The position numbers and the translations under genes were made by a program. Positions 1 through 64,000 of a DNA stretch of 64,000 nt are shown here, piece after piece (position 1 is the stretch's first letter; every line of letters begins with the position of its first letter). The stretch spans positions 1-64,000 of the forward strand of contig NZ_CP060414.2 of assembly GCF_014297595.2 (NCBI RefSeq), given 5' to 3'. Origin of the DNA: Neisseria musculi. GTDB lineage: Bacteria > Pseudomonadota > Gammaproteobacteria > Burkholderiales > Neisseriaceae. The notes beneath the pieces were generated by a model. The model saw only the letters and a list, made by a program, of their open reading frames with translations, ran no database searches and was not told the DNA's origin.

Positions 1-3
1 GAT

Positions 4-1527
4 ATGACGCTTGCAGAATTTTGGCCGCAATGTTTGCGCCGCCTATATGACACCTTGCCGGTGCAGCAGTTTCAAACCTGGATTGCGCCGCTAACCGTAG
101 GCGAAGAAAGCGGCATATGGGTGGTGTATGGAAAAAATCAATTTGCCGTCAATATGTTGAAAAACAGTTTTGCTGCGGCCATTGAAACTGTCCGTGCCGA
201 ACTGGCGCCCGAGATGCCGGTGTTACTGTATAAAACCGGCAAGGGGCAGGCTTATACGATGGCGCAAAACCTTTCAGACGGCCAAAGCGGAGAAAAAAGG
301 CCGTCTGAAACAGAAGCGGCGGCCGGAAAAGCTGCGCCGGGAAAAAGCGCGCGCGATATTGTGGCAGAGCGCATCAGGCAGTTGCCGCCCAACGGCACGC
401 AGTTCAAATCCGTTGAAGCGGAAGCCAAACCTAAAGAAGTCCAACCTAAAAAAGAGGCAGCAGACAGCCGGCCGCCGGCCCGTTCCGAGAGGGGGGCGCA
501 ACACGGCCAAACCAATCTGTCTGCCGACTATACGTTTGACACGCTGGTAGAAGGCAAAGGCAACCGTATTGCCGCTGCGGCCGCCCAGTCGATAGCCGAG
601 AATCCGGGGCAGGGCTACAACCCGTTTTTTCTTTATGGCAGCACGGGCTTGGGGAAAACCCACCTGGTGCAGGCCATCGGTCATGAATTGCTGAAAAACA
701 GACCCGATGCCAAGGTGCGCTATATGCACTCCGATGATTATGTGCGCAGTTTTATGAATGCCGTGCGTACCAACAGCTACGATGTATTCAAGCAACAATA
801 CAAGCAGTACGACCTGCTGATTATCGATGACATTCAGTTTATTAAGGGTAAGGACCGGACGATGGAAGAGTTCTTCTATCTTTACAATCACTTCCACAAT
901 AAGAAAAAGCAGTTGATTTTAACCTGCGATGTGTTGCCTACCCAGATAGAAGATATGGACGCGCGCCTGAAATCGCGTTTTTCATGGGGTTTGACCTTGG
1001 AGCTGGAGCCGCCTGAGTTGGAAATGCGTGTGGCGATTTTACAGAAAAAAGCCGAAGCCGCAGGCGTGGCCCTCAATGAAGATGCCGCTTTTTTTATCGC
1101 TAATTTAATCAGATCAAACGTGCGCGAACTCGAAGGCGCATTCAACCGCGTGAGCGCCAGCAGCCGTTTTTTAAAAAAGCCGATCGACATTGATTTGGCG
1201 CGCAATGCCCTGCAAGATATCGTGGCCAGCTCGTACAAAGTGATCACCGCCGATCTGATTATCGATGCTACAGCAAAATATTACCGCATAAAAATCAGCG
1301 ATATATTGGGAAAAAAACGTACCCGCAACATTGCCCGTCCGCGCCAGGTGGCAATGAGTCTGACCAAAGAGCTTACCAACCTGAGCCTGCCCAATATCGG
1401 CGATGCGTTCGGCGGGCGCGACCACACCACGGTGATGCACGGCGTGAAAGCTGTGGCCAAACTGCTCGAAGAAGACGCCGAATTGGCCCAAGATTACGAA
1501 AAACTGTTGATTATTATCCAAAACTAA
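4..1527 (+). CDS. dnaA: Chromosomal replication initiator DnaA
   Basis: The 507-residue protein binds DnaA boxes and melts the origin as an ATP-bound oligomer. Visible parts are the N-terminal domain I (about 1-85), a variable linker (about 86-170), an AAA+ ATPase with Walker A GSTGLGKT at 212-219 and Walker B DD at 275-276, and the C-terminal DNA-binding signature GGRDHTTVMH at 470-479. The linker contains two uptake-sequence cores in opposite orientation (272-283 and 299-310), so part of the flexible linker is written by DNA uptake sequence. dnaN follows 19 bases later. The promoter lies outside the window. Confidence 0.98.
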   Translation: MTLAEFWPQCLRRLYDTLPVQQFQTWIAPLTVGEESGIWVVYGKNQFAVNMLKNSFAAAIETVRAELAPEMPVLLYKTGKGQAYTMAQNLSDGQSGEKRPSETEAAAGKAAPGKSARDIVAERIRQLPPNGTQFKSVEAEAKPKEVQPKKEAADSRPPARSERGAQHGQTNLSADYTFDTLVEGKGNRIAAAAAQSIAENPGQGYNPFFLYGSTGLGKTHLVQAIGHELLKNRPDAKVRYMHSDDYVRSFMNAVRTNSYDVFKQQYKQYDLLIIDDIQFIKGKDRTMEEFFYLYNHFHNKKKQLILTCDVLPTQIEDMDARLKSRFSWGLTLELEPPELEMRVAILQKKAEAAGVALNEDAAFFIANLIRSNVRELEGAFNRVSASSRFLKKPIDIDLARNALQDIVASSYKVITADLIIDATAKYYRIKISDILGKKRTRNIARPRQVAMSLTKELTNLSLPNIGDAFGGRDHTTVMHGVKAVAKLLEEDAELAQDYEKLLIIIQN

Positions 1528-1546
1528 AAGCCTGAAGGGATAAACC

Positions 1547-2650
1547 ATGTTGATTTTACAAGCCGAACGAGATGCTTTGCTCAAGCCGCTGCAAGCAGTA
1601 ACCGGCATTGTTGAACGCCGCCATACGCTGCCGATTCTGTCGAACGTATTGCTCGAAAACACACACGGGCAAACCAATATTTTGGCAACCGATTTGGAGA
1701 TCCAAATTAACACTTCCGGCCCTCACAGCGAGGCCGAAGATTTCCGCGTAACCACCAATGCCAAAAAACTGCAGGATATTCTGCGTGCACTGCCCGAAGG
1801 CTCGCTGGTGGCGCTGGATTGGGCGCAAAACCGCCTCACCCTTAAAGCCGGCAAATCCCGTTTCGCCTTGCAAACCCTGCCTGCCGAAGATTTCCCTCTG
1901 ATGAGTGTGGGCGAAGATGTGAGTGTCGCATTCTCACTGCCGCAGGAAGCTTTCAAAAGTATGCTCTCGCAAGTGCAATACAGCATGGCCGTGCAAGATA
2001 TCCGCTATTACCTCAACGGTCTGCTGATGCAGGTGGAGGGCAGCCAGCTGCGCCTCGTTGCCACCGATGGCCACCGCTTGGCTTATTCCTGTACCACTAT
2101 CGATGCCGATCTGCCTAAAGCCGAGGTGATTCTGCCGCGCAAAACCGTGCTGGAACTCTTCAAACTGTTGAACCATCCCGCTGAGCCGATTACCGTGGAG
2201 CTGCTGAATAATCAGGTGCGCTTCCGCTGCAATGATACCGTTATCGTGAGCAAAGTGGTGGACGGCAAGTTTCCCGATTTCAACCGAGTGATTCCGCTGG
2301 ACAACGACAAAATCTTTCTAGTGGGCCGTATTCAACTGCTCGGTGCGCTGGATCGTGCCGCCATTTTAGCCAACGAAAAATTCCGCGGTGCCCGCCTGCT
2401 GCTACGTCCCGGCCTGCTGAGCGTGGTGTGCAGCAACAACGAGCAGGAGGAGGCGCGTGAGGAATTGGAAATTGCTTACCAGGGCGGGGAGTTGGAGGTA
2501 GGCTTCAATATCGGTTATCTGATGGATGTATTGCGTAACGTCCATGCCGATGATATGCAGCTGGCGTTCGGCGATGCCAACCGATCAACGCTGTTTACCA
2601 TTCCGGATAACCCTAATTTCAAATATATCGTGATGCCGATGCGTATTTGA
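1547..2650 (+). CDS. dnaN: DNA polymerase III beta sliding clamp
   Basis: The 367-residue protein has the usual clamp length and three-fold repeated architecture. The start (MLILQAERDALLKPL) and the C-terminal end (YIVMPMRI) are typical of beta clamps. It forms the ring that tethers Pol III to DNA. It lies 19 bases after dnaA in the same direction, with AGGGA upstream of the ATG, so the two are probably one operon. The usual downstream recF/gyrB genes are not found here; decayed insertion sequences follow instead. Confidence 0.98.
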   Translation: MLILQAERDALLKPLQAVTGIVERRHTLPILSNVLLENTHGQTNILATDLEIQINTSGPHSEAEDFRVTTNAKKLQDILRALPEGSLVALDWAQNRLTLKAGKSRFALQTLPAEDFPLMSVGEDVSVAFSLPQEAFKSMLSQVQYSMAVQDIRYYLNGLLMQVEGSQLRLVATDGHRLAYSCTTIDADLPKAEVILPRKTVLELFKLLNHPAEPITVELLNNQVRFRCNDTVIVSKVVDGKFPDFNRVIPLDNDKIFLVGRIQLLGALDRAAILANEKFRGARLLLRPGLLSVVCSNNEQEEAREELEIAYQGGELEVGFNIGYLMDVLRNVHADDMQLAFGDANRSTLFTIPDNPNFKYIVMPMRI

Positions 2651-3190
2651 GCAATTTCAACCTCAAACCGCCTTAAGGTATTTTGCAAAGATAACACTTT
2701 GAAATTTAAGTGCACTTTAAGTATTTTTGTATGCTGTTGTTTTGCATAGATTAGATATTTAAGTGCCGCATTTTGCGCAGAGATGTATCGATTTAAAGCG
2801 GGCTTTGCTTGACTTTCCAGCAAAATCCAATTTGTTATTTTATGTTGGTTTTGCACGGGTTTGTAGCGTTCGGAATCAAACTTTTCACCTTTTCTGTAAA
2901 GGTAAAAAAGCGATAACGGCTAATTTGCGCACGATAGCAGCAAGTACAATCATCAACGGCTTGTTTTTTGGCTTTCAGAGGTTTTATGAGTGTGGAGAAA
3001 TAGTCGCACCTTATTAATAGTCGTACCTTATTAAATGCTGCGCTGCCATGGCAGGCATGAAGAGGGTAGATCGGAACAGCTTGTTTCTGTATTGGGTTGG
3101 TTTTGCCTCTAGCGTATTTACCTAATTCTTTGCTTGAGGGTTTAAGCCGGCTAGCGAAGCAAATTGGTTTGCGTTTTTGAATTTTCCGCT
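2651..3190. other. Gene-free, AT-rich stretch after dnaN
   Basis: No supported gene is seen. The region has short A/T runs and small chance frames without a recognisable protein. It ends at the left edge of an IS1595-family remnant near 3195. I found no perfect DnaA box (TTATCCACA) in it, so I do not call an origin. Confidence 0.5.
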
Positions 3191-3237
3191 TATTTTTAGG
3201 GACTGACGTAGATTGGCAGTTATGCCAAGCTACGAAA

Positions 3238-3847
3238 ATGCAGATAACCAATTGCAACTTAAGCAAGAGAGTTCAAAAGAAACTGCTTGAATTTTTTGTA
3301 CTCCAAGTTACTACCCGTTTCGCTGCTGATATTTTGAGCATTCAGCCTAACTCCGCTATTCTGCTCTACCGCAAAATCCGCCAACTCATCAGCCGTCATT
3401 TAACACTGCTGCCGATGAAATTTTAGCCGGATAAAAGCTGTTCCGGCGGTCACCACAAAGGCAGACGCGGACGCGGGTGCAGCAGGGAAAGTGGCTTTTT
3501 TCGGCATTCTGAAACGGCACAATCAGATTGATACGGTTGTAGCCGGTGATGCCGAATCTGAGACATTAGTGCCTGTAGTCAAAAAGAAAATCATGCTGGA
3601 CAATATCGTTTGCACGGATAGCCTGAGCATTCGTGGCAAGCTGGGTGTAAGCGGTTTTACCCACCACCGCATCAACCATTCCAAAGCGTTTGCCGACTGC
3701 CAAAACCATATCAACGGCATTGAAAATTTTTGGAATCAGGCACAGCGAGTCTTGCGCAAATATAACGTTATTGACCGAAAATCCTTTCCACTGTTCTTGA
3801 AAGAATGTGAATTTCGGTTTAACTTCGGCACACCGTTAGGCAGCTAA
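3238..3847 (+). pseudogene. IS1595-family transposase, frameshifted
   Basis: The N-terminal part (MQITNCNLSKRVQKKLLEFF, then AADILSIQPNSA) resembles the zinc-ribbon/HTH region of IS1595-type transposases. After a stop at 3424 the match continues as SGGHHKGRRGRG. It then changes frame near 3475 into VAFFGILKR, HHRINHSKAFADCQNHINGIENFW and FLKECEFRFNFG, the DDE core and typical C-terminal end. At least one stop and one frameshift make it inactive. A left-end sequence, GACTGACGTAGATTGGCAG, sits about 40 bases upstream. Confidence 0.8.
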
Positions 3848-3899
3848 AGATCCTATCTTTATTTTAAAGATAGTTTGTGAATATAGCGGCAGCCAGGCT

Positions 3900-4502
3900 G
3901 CTGGCAGCGGGAATGGTTTTTAGGCCGTCTGAAAAGGTTTTGAATTTCAGCCGCTGCTTGATGGTGTTCAGTTTATTTTGAACGATGCGGATTTGTTCGG
4001 AAAGATACTTGATTTGCTCCGAATGAATCTTGCTTGATCAAATAGTCTTTGGCGGTTTTCAGGTGGTTCTTTTCGGATGTTTTTGGGTTTTGGGCTTTCG
4101 TATAGTGCCAATACGCGCTTTAGCCTGTAATGAAAAACCAATACGGTATTTCTAATCGACAGGTTTTTGTCTAAGGCGGTATGGCAGTATTGGGCTATCA
4201 GCTTGGCATCTTGTTTGTTTTGGTTCGCTGGAATCGGCTTTTGTTGTATTTACTGATTTTGTAAGGGTTGATAACAGGCACTTTGTAATAGCAGCCGATA
4301 TAGTTGGCAACATCTTCAAAGTAGTTTCCTGTGTCTTCCATGAAAATATGCAAATCATCAAAGCCGAAGCTATCCAACCATGCTTTCAGGTTTTCAAAGC
4401 CTTTGCCATTGTTGTGAAATCGCGCATTTTTCGGCAGCCGTTAATGATTGCGGCGGCATCAAAGGTATCTTGCGATATATCTAATCCCACAGCGTTTCTC
4501 AT
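3900..4502 (-). pseudogene. IS110-family transposase, N-terminal remnant
   Basis: Reading from an ATG at 4502, the product begins MRNAVGLDISQDTFDAAAI. Across two frames it continues as LHIFMEDTGNYFEDVANYIG, VPVINPYKISKYNKSRF and KTNKQDAKLIAQYC. These are hallmarks of the RuvC-like DEDD domain of IS110 recombinases. Frameshifts separate the blocks, and the C-terminal Tnp_IS110 domain is reduced to a short stretch containing an uptake sequence (3933-3943). Its start abuts the IS21-family element on the right. A separate IS110 C-terminal fragment lies at 38790-39058. Confidence 0.75.
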
Positions 4503-4510
4503 AATTTCAC

Positions 4511-5260
4511 TTACGATTCAAAAACTAACCACTTTAAAACCGGAACCGGCAGTTTGATTGTGCTCACCCCACGGGGGGGGTAAATCTCCTTTATCACAGG
4601 CGCAATGCCTATCTTCTTTTTGTCCTTCAAACGGTAAATCTCTCCACTTATCCGAACAACATGACAATGGCGGAGTAATCTGTCCGACATGGCGGCAGTC
4701 AAAGCCGTATCGTTGGCAAAAGCCCCGGCCCGCCGGCCGAACGGCAAATCGGCCGTCAGAATCATGCTGCCCCGCCCATACCGTTTGGCCGCAACATTGA
4801 AGAACAGGTTGGCTTCTCTTTCAAACGGCAAACAGCCGGTTTCATCAATCACCGGCAGCCTCGGACCCATAACCGAACCTTGCAGATAAGATTTCCGCTT
4901 TCCTCGATTATAGGCCGCCGGTTGCAGCATCAAATCGGCTGCCGTTACGAAACGGATTTTGATACCCGCCATTACTGCCGGATAAGCCAAAGAAACAGCC
5001 AAATCGGTTTCACCTGCCCGGCCGGGGCCCGTCAGCACCGCATTTTCGTGCTTTTCGATAAAACTTAAGTCAGACAACTCCGTCAATCGGGCTTAGGGCG
5101 CACCCGTTGCAAAGTTAAAGCCATATTCCGTCATCGTTTTGACGGAGGGTTGTCCTGCCGGTTTCAGCAAAGCTGCCTGCGTTCTGCTGTTTTTGGCTTT
5201 GAACCCTGCATCCGGCAGCTGTTCGATAAAGTCGGCATACGGGCTTTTTTTCAGCCGAAT
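4511..5260 (-). pseudogene. istB: IstB-like transposition ATPase, inactivated
   Basis: The N-terminal segment (FIEQLPDAGFKAKNSRTQA) and the ATPase body are in one frame but split by a TAA at about 5087-5089. Walker A reads GPGRAGETDLA where family members have GxGKTHLA, so the nucleotide-binding Lys is replaced by Glu. Walker B is represented by LPVIDETGCLPF. The later IstB motif ILTADLPFGRRAGAF and the DRLLRHCHVVRISGE region are recognisable. It would be the target-selection ATPase of the IS21 element, but it is dead on two counts. Confidence 0.8.
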
Positions 5261-6470
5261 GCTGCGGGCAGCCAAAGGCCGTATCTCACAGTGTTTGAAG
5301 CCCGGGCACAGACAGGGCGGCCGGGATAACCGCCGTACCGAACCTGAAAGATTCGGCATCGTGCTTTCAGACGGCAGCCGGCATTCGATACCGTCCCCGT
5401 GTCGGTATACTTTTACGTCATGCCGGTTTCGGGCTGCTTAAGCAAGCATACTTTCAGGCCTGTTGTGGTGGGCTGGGACAGTAAAAATTCCTGCTCTCGG
5501 ATTAAACGGATGTTGGAATTTTCCCTGTTGTCCCGTGTACTCGTGCATCGGCTGTTTGAGAAAGCCGTTTGCCGATACAGCCATCGGCCGTCTGAACATC
5601 CGAAAGCAAACCTGAAGAACGCAATGTCGCCTGCAAAGGCATGATGAAACCGGATTTCAGGTAACGCTTGAAAAGCTCTACTCTGCTTTTTAGTCCCAGC
5701 CCTATATGGCGGCAGATTTTGGAAAGGAAACCGTAGCCGTCGGCTGCTGCCGGCAACACCGGATTCAGACGGCGCCCGTCTTCTGCACAGGCATCACGTT
5801 GAATCATGACGGTTTTGGCATTATCAAACAGCACTTTGTGCGCCATGCCGCAGAAGAGTTCAAAACTGTTGCACAAACCGTCTGTCCGTGCTTCGGTACG
5901 CCCGTTGTCATAGAAGCGGACACAGCTTGCTCGGGAGTAACCCAATGTGGCGGCAAAGGCCTTCGGAGGGTTGCCGCCTCTGCGGATAATGGTGAAATCC
6001 GCCTGCATCTGCCGGCCGGGTTTGATTTCAAAGCGTAGCGCAGGTTCGTTATCGGGTTTGGGTTTGAGGGTGGCGGCATAATCACTGACGATTCCGACTT
6101 TGCCCTGAAAGTCCGTTTCGAGGATTTCCCGATATGGCACGGCAGCGAGAATCCGGCCGGGTGCAGCGGCTTCGATGCGGGAGCGGATATAGTCTTTAAA
6201 AGGGGTCGGGCTTGCCGGGTTTTGATCCGACTCTTTGATATTGCGGTGCGCAGTCTTTGTGAGGCAGATACTTTTTAACGGTGTTTCTAGACAATCCCAA
6301 TTCTTTGGTCATGCCTTGAATGGATTTGCCTTGCTGTTTGAGCGCTTTAATGGCCGCAACCGTCTCCTGATTCAACATGAAAGCAGCCTTTGTTTTAAAG
6401 CTGCGAGTTTAAGTCAGGGTGGTCAATTTCTGACTGCCGTCAGGTGGTCATTTTTGCACTGCCGGTAGCA
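4517..6470 (-). mobile_element. IS21-family element, decayed
   Basis: The element carries istA then istB in the usual order on the minus strand. The right end (6417-6470) has two copies of a GGTGGTCA-type motif followed by CTGCCG. The left end (4517-4580) carries the related, degenerate forms CAAACTGCCGG and AAGTGGTTAGTTTTTGAATC. Such multiple terminal repeats are typical of IS21 elements. Both genes are disrupted, so it is not expected to move. It sits immediately beside the start of the IS110 remnant. Confidence 0.7.
5360..6378 (-). pseudogene. istA: IstA-like transposase, frameshifted
   Basis: The piece from 6378 encodes an HTH region (MLNQETVAAIKALKQQGKSI, then LGLSRNTVKKYL) typical of IstA. 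The next block, 6140-5502, is in another frame and holds the DDE core: MQADFTIIRRGG, FYDNGRTE and HKVLFDNAKTV. No continuous frame joins them, and the C-terminus is lost in frame changes below 5502. Confidence 0.78.
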
Positions 6471-7204
6471 CCGAAACTCTGCAGCCGGCTAAATGGCAAC
6501 GTAGTAAACAGCACTTCCTGTACTGGACGGATTCATCGATATCCTGCAATAACAGTCGACTTTAAGCTCTTAAGCAAAGAATGTCTGCATAACAACACTT
6601 CGCACCTCTGATGTGCATCTACATGCTTTAGCAGAATTTACCAGTGCGGTATCTAGGCAGTCTTGGTGTTGGAAATTGGAAAGGGCTGGGTTTTGATGCC
6701 GAACAGCTTTTGTTTTTCCTAAATGATTGTTTCGTGCTTTTTGAGTATTATCAAGGACGACAGTGGCTTCTCCGTATCTTTCAGTATTTTTGGCAATGAG
6801 GCTCGGGTGTGAGAGAAATATTGCAAACCGAAAAATCGCAGCCGGCCTTAAAACACAGCTGCCGATGCTGCAACCATTGAGGCCATCTGAAGGCCGAGTA
6901 TAAGACGGAGAGAAGGTATACTTTCAACGGCCTTCCTGCCTTTGTCTCGAAAATCCCAAAACAGGTCTTCAGGAAAAAACGAGAAGTGTAAACAGCGCTG
7001 GGATTTTCTGCATCCAAAATACCCAAAGGAAAAGAACAGGCATTGACCGGTGGTGTTTACTGTATATGCTGTCATTCCCGTATTGTACATCTGCAGCGGG
7101 TTGTGAGACCTGAGAACTCGGTATTAAGTTCCGATGTAATGTAAAAATGCCCCAAAAAGTTACCCTGAAAATAGAAGGTTCTGAAAAACTGAACTGTATC
7201 TAAA
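6471..7204. other. Gene-free stretch between IS remnants
   Basis: I see no supportable gene. A segment near 6960-7010 (minus strand) loosely resembles one near 15540-15595 (a run like CGCTGTTTACACTTC versus CGTTGTTTGCACTTTC). It may be an old dispersed non-coding repeat. Otherwise nothing is recognised. Confidence 0.4.
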
Positions 7205-7450
7205 AACTAGATGAGTTAATCAAACGGCATTCAAGGACTGAATCCTGTAGTTAATAGAGGTCAGTCTTTTGAGTTTGACCCTGTTGTAGGTGTAGTAACG
7301 AATGTGCTTGCGTAACGCACCACCCGGTTCATTGGCTGACTCATATTGTATTGGTTGGCGCACATGGAAACATTCCGATTTCAATGTGTCGGAGAACTTC
7401 CAGGTACCGCATTATCTACACACTCTATGCTCTGTGTTAATCCGCTATCC
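7205..7450 (-). pseudogene. IS3-family OrfB C-terminal remnant
   Basis: On the minus strand, broken across frames, the translation gives FSDTLKSECFHV and then RKHIRYYTYNRVKLKRLTS and NYRIQSLNAV. These correspond to the FFGTLKSECF, YIHYYNHDRIKLKLKGLSP and QYRIQ end of IS150-like IS3-family transposases. Stops and frameshifts are present and the N-terminal two thirds are not found here. The remnant at 38540-38760 ends in the same way. Confidence 0.65.
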
Positions 7451-7959
7451 TACAAATTCTGCTGATAAAAGCCGTCTAAATATTGTGTTGGATCCAAATC
7501 CACGCTCTGCCGTTGGATTCAGCAATGTCTGCCACCCATTACCGATTAGGTTTATCCGCCCTAAACACTGTTTCGGTATATTATCTGCAATCGTGCAGGC
7601 TTCTTTCTGATACGGATGGTATTTGCGTCAGTGTATAACGGCTTTCAGATTCACTCCCGTATGGTTTTCTGTCTGATGCAGATGCGGTTGTTACGTACGG
7701 TTGCCGGTATAGGGGCTGTATGGTTTCTTTTCAAACCAGCATATTTATCTTGTGCTGTCGGTTGATAATAAAAGCTGCTGTGCGGCAGTCTAACCATCTT
7801 CGGTAACAGCTTGTCGTTGCTGTCTGAATAGTATTTGACGGCCTGTAGCTTTGAAGCTGTTTGTATATATTGCTATAAAAAACTACATCTCCCAGGTTGG
7901 TTTGTGTGTCCGACTTTGGGTGCAGTTCATTCTGTATGCCCCTTCACGACAAAATCCGT
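7451..7959. other. Gene-free stretch between IS remnants
   Basis: No gene is supported. The sequence is AT-rich with short frames and lies between IS3-family and IS1595-family fragments, so decayed transposon DNA is likely. Confidence 0.4.
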
Positions 7960-8315
7960 ATGGACATCAACCATTATTTACCGCAAGAAAGCAAAGAGTT
8001 GTTTGACGGAGTGCCTGAGTTGGACGAAGGTTGTTTTGCAGACAATGAAAGAAAAAAATAACAGAGATCTATCGGTAAAAATGGTAGTTTCCAGCATTTC
8101 CAAATATAGTGAGAAGGTTAATATCATGGTCGCGGATAATGCTGAAACAGAGAGCTTGTTTATTGTTATTGCAGGTAAAATTATGCCTGATAGTGTAGTT
8201 TATATGGATAATTTGTGCAGTTGCGATATGTCGGATATCGGTAGATCCCCCCCCATCACCGGATAAATCACAGCAGTTTGCCAACCGACAAAAATATAGG
8301 CGCTTATGAAGCAAA
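7960..8315 (+). pseudogene. IS1595-family transposase remnant
   Basis: Two frames together give KELFDGVPELDEGCFADN and then KVNIMVADNAETESLFIVI, AGKIMPDSVVYMDNLCS and, after a frame change, HHRINHSS. These align by eye with the DDE part of IS1595-type transposases, including the remnant at 3238-3847 (VVAGDAESETLVPVVK, HHRINHS). The N-terminal part and the usual NGIENFW end are missing. It faces another IS1595-type remnant at 8323-8790. Confidence 0.65.
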
Positions 8316-8322
8316 ATTCATT

Positions 8323-8790
8323 TTAAAGGGTCTTTCCGCAACATTTCCAATAGTGCTTTATACAAATCATCCTGTCGGTGGCTGAAGAGAAACCCAGGGT
8401 TTCTTTTAAATGCAGGTAAAAGGTTATGCTCCGGCACTCAGTTAAATCGTACCAAGCGATGCTTGGCATAGCGCCAACCATTGATATGTTGCATACCTCG
8501 GGCAAACCCATTGCCGCCTCGTTTGAGGATGTCGGAAAAGATGGTTTTAGTGCCCGCTTTTCACCCGAGTTTACCTCGGATGCGCTTTGCCTTGAAATAG
8601 GATTGGTCTGATTCTACGGTGTCTTAGAAAGGGGTGTACTGCTCGCATTCGCCAGCTGGGCACCGGCGTAACTTCAGGTACGGGCTGTTGATGCTTCCGA
8701 CACTGATTCCAGCCAGTTTGGCGGTATCGAAATCGTTCAAACAGAAGGCGGAAAGCCGTAGGACCTGACAGCATTGGGATCGGTAATTTT
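8323..8790 (-). pseudogene. IS1016-like (IS1595 family) transposase remnant
   Basis: The minus strand read over several frames gives FDTAKLAGISVGSIN, then VESDQSYFKAKRIRGK, GFARGMQHING and FYLHLKETLGF. These match the order VEVDESYFGAKR, FARGxxHINGIE and LHLKECEWR in IS1016-type elements. Multiple frameshifts and an internal deletion are evident (the FWSFxKRRLAKFN part survives as RYAKHRLVRFN). It is inactive and convergent with the previous remnant. Confidence 0.65.
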
Positions 8791-9109
8791 ACTGCACTTT
8801 TGATACTTGTTTTTTAATTTCATTTCAGAAGCGGACCTTGTGCAAATGTAACGGAATTGAACTGGGGACTTGTTCTTGAGAAAATATGAGTTCCATTTTA
8901 ATTCCGGCATACCAAACAGCAGTTAAAGCTCCTTCGGCTTTGTTAGTATTTAGGGCTAATTTACTTCAGATCCAAAATTTATTTATCCTCTTTCGGTTAG
9001 ACATATTAGTGATTACAATACACTACATTCAGACGGCCTAATGTCGTTTGAAAGATAACAGTTGATATAACATAATGTTGTAAAAGAATATTTACAAAGG
9101 ATAAAGCTC
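8791..9109. other. Leader region of the broken acnD gene
   Basis: The stretch is AT-rich and contains one uptake-sequence core (about 9031-9041). It ends in AAAGGATAAAGCTC before a GTG that starts the acnD remnant. It presumably held the former acnD promoter or upstream prp genes, but none of these can be recognised. Confidence 0.35.
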
Positions 9110-11663
9110 GTGAATACAAACCAAATCTACTGCAAGCCCTTGCTTGATTTTAATTTGGAATACTACGATGCGCGTGCTGCATGCGAAGATATTAAGCCGG
9201 GCTCGTACGATACCCTGCCCTACCAGCCGTATCTTGGCCGAAAACCTAGTGAACCGTGCCGATAAAGTGGATTTGCCAAGGCTGCAAAGTTGGCTTTCTC
9301 AATTAATTGAGGGTAAACAGGAAGTTGATTTTCCGCAGTTTCCGGCTCGTGTGGTGTGCCATGATATTTTGGGTCAGACGGCCTTGGTAGATTTGGCAGG
9401 CCTGCGCGATGCGGTTGCTGAAAAAGGCGGTGATCCGAGCAAGGTTAATTCAGTTGTTCAAACCCAATTGATTATTGATCATTCGCTGGCGGTAGAGTGT
9501 GGTGGTTACGATCCCGATGTGTTCCGTAAAAACCGTGAAATCGAAGGCCGCCGCAACGAAGACCGCCTCCATTTTATCAATTGGACTAAAACAGCCTTTG
9601 AAAATGTGGATGTGATTCCTGCGGGCAACGGCATCATGCACCAGATTAATTTGGAGAAAATGTCGCCCGTTATCCAAGTGAAAAACGGTGTGGCTTTTCC
9701 CGATACTTGCATCGGCACCGATTCGCACACCCCTCACGTTGATGCGCTGGGGGTGATTTCGGTGGGCGTTGGCGGTTTGGAAGCGGAAACCGTGATGCTT
9801 GGCCGCGCCTCGATGATGCGTTTACCTGATATTGTCGGCGTGGAGCTGACCGGTAAATGCCAACCCGGCATTACTGCCACCGATATTGTATTGGCGCTGA
9901 CTGAATTTCTGCGTAAAGAGCGCGTGGTGGGTGCATTTGTGGAATTTTTCGGCGAAGGTGCCGAGAGTTTGTCGATTTATGTTTGCCATCGACCAGCAAA
10001 CCATTGATTATCTGAAATTAACCGGCCGTGATGATAAACAAGTGAAGCTGGTTGAGGTTTATGCAAAAACGGCAGGTTTGTGGGCCGATATGTTGAAAAC
10101 CGCAGAGTATCCGTGTGTGTTGAAGTTTGACTTGGCTGCCGTTGTGCGCAATATGGCCGGCCCCAGCAATCCCCATGCCCGTTTTGCGACCGCAGATCTG
10201 GCAGCAAAAGGTTTGGCTAGGCCGTATGAAACCCCTTCAGACGGCCGAATGCCCGATGGCGCGGTGATTATTGCGGCGATTACGTCATGACCAACGCCTC
10301 CAACCCGCGCAATGTGGTGGCGGCGCCCTGTTGGCGAAAAAAGCCAACGAATTGGGTTTAACCCGCAAACCGTGGGTAAAATCTTCATTCGCACCCGGCT
10401 CTAAAGTGGCGGAAGTCTATCTGAAAAGAAGCCGGATTACTGCCCGAGTTGGAAAAACTCGGTTTCGGCATCGTTGCATTCGCCTGCACCACTTGTAACG
10501 GTATGTCCGGCGCGCTTGATCCGAAAATCCAACGGGAAATCATAGCCCGCGATTTGTATGTTACTGCCGTATTGTCGGGCAACCGCAACTTCGATGGCCG
10601 TATCCACCCCTATGCCAAACAAGCCTTTCTGGCATCGCCGCCGCTGGTGGTGGCCTACACGATTGCCGGCAGTATCTGCTTCGATATCGAGAACGACATA
10701 CTCGGCATTTCAGACGGCCGTGAAATCCGCCTGAAAGACATTTGGCCGAGCGATGAAGAAATCGACACCATCGTGGCCGAATATGTGAAACCGCAGCAAT
10801 TCCACGATGTGTATATTCCGATGTTCGACACCGGCGCAGCCGAAAAAGCCCCGAGTTCGCTTTACGAGTGGCGGCTGCAATCTACTTATATCCGTCGTCC
10901 GCCTTATTGGGAAGGCGCATTGGCGGGCGGGCGCACGCTCAAAGGCATGCGCCCGTTGGCGATTTTGCCTGACAACATCACCACAGACCACCTGTCGCCT
11001 TCCAACGCCATTCTGCCGACCAGCGCGGCCGGCGAGTATCTAGTCAAAATGGGGCTGCCCGAAGAAGACTTCAACTCTTACGCTACCCACCGCGGCGACC
11101 ATCTGACCGCCCAGCGTGCTACCTTTGCCAACCCGGAGCTGTTTAACGAAATTGTGAAAAACGAAGACGGCACAGTGAAACAAGGCTCGCTGGCCCGTGT
11201 AGAACCCGAAGGCCGGGTGATGCGGATGTGGGAGGCCATAGAAACTTACATGAACCGCCGGCAGCCGCTGATTATTGTGGCCGGTGCCGATTACGGTCAG
11301 GGTTCGAGCCGCGACTGGGCTGCCAAAGGCGTGCACCTGGCCGGCGTGGAAGCGATTGTGGCCGAAGGTTTCGAGCGCATCCACCGCACCAATCTGATCG
11401 GTATGGGCGTGCTGCCCTTGCAGTTTAAAGAAGGTGTGAACCGCCGCACGCTCGAATTGGACGGTACCGAAACTTATGATGTAGTCGGCAAGCGCGAACC
11501 GCGCTGCGATTTAATGCTGGTGATTCACCGCAAAAATGGTGAAAAGGTTGAAGTAGCCGTTACCTGCCGTTTGGATACTGCCGAAGAGGTGTTGATTTAC
11601 GAAGCCGGCGGCGTGCTGCAACGTTTCGCACAAGATTTCCTGCAAGAGAATGCGGCAATCTAA
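9110..11663 (+). pseudogene. acnD: 2-methylcitrate dehydratase (Fe/S), frameshifted
   Basis: AcnD dehydrates 2-methylcitrate in the propionate-degrading methylcitrate cycle, using a 4Fe-4S cluster. Blocks in order are DFNLEYYDARAACEDIKPG from a GTG at 9110, and ILAENLVNRADKV to FFGEGAES after a shift near 9225. Then comes FAIDQQTIDYLKLTGRD, after a shift with loss of roughly 20 residues near 9975, and [13 protein letters not shown]. The last block runs from [20 protein letters not shown] to QRFAQDFLQ. A missing base at about 10288 removes the cluster Cys of the SCTN motif, and two further single-base changes follow before 10450. The other cluster motif CTTC is intact. prpB, prpC and prpF are not nearby. 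Assembly error cannot be fully excluded. Confidence 0.88.
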
Positions 11664-11702
11664 AGAGGCCGTCTGACAACAGTATGCCCAACGCAATATA
11701 AC

Positions 11703-11733
11703 AGGCCGTCTGAAAAGGCTTTCAGACGGCCTT
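11703..11733 (+). terminator. Uptake-sequence inverted pair after acnD
   Basis: AGGCCGTCTGAAAAGGCTTT is followed by the complementary TTTCAGACGGCCT and then a T-rich run, forming a stem of about 12 bp. This is the usual neisserial arrangement of a terminator made from two opposed uptake sequences. Confidence 0.7.
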
Positions 11734-11870
11734 AAACTTTTTACGGTCAACCACATCGCCGTAACGAAACACCGGCCTTGCTGCGCCCTGGCCGGGTAAC
11801 ATTCAAACGGCCGCCAAACCGGCCTGGGTTGGGAATATTGTGTTTGGGAAATACCGCACCGTTAAGCCGA

Positions 11871-11900
11871 AGGCCGTCTGAAAAGGCTTTCAGACGGCCT
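11871..11900 (-). terminator. Uptake-sequence inverted pair after purH
   Basis: An AGGCCGTCTGAAAA/TTTTCAGACGGCCT-type stem-loop lies 28 bases beyond the purH stop codon. Confidence 0.7.
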
Positions 11901-11928
11901 GATGCAGGTTTTGCCGCATACTCATGCA

Positions 11929-13506
11929 TCAATGGCGGAAATGGCGTATGCCGGTCAATACCATAGCAATACCGTGTTCATCGGCTGCATCAAAAACTTC
12001 TCTGTCGCGCACCGACCCGCCGGGGTGGATGATGGCCCGGATGCCCTGTTCGGCAATCACATCGATACCGTCGCGGAACGGGAAGAATGCATCGGAGGCG
12101 GCGCAGGCGCCGTTGAGATCGAAACCGCCGTCTTGCGCTTTGCGTGCGGCGATGCGGGTGGAATCCACACGGCTCATCTGACCGGCACCGATACCGTAGG
12201 TTTGGCCGCCCCTGCCGAACACGACCGCATTGGATTTCACAAATTTTGCCACATTCCACACAAACATCAAATCTGCCCATTCCTGTTCGGTTGGCACCCG
12301 CTTGCTCACCACTTTAAAATCTTCGCGGCGGATGCGGTGGATATCGGGCATCTGCACCAACAGGCCGCCGCCCACACGCTTGAGTTCGAAGCGGTTGGAG
12401 CCTGCCAAGAGCGGCACTTCCAGCACGCGCACGTTTTTCTTGGCGGCAATGATTTCTTTGGCTTTGTCAGTAAATTTCGGTGCCATCAGCACTTCGAGAA
12501 ACTGGCCGGTAACGGCCTCAACCGTTTCGGCATCCACTTCCCGGTTAAAGGCGATGATGCCGCCAAATGCGCTGGTGGTGTCGGTGGCGAATGCCAGTTT
12601 GTAGGCATTAAGCGGGCTGTCGGCCACCGCCGCGCCGCAGGGGTTGGCATGCTTCACAATCACGCAGGCAGGAGCGTCAAAGGTTTTGACCGCCTCCCAA
12701 GCCGCATCGGCATCGGCGATGTTGTTGTAGGACAATTCTTTGCCCTGAAGCTGGTTATAGGCGGCCAGGCTGCCGGCGGCAGGATAGAGGTCGCGGTAGA
12801 AAGCGGCCTGCTGGTGCGGGTTTTCGCCGTAGCGCATTTCCTGCACTTTCACCCAACTTTGGTTGAACTGCTCGGGAAACCCGCGGATTTCCGGCTCGCC
12901 CGAGAGTTTTTCGCCCGACACGCTGGTTAAATAGTTGGAAATCATGCCGTCGTATTGGGCAGTGTGGCTGAAGGCTTTGCGCGAAAGGTTGAAACGGGTT
13001 TTGTCGCTCAGTTTGCCGCCGTTGTTTTGCAGCTCGTCAACAACCGCTGCGAAGTCGCCGTTGTCGGTAATGATGGCAACGTGTTTCCAGTTTTTGGCGG
13101 CGGAGCGCACCATAGTGGGGCCGCCGATGTCGATGTTTTCAACTGCGTCTTCCAGCGTGCAGCCGGGTTTGGCGATGGTGGCGGCAAACGGATAAAGGTT
13201 TACGCACACCAAATCGATGTTGCCGATGCCGTGTTCTGCCATTTTGGCAACGTGTTCGCTCAAATCGCGGCGGCCGAGAATGCCGCCGTGGATTTTCGGG
13301 TGGAGCGTTTTCACCCGGCCGTCAAGCATTTCAGGGAAGCCGGTGTAGTCGGCCACCTCGATAACGGGCACGCCGGCATCGGCCAGCAGCTTGGCCGTGC
13401 CGCCGGTGGAAAGGATTTCCACGCCGAGTGTATCGAGCGAGCGGGCAAATTCGACAACGCCTGTTTTATCCGACAGGCTGATTAGGGCACGTTTTACGGC
13501 TGCCAT
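11929..13506 (-). CDS. purH: Bifunctional AICAR transformylase / IMP cyclohydrolase
   Basis: The 525-residue protein performs the last two steps of IMP synthesis. The N-terminal MGS-like cyclohydrolase domain (about 1-200) begins [20 protein letters not shown]. The C-terminal AICARFT domain contains [20 protein letters not shown] and [20 protein letters not shown] chose the ATG at 13506, preceded by GAAGGAACC, over an upstream in-frame extension because family proteins start there. It is last in a dusB-fis-purH cluster, an arrangement common in beta- and gammaproteobacteria. Confidence 0.97.
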
Positions 13507-13669
13507 TTTGGTTCCTTCTTCAAAATAATCAAACAATGTTGGGTATGGTGGTTGAAATTTACAATGGGGCAGGGCGGCGAAGCCGGAAAGGGTACGGCTA
13601 ACGGGCAATGCCGCACCATTGTAAATTTAAGCTGCTATATTTAAGCCACTATATAAAGATAACCGTGAA

Positions 13670-13702
13670 GCCGTCTGAAAACCTTTATGCTTTCAGACGG
13701 CC
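13670..13702 (-). terminator. Uptake-sequence inverted pair between fis and purH
   Basis: GCCGTCTGAAAACC and GGTTTTCAGACGGC-type arms flank a short loop. It lies just after the fis stop codon and could reduce read-through into purH. Confidence 0.55.
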
Positions 13703-13713
13703 TCTGTGTTGCA

Positions 13714-13959
13714 TCATGAGTCCAGCAAGCCATGCTGCACCAGTTTCTTGCGCAGCGTATTGCGGTTCAGCCCCAGCATGGCTGCGGCTTTGCTCTGGTT
13801 GCCGCCGCATTCTGCCATCACACACCGCAACAGCGGCTTTTCAACCTGCTCCAGCACCATGCCGTACACCCCGCAGGCGGCCGCACCGTTAAGGTCGCGG
13901 AAATATTGCTGCAGGTTTTGTTCGATACAGTGGGCGATGTCGGGCGGGGTGTTTTTCAT
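13714..13959 (-). CDS. fis: Fis-type DNA-binding protein
   Basis: The 81-residue protein is a nucleoid-associated DNA-bending regulator of the Fis family. The C-terminal helix-turn-helix reads GGNQSKAAAMLGLNRNTLRK, nearly identical to the Fis consensus. The N-terminal part (about 1-30) is shorter than in E. coli Fis (98 residues), as in other betaproteobacteria. It lies between dusB and purH on the same strand. Confidence 0.93.
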   Translation of the reverse strand: MKNTPPDIAHCIEQNLQQYFRDLNGAAACGVYGMVLEQVEKPLLRCVMAECGGNQSKAAAMLGLNRNTLRKKLVQHGLLDS

Positions 13960-14154
13960 GGTTTCTCTTGACTTATTTTATATAGCGGATTCGTTCGGCA
14001 TTTGATGCCGAACGGCAAATCTCAGCCGGCAGGGCAAGGCGCAATGCTGTAGCAACAGGGGGCAGATTCCGCCACAGCGGCAGTATGTTTTCAGACGGCC
14101 TTTGAGCCTTCAAGGCTTGAGCCTTCAAGGCCGTCTGAAAAGCGGTTTAACGAT

Positions 14155-15165
14155 TTACGGTTCCACTTCACGATAGGCACAGGGCCAGCAGTCGGCCGCT
14201 TCGGGAGCCTTTTCCAAAAAGGCCGCCAGCGCATCATATTGCTCTGCCGCACTCTCTATGAGGTTGATTTCGCGCCGGGCGGTTTCGCCGCCTGGCAGCG
14301 CGGCAATATACCAGCCTATGTGTTTGCGGGCGGTGCGCACACCATCGCGCTCTCCGTAAAATTCGTGCATGTCGCCGATATGCCGCAACGCGGTTTCGCC
14401 GCACTGCGCCACGCTCAACGGTTCGGGCAGGCGGCCGTGTTCGGCGAAATAGCCGATATCGCGGAACAGCCACGGCTGCCCCTGCGCCCCTCGGCCTATC
14501 ATAACGCCGTCTGCACCGGTTTGCGCCAGCACGGCCTGCGCTTTCTGCGGGCTGGTAATGTCGCCGTTCACCCACACGGGTATGTTCAAGCGGCTTTTGG
14601 TTTCGGCAATCAGTTCGTAGGCGGCCTCGCCCCGATACATCTGCGTGCGGGTGCGCCCGTGAATGGCAATGGCGGCTATGCCCGCTTCTTCTGCCATGCG
14701 CGCCACGGTTAAAATATTTTTGTGTTGGTCGTGCCATCCCAAACGGGTTTTCAGGGTAACGGGCACATCAACGGCTTTCACCACGGCATTTAATATTTCG
14801 CACACCAGCGGCTCGTTCTGCATCAGCGCGCTGCCGGCCAAAACATTGCAGACTTTTTTAGCCGGGCAGCCCATATTGATGTCGATCACCTGCGCGCCCT
14901 GTTCCACGTTGTAACGCGCGGCTTCGGCCATCTGCGCGGGGTTGTTGCCGGCAATCTGCACGGCCGCTATGCCGCTTTCGCCGGAGAAATCGCTGCGGCG
15001 CAGGGTTTTGCGGGTGAGGCGCAGGGCCGGGTCGCTGTTGAGCATTTCGCCCACCGCCCAACCTGCGCCGTATTCACGGCAGAGGCGGCGGAAAGGTTTG
15101 TCGGTGATGCCGGCCATCGGCGCCAACGCCACAGGGGAATTTATCTGATAAACGCCGATACGCAT
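14155..15165 (-). CDS. dusB: tRNA-dihydrouridine synthase B
   Basis: The 336-residue FMN enzyme reduces uridine to dihydrouridine in the tRNA D-loop. It begins MRIGVYQINSPVALAPMAGI and carries the catalytic-Cys motif NMGCPAKKVCN, the FMN-binding segment PVTLKTRLGWH, HGRTRTQMY and VNGDITSPQKA, plus GVMIGRGAQGQPWLF. The ATG at 15165 matches family starts; a longer upstream frame does not. It is the first gene of the dusB-fis-purH cluster. Confidence 0.95.
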   Translation of the reverse strand: MRIGVYQINSPVALAPMAGITDKPFRRLCREYGAGWAVGEMLNSDPALRLTRKTLRRSDFSGESGIAAVQIAGNNPAQMAEAARYNVEQGAQVIDINMGCPAKKVCNVLAGSALMQNEPLVCEILNAVVKAVDVPVTLKTRLGWHDQHKNILTVARMAEEAGIAAIAIHGRTRTQMYRGEAAYELIAETKSRLNIPVWVNGDITSPQKAQAVLAQTGADGVMIGRGAQGQPWLFRDIGYFAEHGRLPEPLSVAQCGETALRHIGDMHEFYGERDGVRTARKHIGWYIAALPGGETARREINLIESAAEQYDALAAFLEKAPEAADCWPCAYREVEP

Positions 15166-15858
15166 AAGCAGAAAGCAGGAGCGTGAAAATGGTGATTGTA
15201 CATTTTTTAAGCAGTTTTTCCAATGGAAAATTACCGGCTGCAAACCGGCCTTCGTGCAGAAAAGTAATTGATTGGTATGACGATTCTATAACAACCGCTT
15301 TCAGACGGCCTATCGGCCTGCTGTTAATGAATCCGCCATCACTCTTTATCCGGCACATTTTCGGCCGTCTGAAAAAATATTCAGACGGCCGAAAATGTGC
15401 ACGGAAAGGCGGGAAAGGCCAAAGCCGCACCTGCCGCCATGCCGGGAGGCTTTTGTTTTTTACCGGAAAAGATGGTTGCGTGATTCCCGCATATGCCCAA
15501 AAACTGAGGCGTTGCCGTGCTTTTCGGCATTCGCTGCGACCCTCAAAAACCTCAAAGCGGATTTTTTCAGACAAAAACAGAAAGTGCAAACAACGCCGAG
15601 AGATTCCGCATATCAGGCCGTCTGAAAGATATCGGTTTCAGACGGCCTTTTGTCATTAATTTTATGTTTAAAAACAAAATAGTTTGCTGTTTGAAGCCCC
15701 GCTGCCGGTTTCACCGCCGGGAAAAATCCGCCGTTCAAGCCGCTGCCGGCCACGCAAAGAGGCTTCATCGGTTAGCCGGTTTTTCAGACGGCGTATTCCC
15801 TGCTTCCCCGATTTTTGGAGAGCCCCCATATCTGCCGCTGCAATGTTTTCAGACGGCC
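15166..15858. other. Non-coding region rich in uptake sequences
   Basis: About 690 bases without a supportable gene. It holds a long palindrome (15353-15400), a second inverted uptake pair (15616-15649), a single copy near 15300, and one at the end (15849-15860) touching the next stop codon. A stretch near 15540-15595 resembles one near 6960-7010. Confidence 0.5.
15353..15400. terminator. Perfect 21-bp-arm palindrome built on uptake sequences
   Basis: The arms are GCACATTTTCGGCCGTCTGAA and its exact complement, separated by a 6-base loop. The symmetry extends eight or more bases beyond the uptake sequence itself. It could terminate transcription in either direction. It is not adjacent to a gene end: dusB starts at 15165 and the next stop codon is at 15859. 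Confidence 0.6.
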
Positions 15859-16749
15859 TCAGGCCGGCAGGCTTTGCAGGCTGTTTACAATGCCGGCAGC
15901 GCCCGCGGCTTCGGCCAGTCTGTATAAAATCTGCTGCGGCATATCGCCGTGCCACAGGCGGGTGATGTTGGCAATCACGGGCAGGCAGCTGGCTTTACGC
16001 ACACGCACAATGGCATCTACATCCAAACGGTAGGGATGCTCAGGCTCGAAACTGAGCGTGCCCGCTTCGCCGAGAATAATATGATGGTTGCCGCGCAGGG
16101 CAATGTGTTCGGCGGCCACCAGCCATTCATCGGCGCGGTGGTGTTTGTCTTTGCACAGCACCACGGGCGTGTTCAGACGGCCTACTTCGTCTTGCAGGGC
16201 ACGGTTGTTCATCAATTCGCCGCCCAAATAAAGCACATCGGTTTCGGCTTCCAGCGCGGGAGCAAGCTGGCGCACATCGCGTATGCGCACCACAGCGGGC
16301 TTATCCGCTTCATGGCAGCATGCAACGGCCGCCTGCATGGTGCGGATTTGCTCTTTTCCGCTGCCTGCATTGCCGGCAGCATACGGGCGCGCAGGCAGGT
16401 AAAAAGGGTCGGCAAACAGCGCATCGGCGCTGCCCATACGCTGCGGGTCGGCAGTAATATCGAGCATTCTGCCGCCGCCGAAAGATGTGCCGCGCACGGC
16501 AATCACGCTGCTTTCGGGCTGCGTTTCGCGGCTGATGATGCGCCACTCGTTCAATACGCGGATGGCACGCTCCACGCCGGGCAGGCGTTCCAACTCGTTG
16601 GGGTGGAACACCCGCTCATCGCCCACCGCGCCGATAATGGTGCGTTCTTCGCCGCGCGAAATATGTTCCTGCAGGCCACGGCTGCGGATAAACGCCACCA
16701 CTTTATCCACCGCTTCCGGCGCCGCCTGTTTCTGCATCACGATAATCAT
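15859..16749 (-). CDS. DAHP-synthase-like protein lacking catalytic motifs
   Basis: The first ~75 residues (MIIVMQKQAAPEAVDKVVAF, then HISRGEERTIIGAVGDERV) match the ferredoxin-like regulatory domain of AroF/AroA-I-beta DAHP synthases. The rest keeps the barrel layout: ITADP for IAGPCAVE, FYLPARPY for FKPRTSPY, YLGGELMNNRAL for IGARNMQNFAL, EWLVAAEHIALRGN, and VIANITRLWHG for VIVDPSHATG. The metal-binding Cys and His and the substrate-binding Lys/Arg of those motifs are therefore absent, and the protein is short (296 versus about 338 residues). The frame is fully open. It is probably a non-catalytic or re-purposed paralogue; function unknown. Its TGA overlaps an uptake sequence. Confidence 0.75.
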   Translation of the reverse strand: MIIVMQKQAAPEAVDKVVAFIRSRGLQEHISRGEERTIIGAVGDERVFHPNELERLPGVERAIRVLNEWRIISRETQPESSVIAVRGTSFGGGRMLDITADPQRMGSADALFADPFYLPARPYAAGNAGSGKEQIRTMQAAVACCHEADKPAVVRIRDVRQLAPALEAETDVLYLGGELMNNRALQDEVGRLNTPVVLCKDKHHRADEWLVAAEHIALRGNHHIILGEAGTLSFEPEHPYRLDVDAIVRVRKASCLPVIANITRLWHGDMPQQILYRLAEAAGAAGIVNSLQSLPA

Positions 16750-16869
16750 CGCAACCTCCTGATTTCATTTGGCCGCATAGTAGCAATAATCTGCCGCGCG
16801 TGCCAGCCGTGCGGCGTTTCAGACGGCCTCTGTGCTATACTGCGGCCGTCTGCTGGTTATTCTTTTATC

Positions 16870-19041
16870 ATGATTCGTTTGCTCCAATCGGGAAAGTTCT
16901 GGCTGCGTTGCGCGGTGTACGGCACGCTGGCTGCCGCTGCCGCCGCGCTCGGTCTTTATTTTCTGCTGCACCATCTGCTTGACGGCCGCCGTATTCAGGC
17001 ATGGGCCGATGAGGCCGTGCGCGGCACCGGCCGCACAGTACGCTTCGATGCCCATATCGGCCGAAGCTGGCTGCCGCGCCCCACCCTTACCCTGCGCGGT
17101 GTGGCCGTGAGCAAACCAAACAGCCGTGCCGATGCCGTGCATATCGGCGAAATGCGCATCGGGCTTTCGTGGCGCAGTTTATGGAACGGTATGGAAGTCG
17201 AGAAATGGGTGTTGCGCAATGCCGATGCCGAGTTGACCCGCCGTGCCGATGGCAACTGGAGCCTGCAAGACTTATGGCCGCCGCGCGGCAGCAGCCGGCC
17301 TATCAACCGTCTGATTGTGGAAAACAGCCGCATCAACCTGCACCTGCCCGAAGGCAGCTACCGCACCGAAGGTTTTAATGCCAACATCGGGCAATCGGGC
17401 GAACAAGGCCGCGCCTTCAAAATCAGCGGCCTCACCCGCCGCAACGGCGGCCTGCCCTCGGCATGGAAAGGCAGCGGAACGGCTGCGCCTTCAGACGGCG
17501 GCTGGCAGCTGCCCGCCCTGCATTTCGAAGCCGAACTGCCGTTTCGACAGGGCACCGTCCGGCTGGCCGCCGATGCCGATGCAGTATGGCAGCCGCAAAA
17601 ACATACCCTGCAGGCCGAAAACATCAGCCTGCGCGCCGACAGCGACTACCGGCAATTCCACCTGAGTGGTCGCAGCCCGCTGATACTGTGGGAAAACAAC
17701 CGGCTCAGTGCCGCTGAAATCAGCAGCGTTTTCACTGCAGGCAATGATGGCGGCCATTGGGACGGCTCTTTCACGCTTGCTCGCGTCAGCCTAAGCCCGC
17801 ATGTCGCCGCGGTGGGTGAATTCAATCTCAACGGCAGCCACAAAAATGCCTTGCGGCAAACCACTTTCAGCCTTTCCGGTCCGCTTGCCTGGCAAAAAAA
17901 CACCTTGCTCGAATCCGGCCGTCTCGTGTTGTCCTCTCATCAGGAAAACATTAAAGCTGCCCCGCACCCGCGCCTGATCAGCCGCATGGAAGGGCGTTTC
18001 GCTATGAGCGGCAACCATAATTGGCAGCTTGATCTCAAAGGCCTGTTCGACCACCAAAATGCCGCCCTCTCCGCCCGTTATGCTGCCGCAGCCGGTAAGG
18101 AACCCGCCAAGCTCACCGCCGAACTGGATGCAGGCAAAATTTCGCTCACTCCCTATTGGAACGATTTGCAGGCAAAAAGCAGCGCGTCTTTCTCTACCCT
18201 GCTCGGCCACCCGCTGATGCCGCGTGTCGAAGCTGCCGTCCGTGTCGGCGGCCTCACCTTGCCCGGGCTGCAAATTGATGATCTGCAAACCCTTATCCGT
18301 GCCGACAACCACCGCATCACCCTTACCAACTTCAGCGCCGGCTTATACGGCGGGCGCACCGAAGGCGGCATCAGCATTGCCAACACCAACCCGCCCGTTT
18401 ACCATTTGCAGCAAAACGCCCAAGGCGTACACATACGCCCGTTGCTGCAAGACTTGCTCGGCTATCACGGCGTCAGCGGCAACGGCAATGCCGTTATCGA
18501 CCTTACCGCCGAAGGCAGCGACCATGCAAGCCTCACCCGGACGCTCAAGGGCAGTCTGCAGCTGAATATTTCCAACGGCGCATGGCTGGGCATAGACATG
18601 GTCGGTTTTCTGAGCAAACTGCGCAACAATATCCCGTCTGACAACAAAATTAGCAGCGGGCAGATAATGCAGACACCGTTCCGCAGTTTCTTGCTCAACA
18701 GCGAAATCAGTGCGGGCATAGGCCGGCACGAATATGCCGAGCTGAAATCCGAAGCCTTTCATATCACCGGCAGCGGCCAAACCGATCTCAACACCCAGAC
18801 GGTTTCGGAAAATGTGTTAATCCGCAACAGCGCCAATCCCGAAGCCAAACCCATACCCATCAAAATCAGCGGCCCGGTGTCCAACCCCTCGGTAACGCTC
18901 GACTACAACCGCCTGACTTCCGGCCTTGCCACGCCCGAAGAAAAACAACGCGCTCTTGCCGAAACCCTTCGCGAGCAATGGCAATGGCTCAATACGCTGC
19001 CGAAAACGTCAGCAGAGCCCATATCCGCAAACAAACGCTGA
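16870..19041 (+). CDS. AsmA-family envelope protein
   Basis: The 723-residue protein has an N-terminal membrane anchor (about residues 11-37, VYGTLAAAAAALGLYFLLHH) followed by a large periplasmic, beta-rich domain. The AsmA start signature TGRTVRFDAHIGRSWLPRPT and the C-terminal AsmA domain (GNAVIDLTAEGSD, then TRTLKGSLQLNISNGAWLGI) are clear. Such proteins are thought to shuttle or order phospholipids at the envelope. The ATG at 16870 was chosen because the frame upstream is antisense to the neighbouring gene and looks nothing like a protein of this family. Confidence 0.88.
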   Translation: MIRLLQSGKFWLRCAVYGTLAAAAAALGLYFLLHHLLDGRRIQAWADEAVRGTGRTVRFDAHIGRSWLPRPTLTLRGVAVSKPNSRADAVHIGEMRIGLSWRSLWNGMEVEKWVLRNADAELTRRADGNWSLQDLWPPRGSSRPINRLIVENSRINLHLPEGSYRTEGFNANIGQSGEQGRAFKISGLTRRNGGLPSAWKGSGTAAPSDGGWQLPALHFEAELPFRQGTVRLAADADAVWQPQKHTLQAENISLRADSDYRQFHLSGRSPLILWENNRLSAAEISSVFTAGNDGGHWDGSFTLARVSLSPHVAAVGEFNLNGSHKNALRQTTFSLSGPLAWQKNTLLESGRLVLSSHQENIKAAPHPRLISRMEGRFAMSGNHNWQLDLKGLFDHQNAALSARYAAAAGKEPAKLTAELDAGKISLTPYWNDLQAKSSASFSTLLGHPLMPRVEAAVRVGGLTLPGLQIDDLQTLIRADNHRITLTNFSAGLYGGRTEGGISIANTNPPVYHLQQNAQGVHIRPLLQDLLGYHGVSGNGNAVIDLTAEGSDHASLTRTLKGSLQLNISNGAWLGIDMVGFLSKLRNNIPSDNKISSGQIMQTPFRSFLLNSEISAGIGRHEYAELKSEAFHITGSGQTDLNTQTVSENVLIRNSANPEAKPIPIKISGPVSNPSVTLDYNRLTSGLATPEEKQRALAETLREQWQWLNTLPKTSAEPISANKR

Positions 19042-19221
19042 GCCATAAAAACCAGGCTGCTGTAACGCGGTCCAGATTTTTCAGACGGCCTTAAAGCCAA
19101 TTTATCCATTATTGCTTTAGAATATCTTCTTGCATTCAAATACCGTGTCGGAACCGGTGCCGTGTTCTGAACGGCTTTGCAGATAGGGCGGTTTTGCTCT
19201 CGTTAAGATAACCGGCTGTCA

Positions 19222-19265
19222 ATTAAAAAACCGAATCTCTGTTTTCAGAAGATTCGGTTTTTAAT
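19222..19265. terminator. Bidirectional terminator between asmA-like gene and potI
   Basis: ATTAAAAAACCGAATCT pairs with AGATTCGGTTTTTAAT around an 11-12-base loop. A and T tracts on both sides suit the two convergent genes. Unlike most terminators here it contains no uptake sequence. Confidence 0.85.
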
Positions 19266-19287
19266 TTGCATTGACAGTAACGATAAA

Positions 19288-20178
19288 TCAGCGGCCCACT
19301 TTCTCCAAAGCCAGTTTTTCCTGCCGATAGGCTTCGGCAGCTTCACGTTCACGTTTGGTGGTTTGGCGCATCATGTAGTAATTGATGAGAATCACCAATG
19401 TGCCTACGATGGCAATCATAATAGTTGCCAACACGTTCATCTGCGGGTCGAGGCCGAGCTTGATTTTCGAGAAAATCACCTGCGGCAATGTGGACGAGCC
19501 GGGACCGGAGAGAAACGAGGTAATCACCAAATCATCCAGCGACAAGGTGATGCCCAGCAGAAAACCCGAAGCGATGGCCGGTGCAATCAGCGGCAGGGTA
19601 ATCACAAAGAAAATTTTCAGCGGACGCGCGCCCAAATCCATGGCAGCTTCTTCCAGCGACTGATCCAGCTCAATCAAACGAGAGCGGATAACCACGGTAA
19701 TATAAGCCATACATAACGTGGTGTGTCCTAGAAAAATGGTGAAAAAGCCGCGGTCAAAATAAAGCCAGCCCAGAAGTTCGCTGCTTTGCAGAAACATCTG
19801 TACCTGAATAATCAGCAGCAACATCGATAAACCGGTGATCACATCGGGCATAACCATCGGAGCAGACACCATGCCGGCAAACAGAGTGCTGCCGCGGAAA
19901 CGTTTGATGCGCGCCAATGCATAACCTGCCAATGTGCCGAGTGCAACAGCAGCCAGCGATGATACAACCGCAATCCGCAGCGACAGCCAGGCCGATTCAA
20001 GAATGGTGCTGTTATTCATCAACGCGCTGTACCATTTGGTTGAAAAACCGCCCCAAACAGTTACCAGCTTGGATTCGTTAAACGAATAAACCGCTAAAAC
20101 CACCAATGGAATATACAGAAAAGCCAACCCCAAACCCAGCACCAATTTGAGAAACCAAGATAATCTGTTTGCCGACAT
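19288..20178 (-). CDS. potI: Polyamine ABC transporter permease (PotI type)
   Basis: The 296-residue inner-membrane protein has about six hydrophobic segments. The ABC-permease coupling loop is seen as EEAAMDLGARPLKIFFVITLPL. Sequence such as LAVYSFNESKLVTVWGGFS is typical of PotI/PotC. With PotH and PotG it would import putrescine or spermidine. Its ATG overlaps the PotH stop by one base (TAATG), with GGAG upstream, so translation is probably coupled. Confidence 0.93.
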   Translation of the reverse strand: MSANRLSWFLKLVLGLGLAFLYIPLVVLAVYSFNESKLVTVWGGFSTKWYSALMNNSTILESAWLSLRIAVVSSLAAVALGTLAGYALARIKRFRGSTLFAGMVSAPMVMPDVITGLSMLLLIIQVQMFLQSSELLGWLYFDRGFFTIFLGHTTLCMAYITVVIRSRLIELDQSLEEAAMDLGARPLKIFFVITLPLIAPAIASGFLLGITLSLDDLVITSFLSGPGSSTLPQVIFSKIKLGLDPQMNVLATIMIAIVGTLVILINYYMMRQTTKREREAAEAYRQEKLALEKVGR

Positions 20179-21152
20179 TATTTGGCTCCTTCTTCAAGCT
20201 CGCGGTTTTCATAACGGTGGAACAACACAATCGGAATCACCAGCAGCATCACCATCACCACAGCAACGGCAGAAGCTAACGGCCAGTTGTTCTGATCGAA
20301 GAACGCCTGCCACAACACTTTACCAATCATCAGGTTTTCCGAGCCGCCAACCAGCTCGGGAATCACATATTCGCCCACCGCCGGCACGAATACCAGCATA
20401 GAGCCTGCGATGATGCCGGTTTTCGATAACGGCAGAGTAATCGAGAAAAAAGCTTTTACCGGCCCCGCCCCCAAATCAGAAGCAGCCTCCAGCAGCCTGC
20501 CGTCAAGTTTTACCAGTTGGGTGTAGAGCGGCAGAATCATAAACGGCAGATAAGCGTAAACCATCACCAGATTCAATGAAAATGAATTATAAAATAAGTT
20601 TAACGGCTCGCTGATAACGTTGTATTTCAACAAAAAGTTGTTGATAATGCCGTTATGGCCCAACAGCCCCATCCAAGCGTAAACACGCAGCAGGAACGAG
20701 GTCCAGAAAGGCAGCATAATCGCCAGCAGCAGGCCGTTCCGGTAAGCGGGGTTTGCTCGCGAAATGGCGTATGCAATCGGATAACCGAACGCAAGGCAGA
20801 TCAAGGTTGTGGTCAGCGCGGTTTTAATCGACAGCCAATAAGTAAGCAGGTAAATATTGTTGCCGTTTCCTGCAAACGGGTTGAGCATCTGCCCCAAACT
20901 GCTCCAAAAGGTTTGGAAAATATCCGAATAGTTCTGATAGCTCAGGGCGATATTCATCCGCCCCATATCGGGGTCGGTGGTTATCAGCGGCGAATAAGGC
21001 GGAATGGCAATTTCCTGCTCGGCAAAGCTGATTTTCAGCACAATTGCAAACGGCACCAAAAACAGCACCAGCAGCCAAATATAAGGCACGGCAACCACCA
21101 CCCGCTGTCCGGGGCGGCGCAGCAGCCTGCGTTTCAGTTTTTTCAGTTTCAT
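20178..21152 (-). CDS. potH: Polyamine ABC transporter permease (PotH type)
   Basis: The 324-residue membrane permease has a basic N-terminus (MKLKKLKRRLLRRPGQ), several membrane segments and the coupling motif EAASDLGAGPVKAFFSITLP. I chose the ATG at 21152, 16 bases after the PotG stop with CAGGGA upstream, rather than a TTG five codons earlier. Motifs such as GEYVIPELVGGSENLMIGKV are characteristic of PotH/PotB. Confidence 0.93.
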   Translation of the reverse strand: MKLKKLKRRLLRRPGQRVVVAVPYIWLLVLFLVPFAIVLKISFAEQEIAIPPYSPLITTDPDMGRMNIALSYQNYSDIFQTFWSSLGQMLNPFAGNGNNIYLLTYWLSIKTALTTTLICLAFGYPIAYAISRANPAYRNGLLLAIMLPFWTSFLLRVYAWMGLLGHNGIINNFLLKYNVISEPLNLFYNSFSLNLVMVYAYLPFMILPLYTQLVKLDGRLLEAASDLGAGPVKAFFSITLPLSKTGIIAGSMLVFVPAVGEYVIPELVGGSENLMIGKVLWQAFFDQNNWPLASAVAVVMVMLLVIPIVLFHRYENRELEEGAK

Positions 21153-21168
21153 CGCGTGTCCCTGCAAC

Positions 21169-22293
21169 TTAGCTGAACAAAGGAGTAGGTTGGTTTTCAG
21201 GCCAGCTTACATAAACGGTTTCATCCCAGGTGGGCGGCGTAATGTTACGTACATACCAATAAGGTGCAGGCACTTGGCTCTTGATTACGCGGCCGCTCGC
21301 CAACTGTATGTGGTAGATGGTAAAGCTGCCCAAATAGGCGATTTCTTTGATAATGCCTTTTTCCCAGTTGAAACCGCCCGCTTCTGCCGGTTGTTCTTTA
21401 TGCATATCGATGTCTTCGGGGCGGATACTGATCCACAAATTCTGCTCGGCGCGGCCACCCAAGCCATGATCGATACGTATTTTGTTTTCTAATTCGGAAG
21501 ATTCGATAACGGCATAGTCGGCATGATCCTCCAAAACCACTCCGTCAAAAATATTGGTTTCCCCGATAAATTCGGCGGTAAAACGGCTGTTGGGAAAATC
21601 ATACACATCACTGGGCGTTCCCACTTGTTGCAGCTTGCCTTCCGACATAATCGCCACACGGGTAGCCATGGTCATGGCTTCTTCCTGGTCGTGCGTTACC
21701 ATAATGCAGGTTACGCCAACTGCTTCCAATGTGTTCACCAATTCAAGCTGGGTTTGTTGGCGCAGTTTTTTATCCAATGCGCCCAAAGGTTCATCGAGCA
21801 ACAGAATTTTCGGACGTTTGGCCAAACTTCGAGCCAAGGCCACACGCTGCTGCTGGCCGCCTGAAAGCTGATGCGGCTTGCGCTTGGCAAATTTAGCCAT
21901 CTGCACCAAACGCAGCATCTCTTCAACGCGGTCGATAATTTCGCCTTTGGGTACTTTATCCTGCTTTAAGCCGAAAGCAATATTCTGCTCTACCGTCATG
22001 TGCGGAAAAAGCGCATAGCTTTGAAACATCATATTAATCGGACGCTCATAGGGAGCCAGGCGGGTAATATCCTGCCCATCGAGAATAATTTTTCCTTGGT
22101 TCGGCGTTTCCATACCCGCCAACATGCGCAGCAGTGTGGATTTGCCGCTGCCCGAACTGCCCAGCAAAGCGAAAATTTCATGTTTTTCAATATTTAAGTC
22201 GACATGATCGACAGCATAATTGTCACCAAACTTTTTCACCAAACCTTGAATTTTCAAATAAGGCTGAGTGGAAGACGCAGTGGTTGCGTTCAT
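21169..22293 (-). CDS. potG: Polyamine ABC transporter ATPase (PotG type)
   Basis: The 374-residue cytoplasmic ATPase energises the PotHI permeases. It carries Walker A GSSGSGKST (45-53), the ABC signature LSGGQQQRVALARSL, Walker B ILLLDEPLGALD and a C-terminal TOBE-like region (NLWISIRPEDI). The ATG at 22293 has GGAG upstream, and the length fits E. coli PotG (377). The order is potG-potH-potI. No periplasmic binding protein (PotF/PotD) is next to it in this window. Confidence 0.94.
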   Translation of the reverse strand: MNATTASSTQPYLKIQGLVKKFGDNYAVDHVDLNIEKHEIFALLGSSGSGKSTLLRMLAGMETPNQGKIILDGQDITRLAPYERPINMMFQSYALFPHMTVEQNIAFGLKQDKVPKGEIIDRVEEMLRLVQMAKFAKRKPHQLSGGQQQRVALARSLAKRPKILLLDEPLGALDKKLRQQTQLELVNTLEAVGVTCIMVTHDQEEAMTMATRVAIMSEGKLQQVGTPSDVYDFPNSRFTAEFIGETNIFDGVVLEDHADYAVIESSELENKIRIDHGLGGRAEQNLWISIRPEDIDMHKEQPAEAGGFNWEKGIIKEIAYLGSFTIYHIQLASGRVIKSQVPAPYWYVRNITPPTWDETVYVSWPENQPTPLFS

Positions 22294-22660
22294 AAGCAAT
22301 ACTCCAATCGACAACGGGTACCGGCAAAACGGGTTTCGCAAAGGGTGAGAATAAAGCTGTTTTGGCTGCCTGAGGGAAAACCTTTTATTTCAATTAATAT
22401 CAACAATAAATTAATATCAAACGGTTTTCTTTTTAAAAGTGCACGGGCAGCATGGAAATTTCTAAGGGCTGTGGAAAACCTGTTAAGGTTACCGACAGCC
22501 CTGCCTGAATCCATAATTATATTAGCCTATGGCTGAATGGGGCAATATAAAATTAAGTTTTTGAACCATTGGAAAACTTTGATACAACCCATTAATGCGG
22601 ACGGCTTCAGATAAAGATTTTTCCACAACCTACAGTCTAAGCACTTCATCCTGAATAACA

Positions 22661-22689
22661 AGGCCGTCTGAAAGCTTTTCAGACGGCCG
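22661..22689. terminator. Uptake-sequence inverted pair between potG and rpmB
   Basis: AAGGCCGTCTGAAAGC and CTTTTCAGACGGCCG form a stem-loop in the 540-base region between the divergent potG and rpmB genes. No gene ends here, so a terminator role is uncertain. The region also contains two opposed TTTTCCACA motifs (22470-22478, 22619-22627). Confidence 0.4.
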
Positions 22690-22763
22690 ATGCAGGTTAG
22701 GTTTGAAAACAACAGAATTAGCAGCCGGACAATAGAAAAACACCACCTTTCAAAAAAACAATC

Positions 22764-22793
22764 TTGAAATGAAAATGCTTTTTATGGTATAAA
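22764..22793 (+). promoter_or_regulatory. Candidate sigma-70 promoter of rpmB-rpmG
   Basis: TTGAAA (22764-22769) and TATAAA (22788-22793) are separated by 18 bases, about 38 bases upstream of the rpmB ATG. Confidence 0.5.
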
Positions 22794-22830
22794 CCGCGTT
22801 TTACTTTTTTTGGAAGTTTGGAGATTAACC

Positions 22831-23064
22831 ATGGCACGAGTTTGCAAAGTGACCGGTAAACGGCCGATGTCTGGCAATAACGTATCACACGCCAACAACA
22901 AAACCAAACGTCGTTTTTTGCCCAACTTGCAATCACGCCGTTTTTGGGTAGAAAGTGAAAACCGCTGGGTTCGCCTGCGCGTGTCCAATGCTGCCTTGCG
23001 CACTATCGACAAGGTGGGCATTGATGTTGTTTTGGCGGAAATGCGCGCCCGCGGCGAAGTTTAA
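22831..23064 (+). CDS. rpmB: 50S ribosomal protein L28
   Basis: The 77-residue basic protein starts [20 protein letters not shown], the canonical L28 beginning, and contains the conserved [16 protein letters not shown]. The ATG at 22831 has TTGGAG upstream. It is a structural protein of the large ribosomal subunit, encoded with rpmG 25 bases downstream as in many bacteria. Confidence 0.97.
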
Positions 23065-23089
23065 TTAACGAAATTAAAGGAATACCGTA

Positions 23090-23245
23090 ATGCGCGATAA
23101 AATCAAATTAGAATCATCAGCCGGTACCGGCCACTTCTACACTACAACCAAAAACAAGCGTACCATGCCGGGCAAACTGGAAATCAAGAAATTCGATCCT
23201 GTTGCCCGTAAACATGTGGTTTACAAAGAAACCAAATTGAAATAA
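23090..23245 (+). CDS. rpmG: 50S ribosomal protein L33
   Basis: The 51-residue protein reads [20 protein letters not shown], with [17 protein letters not shown] and [12 protein letters not shown] after it. It is the cysteine-free form of L33. AAAGGAA lies upstream of the ATG. It is cotranscribed with rpmB and followed by a strong terminator. Confidence 0.97.
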
Positions 23246-23267
23246 ACGGTTTGAAGCATGTATCTGC

Positions 23268-23301
23268 AAAGCCCTTGCTGACGATAAGCAAGGGCTTTTT
23301 G
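23268..23301 (+). terminator. Intrinsic terminator of rpmB-rpmG
   Basis: AAAGCCCTTGCT pairs with AGCAAGGGCTTT around a 7-base loop and is followed by T residues. Confidence 0.9.
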
Positions 23302-23675
23302 GTTATGGGAATGGCAGTGATTGCCGCTTGAGATGTGCAGCCTTATTGCTTGGCGATTGCATTATTGGAGAGCCGCGCTACTATATATAGGCACACATAA
23401 TATAGATACAAATATTTTCGGTAAGTTGTTTCCTTTGAATCAGGGCGGGGAATTGCTGTAACGGGAATAAACAATTTCGCCGCATAAGACTTTACAAAGA
23501 TTTTTGCTCGACAGCATGGCCGGCTGCATCAATTCAATCAACAACTCAATATAGAGTAATAATTTAATAATTGAAGTTATAGTAATTGATAAATTTAATA
23601 ATTTAAATTATAATTTAATTAAAAATTATATTGTAAACAGTTAGTATATTTTTTGAATGAACTTTGAAGGATGCT
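23302..23675. other. Very AT-rich leader before the kinase gene
   Basis: No gene is seen. From about 23540 the sequence becomes almost pure A/T with repeated AATTTAATAATT-like runs, in contrast to the GC-rich neighbours. It carries no uptake sequence. It may hold the promoter of the kinase operon and could mark a boundary of acquired DNA. Confidence 0.5.
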
Positions 23676-23744
23676 ATGAGTCTGACTGAATCAATAGTTT
23701 CGCTGAAATCGAAAAATTTATTTGTTATATTGTATCTTGATTAA
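23676..23744 (+). CDS. Possible 22-residue leader peptide
   Basis: A short frame (MSLTESIVSLKSKNLFVILY, then LD) starts within GAAGGATGCTATGAG. This initiation context is almost the same as that of the kinase gene 184 bases downstream (GAAGGGATGCTATGAG). It may be a leader peptide, a relic of a duplicated gene start, or chance. There is no evidence of expression. Confidence 0.25.
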   Translation: MSLTESIVSLKSKNLFVILYLD

Positions 23745-23859
23745 ATGGATTTTTAATAGAAGATGTTAAATTAAAACTGCTTTTGGTTTGAATAAGCGTA
23801 TTTTGACGGGACGGTATGGTAGGGTTCTGTCTGTGTGGTCAAAATTGAGAAGGGATGCT

Positions 23860-26016
23860 ATGAGTAATACTCAAACTGTTTCAGAGTTGGTGGATGAGTT
23901 CGGCTCTCCGGTGAGGCGGTATCGCGGTATCATTATTTCTATTGCGGTATTTCTAGCCATGGTGTCAGGATTGATGTATTACGGCTATATCCTTACCCAG
24001 CAAACCAATAAAAACCAAGTTCAAATCGATGCGGCCGGCACCCTGAGCGATACTCTTTATGATTTGTTAGTAACGATCCAATCATTGCGGCTGGCAAATT
24101 TGGAATATGCTGCGGCTCCGGATAATGCGGAATATGCCGCCAATCAGGTTGAAAATCAAAAATTATTAGAGAAGCGCCGCAGTGATGCGCAAAACTTGAT
24201 TAACGTCATAGATAAAGGAGGGGCATATGATGTGGTTGAAGGCGTGGACAGTATTGACGGCCTGAGTCGGGGAACAATCCGGCAATCACTGAGCAAGGTT
24301 CAGAAAGTTTGGGAACAATATCAGCCCTTGCTCGACAGCACGATTAAACATCCGGTGGCTTCAGATTTCGATTCTGATTTTGCTAAAAAGGCAGCAGAGT
24401 TCGCAGCAGACAATCACAACACATTATATGAAAGTATTGATGAAATTATTGTTTATTTAAATGAAGATATTACAGAGGCTTCTGCTAAGCTGAAAATTGT
24501 CCAGATGGCCGGTATCGGCTTATCGCTGCTGTATTTCCTGTTTTTTGTGAACTTTTTTATCCGCCGTTTGGGTAAGGCAGACCGAGTGGCTGCCATTGCG
24601 CGCCGTGAAAACCGCGAAATTTTGCAAACGGTGGACAGCGGTTTGTTTTTGCTGGATAAAAATCTGAATATTGGGTCTCAATATTCGAATGAGTTGGAGC
24701 GTTTGTGGGGCAAGAAAGATTTTGCCGGACAGAATATGTTGAGCGTATTGTCTGGCATGGTGTCTAATCCGGAAGATTTGGAAACGGCCGGCAGTTTTGT
24801 GCGCCAACTTTATAACTCTAGAGCTAAAGAAAAGCTGATTGAAAGTTTGAATCCTTTGGCATGCAGTCCGATGAATGTTACCAATCAGTCGGGTATTAAA
24901 GAAATACGTTATCTTGATTTCAAATTCAACCGTGTTTACCAAGATGGGGAAATTGCGCGTGTGCTAGTTAGTGTAAGCGATGTAACCAATGCGGTATTGT
25001 TGGAAGATAAAATCGCCAAAGAACGTGAGCAGAATGATTTGCAGATGGAGATGCTGTCTTTCATTTTGAATGCAGATGCCCAACTTTTAGCCGATTTTAT
25101 CGAGTCGGCCAAAAAGCGCAACAATAATATTAATGAAGTATTGAAGCAACCGGTGCAGGCACAGGTTGATTTCTTCAATAAATTGAGAGCTATTTTCCGT
25201 GAAGTGCACGGGTTGAAAGGTGATGCCAGCTCGCTGAGTCTGCATGGCTTTGTTTCAATCGCCGAATATTTGGAAGACAGTTTGAGGGATTTGCAAGGCA
25301 GAAAAACTTTGAATGGCGAAGATTTTCTAACGCTGGCCGTATCTTTAGAAGAGTTGTTCAATCTGACCCAAACTATTGAAGATCTCAATAACCGTATCAA
25401 TAATCTGACTACAGATAACGGCAAGTCTTCCCGCCAGGCGGCCCAACGGGCCGTTAGTTCCGAACCGGTAAAAGGTCAGTTGTCGAAATATGTTGAAGAG
25501 CTTGCACAACGTAACCGTAAAAAAGTGGATTTCAGTTGCGAGGGTATGGACAATCAAGCCGTTAATCTGACGATAAGAAGCCAACTTAGGGAGCTGGCAG
25601 TGCAATTATTGCGTAATGCGGTGGTGCACGGTATTGAAATCCCTGAAGAGCGTATAAAGCAGCATAAACTTGATGCAGGCCATATACGCTTGACTTTGGA
25701 AGACGGCGGTGATTCCGTGCGGCTGACGGTTCAAGATGATGGTGCAGGTATTAATCCGGAGTTAATCCGCAGTAAACTTGTAGAAACAGGGGGCTATTCT
25801 TATGCCGATGCTGCGAAACTGGATAATCGTGTGCTGATCCAAAAAATATTTACCCCCGGTTTTTCTACTGCGGCAGACAATAATGAGGATGCAGGCCGCG
25901 GAGTGGGGATGGATATTATCAGTAACCGTGTTAAGCAGATGAAAGGCAGATTATCGCTGGCAACGCGCACAGGTGCCTATACACGGATTATTTTGACGGT
26001 TCCGAAGAAACCATGA
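23860..26016 (+). CDS. CheA-like membrane histidine kinase (HPt + ATPase)
   Basis: The 718-residue protein has TM1 (about 22-44), a predicted periplasmic domain (about 45-213), TM2 (about 214-237) and a PAS-like cytoplasmic region with QTVDSGLFLLDKNLNI. An HPt domain follows with phospho-acceptor His450 in FREVHGLKGDASSLS. A CheA-type ATPase has its N-box at Asn586 (LLRNAVVHGIEIP), G1 at DDGAG 626-630, an F-box at FTPGFSTA and G2 at GRGVGMD 679-685. The P2 and CheW-like P5 domains of classical CheA are missing, so sensing and kinase are fused. I chose the ATG at 23860 with AAGGGA upstream. Receiver and CheX-like genes follow on the same strand. Confidence 0.85.
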   Translation: MSNTQTVSELVDEFGSPVRRYRGIIISIAVFLAMVSGLMYYGYILTQQTNKNQVQIDAAGTLSDTLYDLLVTIQSLRLANLEYAAAPDNAEYAANQVENQKLLEKRRSDAQNLINVIDKGGAYDVVEGVDSIDGLSRGTIRQSLSKVQKVWEQYQPLLDSTIKHPVASDFDSDFAKKAAEFAADNHNTLYESIDEIIVYLNEDITEASAKLKIVQMAGIGLSLLYFLFFVNFFIRRLGKADRVAAIARRENREILQTVDSGLFLLDKNLNIGSQYSNELERLWGKKDFAGQNMLSVLSGMVSNPEDLETAGSFVRQLYNSRAKEKLIESLNPLACSPMNVTNQSGIKEIRYLDFKFNRVYQDGEIARVLVSVSDVTNAVLLEDKIAKEREQNDLQMEMLSFILNADAQLLADFIESAKKRNNNINEVLKQPVQAQVDFFNKLRAIFREVHGLKGDASSLSLHGFVSIAEYLEDSLRDLQGRKTLNGEDFLTLAVSLEELFNLTQTIEDLNNRINNLTTDNGKSSRQAAQRAVSSEPVKGQLSKYVEELAQRNRKKVDFSCEGMDNQAVNLTIRSQLRELAVQLLRNAVVHGIEIPEERIKQHKLDAGHIRLTLEDGGDSVRLTVQDDGAGINPELIRSKLVETGGYSYADAAKLDNRVLIQKIFTPGFSTAADNNEDAGRGVGMDIISNRVKQMKGRLSLATRTGAYTRIILTVPKKP

Positions 26017-26131
26017 GACAAGCCTAAAATAATATTTAATTATAGTGGCGAATATGCGGCTGTTTATGAATGAAGAAATGTTTATATTTGAGAACGAGTT
26101 CGGTTTTCTACACGCAATATAGGGAAAAATA

Positions 26132-26503
26132 ATGCTGACAATAATGGTGGTAGATGATTCTAATATTATCCGTAACCGCATCACACGGGGATCGGAAAGT
26201 ATGCGTTTTGAAGTGGTGGCGACAGCGGCAAACGGTAAAGATGCAGTGCAATTGTATGATATTTTGCGCCCGGATATTGTTACTATGGATTTGACTATGC
26301 CGGAAATGAATGGCTTGGAATGTATCCGTAACATCATCAGCTTGAATGAAAACGCCAATATTTTGGTTATTTCCGCACTGGCAGATAAGGCTACGGGGAT
26401 TAAAGCGCTGGAATACGGTGCAAGGGGATTTCTTTATAAGCCCTTTACAGATGAAGCATTATTCGAAGCTTTAAACGAAATGGCAGAAGGATTACAAAAA
26501 TGA
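26132..26503 (+). CDS. CheY-like single-domain response regulator
   Basis: The 123-residue stand-alone receiver has acidic pair Asp8-Asp9, phospho-acceptor Asp53 (TMDLTMPEMNG), switch residue Ser81 and Lys103-Pro104. There is no output domain, as in CheY. The gene is 115 bases after the kinase, and its TGA overlaps the ATG of the next gene (ATGA). It would take phosphate from His450 of the kinase. Its downstream target is unknown; the window holds no flagellar switch gene. Confidence 0.9.
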   Translation: MLTIMVVDDSNIIRNRITRGSESMRFEVVATAANGKDAVQLYDILRPDIVTMDLTMPEMNGLECIRNIISLNENANILVISALADKATGIKALEYGARGFLYKPFTDEALFEALNEMAEGLQK

Positions 26504-26973
26504 GAGAAGACCAGCTTCAGGTATTTTTAGAAGGAGTTAAAAAATATTTTAACCAAGTATCTGGGGAAGAGATTTTTGTCGGTACGCCGTATTTGGTTGA
26601 AAATGTTATTCCTGCGGCGCAGCACTATTCTGGGGTGATTGCGATTTCCGGAAAAAACAAAGGGATTGTGTATTTTACCTCGCCTGAAAAAATGGCCAAA
26701 CGGTTGCTTGAGTTGATGGGAGAGAAGGATACCTCCGAAGCTAATTTGATGGACTTGGTTGGAGAGGTTGCCAACACGATTGCCGGTAATGCGCGCAGCG
26801 AGTTCGGAGAGAAATTTGAAATTTCCGTACCTGTCGTGATAAAGGGAGCGCCGGACGAAATCATGCTGCCAAGAGAAGGGCGTTCGGTTGTGATTCCTTT
26901 AGAGTGGAAATTGTGCCAAGCTGCAATTGTTGTGGCATTGTATAAAGATAAAAGCAGAACCCCTTCAAATTAA
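26500..26973 (+). CDS. CheX/CheC-like CheY-P phosphatase
   Basis: The 157-residue cytoplasmic protein carries the phosphatase signature D-x3-E-x2-N as Asp85, Glu89, Asn92 (MDLVGEVANTIAGNA), with a beta-rich C-terminal half ending in VALYKD. This is the CheX/CheC family that dephosphorylates CheY. It has one signature motif, as in CheX, not two as in CheC. A 4-base overlap with the receiver gene suggests coupled translation. The natural reading is that it resets the receiver. Confidence 0.85.
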   Translation: MREDQLQVFLEGVKKYFNQVSGEEIFVGTPYLVENVIPAAQHYSGVIAISGKNKGIVYFTSPEKMAKRLLELMGEKDTSEANLMDLVGEVANTIAGNARSEFGEKFEISVPVVIKGAPDEIMLPREGRSVVIPLEWKLCQAAIVVALYKDKSRTPSN

Positions 26974-26981
26974 AATCTCAT

Positions 26982-27006
26982 AAGGGCAGGTATATACCCG
27001 CCCTTA
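26982..27006. terminator. Hairpin terminator after the CheX-like gene
   Basis: AAGGGC-A-GGTATATACC-C-GCCCTT forms a near-perfect stem flanked by A and T residues. It is placed between this operon and the convergent ubiM gene. Confidence 0.65.
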
Positions 27007-27008
27007 AT

Positions 27009-27045
27009 TTATAGTGGATTGAAGTTAAACCGATTAGTTCAATCC
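27009..27045. repeat. Possible Correia-element end
   Basis: TATAGTGGATTGAA begins like the Correia repeat terminal sequence and pairs with TTCAATCCACCATA a few bases later. Only an end-like fragment is present. Confidence 0.35.
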
Positions 27046-27104
27046 ACCATATTCCCCGGCAATACGAAACAGCTTGACAAAGGCGGATTATTTACACAGG
27101 AGTC

Positions 27105-28289
27105 TTACCCCGTGAGTTGCCGTGTGATCAGTTTTTTCAACGGTGGCAGATTGTTGCTCACACGCAGCACTAAGCCGCGCAGCAGTTTGGCCGGCGCAGT
27201 CTCATCGGTAAATAGTTTCAGCAGCATATTGGTGCCATAATACAGCGGCCGGGCATGCAGGGCGTGTTTACTGTCATAGCGCGACAGCAGCGTTGGAGAA
27301 GCAATGCCCTGTCCTGATTGGGCTGCTTCTTTAATCAAGCCGGCGAGAATATCCGCGCTGGACAAACCCAAATTGAAGCCGTGGGCGGTTACGGGGTGCA
27401 TCCCTACCGCAGCATCGCCGATCAGCGCACTACGGGTGCCGTAAAACCGTTCGGCCAACATACCTACCAGAGGATAAGTATGAATGGTGCTCGCCAGCTC
27501 CATATCGCCCAAGCGGCCGTTAAGCTGCTGTTTGACGCTTGCCGCCAACTCTTCGGGTGAAAGATTCTGAACAGATGCAACGCGGTCGCTGTCAACCGTG
27601 ATCACGGTGCTGGTTAAATATTCCTCCAACGGCAGCAGGGCGATGGTGCGGCCATAGTGAAAGCATTCATAAGCCGTGTGCCGGTTAGAAACCGTATGCT
27701 TCATCCGGCATAAAAACATCGTGCGGCTGTAATCGTGCATATCGGATGCAATACCGAGTTGGCGGCGGGTTTGCGAGAAGCGGCTGTCGGCAGCGACCAG
27801 CAGCCCGGCTGTTAAAGTTTCACCGTTTTCCAAAACCACTTGGGCCTGCTCGGAATCGGTTTTAACCTCTTTCACACCCAGCCCGCAGATGAAAGATATA
27901 TTTGCCGATTCTGCCACAGCTTCATACGCAGCCTTGCGGATATTGTGGTTGGAAACCAGATAGCCCAAACAGTCGGCAGGTTCGCCGCGCGCTTGGCTCG
28001 GCGCAGGGAAGTGCAGCTGGTAGTTTGACTGCCCGTTGAGCACTTTGGCATCGCGCAAAGGATAGATTTCATTTTCGGGAATACGCTGCCACATGCCCAA
28101 ACGCTGCATGATTTCTTTGGAAAGATGCGTCAAAGCGATTTCACGACCATCGTAAGGCGGGTTTTGCAGAGTTTCCTGCGGGCTTTTTTCGATTAAGACA
28201 ACGTTCAGGCCGCTGCCGGCCAAAGAAGCAGCGAAACTCAAGCCGGCGGGGCCCGCGCCGACAACGATAATGTCGCAGGTCAGAGTCAT
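27105..28289 (-). CDS. ubiM: FAD-dependent ubiquinone hydroxylase (UbiM type)
   Basis: The 394-residue flavin monooxygenase of the UbiH/F/M group hydroxylates the ubiquinone ring. Motifs are the N-terminal dinucleotide fold IIVVGAGPAGLSFAASL, the ribose-binding motif SALIGDAAVGMHPVTAHG, and a central LVAADSRFSQTRRQLGI segment. Neisseria is known to use a UbiM-type enzyme. The placement in UbiM rather than UbiH/F is by general resemblance only. The ATG at 28289 has AAGGAAC upstream. Confidence 0.8.
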   Translation of the reverse strand: MTLTCDIIVVGAGPAGLSFAASLAGSGLNVVLIEKSPQETLQNPPYDGREIALTHLSKEIMQRLGMWQRIPENEIYPLRDAKVLNGQSNYQLHFPAPSQARGEPADCLGYLVSNHNIRKAAYEAVAESANISFICGLGVKEVKTDSEQAQVVLENGETLTAGLLVAADSRFSQTRRQLGIASDMHDYSRTMFLCRMKHTVSNRHTAYECFHYGRTIALLPLEEYLTSTVITVDSDRVASVQNLSPEELAASVKQQLNGRLGDMELASTIHTYPLVGMLAERFYGTRSALIGDAAVGMHPVTAHGFNLGLSSADILAGLIKEAAQSGQGIASPTLLSRYDSKHALHARPLYYGTNMLLKLFTDETAPAKLLRGLVLRVSNNLPPLKKLITRQLTG

Positions 28290-28603
28290 AACGGTTCCTT
28301 TGCTGTGGCAAGTATCAAACGGCGTAAGCATACCCGAAAAGCTATATCTGATGTGTGGTTTTTGCAGAGGCCTTAATATACGTCAAGGGAGTTTTTCAGA
28401 CGGCCTAAGCAGGTTTGATAAAGCAATCGGGTTGAATGGGCTTTGCCAAAGCCATCGGCCGTCTGAAAGAATCAAACCAACTTCCAAACCATGCCCAAAT
28501 TGACCGCCCAAGCTAAAAAGCGCATAATCCCACCTTTCTCCAAAATTGTTTTTCAGATGGCCTAACCGTTTGAAATATATTTATTTTCCAAACACAACAC
28601 ACC

Positions 28604-30004
28604 ATGAAACCACCCGAACTGCTCCTTCCTGCCGGCGGCCTCGAGCGTATGCGCGCGGCTTTCGATTTCGGTGCCGATGCCGTGTATGCCGGCAGCCCGC
28701 GCTATTCGCTGCGCGCCCGCAACAACGAATTTGCCAAACTGCCCGTGCTCGAACAAGGCATCAGCGAAGCGCACGCACGCGGCAAAAAATTCTTCTTAAC
28801 CGTCAATACCCTGCCGCACAATTCCAAACTGAAAACCTTTATGGCCGACATGGAGCCTCTCATCGCCATGCGGCCCGATGCGCTGATTATGGCCGACCCC
28901 GGCCTGATAATGCAGGTGCGCGAAAAATGGCCGCATATGCCCATTCATTTATCGGTGCAGGCCAACACCACCAATTATTGGGGCGTGCAGTTTTGGCAGA
29001 AAACCGGCGTGGAGCGCATCATTCTTTCGCGCGAACTGAGCTTGGAAGAAATCGCCGAAATCCGCCAAGAATGCCCGGATATCGAATTGGAAGTGTTTGT
29101 ACACGGCGCATTGTGCATTGCCTATTCCGGCCGCTGCCTGCTGTCTGGCTATTTCAACCACCGCGACCCCAACCAGGGCACCTGCACCAACGCCTGCCGC
29201 TGGGATTACAAAGTACACGGCAGCGAAGAAGACGAAGTGGGCGATGCCAAGCTGTTGCAAGGGTTTGATTTCAACCGAGCGCAGGAGCAGGCCGATGCTG
29301 CGTTTGAGGGCATCAACGGCCAGCGGCGCCACCCCGCTGCCGACAAAGTGTTTTTAATCGAAGAAGCCAACCGCCCCGGCGGGTATATGCCGATTATGGA
29401 AGACGAACACGGCACCTATATCATGAATTCCAAAGACCTGCGCGCCATCGAGCAGGTGGCCGGTCTTGCCGAAATCGGCGTGGACAGCCTCAAAGTGGAA
29501 GGCCGCACCAAATCGGTCTACTACGTTGCCCGCGTTGCCCAGGCCTACCGCAAAGCGATTGACGATGCCGTGGCCGGCAAACCGTTCGATTACGGCCTGC
29601 TGGCAGAGCTCGAAGGCCTGGCCAACCGCGGCTACACCTCCGGCTTTTTAGAGCGCCACCAAACGCAGGATTATCAAAACTATCTGGCCGGCCATTCGCT
29701 CGCCAAGCAGAGCCGGTTTGTCGGGCAGGTGCTGGAAGTTGATGCCGAAGGCTGGGCCACGGTGGAAGTAAAAAACCGCTTCGCCGTGGGCGACATCTTG
29801 GAAATCATCCACCCCGCAGGTAATCAAACCGTGGTGTTGGAAGCCATCATGCGCAAAGGCGAAGCGGTAGATGCCGCCCCCGGCAACGGTATTCAAGTGA
29901 AAATCCCGCATATGCAGGGCAAAGAAAACGCGCTGATTGCACAAATTATCAACCCCTGCTCCCAAATGCCCCATCCGCCGCACAAGGTAACAGGGCAAAC
30001 CTGA
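28604..30004 (+). CDS. trhP: Peptidase U32-family tRNA hydroxylation protein (YegQ/TrhP)
   Basis: The 466-residue protein has the U32 barrel (LLLPAGGLERMRAAFDFGAD, AVYAGSPRYSLRARNNEF). The signature cysteine region comprises EVFVHGALCIAYSGRCLLSG, GTCTNACRWDYKV and later VEGRTKSVYYVARV. TrhP (YegQ) is needed for prephenate-dependent 5-hydroxyuridine formation at tRNA position 34. The C-terminal barrel domain is intact. It is flanked by uptake-rich non-coding DNA. Confidence 0.9.
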   Translation: MKPPELLLPAGGLERMRAAFDFGADAVYAGSPRYSLRARNNEFAKLPVLEQGISEAHARGKKFFLTVNTLPHNSKLKTFMADMEPLIAMRPDALIMADPGLIMQVREKWPHMPIHLSVQANTTNYWGVQFWQKTGVERIILSRELSLEEIAEIRQECPDIELEVFVHGALCIAYSGRCLLSGYFNHRDPNQGTCTNACRWDYKVHGSEEDEVGDAKLLQGFDFNRAQEQADAAFEGINGQRRHPAADKVFLIEEANRPGGYMPIMEDEHGTYIMNSKDLRAIEQVAGLAEIGVDSLKVEGRTKSVYYVARVAQAYRKAIDDAVAGKPFDYGLLAELEGLANRGYTSGFLERHQTQDYQNYLAGHSLAKQSRFVGQVLEVDAEGWATVEVKNRFAVGDILEIIHPAGNQTVVLEAIMRKGEAVDAAPGNGIQVKIPHMQGKENALIAQIINPCSQMPHPPHKVTGQT

Positions 30005-30030
30005 GTGCGGCGGTAACGCATATCGAGATC

Positions 30031-30216
30031 TTGCAAAATTCATTCAGGCCGTCTGAAAGATTGGGCTGTCGCCATTCCCGCGCCGGCGGGAATCCGTTCG
30101 TTTTTTATAAATAATTGAAATAAAATAATTAATATTTTTTAAGGCCTCATTTCCGTCTGCGCGGGAATGAGGGGGCTTAAGCATTTCAGACGGCATTAAG
30201 GATATTTTTGCAAAGG
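30031..30216. repeat. Dispersed composite repeat, copy A (dRS3-like core)
   Basis: The element begins TTGCAAAATTCATTCAGGCC with an uptake sequence. It contains ATTCCC-N8-GGGAAT (30074-30093, dRS3-like), then TTTTTTATAAATAATTGAAA, a second GCGCGGGAATG, an opposed uptake core and ATATTTTTGCAAAGG. The ends are roughly inverted copies, and the whole is repeated at 58247-58434. Confidence 0.65.
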
Positions 30217-30234
30217 TTCGGGCCAAAGGTCTCG

Positions 30235-30915
30235 GGCCGTCTGAAAACACTTTGAGTTTCAGACGGCCTTACACTTCGGCGGATTACCCGATTGAGACAA
30301 GGAGGGGGCTGTGCGGCATCGGTTTCCATTTAAGCCGTTATGGAAAATCCGCTTATTCTGGTTGCGCTTGCGGCATTGCCGCGCCCCGGCTCAAGGTAAA
30401 CGGTTTGGTTAAACGGCCGAAGCGGCGGCGCAAAATTGATTTTGTATGATCGGTAATACCTGCGGCCTGCCGTCTCGTGCCGAAAATAACGGATTCACTA
30501 TCACAGAGCCGGCCTGGGTGCGGCGGCCGCAGATATCGTGAAGCAGGTGTCGGGCGGTAAAGGCCGTCTGAAAACACTTTGAGTTTCAGACGGCTTACAC
30601 TTCGGCGGATTACCCGATTGAGACAAGGCAGGGGCTGTGCGGCATTGGTTTCCATTTAATCCGTCATGAGAATCCGCCTGCCCGCTGCGGCGTTGCAGTG
30701 CTTCGGTTTGACGGGAACGATTTGGAACCTGCTAATCTGCCGGGCAATGGCGGCATCGGTTTACATTATCTGGTAGTGGTTGCGGCCTGCCGCCTTGTGC
30801 CGAAAATAACGGATTCATTATCACAGAGCCGGCCGGGGTGCGGCGGCCGCGAATATCGTGAAGCGGGCATCGGGGTAAAGGCCGTCTGAAAGGCGTTCGG
30901 GTTTCAGACGGCCTT
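30235..30915. repeat. Tandem duplication of a ~320-bp unit with uptake-sequence borders
   Basis: Unit 1 (30235-30561) and unit 2 (30562-30879) each begin with an inverted uptake pair and ACACTTCGGCGGATTACCCG. Both contain CCGAAAATAACGGATTCA, TATCACAGAGCCGG and GAATATCGTGAAGC-like segments. A third uptake pair (30880-30915) closes the array. The units have diverged by substitutions and small indels. No gene is supported in the 1 kb between trhP and pabBC. Confidence 0.8.
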
Positions 30916-31012
30916 AAGTTATCGTGGCAGCATCTCAGTTGCGCCGCCCGGTTTCCTAGTGTGTTGTCCCGCTATCAACAAATGAAATGCCCGTATTCAG
31001 CCAAAGTTTTGA

Positions 31013-32806
31013 TTATTCCACCCATTCCACGGCAAACACGCCGCGCAGGGCGTTGCTCAGGCGGATTTCTTCGGCATGGCGCAGCATAGCGCGGGTGATG
31101 CGGCTTTCGTGCACGGTTGCCGCGCCCAGATAAGGTTGGGGGTCGGCCAGCACGGCTTGGCGCATCACGCCGTTGAGTATGTCCAAATCAAGAGCGGGGG
31201 TGTGCCATTCGTTGCCGGTTTTGACAAACACATTGCTGCGCCCGCCCTCGAGCAGCAGGCCGTCTGAATTGAAAAACAGGCTGTCGAACGCGCCCTGCCG
31301 TTCAGCCTCCCGCACGCCCGCATCATAAATTTCGCGGCGGGTGGTTTTGAAGCGGCGCAGATAGTCGCGGGCAGGCAGAGCCGTTGCGGCCGGGCACACT
31401 TTCGGCAGGGGCGGTTTGCTGCTTAACGGCGCGTGGCTGAGGGTGAGGCCGCTTGAAGCAGTGAGGGCGGCCTTCACGCGGAACGCACCGTTATCGGGCA
31501 GGGAGTCCAAATAAGTTTGAATGTGTGTTTCGGGGCGGCCGGGGCAGGGCAGGTTGAGGGCGGCGGCCGACTGTTTCAGACGGCCGGCGTGAAGGTGCAG
31601 CAGGGCGCATTGTTTGTGCTGCACGCGCAGGGTTTCAAAAATGCCGAACTCGGGCACAAGGCGGTTGAGAAAGCGTGCTTTCCATTGGCACTCGGCGTAT
31701 TCCGCCTGCGCATCGCTGTCGGCCACGATGCCCGAGCCGACACCGTAAATACCATGATAAAGGCCGTCTGAAAGCGGGGAGAGCACCAATGTGCGGATTA
31801 CTACATTGAGCGTGCCGCGAAAACCCAAGCCGCCTTCGCAAGGCTCGAGAAAACCGATGCTGCCGGTGTAAAGCCCGCGCGGTGCAGTTTCGGTTTGGGC
31901 GATAATCTGCATACTCATGCGTTTGGGCGCGCCGGTAATCGAGCCGCAGGGAAAGGCGGCGCGGAAAATATCGGCGGCGCGGGTTTGCGGCGCGGCTTCG
32001 GCTTCTATCAGGCTGGTCATCTGCCATACGCTGCCGAAGCGGCCCACTTTGAACGGCTCGGGCACGCGCACCCGCCCGGTTCGGGCGATTTTGCCCAAAT
32101 CATTGCGCAACAAATCCACAATCATCACGTTTTCGGCGCGGTTTTTCGGATCGGCCTGCAAGGCGCGGGCACGCTGCCCGTCAAGACCATCGCCCAAAAA
32201 CGGTGCCGTGCCTTTCATCGGTTCGGTACGGATAAGGCCGTCTGAAGAAATATCGAGAAACAGCTCGGGCGAAAAACACAAAATCCAGCGCGGGTTGCCG
32301 TGTGTATCGGGCAGGCAGGCGCAGGCACCGTAGGGAACGGGCTGGCGCAGGCGGCGGTAGAGTTTGGCGGGGTGGCCGTAGGCCGTGAGATGCAGGCGCG
32401 TGGTGTAGTTGATTTGGTAGGTGTCGCCGCGCGCGATTGCCGCCTGTATATCGTGTACGGCACGGATATAGGCGGCTTGCGGGGTGTCGGTTTGCGGGGT
32501 GGAAATGCCGGCGGGAACATTGTGCGCGCAATGCGCCTCCAGCCACAATGCCGCATCGGTTTCGCGTTTGTGTGCAAACCAATGCAGGGCAAGGCGGGCA
32601 TCGGGGCTGCCGGGCAGGTGGGCGAGGGGGCTGCCGAATTCGTAGTCGGCACAGATGAAAACATGCAGGCCGCACCGCCAGCCTTCGTGAAGACACCGGT
32701 CGAGCGAGTCGAGCTCGGCGGCAGTGAGAAAACGGCTGTGGGCATAGCCTTCGTAGCAAACGGCACGGCCGCTTACAGCATCATCGAGCAGCACGAAATA
32801 GGGCAT
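31013..32806 (-). CDS. pabB: Fused aminodeoxychorismate synthase I / lyase (PabB-PabC)
   Basis: The 597-residue protein makes p-aminobenzoate for folate. Residues up to about 385 form the chorismate-binding PabB part (YQINYTTRLHLTAYG, IRTEPMKGTAPF, VDLLRNDLGKIARTG, FPCGSITGAPK). After EFGIFETLRV the remainder is a PLP-dependent lyase like PabC, with FKTTRREIYD holding the probable PLP lysine and LEGGRSNVFV. The fusion supplies both steps after the amidotransferase PabA, which is not nearby. It lies divergent from ppk2. Confidence 0.92.
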   Translation of the reverse strand: MPYFVLLDDAVSGRAVCYEGYAHSRFLTAAELDSLDRCLHEGWRCGLHVFICADYEFGSPLAHLPGSPDARLALHWFAHKRETDAALWLEAHCAHNVPAGISTPQTDTPQAAYIRAVHDIQAAIARGDTYQINYTTRLHLTAYGHPAKLYRRLRQPVPYGACACLPDTHGNPRWILCFSPELFLDISSDGLIRTEPMKGTAPFLGDGLDGQRARALQADPKNRAENVMIVDLLRNDLGKIARTGRVRVPEPFKVGRFGSVWQMTSLIEAEAAPQTRAADIFRAAFPCGSITGAPKRMSMQIIAQTETAPRGLYTGSIGFLEPCEGGLGFRGTLNVVIRTLVLSPLSDGLYHGIYGVGSGIVADSDAQAEYAECQWKARFLNRLVPEFGIFETLRVQHKQCALLHLHAGRLKQSAAALNLPCPGRPETHIQTYLDSLPDNGAFRVKAALTASSGLTLSHAPLSSKPPLPKVCPAATALPARDYLRRFKTTRREIYDAGVREAERQGAFDSLFFNSDGLLLEGGRSNVFVKTGNEWHTPALDLDILNGVMRQAVLADPQPYLGAATVHESRITRAMLRHAEEIRLSNALRGVFAVEWVE

Positions 32807-32893
32807 GGCGCAAGAGGGCGAAAAAGAACGGCATTATAGCGGAGGCCGCCTGTTTGGCGGAATGGCACAGAAATCTAGTTACGTGTAGTTTTT

Positions 32894-32922
32894 TTGTTCG
32901 TTTCAGCGAAAAGGAGTAGAAT
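32894..32922 (+). promoter_or_regulatory. Candidate sigma-70 promoter of ppk2
   Basis: TTGTTC and TAGAAT are separated by 17 bases; the -10 ends 53 bases before the ppk2 ATG. Confidence 0.5.
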
Positions 32923-32975
32923 AACCCCATAAAGTTTACTGATTCCGATTAACCCTTTTGACACAAGGAGCACAC

Positions 32976-33905
32976 ATGTCCGATCACCAATTAAAACCGT
33001 TTGAGAAAGTGGATCTCGGCGAAAAAAAAGAAGAGCTGCGGGTGTTTGAAAAAGCCGTTTTGGAACACAAAGGCCGCGCAACCAAAGAAGATTCCGGCAC
33101 CGCGCCGCTGCCGGAAGCCTACCCCTACCGCACACGCATGAGCCGCAGCGTTTATGAAAAAGAAAAGAAAAAACTGCAAATCGAGCTGTTGAAAGTGCAA
33201 AGCTGGGTGAAAGATTCCGGTCAGCGCATCGTCTGCCTGTTTGAAGGCCGCGATGCAGCAGGCAAGGGCGGCACCATCAAACGTTTTATGGAACACCTCA
33301 ACCCGCGCGGTGCGCGCGTGGTGGCCTTGGAAAAGCCCACCGAAACCGAAAAAGGCCAATGGTATTTCCAGCGCTATATCCAAAATCTGCCCACTTCGGG
33401 CGAAATGGTGTTTTTCGACCGTTCGTGGTACAACCGCGCCGGCGTAGAGCGCGTGATGGGTTTTTGCGAACCGCACGAATATCTGCTGTTTATGCGCCAG
33501 ACCCCCGAGTTTGAACGTATGTTGGTGGCCAGCGGCATCCATCTGTTTAAATTCTGGTTTTCAGTAAGCCGCGAAGAACAGCTGCGCCGCTTTATTTCCC
33601 GCCGCGACGATCCGCTGAAACACTGGAAACTCTCCCCCGTTGATATTCAGTCGCTTGACCGTTGGGACGACTACACCGATGCCAAAAACGCCATGTTCTT
33701 CCACACCCACACCGGCGATGCACCGTGGACGATTATCAAATCAGACGATAAAAAACGCGCCCGCTTAAACTGTATCCGCGCATTTCTGCACACTCTCGAC
33801 TACCCGGGCAAAGACGTGAAATCCATCGGTGAAGCCGATCCGCTGCTGGTGAAAGTGCCCGATACCAAATTTACCGACAACAACTTCGATGTGATTGCCG
33901 ACTGA
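32976..33905 (+). CDS. ppk2: Polyphosphate kinase 2
   Basis: The 309-residue P-loop kinase transfers phosphate between polyphosphate and nucleoside diphosphates. It shows Walker A EGRDAAGKGGT (90-100), the PPK2 Walker B signature FFDRSWYNRAGVERVMGFC and the lid motif RRDDPLKHWKLSP. The start with AAGGAG five bases upstream was preferred to an upstream in-frame codon. The single-domain form usually phosphorylates GDP or ADP; the preference cannot be read here. Confidence 0.95.
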   Translation: MSDHQLKPFEKVDLGEKKEELRVFEKAVLEHKGRATKEDSGTAPLPEAYPYRTRMSRSVYEKEKKKLQIELLKVQSWVKDSGQRIVCLFEGRDAAGKGGTIKRFMEHLNPRGARVVALEKPTETEKGQWYFQRYIQNLPTSGEMVFFDRSWYNRAGVERVMGFCEPHEYLLFMRQTPEFERMLVASGIHLFKFWFSVSREEQLRRFISRRDDPLKHWKLSPVDIQSLDRWDDYTDAKNAMFFHTHTGDAPWTIIKSDDKKRARLNCIRAFLHTLDYPGKDVKSIGEADPLLVKVPDTKFTDNNFDVIAD

Positions 33906-33916
33906 CCGGCAAACCC

Positions 33917-33966
33917 AAAAACAGGCCGTCTGAAAATATGAAAATGTTTCAGACGGCCTGTTTTTG
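33917..33966. terminator. Uptake-sequence terminator after ppk2
   Basis: CAAAAACAGGCCGTCTGAAA and TTTCAGACGGCCTGTTTTTG form a long stem with a short loop, followed by T residues. It can work in both directions. Confidence 0.85.
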
Positions 33967-34037
33967 GGCGGCTTGGATTTCTTGGAATATGCAGTTAAGT
34001 TATAATAACCGTTCCGATAACATAAAAGCCAAAAATC

Positions 34038-34382
34038 ATGACACGATACGCGCTCTTACTTGCCGTTGCCGCACTGGCCGCCTGCGGCACACAAAAAGCC
34101 GTCCGCCCTGATGCCCCTGCACCCGCAGTAGCAGAGTCGCAAACCCAAACCATTCACTATCAAACCAAAAAAGGCAAACGCTTGACTGCTGTTTACCACA
34201 ATAACCACAGCCCATTAACCGTTGAATTGAAGCAGGGAAACAGCGTAGAAAATCTGAAACAGATCCAATCGTGGGCCAAAGGCGTGGAATACGCCAACAA
34301 CACAACCCGCTGGCACGTCCAAGAAGGGCGTGCCACACTTAAACGCAAAGGCATGTCCAGTATTTATTATGAAATAAATTAA
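34038..34382 (+). CDS. Small lipoprotein resembling MliC lysozyme inhibitors
   Basis: The 114-residue protein has a lipoprotein signal with lipobox LAAC (Cys16). The mature part has HYQTKKGKRLTAVYHNNHSP, VELKQGNSVENLKQI and YANNTTRWHVQEGRATLKRK. This is the strand pattern of MliC (xYxCxxGKxLxVxY ... GxxATL), but without the usual cysteine in the first strand. If related, it would sit in the outer membrane and block C-type lysozyme. The assignment is tentative. Confidence 0.6.
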   Translation: MTRYALLLAVAALAACGTQKAVRPDAPAPAVAESQTQTIHYQTKKGKRLTAVYHNNHSPLTVELKQGNSVENLKQIQSWAKGVEYANNTTRWHVQEGRATLKRKGMSSIYYEIN

Positions 34383-34765
34383 TCATCGCATCCAGTTCAG
34401 CTCAAAACCGTTATTTTGCTCAAGCGAGTTTGGCAGCATATGGCTTCAGACGGTTTGGTTAAAGAAAATCCCAGTGTTGTTTACGCGTTATCGCTTTTTG
34501 CCTGAAAACCCGGTTTGGGGCTATTATAGAGTTGCTAAGAATGTCCGAGGATACGGCGAAGCTGTGTGGTTTTGAGCGTACTCAAAAAATTACGAAACCA
34601 TCATTGATCGTAAAAACAAAAACTGTACGGCATAAAAGTGTAAACAATCCGACCTTTCCTAACACTCATGGTGTTAGTGCAAAGATTTCGGAATTGACGT
34701 GGCCTAGCCCTTAAATACCACGACAAATTCGCAGAACTTTTAACTACTCTTTTGGTGTGCCAAAG
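34383..34765. other. Gene-free stretch
   Basis: AT-rich DNA with one CTTCAGACGG half-motif near 34445. No coding or RNA feature can be supported. Confidence 0.4.
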
Positions 34766-34860
34766 TTAAGAAGTTTTTGATGCCATTATATAGTTTTGTT
34801 TGTCTGTAAACCACTTGCGGTGATGGGTAAAACCTCTTATATCTAACACATCACAGCTAC
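34766..34860 (-). pseudogene. IS1595-family transposase scrap
   Basis: The minus strand reads DVLDIRGFTHHRKWFTDKQN followed by YIMASKTS. This parallels HHRINHSKAFADCQNHINGI of the remnant at 3238-3847. Only about 30 codons remain. It runs in frame from unrelated upstream sequence, forming a chance fusion. Confidence 0.55.
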
Positions 34861-34938
34861 TGAATCGGTATGTTTCCCAGCCTTGCCAATGGCTGTACTG
34901 ATACTGCATAGAAAGATAGCGCGTCGAAGCATCAACGC

Positions 34939-34990
34939 CGTTTGTGTATTCAACCGTAACAACCAAGCCGTGCCCTGCTTTTGCGGGGCA
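34939..34990 (-). repeat. Short dispersed repeat (copy 1)
   Basis: Reading the minus strand, GCCCCGCAAAAGCAGGGCAC (a hairpin) is followed by GGCTTGGTTGTT and GAATACACAAACGGCGTTGA. The same order recurs on the plus strand at 39082-39143. Both copies lie beside IS remnants. Confidence 0.55.
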
Positions 34991-35569
34991 CTTTTGTATT
35001 CAGTATTGTTTATTTTTCGGCATTGTTTTATTGATGTTGTGAAACCGTAACAGGATGTGTTGTATTTCGTTTGGTTCCTCGGCAGGTGCAAAGCGGTGGC
35101 TGCTGTTTCTGCCCGTCTGTTGGGCAAGAGGCGATACGCTTCGGTAGTTTCTTTATTGGTGCAACCTGATTTTTGCCTCTGTCAGATAAGGGGACGTGAT
35201 ACGCGTACACAGCGGTGTTTCCATGCCGCTCCCCAAAACGCCGCCGCCCGCCTGCTTTGCCTGATGCCGGCACGGCGTTTGGCAGGTTCAGGTTCCCTAT
35301 CCATCATTTTCGCGAGCGGCCAAACGGCCGGATGCTCCGCTTCGGATAAGGTTTTGTCCTGCACAACAGGGATTCGGATGGGAAAATTGACGGTTTGCAG
35401 ACAAACGCAATCATGGGCTTGATTCACGAGATACGCAGGCAGTGCAGGATTTGAAACAGCGTTCGGATTCAGGCGTGATGGTGCGGCAGGCTGATGACAT
35501 TTGCCCTCCCCTTCCATCTTGTCAAGGGAAAATGTCAAAAAGGATCCCCTTTTTTTGGGGGGGAGGGGC
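34991..35569. other. Gene-free stretch before the tsaD terminator
   Basis: No gene recognised. Short frames on both strands lack any family resemblance or ribosome-binding site. Confidence 0.4.
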
Positions 35570-35607
35570 ATATCATGCCATCTGAAATTTTTCAGACGGC
35601 ATGATAT
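35570..35607 (-). terminator. Palindromic terminator after tsaD (AT-type uptake sequence)
   Basis: ATATCATGCCATCTGAAA and TTTCAGACGGCATGATAT form a stem with one mismatch. One arm is the ATGCCGTCTGAA form, rarer in this window than AGGCCGTCTGAA. Confidence 0.7.
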
Positions 35608-35638
35608 ATTGGTGCTGTGCTTTGGGCTTTGCGGGGTG

Positions 35639-36700
35639 TCAGTTTTTCATAATTTCTGCTAACGGCCAGCGTGGTTTTACATCAAAGCTGCCTGCTGTCT
35701 GCGCGTTCTGCAAGCGCATGGCGCCGGCAAGGGCAATCATGGCGCCGTTGTCGGTACAGTATTCCGGCGCTGGAAAATGCACTTTTACGGCTTCTGCGGG
35801 TGGTTTGCTGCGGCCTTTGGTGTGCGGCTGTATGGTGAGTGCAGACAGGGTTGCGCGCAGCTTTTGGTTTGCGCCTACGCCGCCGGCCACTACCAGGGTG
35901 TGGAAGCCTGTATCGAGCAGGGCTTTGTGGGACTTGGCGGCCAATACGTCTACCACTGCGTCTTGAAATGCCCGGCAGATGTCGTTGCGGGTTTGTTTGG
36001 GGATGTTGCCATTGTTTTCTGCGCGAACTTTTTGCACGGCAGTCAATACGGCGGTTTTCAGGCCGGAAAAACTCATCTGCAAATCGGGCGAATGCAACAT
36101 CGGGCGTGGAAATTCAAATACTCCGGGGGATCCGAGCCGGGCCAGTTGCGACAGCTCGGCGCCGCCGGGATAGGGCAGGCCCAGCAGCTTGGCGGTTTTG
36201 TCGAAGGCTTCGCCGGCGGCATCGTCCACGCTTTCGCCCAACAGCGTATAGTTGCCGATGCCGCGAACTGCCATAAACTGTGTATGCCCGCCTGAAACCA
36301 GTAATGCCACAAACGGAAAGGCGGGTTTGTTGTCGGACAGAAGCGGTGAGAGCAGGTGGCCTTCGAGATGGTGTACCGGCACCACGGGTTTGCCCAGTGC
36401 AAATGCCAATGCGTTGGCGTAGCCCGATCCGGCCAGCAGCGCGCCGCTCAAGCCGGGCCCTTGTGTGAAGGCTACGGCATCGATGTCGGCATAGTCTGCG
36501 CCTGCTTCCTGAAGGCAGCTTTGCGTAAGCGGCACGAGGCGGCGGATGTGGTCGCGGCTGGCAAGCTCCGGCACTACGCCGCCGTATTCGGCGTGCATTG
36601 CCATTTGTGTGTGCAGCCGGTGCGCGAGCAGGCCGCGCTCTGTGTCGTAAAGTGCAACGCCGGTTTCGTCACACGAAGATTCTATTCCCAATACCAGCAT
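35639..36700 (-). CDS. tsaD: tRNA N6-threonylcarbamoyladenosine transferase TsaD
   Basis: The 353-residue ASKHA-fold protein transfers threonylcarbamoyl to A37 of ANN-decoding tRNAs, with TsaB and TsaE. It begins [19 protein letters not shown]. The metal-binding histidines are in [14 protein letters not shown], and [27 protein letters not shown] and [13 protein letters not shown] are all intact. Confidence 0.97.
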
Positions 36701-36733
36701 AATGATGAGGCCGTCTGAAAGCTTTGGTTGAAA

Positions 36734-36783
36734 CTATGGTGGATTAAAATGGCAATGATACAGCGTTGTTGTGTTGCTGTGCA
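36734..36783. repeat. Degenerate Correia-type element fragment
   Basis: CTATGGTGGATTAAAATGGC followed by GATACAGCGTTG resembles the first ~45 bases of a neisserial Correia repeat (TATAGTGGATTAA ... ACAGCGTTG). The other end is not present. Confidence 0.35.
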
Positions 36784-36787
36784 GGTA

Positions 36788-37633
36788 TCAATAGCCCAGG
36801 CGTTGGCAAATCGTTGAAACCAGACCGGCTTGGTTGAGGGTGTAGAAATGCAGGCTGGGCGCGCCTTCGCGCAGCAGGCGTTCGCACATGTCGGTTACCA
36901 CATCAAGCGCCAGTGCTTTGATGGAGGCGGTGTCATCGGCATACGATTGCAGCTTCAGCCGCAGCCAGCGGGGGATTTCGGCACCGCAGGTGTCGGAAAA
37001 GCGCGCCAGTTTGGAAAAGCTGGCAATCGGCATGATGCCGGGGATAATCGGAATATCCACGCCCCGGCCGTGCACATCGTCTAAAAAACGGAAATAGGCA
37101 TCGGCGTTGTAGAAATATTGGGTGATGGCAGAATCGGCTCCTGCCTTGACCTTGCGCACGAAATTGTTTAAATCGTCTTCCGCGCTGCGCGATTGCGGGT
37201 GGTATTCGGGATAGGCTGCCACTTCGATGTGGAAATCGTTGCCGAACTCGGTTTTTATCAGCGAAACCAGCTCGTTGGCGTAACGCAGCCCGTCCAGCCC
37301 TGCGCCCATGCCGGAGGGAATATCGCCGCGCAGGGCAACAATGTGGTGCACACCCAAAGATTTATATCCGTTTAGCAGGGCGGTGATTTCGTGCGGCTGC
37401 ATACCCACGCAGGGCAGGTGGGGGGCAGCGGCCACGCCTTCGTTCAGAATATCCTGAACCGCCTGCATGGTGCCATCTTTGGTGGAGCCGCCCGCGCCGG
37501 AAGTGCAGGAAAAAAATTCAGGGTCGAACTGGCTCAGTTGCTTGCGTGTGATCACTTGTTTGGCACGGCCTTCGGGCGTGCGGGTGGGGAAAAATTCAAA
37601 ACTCAGTTTTTTGCGTTGTTTGCTGTTTAACAT
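36788..37633 (-). CDS. metF: 5,10-methylenetetrahydrofolate reductase
   Basis: The 281-residue FAD enzyme makes 5-methyl-THF for methionine synthesis. Family motifs are FEFFPTRTPEGRA, HLPCVGMQPHEI, VALRGDIPSGMG, EVAAYPEYHPQS and ITQYFYNADAYFRFLDDV, plus the end LHFYTLNQ. The length and start (MLNSKQRKKLS) are typical. It is separated from tsaD by a Correia-like scrap. Confidence 0.96.
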   Translation of the reverse strand: MLNSKQRKKLSFEFFPTRTPEGRAKQVITRKQLSQFDPEFFSCTSGAGGSTKDGTMQAVQDILNEGVAAAPHLPCVGMQPHEITALLNGYKSLGVHHIVALRGDIPSGMGAGLDGLRYANELVSLIKTEFGNDFHIEVAAYPEYHPQSRSAEDDLNNFVRKVKAGADSAITQYFYNADAYFRFLDDVHGRGVDIPIIPGIMPIASFSKLARFSDTCGAEIPRWLRLKLQSYADDTASIKALALDVVTDMCERLLREGAPSLHFYTLNQAGLVSTICQRLGY

Positions 37634-38290
37634 GGCGGAGCCTTTTGATATTCGGTACGCCCGAGATTATGCGGCATGATGTTTTTAAATCAAGCGGAAG
37701 TGCGCGGGGTTTGTGTGAAAAATATTTGTTTGGATATGAATCGGATGATTGTGTGCGGTAAAAAGAGAGTTTCAGATAGCCCGATTTCTTCTATTTAAGG
37801 TGCGGCAGGACAAAGCTTGGCGGGTGCCGCCGCCCGCCACAGCGCGCTTGAAAGTATGCAGCCCAAAGCAGGCGGGGAGGTGTCCCGGCTGCCGAACCTG
37901 CCGGCCGGATCCGGCACGGGCGGAGAAACCGGCAGTGCACGGAGATATACAGCCACGGGGGCTGGGAGGGAGGCATCATCAACCTGCCAGCGGCGCCGGT
38001 CGTCTGAAACGGGTCGGGCAGCAGCATCGGTACGGTTTGCCGGCTCTTAGCGGGCTGGGTTGTCTGCCGTTTGTCCGCAAAGGCGGCGGGTTGCCGTTTT
38101 ACCCGATGGGGTACACGAAAAGACCAACGCTGCCATACCTGTACCCCCGGTTTTTGGCGGACGGGAGAAGCTGTTTTATGGGTGAAAAGACGGCCGGCTC
38201 ATTATCAAACCGACTGATTTACTTAGGTATTTTTGAGTCTAGCCATGATTTTTAACCAGATGAAATACTACCGATAAGGCGGCTCAATTT
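37634..38290. other. Gene-free stretch after metF
   Basis: A GC-rich patch (37800-38150) lies within AT-rich flanks. It has short frames but no recognisable protein, and one imperfect uptake core (GTCGTCTGAAA near 37999). It may be eroded coding DNA. Confidence 0.4.
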
Positions 38291-38485
38291 TCAGACTGCA
38301 ACTGTGGCTTGGGTTTGGACGATTGACAGCGTTTCAGGCATCGGCTCATAAACAATTAAATCCCACGGGGCAATTTCGTGGTCTATATCCAAATCAAAAC
38401 CGTGCATGGATGGGATTTTGGCGTGGGTAACGATTTGAGGGTGGAGATCAAAATCGAAACAGCTCAATGTTTCTTTGATAGCCAT
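38291..38485 (-). CDS. Hypothetical 64-residue protein
   Basis: An acidic frame begins MAIKETLSCFDFDLHPQIVT and ends LSIVQTQATVAV. Composition looks protein-like (HGFDLDIDHEIAPWDLIVYE), but I recognise no family. It is adjacent to an IS3-family remnant and may be the tail of a truncated gene. Confidence 0.3.
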   Translation of the reverse strand: MAIKETLSCFDFDLHPQIVTHAKIPSMHGFDLDIDHEIAPWDLIVYEPMPETLSIVQTQATVAV

Positions 38486-38539
38486 ACGCGCTGTTTTTAT
38501 CAAGAAGTGGCATTCTGAACTGCATCCAAAGTTAGACAG

Positions 38540-38760
38540 CTTAATCAAGCGGTTTTCAAGGGCTGAATCCTGTACTATACAGGGCTCAGTCCTTTTAATT
38601 TCAGCTTGGTTCTGTCGTGGTGGTAATAATGAATATACTCATGCAAAGCTGCTTTCAACTCGGCAGCGGAAGCATTCCACTTTGAAATACGCAGGCTTTT
38701 TTTAACGTGCCGGAGAAGCTTTCCACGGCCGCATTGCCCAAACAGTTTCCTTGCGCGACA
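38540..38760 (-). pseudogene. IS3-family (IS150-like) OrfB, C-terminal remnant
   Basis: The minus strand gives KCVARKLFGQCG in one frame, then ISKWNASAAELKAALHEYIH, YYHHDRTKLKLKGLSPV and QYRIQ. This is the classical end of IS150-type transposases, with the last DDE glutamate region damaged by a frameshift. The N-terminal half of a similar OrfB lies at 39223-39700, so one element may have been split by the IS110 fragment and repeat between them. Confidence 0.75.
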
Positions 38761-38789
38761 TGTTTTGCACCGGTTTGCATTTGCCCGAT

Positions 38790-39058
38790 TCAATTTGGTA
38801 ATCCCGCGCCCATACCGATCCGAACACAGTATCGGCTTTTCAGACGGCAAAAGCCAGGCACGGGCAGCCCTATACATGCCCGCATCGGCCGCCTACCGCA
38901 TGAACGCCTTTCCCGCCTTTATCGGCCGTCTGAAAGCCGGGAAAAAACCGCCGAAACTCATCATTGTTGCAATTATGAGAAAGCTGGTAACCATCGCTTT
39001 CTACATTTTGAAAAAACAAACGGAATACGACAAAACCCGTTACGGATTAACAACATAA
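38790..39058 (+). pseudogene. IS110-family transposase, C-terminal remnant
   Basis: The plus strand reads IGFSDGKSQARAALYMPASA, AYRMNAFPAFIGRLKAGKK and PPKLIIVAIMRKLVTIAFYI. These match the final helix-rich part of IS110 recombinases (RxALYMxxLxAxRxNP ... RLxxxGKxxKxAxxAxMRKLL). The N-terminal RuvC-like domain is absent. Confidence 0.65.
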
Positions 39059-39081
39059 ATTAACAATACCAAACAGAAAAA

Positions 39082-39143
39082 TGCCCCGCAAAAGCAGGGC
39101 ACGGCTTGGTTGTTGCCGAAAGAATACATCAACGGCATTGACA
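39082..39143 (+). repeat. Short dispersed repeat (copy 2)
   Basis: It contains ATGCCCCGCAAAAGCAGGGC, then ACGGCTTGGTTGTT and GAATACATCAACGGCATTGA. It matches the inverted copy at 34939-34990. Confidence 0.55.
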
Positions 39144-39222
39144 CTTTCACACACTATCTTGATTGCTTAAACGCTTCTTTCAATATTTTCCCGACCGAAT
39201 CGACAACGCCGGGTTGTAGGAT

Positions 39223-39700
39223 TCAGCAACCGATGATTTCTCCGTTAAACCAGCCCGTCAGCGGCAACAGTTGCGCTTTTCCCCACCGGCATCGAATCCG
39301 GCAACCGATGATTGCCTTGTTGAACCAATCCATCAGCGGAGAAAGATACAACTTTTCTCCCGCATTATTGAGCTCCGTGGCAGCCCTTACCCGTTTCCCA
39401 TTTGGCTTTTCCGCCTTGAAACGGCGTTGCAGGATAGCGGCGCAACGTTGCCGGCCTCTTTCGAACGGACGATGGACGGCATTGGCACCGCCGTACCGCC
39501 GCCCCGGCCCGACACCGCCTTCAGACGGCTGATTGTCTTGTGGTTGGCCAACATCCCTGCATAGCGGATTGCCGCCGTTATCCTGCGGCAGCCGCAGCGT
39601 CCTTTGTGTTGCCGGCAAGCCGCACGGATATGCCGTTTCAAACCGGCATATTGGTCTTCTGCCGAATGCGCTGCCGGTTGGCAGCAGAAGGCAGTAGCAT
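39223..39700 (-). pseudogene. IS3-family OrfB, N-terminal/middle remnant
   Basis: Frames on the minus strand give RHIRAACRQHKGRCGCRRIT, AAIRYAGMLANHKTISRLKA, then QRRFKAEKPNGKRVRAATEL and EKLYLSPLMDWFNKAIIGC. These are the HTH_21 and first rve-core parts of IS3-family OrfB. The first catalytic Asp region (TDVTEL in relatives) reads AATEL. The tail segment is duplicated within the remnant (PLMDWFNKAIIGC and PLTGWFNGEIIGC). Confidence 0.72.
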
Positions 39701-40255
39701 GTACCGCGCCCCGAATCTTCCCCGGCGCCGTCTGAGCAGCCGTGGCTGCGGAAGATACTACGCGGCTGCCCCGTCATCTCCAAAGCCGTTTCAAAGGATA
39801 GTCCTGCCTTAATCCTGAGACGACTCGGCATCTTTCTGCCGCGCTTCGTTCTTCCCGGATTCAGACATCGGGCTGTTTTCAGACGGCCTTTGCCCGCGGT
39901 ATCGGGCGGTTGTCGGGCCGGTATGGAATCCGCCGGCCGGGGCGCGTCCCTTTGGGGATACCCCTTCATTTCTGACCATGACATGGCGTTCATCTTGAGA
40001 TTCAAAGGGTTGCAATCCAAAGGGCAGTCGGAGATGCCTGGCTTTTTTAACGGTTTCAGGTTGTTTGATCTTTTTTACAGATTTTCCGTCCTGCACATCT
40101 TGGCCAGTTTGGTTTCTCCACAGGCTGCCCGCCTTTCGGGCTGGGATTCAAACCGTCAAGGTACCACCGCAAACAGGAACAGGCCGTCTGAAAATCTTTT
40201 GCTTTCCGGCAACTGTTTTCAGACGGCCTTTCCGTGCCCGGCATTCAAACAGGTG
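39701..40255. other. Gene-free stretch before glmS
   Basis: No supportable gene; possibly decayed OrfA of the adjacent IS3-type element. Uptake sequences occur near 39877-39890. An inverted pair at about 40180-40230 is suitably placed to terminate glmS. Confidence 0.4.
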
Positions 40256-42094
40256 TTATTCTACCGTTACCGATTTGGCCAGGTTGCGTGGTTTGTCGAC
40301 ATCGGTGCCGCGTGCGAGGGCGGCGTGGTAGGACAATAACTGCACGGGAATGGTGTGTACGATGGGCGACAATACGCCGACATGGCGCGGGGTGCGGATA
40401 ACGTGTATGCCTTTGCCTTCGTTGAAGTGGCTGTCGAGGTCGGTAAACACAAACAGTTCGCCGCCGCGTGCGCCTACTTCCTGCATATTGGCTTTCACTT
40501 TGTCCAGCAGGCTGTCGTTGGGGGCAATCACCACCACGGGCATGTTTTCGTCCACCAGTGCCAGCGGGCCGTGTTTCAGTTCGCCGGCAGGGTAGGCTTC
40601 TGCGTGGATATAGGTGATCTCTTTCAGTTTCAGCGCGCCTTCGAGGGCAATCGGGTAGTGGATGCCGCGTCCGAGAAACAGTGCGCTGGTTTTTTGGGCG
40701 AACTTTTGTGCCCAGGCGGCGATTTGCGGCTCGAGGTTCATCACATGTTGGATGCTGCCGGGCAGTTGGCGCAGTTCTTCGATGTAGGCGTGTGCCTGTT
40801 CGCTGCTCACTAGGCCGCGCATTTTGCCGAGGGTAACGGCCAGGCCGAATAATACGACAAGTTGGGTGGTGAAGGCTTTGGTGGATGCTACGCCGATTTC
40901 GGCACCGGCGCGGGTGTAGAGCACCAGTTTGCTTTCGCGGGGCAGGGCGGATTCCATCACGTTGCAGATAGAAAGGCTGTGTTTGTGGCCGAGCGATTGG
41001 GCGTATTTCAGTGCTTCCATGGTGTCGAGCGTTTCGCCGGACTGGGAAATGGTGATAACCAGTTGTTTGGGGTTGGCGATAACGTCGCGGTAGCGGTATT
41101 CGCTGGCGATTTCTACATCGGTCGGCACTTTGGCGATGCTCTCCAGCCAGTATTTGGCGGTGAGGGCGGAGTAGTATGAGGTGCCGCAGGCGAGGATTTT
41201 GATGCTGTCGGTATCGTTGAACACTTCGCGGGCGCGGCTGCCGAAGTTTTCCGGCTCGAAGCCGCCTTCCAGAAACACTTCGGCGGTGTCGGCGATGGCG
41301 CGGGGCTGTTCGTGGATTTCTTTCTGCATGAAGTGGCTGTAGGGACCCAGTTCGAGCGAGGCCAGCGAAAGCTCGGACACTTTCACTTTGCGTTGGGCGG
41401 GGTTGCCGGTTTTGTCGATCAGTTTTTCAATGCCGCCGGCGCGCAGCAGGGCGATGTCGCCGTCTTCCAGATAGGCGATGTTGCGGGTGAAGGCAATAAC
41501 GGCGGAAACATCGGAGGCGATAAAGGTTTCGTTGTCGCCCAGTGCAACCAGCAGCGGGCAGCCCATGCGGGCAACCACCATTTCATCGGGGTTGTCTTGC
41601 GCAATCACGGCGATGGCGTAGGCACCGTGAAAGTTTTGGGTGGCTGATTGGACGGCTTCAAACAGGTTGCCGCCGTTTTGGCCGTATTCGTGTTTGATGC
41701 TGTGGGCGATGACTTCGGTGTCGGTTTGCGACTCGAATTCATAGCCCAAAGCCTGCAGGCGGGCGCGCTCGCTTTCAAAGTTTTCGATGATGCCGTTGTG
41801 TACCACTGCAATCAGGCCGCCTGAAATATGCGGGTGGGCGTTGGGCTCGGTTACGCCGCCGTGGGTGGCCCAGCGGGTGTGACCGATGCCGATATGGCCG
41901 AACAGCCCTTTGGCTTTGGCAGCATCTTCCATCAGCTGCACGCGTCCGACACGGCGCACGCGTTTGATTTTTCCGCTGCTGAACACGGCGATGCCTGATG
42001 AGTCGTAGCCCCGGTATTCCAAGCGTTTGAGGCCGTCGGTTAAAAAGTCCACAACATTGTGGTCGGCGCGGATGGCGCCCACGATACCGCACAT
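40256..42094 (-). CDS. glmS: Glutamine-fructose-6-phosphate aminotransferase
   Basis: The 612-residue enzyme makes glucosamine-6-phosphate for peptidoglycan and LOS. The N-terminal glutaminase starts [13 protein letters not shown] with catalytic Cys2 and has [18 protein letters not shown]. Two SIS domains follow, with [20 protein letters not shown] and [15 protein letters not shown], and the end LAKSVTVE is typical. glmU follows in the opposite map direction on the same strand, 195 bases upstream, so both genes serve UDP-GlcNAc synthesis. Confidence 0.98.
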
Positions 42095-42231
42095 ATTAAG
42101 TTCCTTAGTATCCAGAGGGTTGGGGAAAATCAGGCCGGCAGGCTTTCAGACGGCCTGAGTGGGAAAAACGGGCAGTGCAGGTGTCAGCCTGCGGTTTGTA
42201 TGGTTTTCATAGGTTAAGTGATGGGCATCAT

Positions 42232-42275
42232 GTTTTCAGACGGCCGGCCCCACACCGGCAGGCCGTCTGAAAACG
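42232..42275 (-). terminator. Uptake-sequence inverted pair after glmU
   Basis: TTTTCAGACGGCCGGCC and CAGGCCGTCTGAAAAC flank a short GC-rich loop just beyond the glmU stop codon, between glmU and glmS. Confidence 0.6.
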
Positions 42276-42289
42276 GCGGCAGAAACGGT

Positions 42290-43660
42290 TTACTGCTTTC
42301 TTTCTTTCTCAGGCCGTACCCAGCCTTCGATGATGGTTTGGCGCGCGCGCGCGAGCACAAGGGTGTTGTCTTCACAGTTTTTCGTGATGGTACTGCCGCC
42401 GCCGATGGTTACTTTGTTGCCCAGCGATACGGGGGCGACCAGCACCACATTGGAGCCGATGCGCACATCGTCACCAATTAGGGTTTTGTGTTTGTTGACC
42501 CCATCGTAGTTGGCGGTGATGGTGCCCGCGCCGATGTTGGTTTGGCTGCCGATTTCGGCATCGCCCAGATAGGTGAGGTGGTTGGCTTTGCTGCCCCTGC
42601 CCATCGCGGTGTTTTTCACTTCGACAAAGTTGCCGATGTGTACTTCGTCTGCCAGTTTGGCGCCGGGGCGCAGGCGTGCGTAGGGGCCGATGCGGGCGTT
42701 GCTGCCCACTTCGCAGCCCTCCAGGTGCGAAAACGGGGCAATTTTGCTGCCTGCAGCGATTTTGGCGTTGTTAATCACGCAGTTGGCGCCGATTTCCACC
42801 CCGTCTCCCAGTTCTACCTCGCCTTCGATAACCACGTTTGCATCGATAACCACGTCTTGCCCGTGTTTCAGACGGCCTCTCAAATCGAAGCGGGCGGGGT
42901 CGCGCAGGGTAACGCCGGCGGTGAGCAGCGCTTGCGCCTGGTTGGTTTGGAAAATGCGCTCCAACTCGGCCAGTTGCGCTTTATTATTCACGCCTGCGGC
43001 CAAATAAGAAGCCGCCACCTGCACGGGGTGTACGGCGATGCCGTCTGAATTGGCTGCTGCAATCAGGTCGGTCAGATAATATTCTCCCTGCGCGTTGTTG
43101 CTGCCCAAACCGTTAAGCCAGCCGGCGAGTTTGGCGTTGGGCAGCACCAAAATGCCGGTGTTGGTTTCTTTCACGGCTTTTTGGGCGGCATCGGCATCTT
43201 TTTCTTCGACAACTGCCACCACTTTGCCGCCTTCGCGGATGATGCGGCCGTAGCCTGCGGGGTTGTCGGGCATATCGGTGAGCAGGCCGACTTCGCTGCC
43301 GGCCGCTTCGAGCAGGGCTTCAAGCGTGGCGGTGTCGGTGAGCGGCACGTCGCCGTAGAGCACCAGCGTGCGGCCTTCCGAGGGCAGGTGTGGCAAAGCC
43401 GTTTTCACCGCGTGGCCGGTGCCCAGCTGCTCGGTTTGTTCTACCCAGTTTACGTTGCGCTTTACTTTTTCGCGCACCATTTCTTTGCCGTGGCCGATAA
43501 CCACATGGATACCCTGCGGGTTGAGGCCGAGGGCGGTGTCGATAACGCGCGCCAGCATCGGCTCGCCGCCGATTTCGTGCAACACTTTGGGCATTTTGGA
43601 ATACATGCGCGTTCCTTTGCCCGCAGCGAGAATAACAACATGGAGGGGGGATTGGCTCAT
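42290..43660 (-). CDS. glmU: GlmU uridyltransferase / acetyltransferase
   Basis: The 456-residue bifunctional enzyme makes UDP-GlcNAc. The N-terminal pyrophosphorylase has [20 protein letters not shown] and [15 protein letters not shown]. The C-terminal left-handed beta-helix contains hexapeptide repeats ([19 protein letters not shown]) and the acetyltransferase segment [20 protein letters not shown]. The length matches the family. Confidence 0.98.
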
Positions 43661-43885
43661 GGTGCGGCCTTGTCTTTCATCATGTTTATGGGGTTGGAGT
43701 GTATGGATTGGCCGTCTGAAAACCTGTGTCCGGTTCTATAGCGGATTTCCGTTGTCTTCGTTACGGCGTTGCCGCGTCTTGAGCCGCTGTCTGCGGTTTG
43801 CTGCCCGGCGGCAGTGGCAGTGAAGCGGATTCAAAATACGGTTTCATACGGCCGATACCTAATAAATTAAATGGTTGGTGTGTGT

Positions 43886-44185
43886 TTATTGCGCCATATC
43901 GGGCGCAGCGCCGTCTGCGGGCTGGGCTTCGGGCTGGCCGCTGCCGGGTTTCTGCCAATGGGTGCCGCGCACGTTATGGCCGGCGGCATCGGAAGTTACC
44001 GCGCGCTGCTCGGGGCGGAACTGGTTGTAGCGCATATTGCGCGAATAAGTGCCGTCTTGATACACAACGGGGGTGCCGGCTTGGTATTTTTGGCGCAGCG
44101 CGGTGCGGCCTTCGGCGTTTTGGTAGGTTTCCCAAGAGCAGCCTGCCAGCGCGGCGAGAGCGGCTAAAATGGCGGTATAACGCAT
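43886..44185 (-). CDS. Small hypothetical lipoprotein
   Basis: The 99-residue protein has a signal peptide with lipobox LAGC (Cys16) and a mature part rich in Gln, Tyr and Arg (YQDGTYSRNMRYNQFRPEQR). The C-terminus is Pro/Ala/Gln-rich and disordered. I recognise no domain. It lies between glmU and a HAD phosphatase on the same strand and may be cotranscribed with them. Confidence 0.7.
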   Translation of the reverse strand: MRYTAILAALAALAGCSWETYQNAEGRTALRQKYQAGTPVVYQDGTYSRNMRYNQFRPEQRAVTSDAAGHNVRGTHWQKPGSGQPEAQPADGAAPDMAQ

Positions 44186-44241
44186 GATTTATCCTTAAAT
44201 TTTTAAAAATATCGGGCGGGTAAGACGGGGTGTTATTTTAA

Positions 44242-44916
44242 TCAAATTGTTGTTTCGTTCATAGTGGCATACTCCGCCGCCGCTGACCATCGGCGCAATG
44301 CGGCCATATCGGGGGCGGCGCAGTCTGCAAAGGGCGGGAGGCGGGAGCGGGCGCCGAACCAAACGGTTTTCATGCCCAAATTTTTGGCCGCCTGCAGATT
44401 GCCGGCGCTGTCGTCCACCATAATGCAGTGTCGGGGGAGGGCATGGAGTTTGCCGCAAACGGTTAAATAGGATTGCGGATGCGGTTTGCAGAATAAGCCG
44501 AAATCATCGATGCCGAACAGCGCATCGAAATGCTGTGCAATCCCCATAGCTTCAATCAGCGCGGCAACATAAAAAGAAGGCGCGTTGGAAAACACTGCTT
44601 TTCGACCTTTCAGACGGCCTAAAGTTTCAGCCGTCCCTTCCACCGGCACCAGCGCGGGCAGGATTTCGGGCAGGGGGTGGCTGTATTGTAAAAATTCGTT
44701 TACACACACTTCGGGATGGTGCAGCCGCAGCCCCGCCAATGTGGCACCGTAGCGGTGCCAGTAGTCCTGCCGCAAACGGCCTGCGGTTTGTTGGCTGAGA
44801 TTGAGCCTGCTGGCCAGATAGGCCGTCATGCGGCGGTTAATCAATGCAAAAATGCCCGCATCGGCGTGGTGCAGGGTGTTGTCGAGATCAAACAGCCATA
44901 CGGTTTGACAATTCAT
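44242..44916 (-). CDS. HAD-family phosphatase (pyrimidine 5'-nucleotidase type)
   Basis: The 224-residue protein has HAD motif I WLFDLDNTLHHAD, motif II AVFSNAP, a motif III lysine in GLFCKPHPQSY and motif IV IMVDDSAGNLQAA. The DNTL form and the NAPS motif II are typical of SDT1/YjjG-like nucleotidases. The substrate cannot be read from sequence. It diverges from thiB, with 49 bases between the starts. Confidence 0.85.
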   Translation of the reverse strand: MNCQTVWLFDLDNTLHHADAGIFALINRRMTAYLASRLNLSQQTAGRLRQDYWHRYGATLAGLRLHHPEVCVNEFLQYSHPLPEILPALVPVEGTAETLGRLKGRKAVFSNAPSFYVAALIEAMGIAQHFDALFGIDDFGLFCKPHPQSYLTVCGKLHALPRHCIMVDDSAGNLQAAKNLGMKTVWFGARSRLPPFADCAAPDMAALRRWSAAAEYATMNETTI

Positions 44917-44965
44917 GGTATTTAAAATATTTTACAGACCTGCTGCATTATACGGATATTGGAAA

Positions 44966-45976
44966 ATGAACAGACAACAGAAAATTTTAGCGGTTTTGGG
45001 CATTTGGCTTTGGGGAGTGCAGGCCTTCGCGCAAACCGAAGTGCGGCTGGCGGTGCACGGCTCGTTCAGCCTGCCTGAAGAAACCATTGCCAAGTTTGAG
45101 CGGGAAAACCGCGCCAAAGTGTCGGTTATCAAAGTGGGCAGCGGCAACGAGATGCTGAACAAGCTGATTTTGAGCCGTACCAAGCCGATTGCCGATGCGG
45201 TGTACGGGCTGGACAACGCCAATATTGCCAAAGCCGTGCAAAACGGCATCTTGGCCGAAAAACAGCCCGTTTCGGCGCCGGTAAACGTTTCCCTGCCGGG
45301 CGCGCTGGCGGTGGACTACGGTTATGTGGTGCTGAACTATGATAAAAAATGGTTCGGGCAAAACAAGCTGCCGCTGCCGCAGTCGCTGCAGGATTTGGCC
45401 AAACCTGCCTATAAAAATCTGCTGGTTACGCCCAATCCCGCAACTTCCAGCCCCGGCCTGTCGTTTCTGATGGCCAACATCGGCGGACTGGGCGAAGAGG
45501 CTGCCTTTAAATGGTGGGGTGAAATGCGCCGAAACGGCGTGAAAGTGGCAAAAAGCTGGAGCGATGCCTACAACACCGATTTCACCCGCAACGGCGGTTC
45601 GCGCCCGCTGATTGTGAGCTACGCCGCCAGCCCCGCTGCCGAAGTGCATTACGGTAAAGGCAAATACACCGAGCCGCCCACCGGCAACCTGTTTCTCAAA
45701 GGCGGCGTGTTCCGCCAGGTGGAGGGTGCAGCGGTGCTCAAAGGCGCAAAACAGCCCGCGCTGGCGGTGAAGCTGGTGTCTTACCTGCAAAGTGCCGATG
45801 TGCAGCAGGCTCTGCCGACCGAAATGTGGGTGTATCCGGCGGTGAAAGGCACGCCGCTGCCGAAAGTGTTCGAATTTGCCCAAACTCCGCCCAAGCATGA
45901 TGCGCCGGCTGCCAAAGAAATGGCGCAAAAGCAGAAACAATGGGTGGGCCGCTGGACGAGGGTGGTGTTGAAATAA
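44966..45976 (+). CDS. thiB: Thiamine ABC transporter substrate-binding protein
   Basis: The 336-residue periplasmic protein has an N-terminal signal peptide cleaved after about residue 22 (GVQAFAQ). The body has SVIKVGSGNEMLNKLILSR, ADAVYGLDNANIAKAV, VDYGYVVLNYDKKWF and TPNPATSSPGLSFLMA, all typical of TbpA/ThiB. The thiP and thiQ genes are not adjacent. The ATG at 44966 fits the signal peptide; the frame upstream is open but lacks one. Confidence 0.9.
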   Translation: MNRQQKILAVLGIWLWGVQAFAQTEVRLAVHGSFSLPEETIAKFERENRAKVSVIKVGSGNEMLNKLILSRTKPIADAVYGLDNANIAKAVQNGILAEKQPVSAPVNVSLPGALAVDYGYVVLNYDKKWFGQNKLPLPQSLQDLAKPAYKNLLVTPNPATSSPGLSFLMANIGGLGEEAAFKWWGEMRRNGVKVAKSWSDAYNTDFTRNGGSRPLIVSYAASPAAEVHYGKGKYTEPPTGNLFLKGGVFRQVEGAAVLKGAKQPALAVKLVSYLQSADVQQALPTEMWVYPAVKGTPLPKVFEFAQTPPKHDAPAAKEMAQKQKQWVGRWTRVVLK

Positions 45977-46140
45977 GCATAGCGAACCCGCTTTATTTCC
46001 GTTGTGCGGGCCGTGTCTCGGCTGGAAGGAAAGGGTTTGGTAAGCCGCTGACGCGGTAACACAGCAGGGTTCTTACTGTCTTGTCTGCGGTTTACCGCCT
46101 TGCGCTGAAAAGCGGGGCGGGTTTGCCGGACTCGATAAAA

Positions 46141-46170
46141 AGGCCGTCTGAAAACTTTTTCAGACGGCCT
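46141..46170. terminator. Shared terminator of thiB and fabF (uptake pair)
   Basis: AGGCCGTCTGAAAA and TTTTTCAGACGGCCT form a stem-loop between these convergent genes. Confidence 0.8.
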
Positions 46171-46202
46171 TATGATATTTCAACCTGTTTGCAGGCGGGA
46201 AA

Positions 46203-47450
46203 TCAGCCTGTGAACTTCTTAAACACCAAAGTGCCGTTGGTACCGCCGAATCCGAACGAGTTGGAAACCGCTACATCGATTTTCATATCGCGGGCTTCGT
46301 TGGCGCAGTAATCCAAATCGCAGCCGGCTTCGATATCCTGTTCGAAAATGTTGATGGTGGGCGGCGATTTTTGGTGGTGCACGGCCAACACGCTGTACAC
46401 GGCCTCTACGCCGCCGGCCGCGCCGAGCAGGTGGCCGGTCATGGATTTGGTGGAATTGACCACCACTTTGTAGGCATGGTCGCCCAAAGCCAGTTTCAGA
46501 GCGTTGGTTTCGTTGGCATCGCCCAACGGGGTGGAAGTGCCGTGCGCGTTGACATAATCCACATCATCGGGGTTCAGGCCGGCATCTTTAAGGGCGCGGG
46601 TAACGGCGATGGCGGGGCCTTCGACATTGGGTGCGGTGATGTGGTAGGCATCGGAACTCATGCCGAAGCCGACAATTTCGGCATAGATTCTGGCACCGCG
46701 TTTTTTGGCGTGTTCCAATTCTTCCAACACCAAAATGCCGGCACCTTCGCCGATAACGAAGCCGTCGCGGCCTTTGTCCCACGGGCGGGAGGCGGTGGCC
46801 GGATCATCGTTGCGGGTGGAGAGCGCCTTCATGGCGGCAAATCCGCCCACGCCCAAAGAGCAGATGGCTCCTTCGGCACCGCCGGCAATCATCACATCGG
46901 CATCGCCGTATTTGATCAGGCGGGCGGAGTCGCCGATGGAGTGCGCGCCGGTCGTGCAGGCGGAGACCATGCCGTAGCTGGGGCCGCGGTAGCCTTTGAG
47001 TATGGTAATGTGGCCGGCAATCAGGTTAATCAGCGAGCCGGGGATAAAAAACGGGTTGATTTTGCGCGCGCCGCTTTCCTGCAATACGGCACCGGTGGCT
47101 TCGATGCTGGGCAGACCGCCGATGCCGGAGCCGATATTGACGCCTATGCGGTCTTTATCCAAACCTTCGGTTTCGTCCAGCCCGGAGTCGGCAACGGCCT
47201 GCAGAGCGGCGGCGATGCCGTAATGGATAAAGGCATCCATGCGGCGGGCTTCTTTGGGGCTGATGTAGGCATTGATGTCGAAATCTTTGACTTCTCCTGC
47301 AACTTGGCTGCTGATGTCGGAGGCATCGAAGCGGGTGATGGTGCCGATGCCGCTGTTGCCGGCCAAAAGGTTGCTCCAAGCGGAGGCGGTATCGTTGCCG
47401 ACGGGCGATACCTGCCCCAAACCTGTGATAACGACTCTTCGCTGACTCAT
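46203..47450 (-). CDS. fabF: 3-oxoacyl-ACP synthase II
   Basis: The 415-residue elongating condensing enzyme begins [20 protein letters not shown]. It has the catalytic Cys in [11 protein letters not shown] and histidines in [14 protein letters not shown] and [13 protein letters not shown] longer in-frame start is rejected because family proteins begin at this ATG. acpP lies 153 bases upstream on the same strand, the usual pairing. Confidence 0.97.
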
Positions 47451-47603
47451 AATGTTCTCGCTGTTCCGGTTGGGCGGCCTGCGGCACGGTGGCGGGCAGG
47501 CCGTCTGAAATTTCGTTGTGGAGGGTTTGCAGGCCAAAAAGCCTCTGTCGGCAGGAAAACCCGCAGCAGAGGCTGATTCGGTATGGTTTAAGGCACTGCG
47601 CGT

Positions 47604-47840
47604 TTAGGCGGAGTGTGATTGGATATAGTCGATAGCCAGTTGCACGGTGGTGATTTTTTCGGCTTCTTCATCGGGGATTTCGCAGCCGAAAGCTTCTTCC
47701 AGTGCCATAACCAGCTCAACGGTGTCGAGTGAGTCGGCACCCAAGTCGTCTTGGAAAGAAGACTCGTTTTTCACTTCGGCTTCGTTTACACCCAGTTGTT
47801 CGGCAACAATTTTTTTAACTTGTTGTTCAATGTTTGACAT
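47604..47840 (-). CDS. acpP: Acyl carrier protein
   Basis: The 78-residue acidic protein carries the phosphopantetheine attachment Ser37 in [17 protein letters not shown]. It carries growing acyl chains for fatty-acid synthesis. A TACAAT-like -10 lies at 47905-47900 on the minus strand. It directly precedes fabF. Confidence 0.98.
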
Positions 47841-48041
47841 ATCGGTCGGTCCTTAAATGCCTTATGGGGAAAGGCGGGTTTGAAAATAAACTCGGTCGGA
47901 TTGTACCGAATCTTTTTAGAGTTTTCTATCGAAAAATGCACAAAAAGCAGGCCGCCGAAGCGGCGCAGGGTTAGGCGGCATATTAGCATAGGCTGCTTTT
48001 TAACCACAATAGCCTTTTTATTTTGTTTTATTTTCAATTTG

Positions 48042-50156
48042 TTAATTGTTTTTTTGAGCTTTGGGCGGGCGTTGCGGGCATTGTTGGGTTAAGGGCGGTG
48101 ATGGCGGGGCGGTATGTTCAGACGGCCTTTGCGCCGGGGCTCTGCCGAGGGTTTCGTTGAGAAATTGCAGGATGCAGGCAAATTCGGCGGCTGTCGCTTC
48201 TTGGGTGGTGTTGCCGGTGTGGCCGCCGTTGGCGGGGGCGTAGAGCCAGGTGCGGGGGCTGCTGCGGCGCAGTTTGCCGTAAAACTTGAGCGCGTGGGCG
48301 GGGTGGACGCGGTCATCACTCAGGCTGGTGGTAATCAGGGCGGGGGGGTAGGTTCGGCCGTCTGAAAGCCGGTGGTAGGGCGAAAGGGCGGCAAGGGCGG
48401 CTGCGGATTGGGGGTGTTCGGGGTGGCCGTATTCTTCAATCCAGCTTGCGCCTGCCGAAAGATAGGGGTAGCGCAGCATATCGGTGAGCGGCATTTCGCA
48501 CACCAGTGCGCCGATTGTTTGCGGTTCGCGCACGAAGGCCGATGCGGTAACCAGGCCGCCATTGCTGCCGCCTTGTATGGCGGTGTGTGCGGGGCTGCTC
48601 AGGCCGCGCGTGTGCAGGTCGCGGACAACGGCAAGCAGATCGTCTGTGCTTTTGTGTTTGTGTATGCCTTGCGCGGCGCGGTGCCAGCGCGGGCCGAACT
48701 CGCCGCCGCCGCGCACGTTGGCCAGCACAAACGATTTGCCCGGTTCGAGCCAGTATTTGCCGATGCTGCCCATGTAGTGCGGCAGCTCGGGCACGGCAAA
48801 GCCGCCGTAAACATAAACCAGCGCGGGGGTGTCGGGGGTGTGGTTTTTGCCGACATGGTAATAAGGTATGCGGGTGCTGTCGGCAGATTCGGCATAAAAC
48901 TGCTGCACTTTGATGCCTTCGGTGTCGAACTGAGGCGGCTGGCGGCGGATAACCGAAAGTTCCATCACGTTGAGATCGAGGGCAAACAGGGTCAGCGGGG
49001 TGGTGAAATCGCCGGCGGCGATATACAGTACATCGCCGCCCCAGGGTTGGTCGGTCAGTTCGAGCGCGCCCTGCGGCAGCGCGGGCAGGGTTTCCTCATG
49101 CCAGCGGCCGTCTGAAAACCGCCATGCTTTCAGACGGCCGGAAACGTTGTCGAGCAGGGTGGCGGCAACGAAGCGTTTGGTGGTTTCCACGCTTTCGAGT
49201 GCCTGCGTTTCGTTGGGGGCAAACAGCAGGTGAGCCGTGCCGGTTTTGCCTTTGTTGAGTTTGACGGCCACAAGGCTGCCGGCGGGATAGCTTTGGTTGG
49301 CGCGCTGCCACGGGCTGTGCAGGTGCAGCAGCAGGTGGCCGGCGAGATAGCCGGAAATTTCGCAGTCTTCGGGCAGGTTGAGGGGCAGGGTTTTGCCGCC
49401 GGGCAGCACTTGCAGATAGGTTTTGGTGTAGAAACCGTGTGCGGCCTCGATTAAATCCAGCGGCGCGCCCTGCGCATCGAGATAACGCCAGGCATTGACC
49501 ATCAGGCCGTCTGAACCGATTCGGTAAACGGATGCGGCTTCTTCAAAACTCTGGCCGCGCTCCACCAGCCACACTTCGCGCGGGTAGCCTGCGGCGGTGG
49601 TTTGCTGCGGATGCCAGGCGGGGCAGACCCACACGCTGTTGAAATCGCGCCAGGCAATGTGGTTTTTGCCGGCGGGAAAATGAAAACCGCCCTCTACCAG
49701 TTTTTGTGCGGCGAGGTCGAATTCGAGCGTGTAGGCCGCATCGCCGCCCGCGCGGCTGAGGCTGATTAACACGCGCTCGGGCTGTTCGACATAATGCGAC
49801 ACCCCATCGAGATAAACGTCATCGCCCAGCACGTTGTCGAAATCGGCCGCCGAAAACAGCGTTTTCCATTCGGGGCAGCCCGAACGGTAGGAAGCCGCAC
49901 TGCACACCCGGTACACGCCTTTCGGGTGTTCGCTGCTTTGGTGGAAATGATACATACGCGCGCGGTGTTCTTGGCAAAACGCAATCTGGCGCGGGTTTTG
50001 CAACTCTTTTACCATTTCGGCAACGGTTTGCCCGAACGCTGCCGATGAGGCAAAGCGCGCCTGCGTTTCGGCGTGGGCTTCGGCGGCGAAACGCAGGGTT
50101 TCGGGGCTGTGCAGGTTTTCTAAAAAAGCATAGGGGTCGCGGGGAGTTTGGTTCAC
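48042..50156 (-). CDS. Prolyl oligopeptidase family serine peptidase (S9A)
   Basis: The protein has about 704 residues. The N-terminal beta-propeller is followed by an alpha/beta-hydrolase domain with nucleophile Ser in QGGSNGGLVTASAF, the Asp region LSDDRVHPAHALKF and His in GGHTGN. It cleaves proline-containing peptides, probably in the cytoplasm since no signal peptide is seen. The start is unclear: a GTG at 50156 just after an uptake sequence, or a TTG at 50186. The C-terminal tail (RPSEHTAPPSPPLTQQ) runs through an uptake sequence and looks like a late extension. Confidence 0.88.
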   Translation of the reverse strand: MNQTPRDPYAFLENLHSPETLRFAAEAHAETQARFASSAAFGQTVAEMVKELQNPRQIAFCQEHRARMYHFHQSSEHPKGVYRVCSAASYRSGCPEWKTLFSAADFDNVLGDDVYLDGVSHYVEQPERVLISLSRAGGDAAYTLEFDLAAQKLVEGGFHFPAGKNHIAWRDFNSVWVCPAWHPQQTTAAGYPREVWLVERGQSFEEAASVYRIGSDGLMVNAWRYLDAQGAPLDLIEAAHGFYTKTYLQVLPGGKTLPLNLPEDCEISGYLAGHLLLHLHSPWQRANQSYPAGSLVAVKLNKGKTGTAHLLFAPNETQALESVETTKRFVAATLLDNVSGRLKAWRFSDGRWHEETLPALPQGALELTDQPWGGDVLYIAAGDFTTPLTLFALDLNVMELSVIRRQPPQFDTEGIKVQQFYAESADSTRIPYYHVGKNHTPDTPALVYVYGGFAVPELPHYMGSIGKYWLEPGKSFVLANVRGGGEFGPRWHRAAQGIHKHKSTDDLLAVVRDLHTRGLSSPAHTAIQGGSNGGLVTASAFVREPQTIGALVCEMPLTDMLRYPYLSAGASWIEEYGHPEHPQSAAALAALSPYHRLSDGRTYPPALITTSLSDDRVHPAHALKFYGKLRRSSPRTWLYAPANGGHTGNTTQEATAAEFACILQFLNETLGRAPAQRPSEHTAPPSPPLTQQCPQRPPKAQKNN

Positions 50157-50186
50157 GGTAGAGGCCGTCTGAAAAGTGAAAATCAA

Positions 50187-50899
50187 GGCGGGATTATAGC
50201 CAATCTGCTGAAAATAAGTATGGGGCGGAGGGCAATGCAGGCCGCATCTTCTCTAAAAAATAAGTCATCGCAGCGCCGGTCTTGCCGCACGATGGGGGAA
50301 GTGATCCGCTGTATTCCGGCAACGGGAAAGCCCCGGCAGGGCAGAAATAAACTCTGCCGCTGCGTTGGCGGCCGGCAAAACCGTTCTCGGGGTGCAGGCG
50401 CAACACCGTATCGGAAACTGCCCGGCAACCGAAATGGCATCATTCGCGATGCCGGCTCTGTTTGCGTACTGCCTTGAACGGCATCGTGCCGTACGGAACC
50501 GGTGCTGCTGCCGTTCAAGCGGCCGGCAAAACCGTTCTCGGGGTGCAGGCGCGACGGTGCCGTGATTATTTTAATGGGGCGGGTTATGCGCCGCCCCTTG
50601 TGCAGGCGGCGACGCGTTCAGACGGCCGCAGAAACTGCTTGCTCCCATCGGGCGGGCAGCCCTGTAGCGCAGAGGGCTGCGGCTGCGGCATTTATGCACT
50701 GTGCCGGTGTCGGAAAAGCAGGCGTTGCGCTGCCGGCAATATGGCAGAACACGGCCGCTGCCCGGCGCCGCCGCAGAAAAGCCGCGCCGCAGCGGTTGAA
50801 CCGCCGTTGCCGATGGCGGTAGAATCTGCCTGCCGCTTCCCGCTTCAGTAGGGCTTTGCGCCCCGCCTGCGGCTGTAATATTCTGAAAAAGTTGAAAAA
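50187..50899. other. GC-rich gene-free region with a 34-bp direct repeat
   Basis: No gene is supported over 700 bases. A GCGGCCGGCAAAACCGTTCT unit extending through CGGGGTGCAGGCGC occurs at 50368-50401 and again at 50519-50552. A single uptake core lies near 50617. It may be a decayed gene upstream of hpt. Confidence 0.45.
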
Positions 50900-51457
50900 A
50901 TGAAAAATATCGAAACCAAACGGCAGCAGGCTCAAGCCATGCTCGACAATGCCGATTTATTGTTTGACGAACAAGCCTGCCGTAGCGCGCTGGTGCGCCT
51001 GGCCGGCGAAATCACTGCCGATTTGGGCAGCAGATACCCGTTTGTTCTGCCGGTGATGGGCGGTGCGGTGGTGTTTACCGGCCAGCTGCTGCCGCTGTTG
51101 GACTTTCCGCTCGATTTTGATTATGTGCATGTTTCGCGCTACGGCGACAAGCTCGAGGGCGGCAGCTTCAACTGGCTGCGCGCGCCGCAGGAGGGCGTGG
51201 CCGGCCGCCATGTGCTGGTGTTGGACGATATTCTCGATGAAGGCCACACAATGGCGGCCATCAAACGGCAGGTGCTCGATTTGGGCGCGGCTTCCTGCGC
51301 CACGGCGGTGTTTGCCGATAAAAACACCGGCAAAGAAAAGCCTGTGCGTGCCGATTATGTGGGCATCAGCGTGCCCGACCGCTATGTGTTCGGCTACGGC
51401 ATGGATGCCGCCGGCGCATGGCGCAACCTCGGCGCGGTATATGCTCTGCGCGGTTAG
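50900..51457 (+). CDS. hpt: Hypoxanthine-guanine phosphoribosyltransferase
   Basis: The 185-residue purine-salvage enzyme has the PRPP-binding motif VLVLDDILDEGHTMAAI, the flexible loop region VSRYGDKLEGGSFNW and the base-binding end DRYVFGYGMD. It makes IMP or GMP from free bases and complements PurH in IMP supply. Confidence 0.93.
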   Translation: MKNIETKRQQAQAMLDNADLLFDEQACRSALVRLAGEITADLGSRYPFVLPVMGGAVVFTGQLLPLLDFPLDFDYVHVSRYGDKLEGGSFNWLRAPQEGVAGRHVLVLDDILDEGHTMAAIKRQVLDLGAASCATAVFADKNTGKEKPVRADYVGISVPDRYVFGYGMDAAGAWRNLGAVYALRG

Positions 51458-51638
51458 CGGCGGGTTTTTCAGACGGCCTGAGCGGCAAATATTCTGTGCA
51501 GGCTGTCTGAAAAAAACTATGCCGTGCCGGCAGGCCGAACCGGGGTTGCGCCGGCCGTCTGAAACACGGTTTGCCGCATTGCCGCGCTTTGCGGCTTAAT
51601 TGGTTGAAAATGAACCCGATCCACCACTGAGATACACC

Positions 51639-52055
51639 ATGATAGGCTTATTAATCATCACGCACGAAGCCATAGGCGAGGCTTACCGCAGCCTGGCGCA
51701 GCATTTCTTTTTCGGCGACACGCCGCAGAATATCCGCATTCTCGGCGTGGGCTCCCACGAAGACCACGACAGCATCATCTCCCGCGCCGCCGCTATGGCG
51801 GCCGAGCTGGACTACGGCTCGGGCGTGCTGATTCTGACCGACATTTTCGGCGCCACCCCCTGCAACGCCGCCCGCCGGTTGGTGGAAAGCGGCAAAACCG
51901 CCATGCTCACCGGCCTGAATGCGCCGATGATGGTGAAAGCTGCCAACTATGCCCCCGCCGCCGGCAATTTGGCCGATTTTACCCGAATGGTCAAAGAAGC
52001 CGCCATTAACGGCATTATCGACATCACCAGCCGGCCCGAAGGATGCTTTGCATGA
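51639..52055 (+). CDS. PTS EIIA component, mannose family
   Basis: The 138-residue protein has the active histidine His9 in LIITHEAIGEA and the EIIA-Man pattern VLILTDIFGATPCNAARRL. It would accept phosphate from HPr. No EIIB, EIIC or EIID gene is present, so it probably works as a regulatory acceptor, as proposed for the incomplete PTS of Neisseria. Its TGA overlaps the ptsH ATG (ATGA). Confidence 0.93.
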   Translation: MIGLLIITHEAIGEAYRSLAQHFFFGDTPQNIRILGVGSHEDHDSIISRAAAMAAELDYGSGVLILTDIFGATPCNAARRLVESGKTAMLTGLNAPMMVKAANYAPAAGNLADFTRMVKEAAINGIIDITSRPEGCFA

Positions 52056-52321
52056 TGAAACAATCCATTGAGATTATCAACAAACTCGGCCTGCACGCGC
52101 GCGCATCGAGCAAATTCACCCAAACCGCCGCGCAGTTTCAAAGCGAGGTGTGGGTCAGCCGCGAAGGCCGGCGCGTAAACGGCAAAAGCATCATGGGGCT
52201 GATGATGCTGGCCGCCGCTCAAGGAACGGTTATCGAGCTGGAAACAGACGGTGCCGATGAAGCGGCAGCCATGCAGGCGCTTACCGCGCTGATTAACGAT
52301 TATTTCGGCGAGGGCGGATAA
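52052..52321 (+). CDS. ptsH: Phosphocarrier protein HPr
   Basis: The 89-residue protein has His15 in KLGLHARAS (phosphorylated by EI) and Ser46 in GKSIMGLMML (the site used by HPr kinase). It is coupled by ATGA overlap to the EIIA gene and by one base spacing to ptsI. HPr kinase is not in the window. Confidence 0.96.
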   Translation: MMKQSIEIINKLGLHARASSKFTQTAAQFQSEVWVSREGRRVNGKSIMGLMMLAAAQGTVIELETDGADEAAAMQALTALINDYFGEGG

Positions 52322-52322
52322 T

Positions 52323-54074
52323 ATGGCCATCGTATTGTACGGCGTGAGCGCAGGCAAAGGCATAGCCATCGGCCGCGCCCATCTGATTACGCGCGGTATG
52401 CACGAAGTGCCGCAATATGATCTGGAACCCGCCGGGATCGAAAGCGAAACGGCGCGATATGAAACGGCCGTGAAAGCCGCCCGCCGCGAGCTGGAGCAGC
52501 TGCGCAGCGCACTGCCCGAAAACGCCCCCACCGAGCTTGGCGCGTTTATTTCGCTGCACCTGATGCTGCTCACCGATGTTACCCTGTCGCGCGAGCCTGT
52601 CGATATTATCGAAGAGCAGCACATCAATGCAGAGTGGGCGCTGAAGCTGCAAACCGACAAGCTCTCCGCCCAGTTTGACGAAATCGATGATGCCTATCTG
52701 CGCGAGCGCAAGCAGGATATGCTCCAAGTGGCCGGGCGCATCCACAACCGGCTGGCCGGCCAGGGCAACGAGCTCAACCTCGAGGGCAGCCTGCTTGGAG
52801 ACACCGTGTTGGTGGCCAACGATATTTCGCCCGCCGACACCGTGTATTTCAAAGAAGAGCGGGTGGCTGCTTTCGTTACCGATATCGGCGGCCCCACCAG
52901 CCACACCGCCATTCTCGGCCGCAGCCTCAACATTCCCTCGGTTATCGGCCTGCACAACGCCCGCAAGCTGATCAGCGAAAACGAATGGGTGATTGTAGAC
53001 GGCATCAACGGCATCTTAATCATCAACCCCGATGAGCCGGTGTTGAAAGAATACCGTGCCCGCGCCCGCGAATACCGCGCCCGCACCCGCGAGCTCAACA
53101 AAATCAAAAAAACCGCCGCCACTACGCAGGACGGCATCAATATCGAACTGCTTGCCAATATCGAATCGCTCGAAGACATCACACGCTTGAACGAAACCGG
53201 GGCAGACGGCGTGGGCTTGTTCCGCAGCGAATTTCTCTATCTCAACCGCGACACCATGCCCTCTGAAGACGAGCAATACGCCGTGTATGCCCGGTTTGTC
53301 AAAAAACTCAAAGGCAAAAGCCTCACCATACGCACCGTGGATTTGGGGGTGGACAAAAACCCGCGCTGGTTTGGCCAAAACACCACCCCCAACGGCAGCC
53401 TCAACCCTGCCCTGGGGCTGACCGGCATCCGTCTGTGCCTGGCCGAGCCGGTGATGTTCCGCACGCAGATGCGCGCTATTTTGCGTGCCGCCGCCCACGG
53501 GCCGGTGAAAATGATGTGGCCGATGATTACCGACACCGCCGAGCTGAAGCAGTGCCTGCTGCATCTGGAAACCGCCAAACGGCAGCTTGCCGAGCGCGAA
53601 GAGTCCTTCGGCGGCATATCGACCGGCTGCATGATAGAAATCCCCGCCGCCGCACTCACCGTGGCCGGCCTGCTCAAACACGTTGATTTCATTTCTATCG
53701 GCACCAACGATTTAATCCAATACACCCTGTCGGTGGATCGCGGCGACGATGCCGTGAGCTATCTCTACCAGCCCGGGCATCCCGCCGTGCTCAAGCTGGT
53801 GCAGCACGTTATCCGCACCGCCAACCGCATGGGCAAAACCGTGTCGGTGTGCGGCGAGATGGCCGGCGACACCCACTATACCCGCCTTTTGCTCGGCATG
53901 GGGCTGCGGCGGTTTTCGATGAACCCCAACAACCTGCTGGCGGTGAAAAATATCGTGCTGCACAGCAACACGCTGGCGCTCGAAAACGAAACCGCCCGCC
54001 TGATGCGCCAGGAAGATCCTGAAAAATTGGAAAAACTGCTTAAAGCCATGAACGCGCAAGAAGAGGCCGTCTGA
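52323..54074 (+). CDS. ptsI: PTS enzyme I
   Basis: The 583-residue PEP-protein phosphotransferase has active His194 in GGPTSHTAILGRSL. The PEP-binding barrel has GVGLFRSEFLYLNRDTMP, the second signature FISIGTNDLIQYTLSVDRGD, and Cys in VSVCGEMAGD. It starts the EI-HPr-EIIA relay. The last codons (Ala-Val-stop) are formed by an uptake sequence, GCC GTC TGA, and its inverted partner makes the terminator. Confidence 0.97.
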   Translation: MAIVLYGVSAGKGIAIGRAHLITRGMHEVPQYDLEPAGIESETARYETAVKAARRELEQLRSALPENAPTELGAFISLHLMLLTDVTLSREPVDIIEEQHINAEWALKLQTDKLSAQFDEIDDAYLRERKQDMLQVAGRIHNRLAGQGNELNLEGSLLGDTVLVANDISPADTVYFKEERVAAFVTDIGGPTSHTAILGRSLNIPSVIGLHNARKLISENEWVIVDGINGILIINPDEPVLKEYRARAREYRARTRELNKIKKTAATTQDGINIELLANIESLEDITRLNETGADGVGLFRSEFLYLNRDTMPSEDEQYAVYARFVKKLKGKSLTIRTVDLGVDKNPRWFGQNTTPNGSLNPALGLTGIRLCLAEPVMFRTQMRAILRAAAHGPVKMMWPMITDTAELKQCLLHLETAKRQLAEREESFGGISTGCMIEIPAAALTVAGLLKHVDFISIGTNDLIQYTLSVDRGDDAVSYLYQPGHPAVLKLVQHVIRTANRMGKTVSVCGEMAGDTHYTRLLLGMGLRRFSMNPNNLLAVKNIVLHSNTLALENETARLMRQEDPEKLEKLLKAMNAQEEAV

Positions 54075-54462
54075 AAGCGTTCAGACGGCCTTTGTTAATC
54101 CTCGCTGCCTTTGGTGATGCCCACGGCTTTGTGGGTATGATGAAGTCGGTGGTGTTTGGGCTTGCAGGCCATATCGTGCCGTGCTTGCCGGGTTTGCCCC
54201 GCTTGTTTTTCCCGCGCAGCGCAACAGATATTTTTGCAGAATGGTTCAAGGCCGTCTGAAACGTTTCAGACGGCCTTTGTTAATCTCCGCCCCTTTGGCG
54301 ATGCCCACGGCTTTGTGGGTGTGATGAAGTCGGTGGTGTTTGAGCTTGCAGGCCATATCGTGCCGTGCTTGCCGGGTTTGCCCCGCTTGTTTTTCCCGCG
54401 CAGCGAAACAGATATTTTTGCAGAATGCTTCAAGGCCGTCTGAAATGTTTCAGACGGCCTTG
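54064..54462. repeat. Tandem duplication of a ~185-bp unit bordered by uptake hairpins
   Basis: Unit 1 (54064-54248) and unit 2 (54249-54432) each start with an inverted uptake pair and share TTTGTTAATC, GATGCCCACGGCTTTGTGGG and ATGAAGTCGGTGGTGTTTG. They also share GCTTGCCGGGTTTGCCCCGC and CAGATATTTTTGCAGAATG. A third hairpin (54433-54462) closes the array. The first hairpin also ends ptsI. The units are almost identical, implying a recent duplication. No protein is recognised. Confidence 0.85.
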
Positions 54463-54581
54463 AACCATGCCGGGCGTATCGTGGTAAACCTGCTTTATTT
54501 TCTGTTGCGGATTTCCGTTACGGCCAAGCCCGCAGTGTGCCGGCGGCCTGCTTTGTGCCGCGCGGCTGCAATAAATTGCCG

Positions 54582-56054
54582 CTAATGGGCATCTTGGCTC
54601 AAATCCACCTGTTCCAGCGGAACTTTGCGCGTTTTGTAGCGCAGTTTGTGGTAGAAATAAAAACTGAAAAATACCGGCAGCCCCATATAGGTGATAATCA
54701 GGCGGTCCCAGTCGAAGTTGCCGTTGAGCACCAGCTCGGTGTCTTGGCCGATAATCACCAGCACACACAAGGCCAGAGCCAGCAGCGAGCCGAAGGGGAA
54801 CCATTTGGCGCGGTATGCGAGCGCGTTCAAATCTTTGCCCTGCGCGACGTAGGCACGGCGGAAACGGTAGTGGCTCACGGCAATGCCCAGCCAGGCGATA
54901 AAGCCGGTCAAACCCGAAGCGGCCAGAATGTATTGGTAAACATTGTCGCTCACCAATTGCAGCGCAAACACCAAGAGCACAACGATGCCGGTGGCCAGCA
55001 GCGACATCACCGGTACGCCCGATGCGTTGGTGCGGGCAAAAATTCTGTAGGCCAGGCCGTCTTTGCCCATGGCGTAGAGCATGCGGGTGGAGGCATACAT
55101 GCCGGAGTTGCCCGCCGATAAAATCGAGGTGAGAATCACGGCGTTCATTACGGCGGCGGCAAAGGCCAGCCCTGCGCGTTCAAATACCAGGGTAAACGGC
55201 GATTTGGCGATTTCGTTTACATCGGCACCCAAAAGCTGCGGGCTGGTGTAGGGAATCAGCAGGCCGATAACCAAAATGGCGAGAATGTAGAAAATCAGAA
55301 TGCGCCAGAAAACCTGTTTCACGGCTTTGGGAATGCTTTTTTCGGGGTTTTCCGACTCGCCGGCGGTGATGCCGATAAGTTCGGTACCCTGAAACGAGAA
55401 GCCGGCAATCAGAAACACGCCCAGCATGGTGAGAAACCTGCCGCCGGTGCCGTCGCCCAAAAACGGTGCATCGCCCATCGTCATGTTGCCCAGCCCCACA
55501 TATTGCCCGCCGAGTATGCCGAAAATGGTGAGTACGCCCACGCCGAGAAACACCATCACGGTAATCACTTTAATCAGCGCAAACCAATATTCCGATTCGC
55601 CGTAAGCCCGCACCGATAATGTGTTGAGTAGGAAAATCATTAAGAAAAACAAAAGGCTCCATGCCCACGGTGCCATAAACCGCATCGGCTCCCAATAGGT
55701 GATGACCACCGCCGCAATTACCACGTCGGCCGCAACCGTAATCACCCAGTTGAACCAGTAGTTCCAGCCCAGCGCGAAACCCAGCGATGGATCGACAAAG
55801 CGCGAGGCGTAGGTGCTGAAAGAGCCGGAAGTGGGCAGATAAGTCGCCATTTCGCCCAAAGAGGTCATTAAAAAATACACCATCAGACCGATGGCGGCAT
55901 AGGCTGCCAGCGCGCCGCCCGGCCCGGCCGCGTTGATGGCGGTGCCGCTGGCCATAAACAGGCCGGTGCCGATGGAGCCGCCGATGGCAATCATGGATAA
56001 GTGCCGCGTTTTCAGACGGCGTTTAACCTGCGTGTTGTGTTGTATATCAGACAT
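54582..56054 (-). CDS. lysP: Lysine-type amino-acid permease (AAT family)
   Basis: The 490-residue protein has about 12 membrane helices. It begins MSDIQHNTQVKRRLKTRHLS. Motifs MIAIGGSIGTGLFMASG, YFLMTSLGEMATYLP, GFSFQGTELIGITAGES, NAVILTSILSAGNSGMY and ASGLTGFIAWLGIAVSHYRF closely follow E. coli LysP. It probably imports lysine with protons, though other basic or neutral amino acids are possible. A long upstream in-frame extension is rejected as non-coding. Confidence 0.9.
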   Translation of the reverse strand: MSDIQHNTQVKRRLKTRHLSMIAIGGSIGTGLFMASGTAINAAGPGGALAAYAAIGLMVYFLMTSLGEMATYLPTSGSFSTYASRFVDPSLGFALGWNYWFNWVITVAADVVIAAVVITYWEPMRFMAPWAWSLLFFLMIFLLNTLSVRAYGESEYWFALIKVITVMVFLGVGVLTIFGILGGQYVGLGNMTMGDAPFLGDGTGGRFLTMLGVFLIAGFSFQGTELIGITAGESENPEKSIPKAVKQVFWRILIFYILAILVIGLLIPYTSPQLLGADVNEIAKSPFTLVFERAGLAFAAAVMNAVILTSILSAGNSGMYASTRMLYAMGKDGLAYRIFARTNASGVPVMSLLATGIVVLLVFALQLVSDNVYQYILAASGLTGFIAWLGIAVSHYRFRRAYVAQGKDLNALAYRAKWFPFGSLLALALCVLVIIGQDTELVLNGNFDWDRLIITYMGLPVFFSFYFYHKLRYKTRKVPLEQVDLSQDAH

Positions 56055-56371
56055 AATAATCCAGGCGGCACACAGCCGTAACGATAAAAAAATCAAGGCG
56101 TGAATGATAACCGAAAAAGTGTGCGCCAGGGCAACCGCAACAGCCGGTGCCGTAATTTTGCGCACATTTGCGCATACACTATGCCGCAGCGCCGGCCGCG
56201 GCCGTCTGAAAGTCGGGCATAAGGCCGTCTGAAACATTCAGACGGCCTCTCTTCCGTAAACACAGCGGGAATGATAGACTGCCGATTTCATATTATTTGA
56301 AGGCATATACTTTTATGGAAGATGCGCAGCAGAGCAGCAATACCGATGCGCTTCGTGTATGTGCCGTTTCC

Positions 56372-56415
56372 ACAGGCAGGCCGAGAAACCATGCGGCCTG
56401 TCTGTTTGTGTTTTT
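56372..56415 (+). promoter_or_regulatory. Terminator-like hairpin in the leader of the TerC gene
   Basis: ACAGGCAGGCCG pairs with CGGCCTGTCTGT around a ~10-base loop and is followed by TTGTGTTTTT. It ends 21 bases before the TerC start codon. The nearest plus-strand gene upstream is ptsI, which already has its own terminator. Premature termination of the TerC mRNA or release of a short RNA is therefore plausible. TerC genes in other bacteria often follow Mn-sensing yybP-ykoY riboswitches, but I do not recognise that consensus here. Confidence 0.5.
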
Positions 56416-56436
56416 AAAATAAGGATTTGAACCGTT

Positions 56437-57990
56437 ATGGATTTGAGCTGGCTGGCCGAGCCGCAAACGTGGATAGGGTTTGCAACACTGCTGATACTCG
56501 AAGTGGTGCTGGGGGTGGACAACCTGGTGTTTGTGGCGATTCTGGCCAACAAAGTCAAGCCCGCCCTGCGCGACAAAGCCCGCATCACCGGCTTGGTGCT
56601 GGCGGTGATGATGCGGTTGGTGATGCTCGGTTTTATGGCGCACATCATCACGCTCACGCAACCGTTTTTAGAGTGGGGCAGCCTTTCGGTGTCGGGTAAA
56701 GACCTCATCATGTTTGCCGGCGGCCTGTTTCTGCTCTACAAGGCCACCACCGAGCTGCACGAGCGGCTTGAAGGGCACAACCAGATTACCGTTGCCGACA
56801 ACCACAAGAAACACGCGCCGTTTTGGGGCGTGGTGGCGCAGATTCTGATATTGGATGCTGTGTTTTCCATCGATTCGGTGATTACCGCCGTAGCCATGGT
56901 CGAGCATATCATCGTGGCGATGGCCGCCGTGGTGGTGGCGATGACGATGATGATTCTGGCCAGCAAGCCGCTTACCGCGTTTGTAGACAAACACCCCACT
57001 GTGGTGATGCTGTGTTTGGGTTTTCTGCTGATGATAGGCTTCAGCCTGATTGCCGAGGCCTTCCACTTCCATATCCCCAAAGGCTATCTCTATGCCGCCA
57101 TCGGTTTTTCGATTCTGATTGAAATATTCAACCAGGTTTCGCAGAAAAACGTGCGCAAAAACGACTACATCAGCCGCTCGTGGCGGCAGCGCACGGCAGA
57201 AAACGTGTTGGGCATGATGGGTATACGCGAAAGCGTATTGGCCACCGCAGGCGGCAGTGTTGGCGAAGAACGCTTTGAAGAAAACGAAAAATCCATGATA
57301 CGCAGCGTATTGATGCTGGCCGAACGCCCGATACCCGGCGTGATGATTCCGCGCAGCGACATCGAGCGGCTCGATATTTCGCAAAGCCGGCAAGAGCAAT
57401 ACGTCCAACTGCAAAACACCCCCTACAGCCGCCTGCTGGTGGTGGGCAAAGCGGGCGTGGACGAGCCGCTGGGCTACATCAATAAAAAAGATCTGCTCAG
57501 CCAGCTGTTAGAGCACGGAGAAATGAATGTTCAGACGGCCTTGCGGCAGCCTTTGGTGCTGCCCGACAGCACCAGCGCGCTCAACGCTATCGAGCTCTTC
57601 CGCAAAAACAGTGCCGATTATGCTTTGGTGGTGGACGAATTCGGTGCCGTTCTCGGCATGCTGACCATGAAAGATTTGATGGAAACCATTGCCGGAGAAT
57701 TTCCCGAAGCATTCGAGCGCGAAGAAGAGCCGATGCTGCAGGCTCACCCCGATGAAAGTTTAACGGTGGACGGCGCGCTCGAATATGTGGAGTTAGCCCC
57801 CCAGCTCAACCTGCCGCAGCCTGAAGAAGACGCCGGCTACCACACCGTTGCCGGGCTGATTATGGAAGAGCTGCAAAGCATTCCCGGCATAGGCGACCAT
57901 ATCGATTTTCACGGCTGGCGGTTTGAAGTAACCGAAAAAGAAGGCCGGCGCATCGAGCGGGTGAAAATTACCAGGCTGCCGGAAGAATAA
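56437..57990 (+). CDS. TerC-family membrane protein with CBS and CorC domains
   Basis: The protein has 517 residues. The N-terminal TerC domain (about 1-235) has EVVLGVDNLVFVAILANKV and the second half-repeat ILDAVFSIDSVITAVAM, whose acidic residues lie within helices. A CBS pair follows (about 305-420; PIPGVMIPRSDIERLD, YALVVDEFGAVLGMLTM), then a C-terminal transporter-associated (CorC_HlyC) domain (AGLIMEELQSIPGIGDHIDF). The layout is like E. coli YoaE/YegH. It is presumably a metal-ion exporter, possibly for Mn. Confidence 0.9.
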   Translation: MDLSWLAEPQTWIGFATLLILEVVLGVDNLVFVAILANKVKPALRDKARITGLVLAVMMRLVMLGFMAHIITLTQPFLEWGSLSVSGKDLIMFAGGLFLLYKATTELHERLEGHNQITVADNHKKHAPFWGVVAQILILDAVFSIDSVITAVAMVEHIIVAMAAVVVAMTMMILASKPLTAFVDKHPTVVMLCLGFLLMIGFSLIAEAFHFHIPKGYLYAAIGFSILIEIFNQVSQKNVRKNDYISRSWRQRTAENVLGMMGIRESVLATAGGSVGEERFEENEKSMIRSVLMLAERPIPGVMIPRSDIERLDISQSRQEQYVQLQNTPYSRLLVVGKAGVDEPLGYINKKDLLSQLLEHGEMNVQTALRQPLVLPDSTSALNAIELFRKNSADYALVVDEFGAVLGMLTMKDLMETIAGEFPEAFEREEEPMLQAHPDESLTVDGALEYVELAPQLNLPQPEEDAGYHTVAGLIMEELQSIPGIGDHIDFHGWRFEVTEKEGRRIERVKITRLPEE

Positions 57991-58182
57991 CCCGAATAAA
58001 ATCTTGCAGAAACCGTTGCTTATTCCTTTTTTACACTTATAGGTAGGGAAACTGCAGGCGGGCAGGGCAGAAATGCAGGCGGCATTGCTTGTCCCCTTTT
58101 CTTTTTTACATTTGTGGGGAAGCAGCCGGCAGAGTGAAGGGTGCTGCTGCCTTGTTTCCGTTAAATTCAACCCGCCATATCA

Positions 58183-58217
58183 AAAAGCCCGATGTTCTCA
58201 GCAAACATCGGGCTTTT
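58183..58217 (+). terminator. Intrinsic terminator downstream of the TerC gene
   Basis: AAAAGCCCGATGTT pairs exactly with AACATCGGGCTTTT around a 7-base loop. Confidence 0.85.
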
Positions 58218-58246
58218 GCCTGCTGCCGCACCGAACCGGCCGGGGC

Positions 58247-58434
58247 CTTGGCAAAATTCATTCAGGCCGTCTGAACGATTCGACTATCGCCATTTTCGCG
58301 CAGGAGGGAATCCGGCCGTTTTTTATAAATTATTGAAATAAAACACCCGATGGGTTTCAGCCCCGTTATCCCCGCCTGCGCGGGAATGGCGGGGCTTAAG
58401 TATTTCAGACGGCATCAGGGGTATTTCTGCAAGG
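58247..58434. repeat. Dispersed composite repeat, copy B
   Basis: It has the same order of parts as 30031-30216: TTGGCAAAATTCATTCAGGCC, an uptake core, GGGAATCCGGCCG, TTTTTTATAAATTATTGAAA, GCGCGGGAATGGCGGGGCTT, an opposed uptake core and TATTTCTGCAAGG. One dRS3-like arm is mutated (ATTTTC for ATTCCC). Confidence 0.65.
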
Positions 58435-58442
58435 GGCTGCGG

Positions 58443-59093
58443 CTATAAAAACACGCCCGTAACCGAACGCACCAGCGTGATAATGCCGGCCACAAACGGC
58501 ATCATGATTTTGCCCAGCAGCCCGCTCATCAGCAGAATCAGAATAATCCAAGTGCCGTAAGGCTCGATTTTGCGAAACTGCATCGAAGCGCGCGCGGGCA
58601 GAAAGCTGTCGATGAAGCGGCCGCCGTCAAGCGGCAGCACCGGCAGCATATTGAGCACAAACAGCACAGCGTTAATCAGCACGCCGTATTTGGCCATTTC
58701 GCCCAGCGGATATTGAAACGATTCGGGCACATAGGCCGCCAGCGCAAACGCCAGCCCCCAGCCGAATGCCATCGCCAGATTGGATAACGGCCCGGCCACC
58801 GCCACCATGCGCAGTCCCATGCGCATATCGCGGAAATTGCGCGGCACAATCGGCACGGGCTTGGCCCAGCCGAATAAAAACGGCGTAAACAGAAACATCA
58901 GTATCGGCACCAGAACCGTGCCGACCGGGTCGATATGCGCCAGCGGGTTGAGCGTTAGCCTGCCGAGCTGCTCGGCCGTGCGGTCGCCCCAATAGCGTGC
59001 GGCATAACCGTGGGCGGCCTCGTGCACGGTTATCGCCAGCAACACCGGCATCAATGCCAGCAGAAAAACACCTAAATTAAAGCTTTGAAACAT
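58443..59093 (-). CDS. Site-2 protease family membrane metallopeptidase (M50)
   Basis: The 216-residue protein has about five membrane segments. It carries the zinc motif HEAAHGYAAR (about residues 24-33) and the third ligand region NMLPVLPLDGGRF typical of the minimal M50B/Rip3-like S2P family without PDZ domain. It cleaves substrates inside the membrane; the target is unknown. Confidence 0.88.
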   Translation of the reverse strand: MFQSFNLGVFLLALMPVLLAITVHEAAHGYAARYWGDRTAEQLGRLTLNPLAHIDPVGTVLVPILMFLFTPFLFGWAKPVPIVPRNFRDMRMGLRMVAVAGPLSNLAMAFGWGLAFALAAYVPESFQYPLGEMAKYGVLINAVLFVLNMLPVLPLDGGRFIDSFLPARASMQFRKIEPYGTWIILILLMSGLLGKIMMPFVAGIITLVRSVTGVFL

Positions 59094-59169
59094 GGTTTTC
59101 CTTTTGAAGTGAAATCGAGGTTGCGGCCGTCTGAAAACGGCCGCGCCGTGATGAAGCCGTTGCGGGTTT

Positions 59170-59787
59170 TCAGACGGCCTCTACGGTGGTTTGCACGCCC
59201 TTGCCGCTGTCGATAAACACGGCCTGATTGTTGTTGAGCGGATAAAGGGGTAGAAACGCATATTTCTGCCGGATTAAAGCGGTAACCTCGGCAAACGGGT
59301 ATTCGCCGTCGTGTGGCAGCGGGCAGATGCCGATGATGCCCAAGCCTGTGTCGCCGACTGACGCAGCAGCGGCGGCATCGTCCATTTCGCGCACATAAGC
59401 GAGGTTTTCCGCCAATATCATGCTGCCGGCCGATTCGCCGATATAGGGTTTGTTCTCGGCGATTTGCTGTCGGATAACGCTATCGGCCTGTTTGAGCCGA
59501 AGTTGCTCCAGCAGGTAAAAGGTGTTGCCGCCGGAAACGTAAATATAGTGGCAGCGGCGCAGTTTTTCAGCCAGTTGCTCCGCATTTAAAACGGCGGCAT
59601 CGGTTTCTTCGATATTAACGCCCAATGCCCGCCAAGCCGCGCGGGCTTCGTCCACATAAAAATCCACCTCTTCGCCCCGTGCGGCGGTGGGGATGAACGC
59701 CACGGTTTTGTCCTGCATATTTTCGTTCAGACAGGCGGGCAGCAGGGAGGCGGTTTCGGCGAAATAAGAGGTAAGGAAGAGTTTCAT
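59170..59787 (-). CDS. Peptidase S51 (dipeptidase E-like) family protein
   Basis: The 205-residue cytoplasmic protein has the nucleophile elbow IGESAGSMIL with a Ser, plus YIYVSGGNTFYLLEQL and FIPTAA near the N-terminus, as in PepE relatives. It is shorter than E. coli PepE (229) and its substrate is unknown. Its end, Val-Glu-Ala-Val-stop, is formed by an uptake sequence (GCC GTC TGA). Confidence 0.85.
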   Translation of the reverse strand: MKLFLTSYFAETASLLPACLNENMQDKTVAFIPTAARGEEVDFYVDEARAAWRALGVNIEETDAAVLNAEQLAEKLRRCHYIYVSGGNTFYLLEQLRLKQADSVIRQQIAENKPYIGESAGSMILAENLAYVREMDDAAAAASVGDTGLGIIGICPLPHDGEYPFAEVTALIRQKYAFLPLYPLNNNQAVFIDSGKGVQTTVEAV

Positions 59788-59858
59788 GGGTAGGGCTTTC
59801 TCGGGGGCTTTAACAAAAGGGTCTTGCGCTTGTGCGTGGCCGCCGTTTTTCAGACGGC

Positions 59859-60479
59859 CTACAAGCCAAACAGGCTTTTATCGCCCTTGCCTTCGCGCAC
59901 CAGCTCTATGCCGTTGGTCATATCGATAACGGTGGTCGGCTCGGTGCCGCACCAGCCGCCGTCAATCACCAAATCAACGCTGTGCTCCAAGCGGTCACGG
60001 ATTTCGTAAGGATCGGTTAAGGGTTCGCTGTCTTCGGGCAGCATCAGGGTGCAGCTTAACAGCGGCTCGCCCAATTCGGCCAGCAGGGCGAGCGCGGTTT
60101 TATTGTCGGGCACGCGCAGGCCGATGGTTTTGCGCTTTGGGTGCAGGGTGCGGTTGGGCACTTCTTTGGTGGCCTGCAAAATAAAGGTGTAGCTGCCCGG
60201 GGTGGCGGCCTTGAGCCGGCGGAACTGGCCGTTATCCACTTTGGCATAAGTGCCCAAATCCCCCAAATCGGCGCACATCAGCGTGAGATGGTGTTTCTGG
60301 TCGATTTGGCGGATGCGCAAAATGCGCTCCATCGCTTCTTTGTCGCCCAAGTGGCAGCCGAGCGCATAGCAGGAATCGGTGGGGTAAACCGCCACGCCGC
60401 CTTTTCTGATGATGTCGGCGGCTTGTTTGATCAGGCGCTCTTGAGGATTGTCGGGGTGGATGGCGAAAAATTGTGCCAC
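59859..60479 (-). CDS. YciO/Sua5/YrdC family protein
   Basis: The 206-residue protein has the YrdC fold with AVYPTDSCYALGCHLGDKEA, RIRQIDQKHHLTLM, PGSYTFILQATKEVPNRTL and TIGLRVPDNKTAL. PTDSCYALGC and the overall length point to YciO rather than TsaC. YciO binds tRNA-related ligands but its role is unsettled. A GTG start at 60479 with AAGGAA upstream is chosen. The stop TAG is part of an AGGCCGTCTGAA uptake sequence. Confidence 0.88.
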   Translation of the reverse strand: MAQFFAIHPDNPQERLIKQAADIIRKGGVAVYPTDSCYALGCHLGDKEAMERILRIRQIDQKHHLTLMCADLGDLGTYAKVDNGQFRRLKAATPGSYTFILQATKEVPNRTLHPKRKTIGLRVPDNKTALALLAELGEPLLSCTLMLPEDSEPLTDPYEIRDRLEHSVDLVIDGGWCGTEPTTVIDMTNGIELVREGKGDKSLFGL

Positions 60480-60766
60480 GTTGTGTTCCTTGCCGGTTGG
60501 TGATGGGGCAGAATTGTAACCGAAAATGCGCCCGTGCAAGCGGTATGGCCAATCCGCCTGAATATCATATCGCGGATTAATTTAACTTCCGCCACGGTGT
60601 TGTGCCTTGCTGCATTGCCCGCATGGTCAGCGGCTTGATGCTCGGTATCGAAGCCATGGAATCCGCTGCCACAGCGCGCTTCGCGGTATGGCGTGCGGCA
60701 TCGGCTCCCTGCCCGGTGTTTCGGATCGGGTATATGGGGTTAAACGGCCGCCCCTGCAACCGCAAA

Positions 60767-60800
60767 GGCCGTCTGAATATTTTTTCAGACGGCCTTTGCG
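60767..60800. terminator. Uptake-sequence terminator after acp
   Basis: AAGGCCGTCTGAATA and TTTTTCAGACGGCCTTTG pair. It lies 17 bases beyond the acp stop codon (minus strand). The remaining 290 bases up to the YciO start hold no recognised feature. Confidence 0.75.
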
Positions 60801-60816
60801 GCTTGATGCCGGAAAA

Positions 60817-61200
60817 TCAGCGTTTGCGCGGCATGCAGCCTTTATAAACGATTTCCTGAGAGGGCGAGGTAATCATAACGGATTGCCGGCGGTGGTTGTT
60901 GAGCGTCATATGTTCTGCGCCCAGCGAAAAGCTTTTTTCATCGCCGAAAGTGGTGGTAACATCGTCAGAGCGGTAAAGATTGATCGGCATACGGCGGGTT
61001 TTGCCGTTGATATGGGCAGAGGCGTAAACCGGCAGCTTTTGCTTGTTGAAACCGTAGGTTACTTTCACTTTTTTGCCCTGTTGGCAAACATACTGCACCA
61101 CGGTTTTTTTCACCACAGGCCCGGGCATCTCTTCGGCATAGGCCGCTCCCGACAGTGCAGCAGCCGGCAGCAATAATAGGGTTGTCCATAAATTTTTCAT
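60817..61200 (-). CDS. acp: Adhesin complex protein / MliC-type lysozyme inhibitor
   Basis: The 127-residue secreted protein has a Sec signal (MKNLWTTLLLLPAAALSGAA, cleavage near AYA-EE). The mature part has VQYVCQQGKKVKVTYGFNKQ and IMITSPSQEIVYKGC-like segments (here VMITSPSQEIVYKGCM). These closely follow neisserial Acp, an outer-membrane adhesin that also inhibits C-type lysozyme. Two cysteines remain for the disulphide. The ATG at 61200 gives the proper signal peptide. Confidence 0.9.
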   Translation of the reverse strand: MKNLWTTLLLLPAAALSGAAYAEEMPGPVVKKTVVQYVCQQGKKVKVTYGFNKQKLPVYASAHINGKTRRMPINLYRSDDVTTTFGDEKSFSLGAEHMTLNNHRRQSVMITSPSQEIVYKGCMPRKR

Positions 61201-61336
61201 ATTTATGCCTTTCTTTTTCAAAGTAGAATATCAAATATGATGGCTATGATGGCGGAGCCGCCCGCTATTTGCTAAAACCCTCCTGCCCGAAGTTGCGCAC
61301 CCGCCCGTAGATGCCGCCGCGCGTGCCGCATCAGGC

Positions 61337-61956
61337 TTAATGCTGCCCGTAGACGCTGTAGTCATAGCCAGTACAGAAGGTATCTTCTGTTTTAGTTTTT
61401 ATATCCGCATAACTGCACTTGTTATAGCCATGCTTAGTCTCACAAGCCCGCACGGATTTGACAATGGCTTGATAGCCGTCTTGATCCAGGCCGACAAAAA
61501 TGTCAGAAGGTGATTTGGGCCCGCCATCAGCGTAGGCGATCATGGCGCAGGTATTAGCAAACGTAGCAACGATTTGGCAATTGTTGGATTTGCAGCCGCT
61601 TAATGCCTTTTCTACGGCTCTTTTTTCAGAGTAGTACCCCCTGAAATACGTCTGTTTGCAAAATCATAAGCTACAGCCATGTAAAAAGGCGTTCTGCGCA
61701 ATTCGGCGATTTCTTTTTGTATCTTGCGTTCGCGCGCTTCCCATGCTCTGCGTTGGGCTGCTGCGTTTTCTTGCCGGCGGCAGCCATGACCGTAGATATC
61801 TTTGCATCTGCGCAGATTGTCTGATTGAATGGCTCCTTGCATGTTTTGCTGCTGCTAAAACTGCTGCTGGGTTTGTGCCGGTGTAGGTTGAGCCCATGCG
61901 GCACTTGCCATGCCGAACAGTGCAGCCAATGCCAGGGGCTTCAAAAAAACTTTCAT
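61337..61956 (-). pseudogene. DUF4189-type secreted protein, broken by TAG and frameshift
   Basis: The ATG at 61956 with GGAGAAGG upstream starts a signal peptide (MKVFLKPLALAALFGMASAA, then WAQ). Codon 34 (61857-61855) is TAG inside a CAG-rich run. The frame continues NMQGAIQSDNLRRCKDIYGH to FYMAVAYDFANRRISGG. A one-base change in a G5 run near 61637 then moves it to YYSEKRAVEKALSGCKSNNC, QIVATFANTCAMIAYADGG and the end TGYDYSVYGQH. The alternating Ala/Cys pattern is typical of DUF4189 proteins. Confidence 0.75.
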
Positions 61957-62048
61957 TGCCTTCTCCTGTTTCAAGTTGTGCGATTGGGGCGGTTTGCCCC
62001 GTGGTTGCCGTATTTTTGGTTCAGCGCGGTGCTGTTGTTACCGATGGG

Positions 62049-62945
62049 TCATAAACCGTTTGATATTATCTTGAACGGCGTTTTTTCAATTTGCCCTGAA
62101 TCAAACGAATGCGGCGGCCGGAAACATTCCCATATCGGTCGGCATATGTCGGGCAAGGCCGGGCAGGCGCCCAAAATGCCGCCGCCGTAACCGCTCTGCC
62201 GGTGGAAATCGCTGCCGGCGCTGGAAAGAAAACCGTAGCGTTCGGCCGAGAGGGCATAGTTTAAGCGGTCGTTTTGACCGCTGCGGCCGCTGTGCACTTC
62301 GATGGCCGCGCCGCCCGATGCTTTGAATGCTTCAAACAGGTTGCGTTTGGCTGTTGCGGAAAAACCATAGCGCATGGGGTGGGCGATAACGGCCAGCCCG
62401 CCCGCACCGTTGATTGCGGCCACGGCAGCGGCCAAATCCGCCCATTCGTGCGGCACAGAAGCGGGTTTGCCGTCGCCCAGATATTTGCTGAAAGCCTGCT
62501 GTTGGTTGCGCACATGGCCTGTGTTAATCAGAAACTCGGCCACATGGGTGCGCGATACGGTTTCGGGGTTGGCGGCCAGAGCGAGCGCGCCTTCGTATGC
62601 GCCGCCGATGCCTTGCTTCTCGAGCTTGGCGGCAATGGCTTGCAAGCGTTTCAGACGGCCTTTGCGCACTTCGGCCAGCAGGTTTTGCAAATCTTCGTTG
62701 CCGTCATCAAAATCCAGCCCGACAATGTGCACGGTGCGCTTGCGCCAGGTAACGGAAATTTCCACGCCGTTAATCAGGCGGATGCCGCATTTTTGCGCTT
62801 CGGCGCGCGCTTCGGTCAGCCCGCCGGTGTGGTCGTGGTCAGTGAGCGCGAGCAGGGTGCAGCCGTTGGCGTGCGCCAGCCGTACCACTTCGGCGGGGCT
62901 TAAGCGGCCGTCTGAAACATTGGAATGGCAGTGCAGATCTATCAT
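62049..62945 (-). CDS. PHP-domain phosphoesterase (YciV/TrpH, RNase AM-like)
   Basis: The 298-residue protein has PHP metal motifs MIDLHCHSNVSDG, TDHDHTGG, GVEIS, AHP (LAVIAHPMRY) and SSAGSDFHR, characteristic of YciV. The E. coli homologue (RNase AM) trims RNA 5' ends and degrades short 5' monophosphate products. The C-terminal ~20 residues (PHSFDSGQIEKTPFKIIS) are not conserved-looking and may be an extension. Confidence 0.9.
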   Translation of the reverse strand: MIDLHCHSNVSDGRLSPAEVVRLAHANGCTLLALTDHDHTGGLTEARAEAQKCGIRLINGVEISVTWRKRTVHIVGLDFDDGNEDLQNLLAEVRKGRLKRLQAIAAKLEKQGIGGAYEGALALAANPETVSRTHVAEFLINTGHVRNQQQAFSKYLGDGKPASVPHEWADLAAAVAAINGAGGLAVIAHPMRYGFSATAKRNLFEAFKASGGAAIEVHSGRSGQNDRLNYALSAERYGFLSSAGSDFHRQSGYGGGILGACPALPDICRPIWECFRPPHSFDSGQIEKTPFKIISNGL

Positions 62946-62954
62946 GGTTGCCTT

Positions 62955-63155
62955 TCAGACGGCCTTATCCCCGCCGCCCGCTTTTTCGGCAAGCTGCGCC
63001 TGCCATTGCTGCTGCTGCGCATCGTAGGCGGCTTTTTGGTGCCAATAAACCGTTTGGATGCACGCATCGCCGCAATCGCTGCCGCAGCATTCCCATGCTT
63101 CGGGGCGCACGGGCTCGGGCAGCAGGTTTTCAGGTTTCAGTTTGTTCGGGGTCAT
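62955..63155 (-). CDS. Small oxidoreductase-like domain protein (PF09791 type)
   Basis: The 66-residue protein contains PVRPEAWECCGSDCGDACIQ then YWHQKAAYD. This is the Cys-rich segment found in the oxidoreductase-like N-terminal family. Its function is unknown; the four cysteines may bind metal. It overlaps the S4 gene by 26 bases, so the two are probably one transcript. It ends Asp-Lys-Ala-Val-stop, formed by an uptake sequence. Confidence 0.75.
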   Translation of the reverse strand: MTPNKLKPENLLPEPVRPEAWECCGSDCGDACIQTVYWHQKAAYDAQQQQWQAQLAEKAGGGDKAV

Positions 63156-63372
63156 GGCCGTTTTCGATTTCTAACACCGCGCCGTTAAATTCAATCACTT
63201 CGCCGCCGCGTATTTTGGCGGTTTTGCGGGTTTCGGTTTTGCCGTTGCGCAACACCTGCCCGCCGGCAATCGCCGCTTTGGCTTGGCCGCCGCTATTGGT
63301 TAAGCCGGCCAGTTTGAGCAGGTCGCATAAGGCGATGTATTCGTGGTTTTCCAGATAGATAGTGGCGTGCAT
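63130..63372 (-). CDS. S4-type RNA-binding protein (YbcJ-like)
   Basis: The 80-residue protein is a single S4 domain: EYIALCDLLKLAGLTNSGGQ, AKAAIAGGQVLRNGKTETR and KTAKIRGGEVIEF. This is the pattern of YbcJ/YaaA-type small RNA-binding proteins. Its 3' end overlaps the next gene. Confidence 0.88.
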   Translation of the reverse strand: MHATIYLENHEYIALCDLLKLAGLTNSGGQAKAAIAGGQVLRNGKTETRKTAKIRGGEVIEFNGAVLEIENGHDPEQTET

Positions 63373-63712
63373 ACTGATTCGGATAAATAAAAATACTATT
63401 CTACGTTAAAACAGCATATTGCCCCTAGTTTTGCTATATGCTATCGATTTTTGGTTTTTGATTTAAAATTACTAAAATTAATGAGATTGATAGTTGTGAA
63501 AGGAAAGCTGTTTAGGTATAGTTGCCCCATTGCTTCATCAGCAGGCAATAATATAACGGGAGCTTTATTTCGGGCGCAGGCTGCCGCCGGCCGCCGGAAG
63601 CAGGCTTTCCACACAAACACCCGGATACCGCACATCAGGATTTTGTTGTTTCGGCCGGTATCGGCGAAATCAACATTATATCAACTGCCAAACTTATCCA
63701 AAAGGAACAACC
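63373..63712. other. Intergenic region between the S4 gene and katA
   Basis: AT-rich near 63420-63490, with a GC-rich patch near 63570-63610. It presumably holds the divergent promoters. TTGATAGTTG near 63488 could be part of a promoter, but I do not identify a regulator site. Confidence 0.4.
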
Positions 63713-64000
63713 ATGAGTAAATGCCCTGTAACCCATTTGACCCGCAGCAACGGCGCCCCTGTTTCCGACAATCAAAACAGTCTCACTGCAGGCCCGCGCG
63801 GTCCGTTGTTGGCTCAAGATTTGTGGCTCAATGAAAAATTGGCCGATTTTGCGCGTGAAGTTATCCCCGAGCGCCGTATGCATGCCAAAGGCAGCGGCGC
63901 ATTCGGTACTTTCACCGTAACCAACGACATCACTAAATATACCCGTGCCGCCATTTTCAGCAAAGTGGGTAAAAAAACCGAAATGTTCGCCCGCTTCACC
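63713..64000 (+). CDS. katA: Catalase, 5' part (runs off the window)
   Basis: The 96 residues seen begin [20 protein letters not shown]. They contain the haem-side catalytic His in [14 protein letters not shown], followed by [20 protein letters not shown], typical of small-subunit clade 3 catalases that degrade H2O2. AAAGGAAC precedes the ATG. The frame is open to the window edge. Confidence 0.95.

Follow-up and report, generated by a model that had tools for sequence, protein, structure and literature searches.

In Thermotoga maritima, the CheA-CheY-CheX set combines an Hpt domain and a CheA P4 ATPase with a CheY-type receiver and a CheX phosphatase. We found the same parts encoded by three neighbouring genes in the 64,000 bp stretch of Neisseria musculi DNA analysed here (hereafter the window), and the receiver of this trio was closest to Thermotoga CheY. 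In contrast to the Thermotoga type, the trio lacks P2 and P5, CheW and MCP were not found in its genome, the kinase sits in the membrane and has a sensor of its own, and no flagellar gene was recognised by eye among the open reading frames (ORFs) flanking the trio. Compared with the Pil-Chp system of Pseudomonas aeruginosa (PilJ-ChpA-PilG/PilH), the trio has no receptor-CheW-CheA array, unites sensor and kinase in one protein, and includes CheX. Sensor kinases of the LuxP-LuxQ type are coupled to periplasmic binding proteins, and loci related to the trio likewise have a Peripla_BP_4 or SBP_bac_3 lipoprotein directly adjoining the kinase; however, the window’s trio lacks such a neighbour, and its kinase core is CheA-type. 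Lastly, the NarX/NarQ kinases and the PilJ domain of McpN share with the trio kinases a four-helix periplasmic sensor and, in 15 of 25 relatives from outside the Neisseriaceae, the exact N-box ([IVL][ND]xAGxQRML[ST]Q), given in passages of PMC6381276 as the nitrate site of McpN. Here too there were differences: the trio kinase has an Hpt domain and a CheA-type ATPase instead of the classical core, the window’s kinase has no N-box, and the receiver, unlike the NarX/NarQ type, has no DNA-binding domain. We concluded that the trio is a two-component system put together from modules of chemotaxis.

All three genes lie on the forward strand, at the positions claimed for them in a sequence-only reading of the window. 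The first (23860–26016) encodes a membrane CheA-like histidine kinase of 718 amino acids, the second (26132–26503) a CheY-like single-domain receiver of 123 amino acids, and the third (26500–26973) a CheX-type phosphatase of 157 amino acids; each assignment combines the ORF with a Pfam match, and the receiver’s TGA and the CheX start share the letters ATGA. In the kinase, Pfam reported Hpt (residues 408–499, E = 5e-9) and HATPase_c (E = 1e-16), both over their cut-offs, and no CheW-like or P2 domain at E values up to 0.1. Pfam and alignment therefore agreed with the earlier claims of an HPt His450 and a CheA-type ATPase, with neither P2 nor a CheW-like domain. By Pfam and model helices, the Hpt region covers residues 407–519 (25078–25416, + strand), with His450 at 25207–25209, a residue kept in 71 of 71 kinases. 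In the P3 region, phmmer alignments to P3P4 constructs start at kinase residue 499–500, and the model contains helices at 488–519 and 524–531, with low confidence for residues 520–533. The CheA P4-type ATPase domain occupies residues 535–718 (25462–26013, + strand); because nothing comes after it, the kinase is without a P5/CheW-like domain.

Two hallmarks of CheA were thus found in the kinase, P1 (the Hpt domain with His450, whose phosphorylation is predicted) and a CheA-type P4, and two were not: there is no P5, and the protein has its own periplasmic sensor instead of chemoreceptors. We call it CheA-like, not CheA, because the CheA-defining CheW-like P5 is absent. This domain occurs in 100% of the CheA proteins surveyed in PMC10542144, according to the sections of that paper that describe the survey. 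There, CheA is identified by HATPase_c plus CheW domains, so a survey of this type would omit the trio kinases.

Residues ~22–236 of the kinase (23923–24567, + strand) comprise a transmembrane helix, a periplasmic sensor without N-box, and a second transmembrane helix, with membrane limits drawn by eye. Modelling of the periplasmic domain, which the sequence-only reading had proposed as a check, showed that in the predicted structure the sensor is a four-helix bundle of the PilJ/NarQ class. The structure model and structural matches place a PAS-like fold at residues 257–375 (24628–24984, + strand), followed by a helix to residue ~404. A Foldseek search with the amino-terminal model returned mostly PAS/LOV domains on top, and NarQ from E = 1.5e-3.

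Pfam matched Response_reg in the 123-residue protein (E = 5e-27, over the cut-off) and CheX (PF13690) in the 157-residue protein (E = 3e-22, 78.9 bits against a cut-off of 27). The receiver has the acidic pair Asp8/Asp9, the acceptor Asp53, Ser81 and Lys103; with no output domain, it would be expected to work through contact with a partner protein. Asp53 and the CheX residues Asp85, Glu89 and Asn92 stand where they had been placed before. The catalytic residues proved invariant or nearly so (Glu89 in 58 of 58 CheX sequences, Asn92 in 56 of 58), and the loss in homologues that would have spoken against the earlier reading was not seen. By analogy with its family, the CheX-type protein probably switches the receiver off by dephosphorylation.

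We searched the complete set of two contigs (2.93 Mb) of the organism’s own genome for chemotaxis partners. CheW and MCPsignal each gave 0 matches, in searches that were positive in 7 of 14 control genomes, and the single Hpt domain was that of the trio kinase. Of five response-regulator receivers, the trio’s was the sole one without an output domain; the other four are presumably NtrX-, OmpR-, PilR- and LytTR-type regulators, as judged by eye. These counts bear on the idea that the trio is merely one piece of a standard Che or Pil-Chp array, with CheW and the receptors encoded at another place in the genome. The CheA-type ATPase and the CheY-type receiver would suit such an array, but the searches for CheW and MCPsignal, the single Hpt domain, and a kinase with its own sensor and no P5 already contradict it, and we consider it very improbable. 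The absence of CheW and MCP rests on the one genome tested. The claim of a minimal relay of CheA-like, CheY and CheX proteins, in which the kinase does the sensing, was supported: its domains are present, the genome has one Hpt domain, and the trio is conserved as a unit.

Our main reading, with a probability of about three in four, is that the trio is a self-contained, sensor-controlled phosphotransfer switch made from chemotaxis-type parts, whose single-domain output could be reset. Presumably dimeric, the kinase would span the inner membrane, and its periplasmic four-helix (PilJ/NarQ-like) domain would take up a ligand or contact signal; because P5 and CheW are lacking, the signal should enter through this sensor. 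From there it would reach the CheA-type ATPase through the PAS-like domain and the helices. Family knowledge suggests that the ATPase would phosphorylate Hpt His450, that the phosphoryl group would pass from His450 to receiver Asp53, and that CheX would strip it from the receiver and so reset the signal.

Among 83 Neisseriaceae genomes, CheX was present in 28, spread over 9 of the 12 genera; the kinase was found in each of these 28 and also in G060, which is 58% complete. Outside the window, the order kinase-receiver-CheX with gaps of at most ~300 bases was kept in 21 of 27 family loci, an outcome that favoured the relay in the proposed check of co-occurrence and synteny. Some observations weigh against this reading: in 3 of the 27 loci CheX precedes the kinase-receiver pair by ~2 kb, in another 3 it is alone on a fetched stretch without kinase, no conserved neighbour names the output, and the full-length kinase model (pTM 0.40) places the domains unreliably relative to one another. 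Within the genus the trio is patchy (13 of 46 genomes), as might be expected of a decayed or non-functional relic. However, the ORFs are intact, the catalytic residues are invariant, and dN/dS of the trio genes against three relatives was 0.025–0.075 in eight of nine comparisons (the ninth was not computable), values that are only rough because dS was high (0.64 to 2.87). A relic is already contradicted by these data, and we give it virtually no credence.

The trio was not confined to this family. A scan of named genomes gave 32 CheX loci, including 15 outside the Neisseriaceae, in Dichelobacter, Rappaport, a Cardiobacteriaceae MAG, Cellvibrio, Agaribacterium, Marinobacter, Aromatoleum and other Gammaproteobacteria. 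Twelve of these 15 carried the complete trio in order; the remainder had a kinase fragment (L089), a split kinase with no receiver ORF found (L088), or CheX alone (L092). The same order recurred in wider samples, at all 13 loci from 11 genomes (one with a broken kinase) and at 7 of 8 loci, the second sample also yielding a ninth CheX match without a locus. The wider scans used a CheX alignment with the own genome included, and some organisms are shared between the locus sets (L073 and L132, on contigs of equal length, are probably one). CheX matches numbered 2/398 in a phylum-wide scan and 12/369 in a class-wide scan (both at E = 1e-20), and 13/300 in an order-wide scan (E = 1e-15), the own family accounting for four; plasmids gave no match at E = 1e-15. 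The closest CheX relative among named genomes was that of N. dentiae (92%). We concluded that the trio is a module with mostly fixed order in several beta- and gammaproteobacterial families, and not a Neisseria speciality.

Clustering of flanking families revealed no neighbour shared beyond clades. As judged from coordinates, families common to more than seven loci either overlapped the trio’s own frames or were widespread or clade-limited genes. As a possible link to rod shape we looked at MreB, which occurred in 27 of the 28 genomes with the trio and in 44 of the 55 without it (Fisher test, p = 0.052, uncorrected for kinship). At one distant locus (L134) a receiver-Ser/Thr kinase follows CheX, and at another (L142) there is a PP2C-Ser/Thr kinase neighbour; each was seen at that single locus and is not conserved.

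The N-box divided the kinases by family. In contrast to the 15 of 25 kinases noted above, it occurred in 0 of 46 Neisseriaceae kinases (Stenoxybacter entered twice), and the window’s kinase has AGTLSD at its position. It was also seen in a separate or shortened ORF at L088, one of the ten scored without it, and at L133, which was uncounted. Because no Neisseriaceae kinase has the motif, nitrate is unlikely as the ligand of the window’s kinase; for one branch of the kinases outside the family, nitrate sensing is a clear prediction. Pfam recognised PilJ in two kinases from outside the Neisseriaceae (E = 8e-12 and 6e-15). The PF13675 profile did not match the window’s kinase; 18 of 26 aligned members matched at E ≤ 0.5 (best 8.8e-14), and 3 of 10 more sensors (nine from Neisseriaceae, one from Dichelobacter) gave matches, all three below cut-off.

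At least two such kinases were encoded in 12 of the 83 family genomes, 11 with one CheX and G060 with none, in a count that leaves out split matches. From 12 genomes we retrieved 20 kinase loci that do not lie near CheX (G057 has a single kinase match, and the second kinase of G059 was excluded). A receiver gene adjoined the kinase in all 20, and a periplasmic binding lipoprotein adjoined it in 14, directly upstream in 12 and divergently in 2. Eight of these lipoproteins were assigned by Pfam, as Peripla_BP_4 (7) or SBP_bac_3 (1), and the others by similarity. The CheX-bearing loci L057, L059 and L060 also have a binding lipoprotein; the window has none. The suggestion that the kinase senses directly would fit the window’s kinase, which has its own sensor in a genome where CheW and MCP were not found, but may fail family-wide, since related kinases adjoin binding proteins.

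A kinase tree was built by a quick method that gave long-branch warnings; its 61 rows are those left after nine near-duplicates or partial sequences had been dropped, and L143 entered with one copy of two. The window’s kinase fell in a 20-row clade of CheX-linked kinases, with five other CheX-linked family kinases outside it. A 14-row clade contained 13 kinases with a binding-protein neighbour, and a small second clade was also SBP-linked; three rows adjoined gatA/gatB-like genes, and one outgroup row was misplaced. In Conchiformibius, Alysiella and ruminant-gut MAGs, several kinase-receiver pairs may share one phosphatase, which would provide a natural experiment.

These results are relevant to an alternative in which the module senses nutrients or respiration, has nothing to do with motility and had nitrate as its ancestral input; its receiver and CheX would regulate gene expression or metabolism by way of a binding partner. 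The N-box in kinases outside the family, the two PilJ matches, NarQ among the structural matches, and the binding proteins of sugar or amino-acid type that accompany related kinases are consistent with it. However, the Neisseriaceae kinases lack the N-box, no neighbour suggests a metabolic target, and the ancestral N-box is inferred, not reconstructed. We regard this alternative as possible and worth keeping in view, while leaning against it.

For the switch favoured here, the type IV pilus machinery is the leading candidate for the receiver’s partner, a tentative choice and frankly a guess. Genes for type IV pilus/type II secretion ATPases are common in such bacteria, so the six matches to that family (PF00437) in the own genome do not discriminate. 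Pili come first as an output candidate because of these matches together with the predicted action of Pil-Chp receivers on pilus ATPases (passages of PMC12632253). A broader proposal, more speculative still and rather unlikely as a whole, is chemosensing free of receptor arrays in the Neisseriaceae: kinases joining a sensor to a CheA core, some fed by lipoproteins, would signal to their own receivers, with one CheX per genome resetting all of them, and would steer surface motility or cell-cell behaviour; the ancestor would have sensed nitrate, the site being lost as other inputs took over.

Among the matches listed in open-licence full texts, a collection with subscription papers mostly outside it, we found no literature on the module. 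The ‘CheA-like’ kinase of PMC5585712 was considered as the same thing and rejected, as it works with CheW and an MCP in the portion of that paper describing it. The main text of PMC9395523, as far as it was available, contains 0 occurrences of chemotaxis or histidine kinase. New in this study are the trio as a recurring module, its PilJ/NarQ-class sensor, the split of the N-box by family, and the kinases linked to binding lipoproteins. CheX, known from classical chemotaxis, is here tied across proteobacterial families to a sensor-bearing kinase and a lone receiver, and the module, small and open to experiment, could show how chemotaxis parts are reused.

Lastly, we considered the origin of the trio, which the sequence-only reading had hinted was acquired. 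That the trio reached its own genome recently, as an island, is suggested by its G+C of 0.434 against 0.539 in the rest of the window (difference 0.105) and by the window’s largest uptake-sequence gap: as claimed, no GCCGTCTGAA occurs between 22678 and 28395, and a gap this large arose in 63 of 5000 uniform placements. In addition, rpmB-rpmG and the downstream oxygenase gene are 195 bases apart in a gonococcal record, the sequence collection that includes this record gave no CheX match, and the trio occupies other genomic sites in other Neisseria. For 26 genomes, of which 23 are among the 28 family genomes with CheX and three are not, a trio tree was set against a GlmS tree in which only 6 of 23 branches were strongly supported. 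The two disagreed on G012, G004, G036, G052/G053, the group of Alysiella and G082, and the deep order. In contrast, they agreed on the window’s clade (G000, G019, G020) and several other shallow groups, and the trio is present in most genera of the family. In every one of the 24 relatives measured, too, the trio had a higher A+T content than the flanking DNA (by 0.002 to 0.088), so low G+C is by itself no marker of recent arrival. The hint of recent acquisition was thus not well supported, and we judge a recent island unlikely. We read the trio as probably long established in the family, where it would have been lost, relocated and in some cases transferred.

Sequences flanking the trio were also inspected, all on the forward strand. 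An imperfect hairpin directly 3' of CheX (26984–27003), found by eye and absent from the consensus scan’s output, is a possible terminator, and no RNA element was found in 22600–28500 at Rfam thresholds. The consensus scan placed a terminator-like hairpin of 12 pairs (23268–23298) directly 5' of the leader, one of 3 such sites in the scanned region against a shuffle mean of 3.6, i.e. no excess. The leader itself (23299–23859) is AT-rich by base composition, in agreement with the earlier reading (G+C of 0.337 over 23270–23859). It contains a promoter-like site (23586–23614) with 11 of 12 matches, a consensus match only, in a scan that gave 12 such sites against a shuffle mean of 9.8.

Eleven loci in genomes of the family Neisseriaceae, at which the CheA-like kinase lies away from CheX, had a Peripla_BP_4-type lipoprotein gene 10–69 bases 5' of the kinase gene (L094, L096, L098, L101, L103, L105, L107, L109, L110, L112 and L113). 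All 11 also carried a CheY-like receiver gene 3' of the kinase, and none showed a CheX gene on the stretch fetched. At three other loci (L095, L097, L102), belonging to two Conchiformibius genomes and one Alysiella genome, the genome's third kinase-receiver pair was flanked by gatA-like and gatB-like genes (names assigned by eye); no binding-protein gene adjoined the kinase at these three loci.

The trio of CheA-like membrane kinase, receiver and CheX-type phosphatase in another Neisseria genome (G012, locus L050) clustered with those of other genera, and an SBP_bac_3-like lipoprotein gene was located 978 bases 3' of its kinase. Among CheX-bearing loci from wider samples, two had Ser/Thr protein kinase fusions beside the trio: a receiver-kinase fusion gene immediately 3' of CheX in L134 (8113–9357), and a PP2C-kinase fusion gene convergent toward the trio in L142 (6000–7712). 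Locus L143 (5846–14431) contained two trio-like sets in tandem and an additional CheX, together with two genes of ~300 aa that had no Pfam match.

In the N. musculi genome itself, ORFs at 4511–6140 of the window resembled, by eye, fragments of IS21-type transposition proteins. The small second contig (L114, G000:C2; 4650 bases) was similar to cryptic Neisseria plasmids; a plasmid of N. lactamica matched it at 34% coverage, with the aligned sequence 87% identical.
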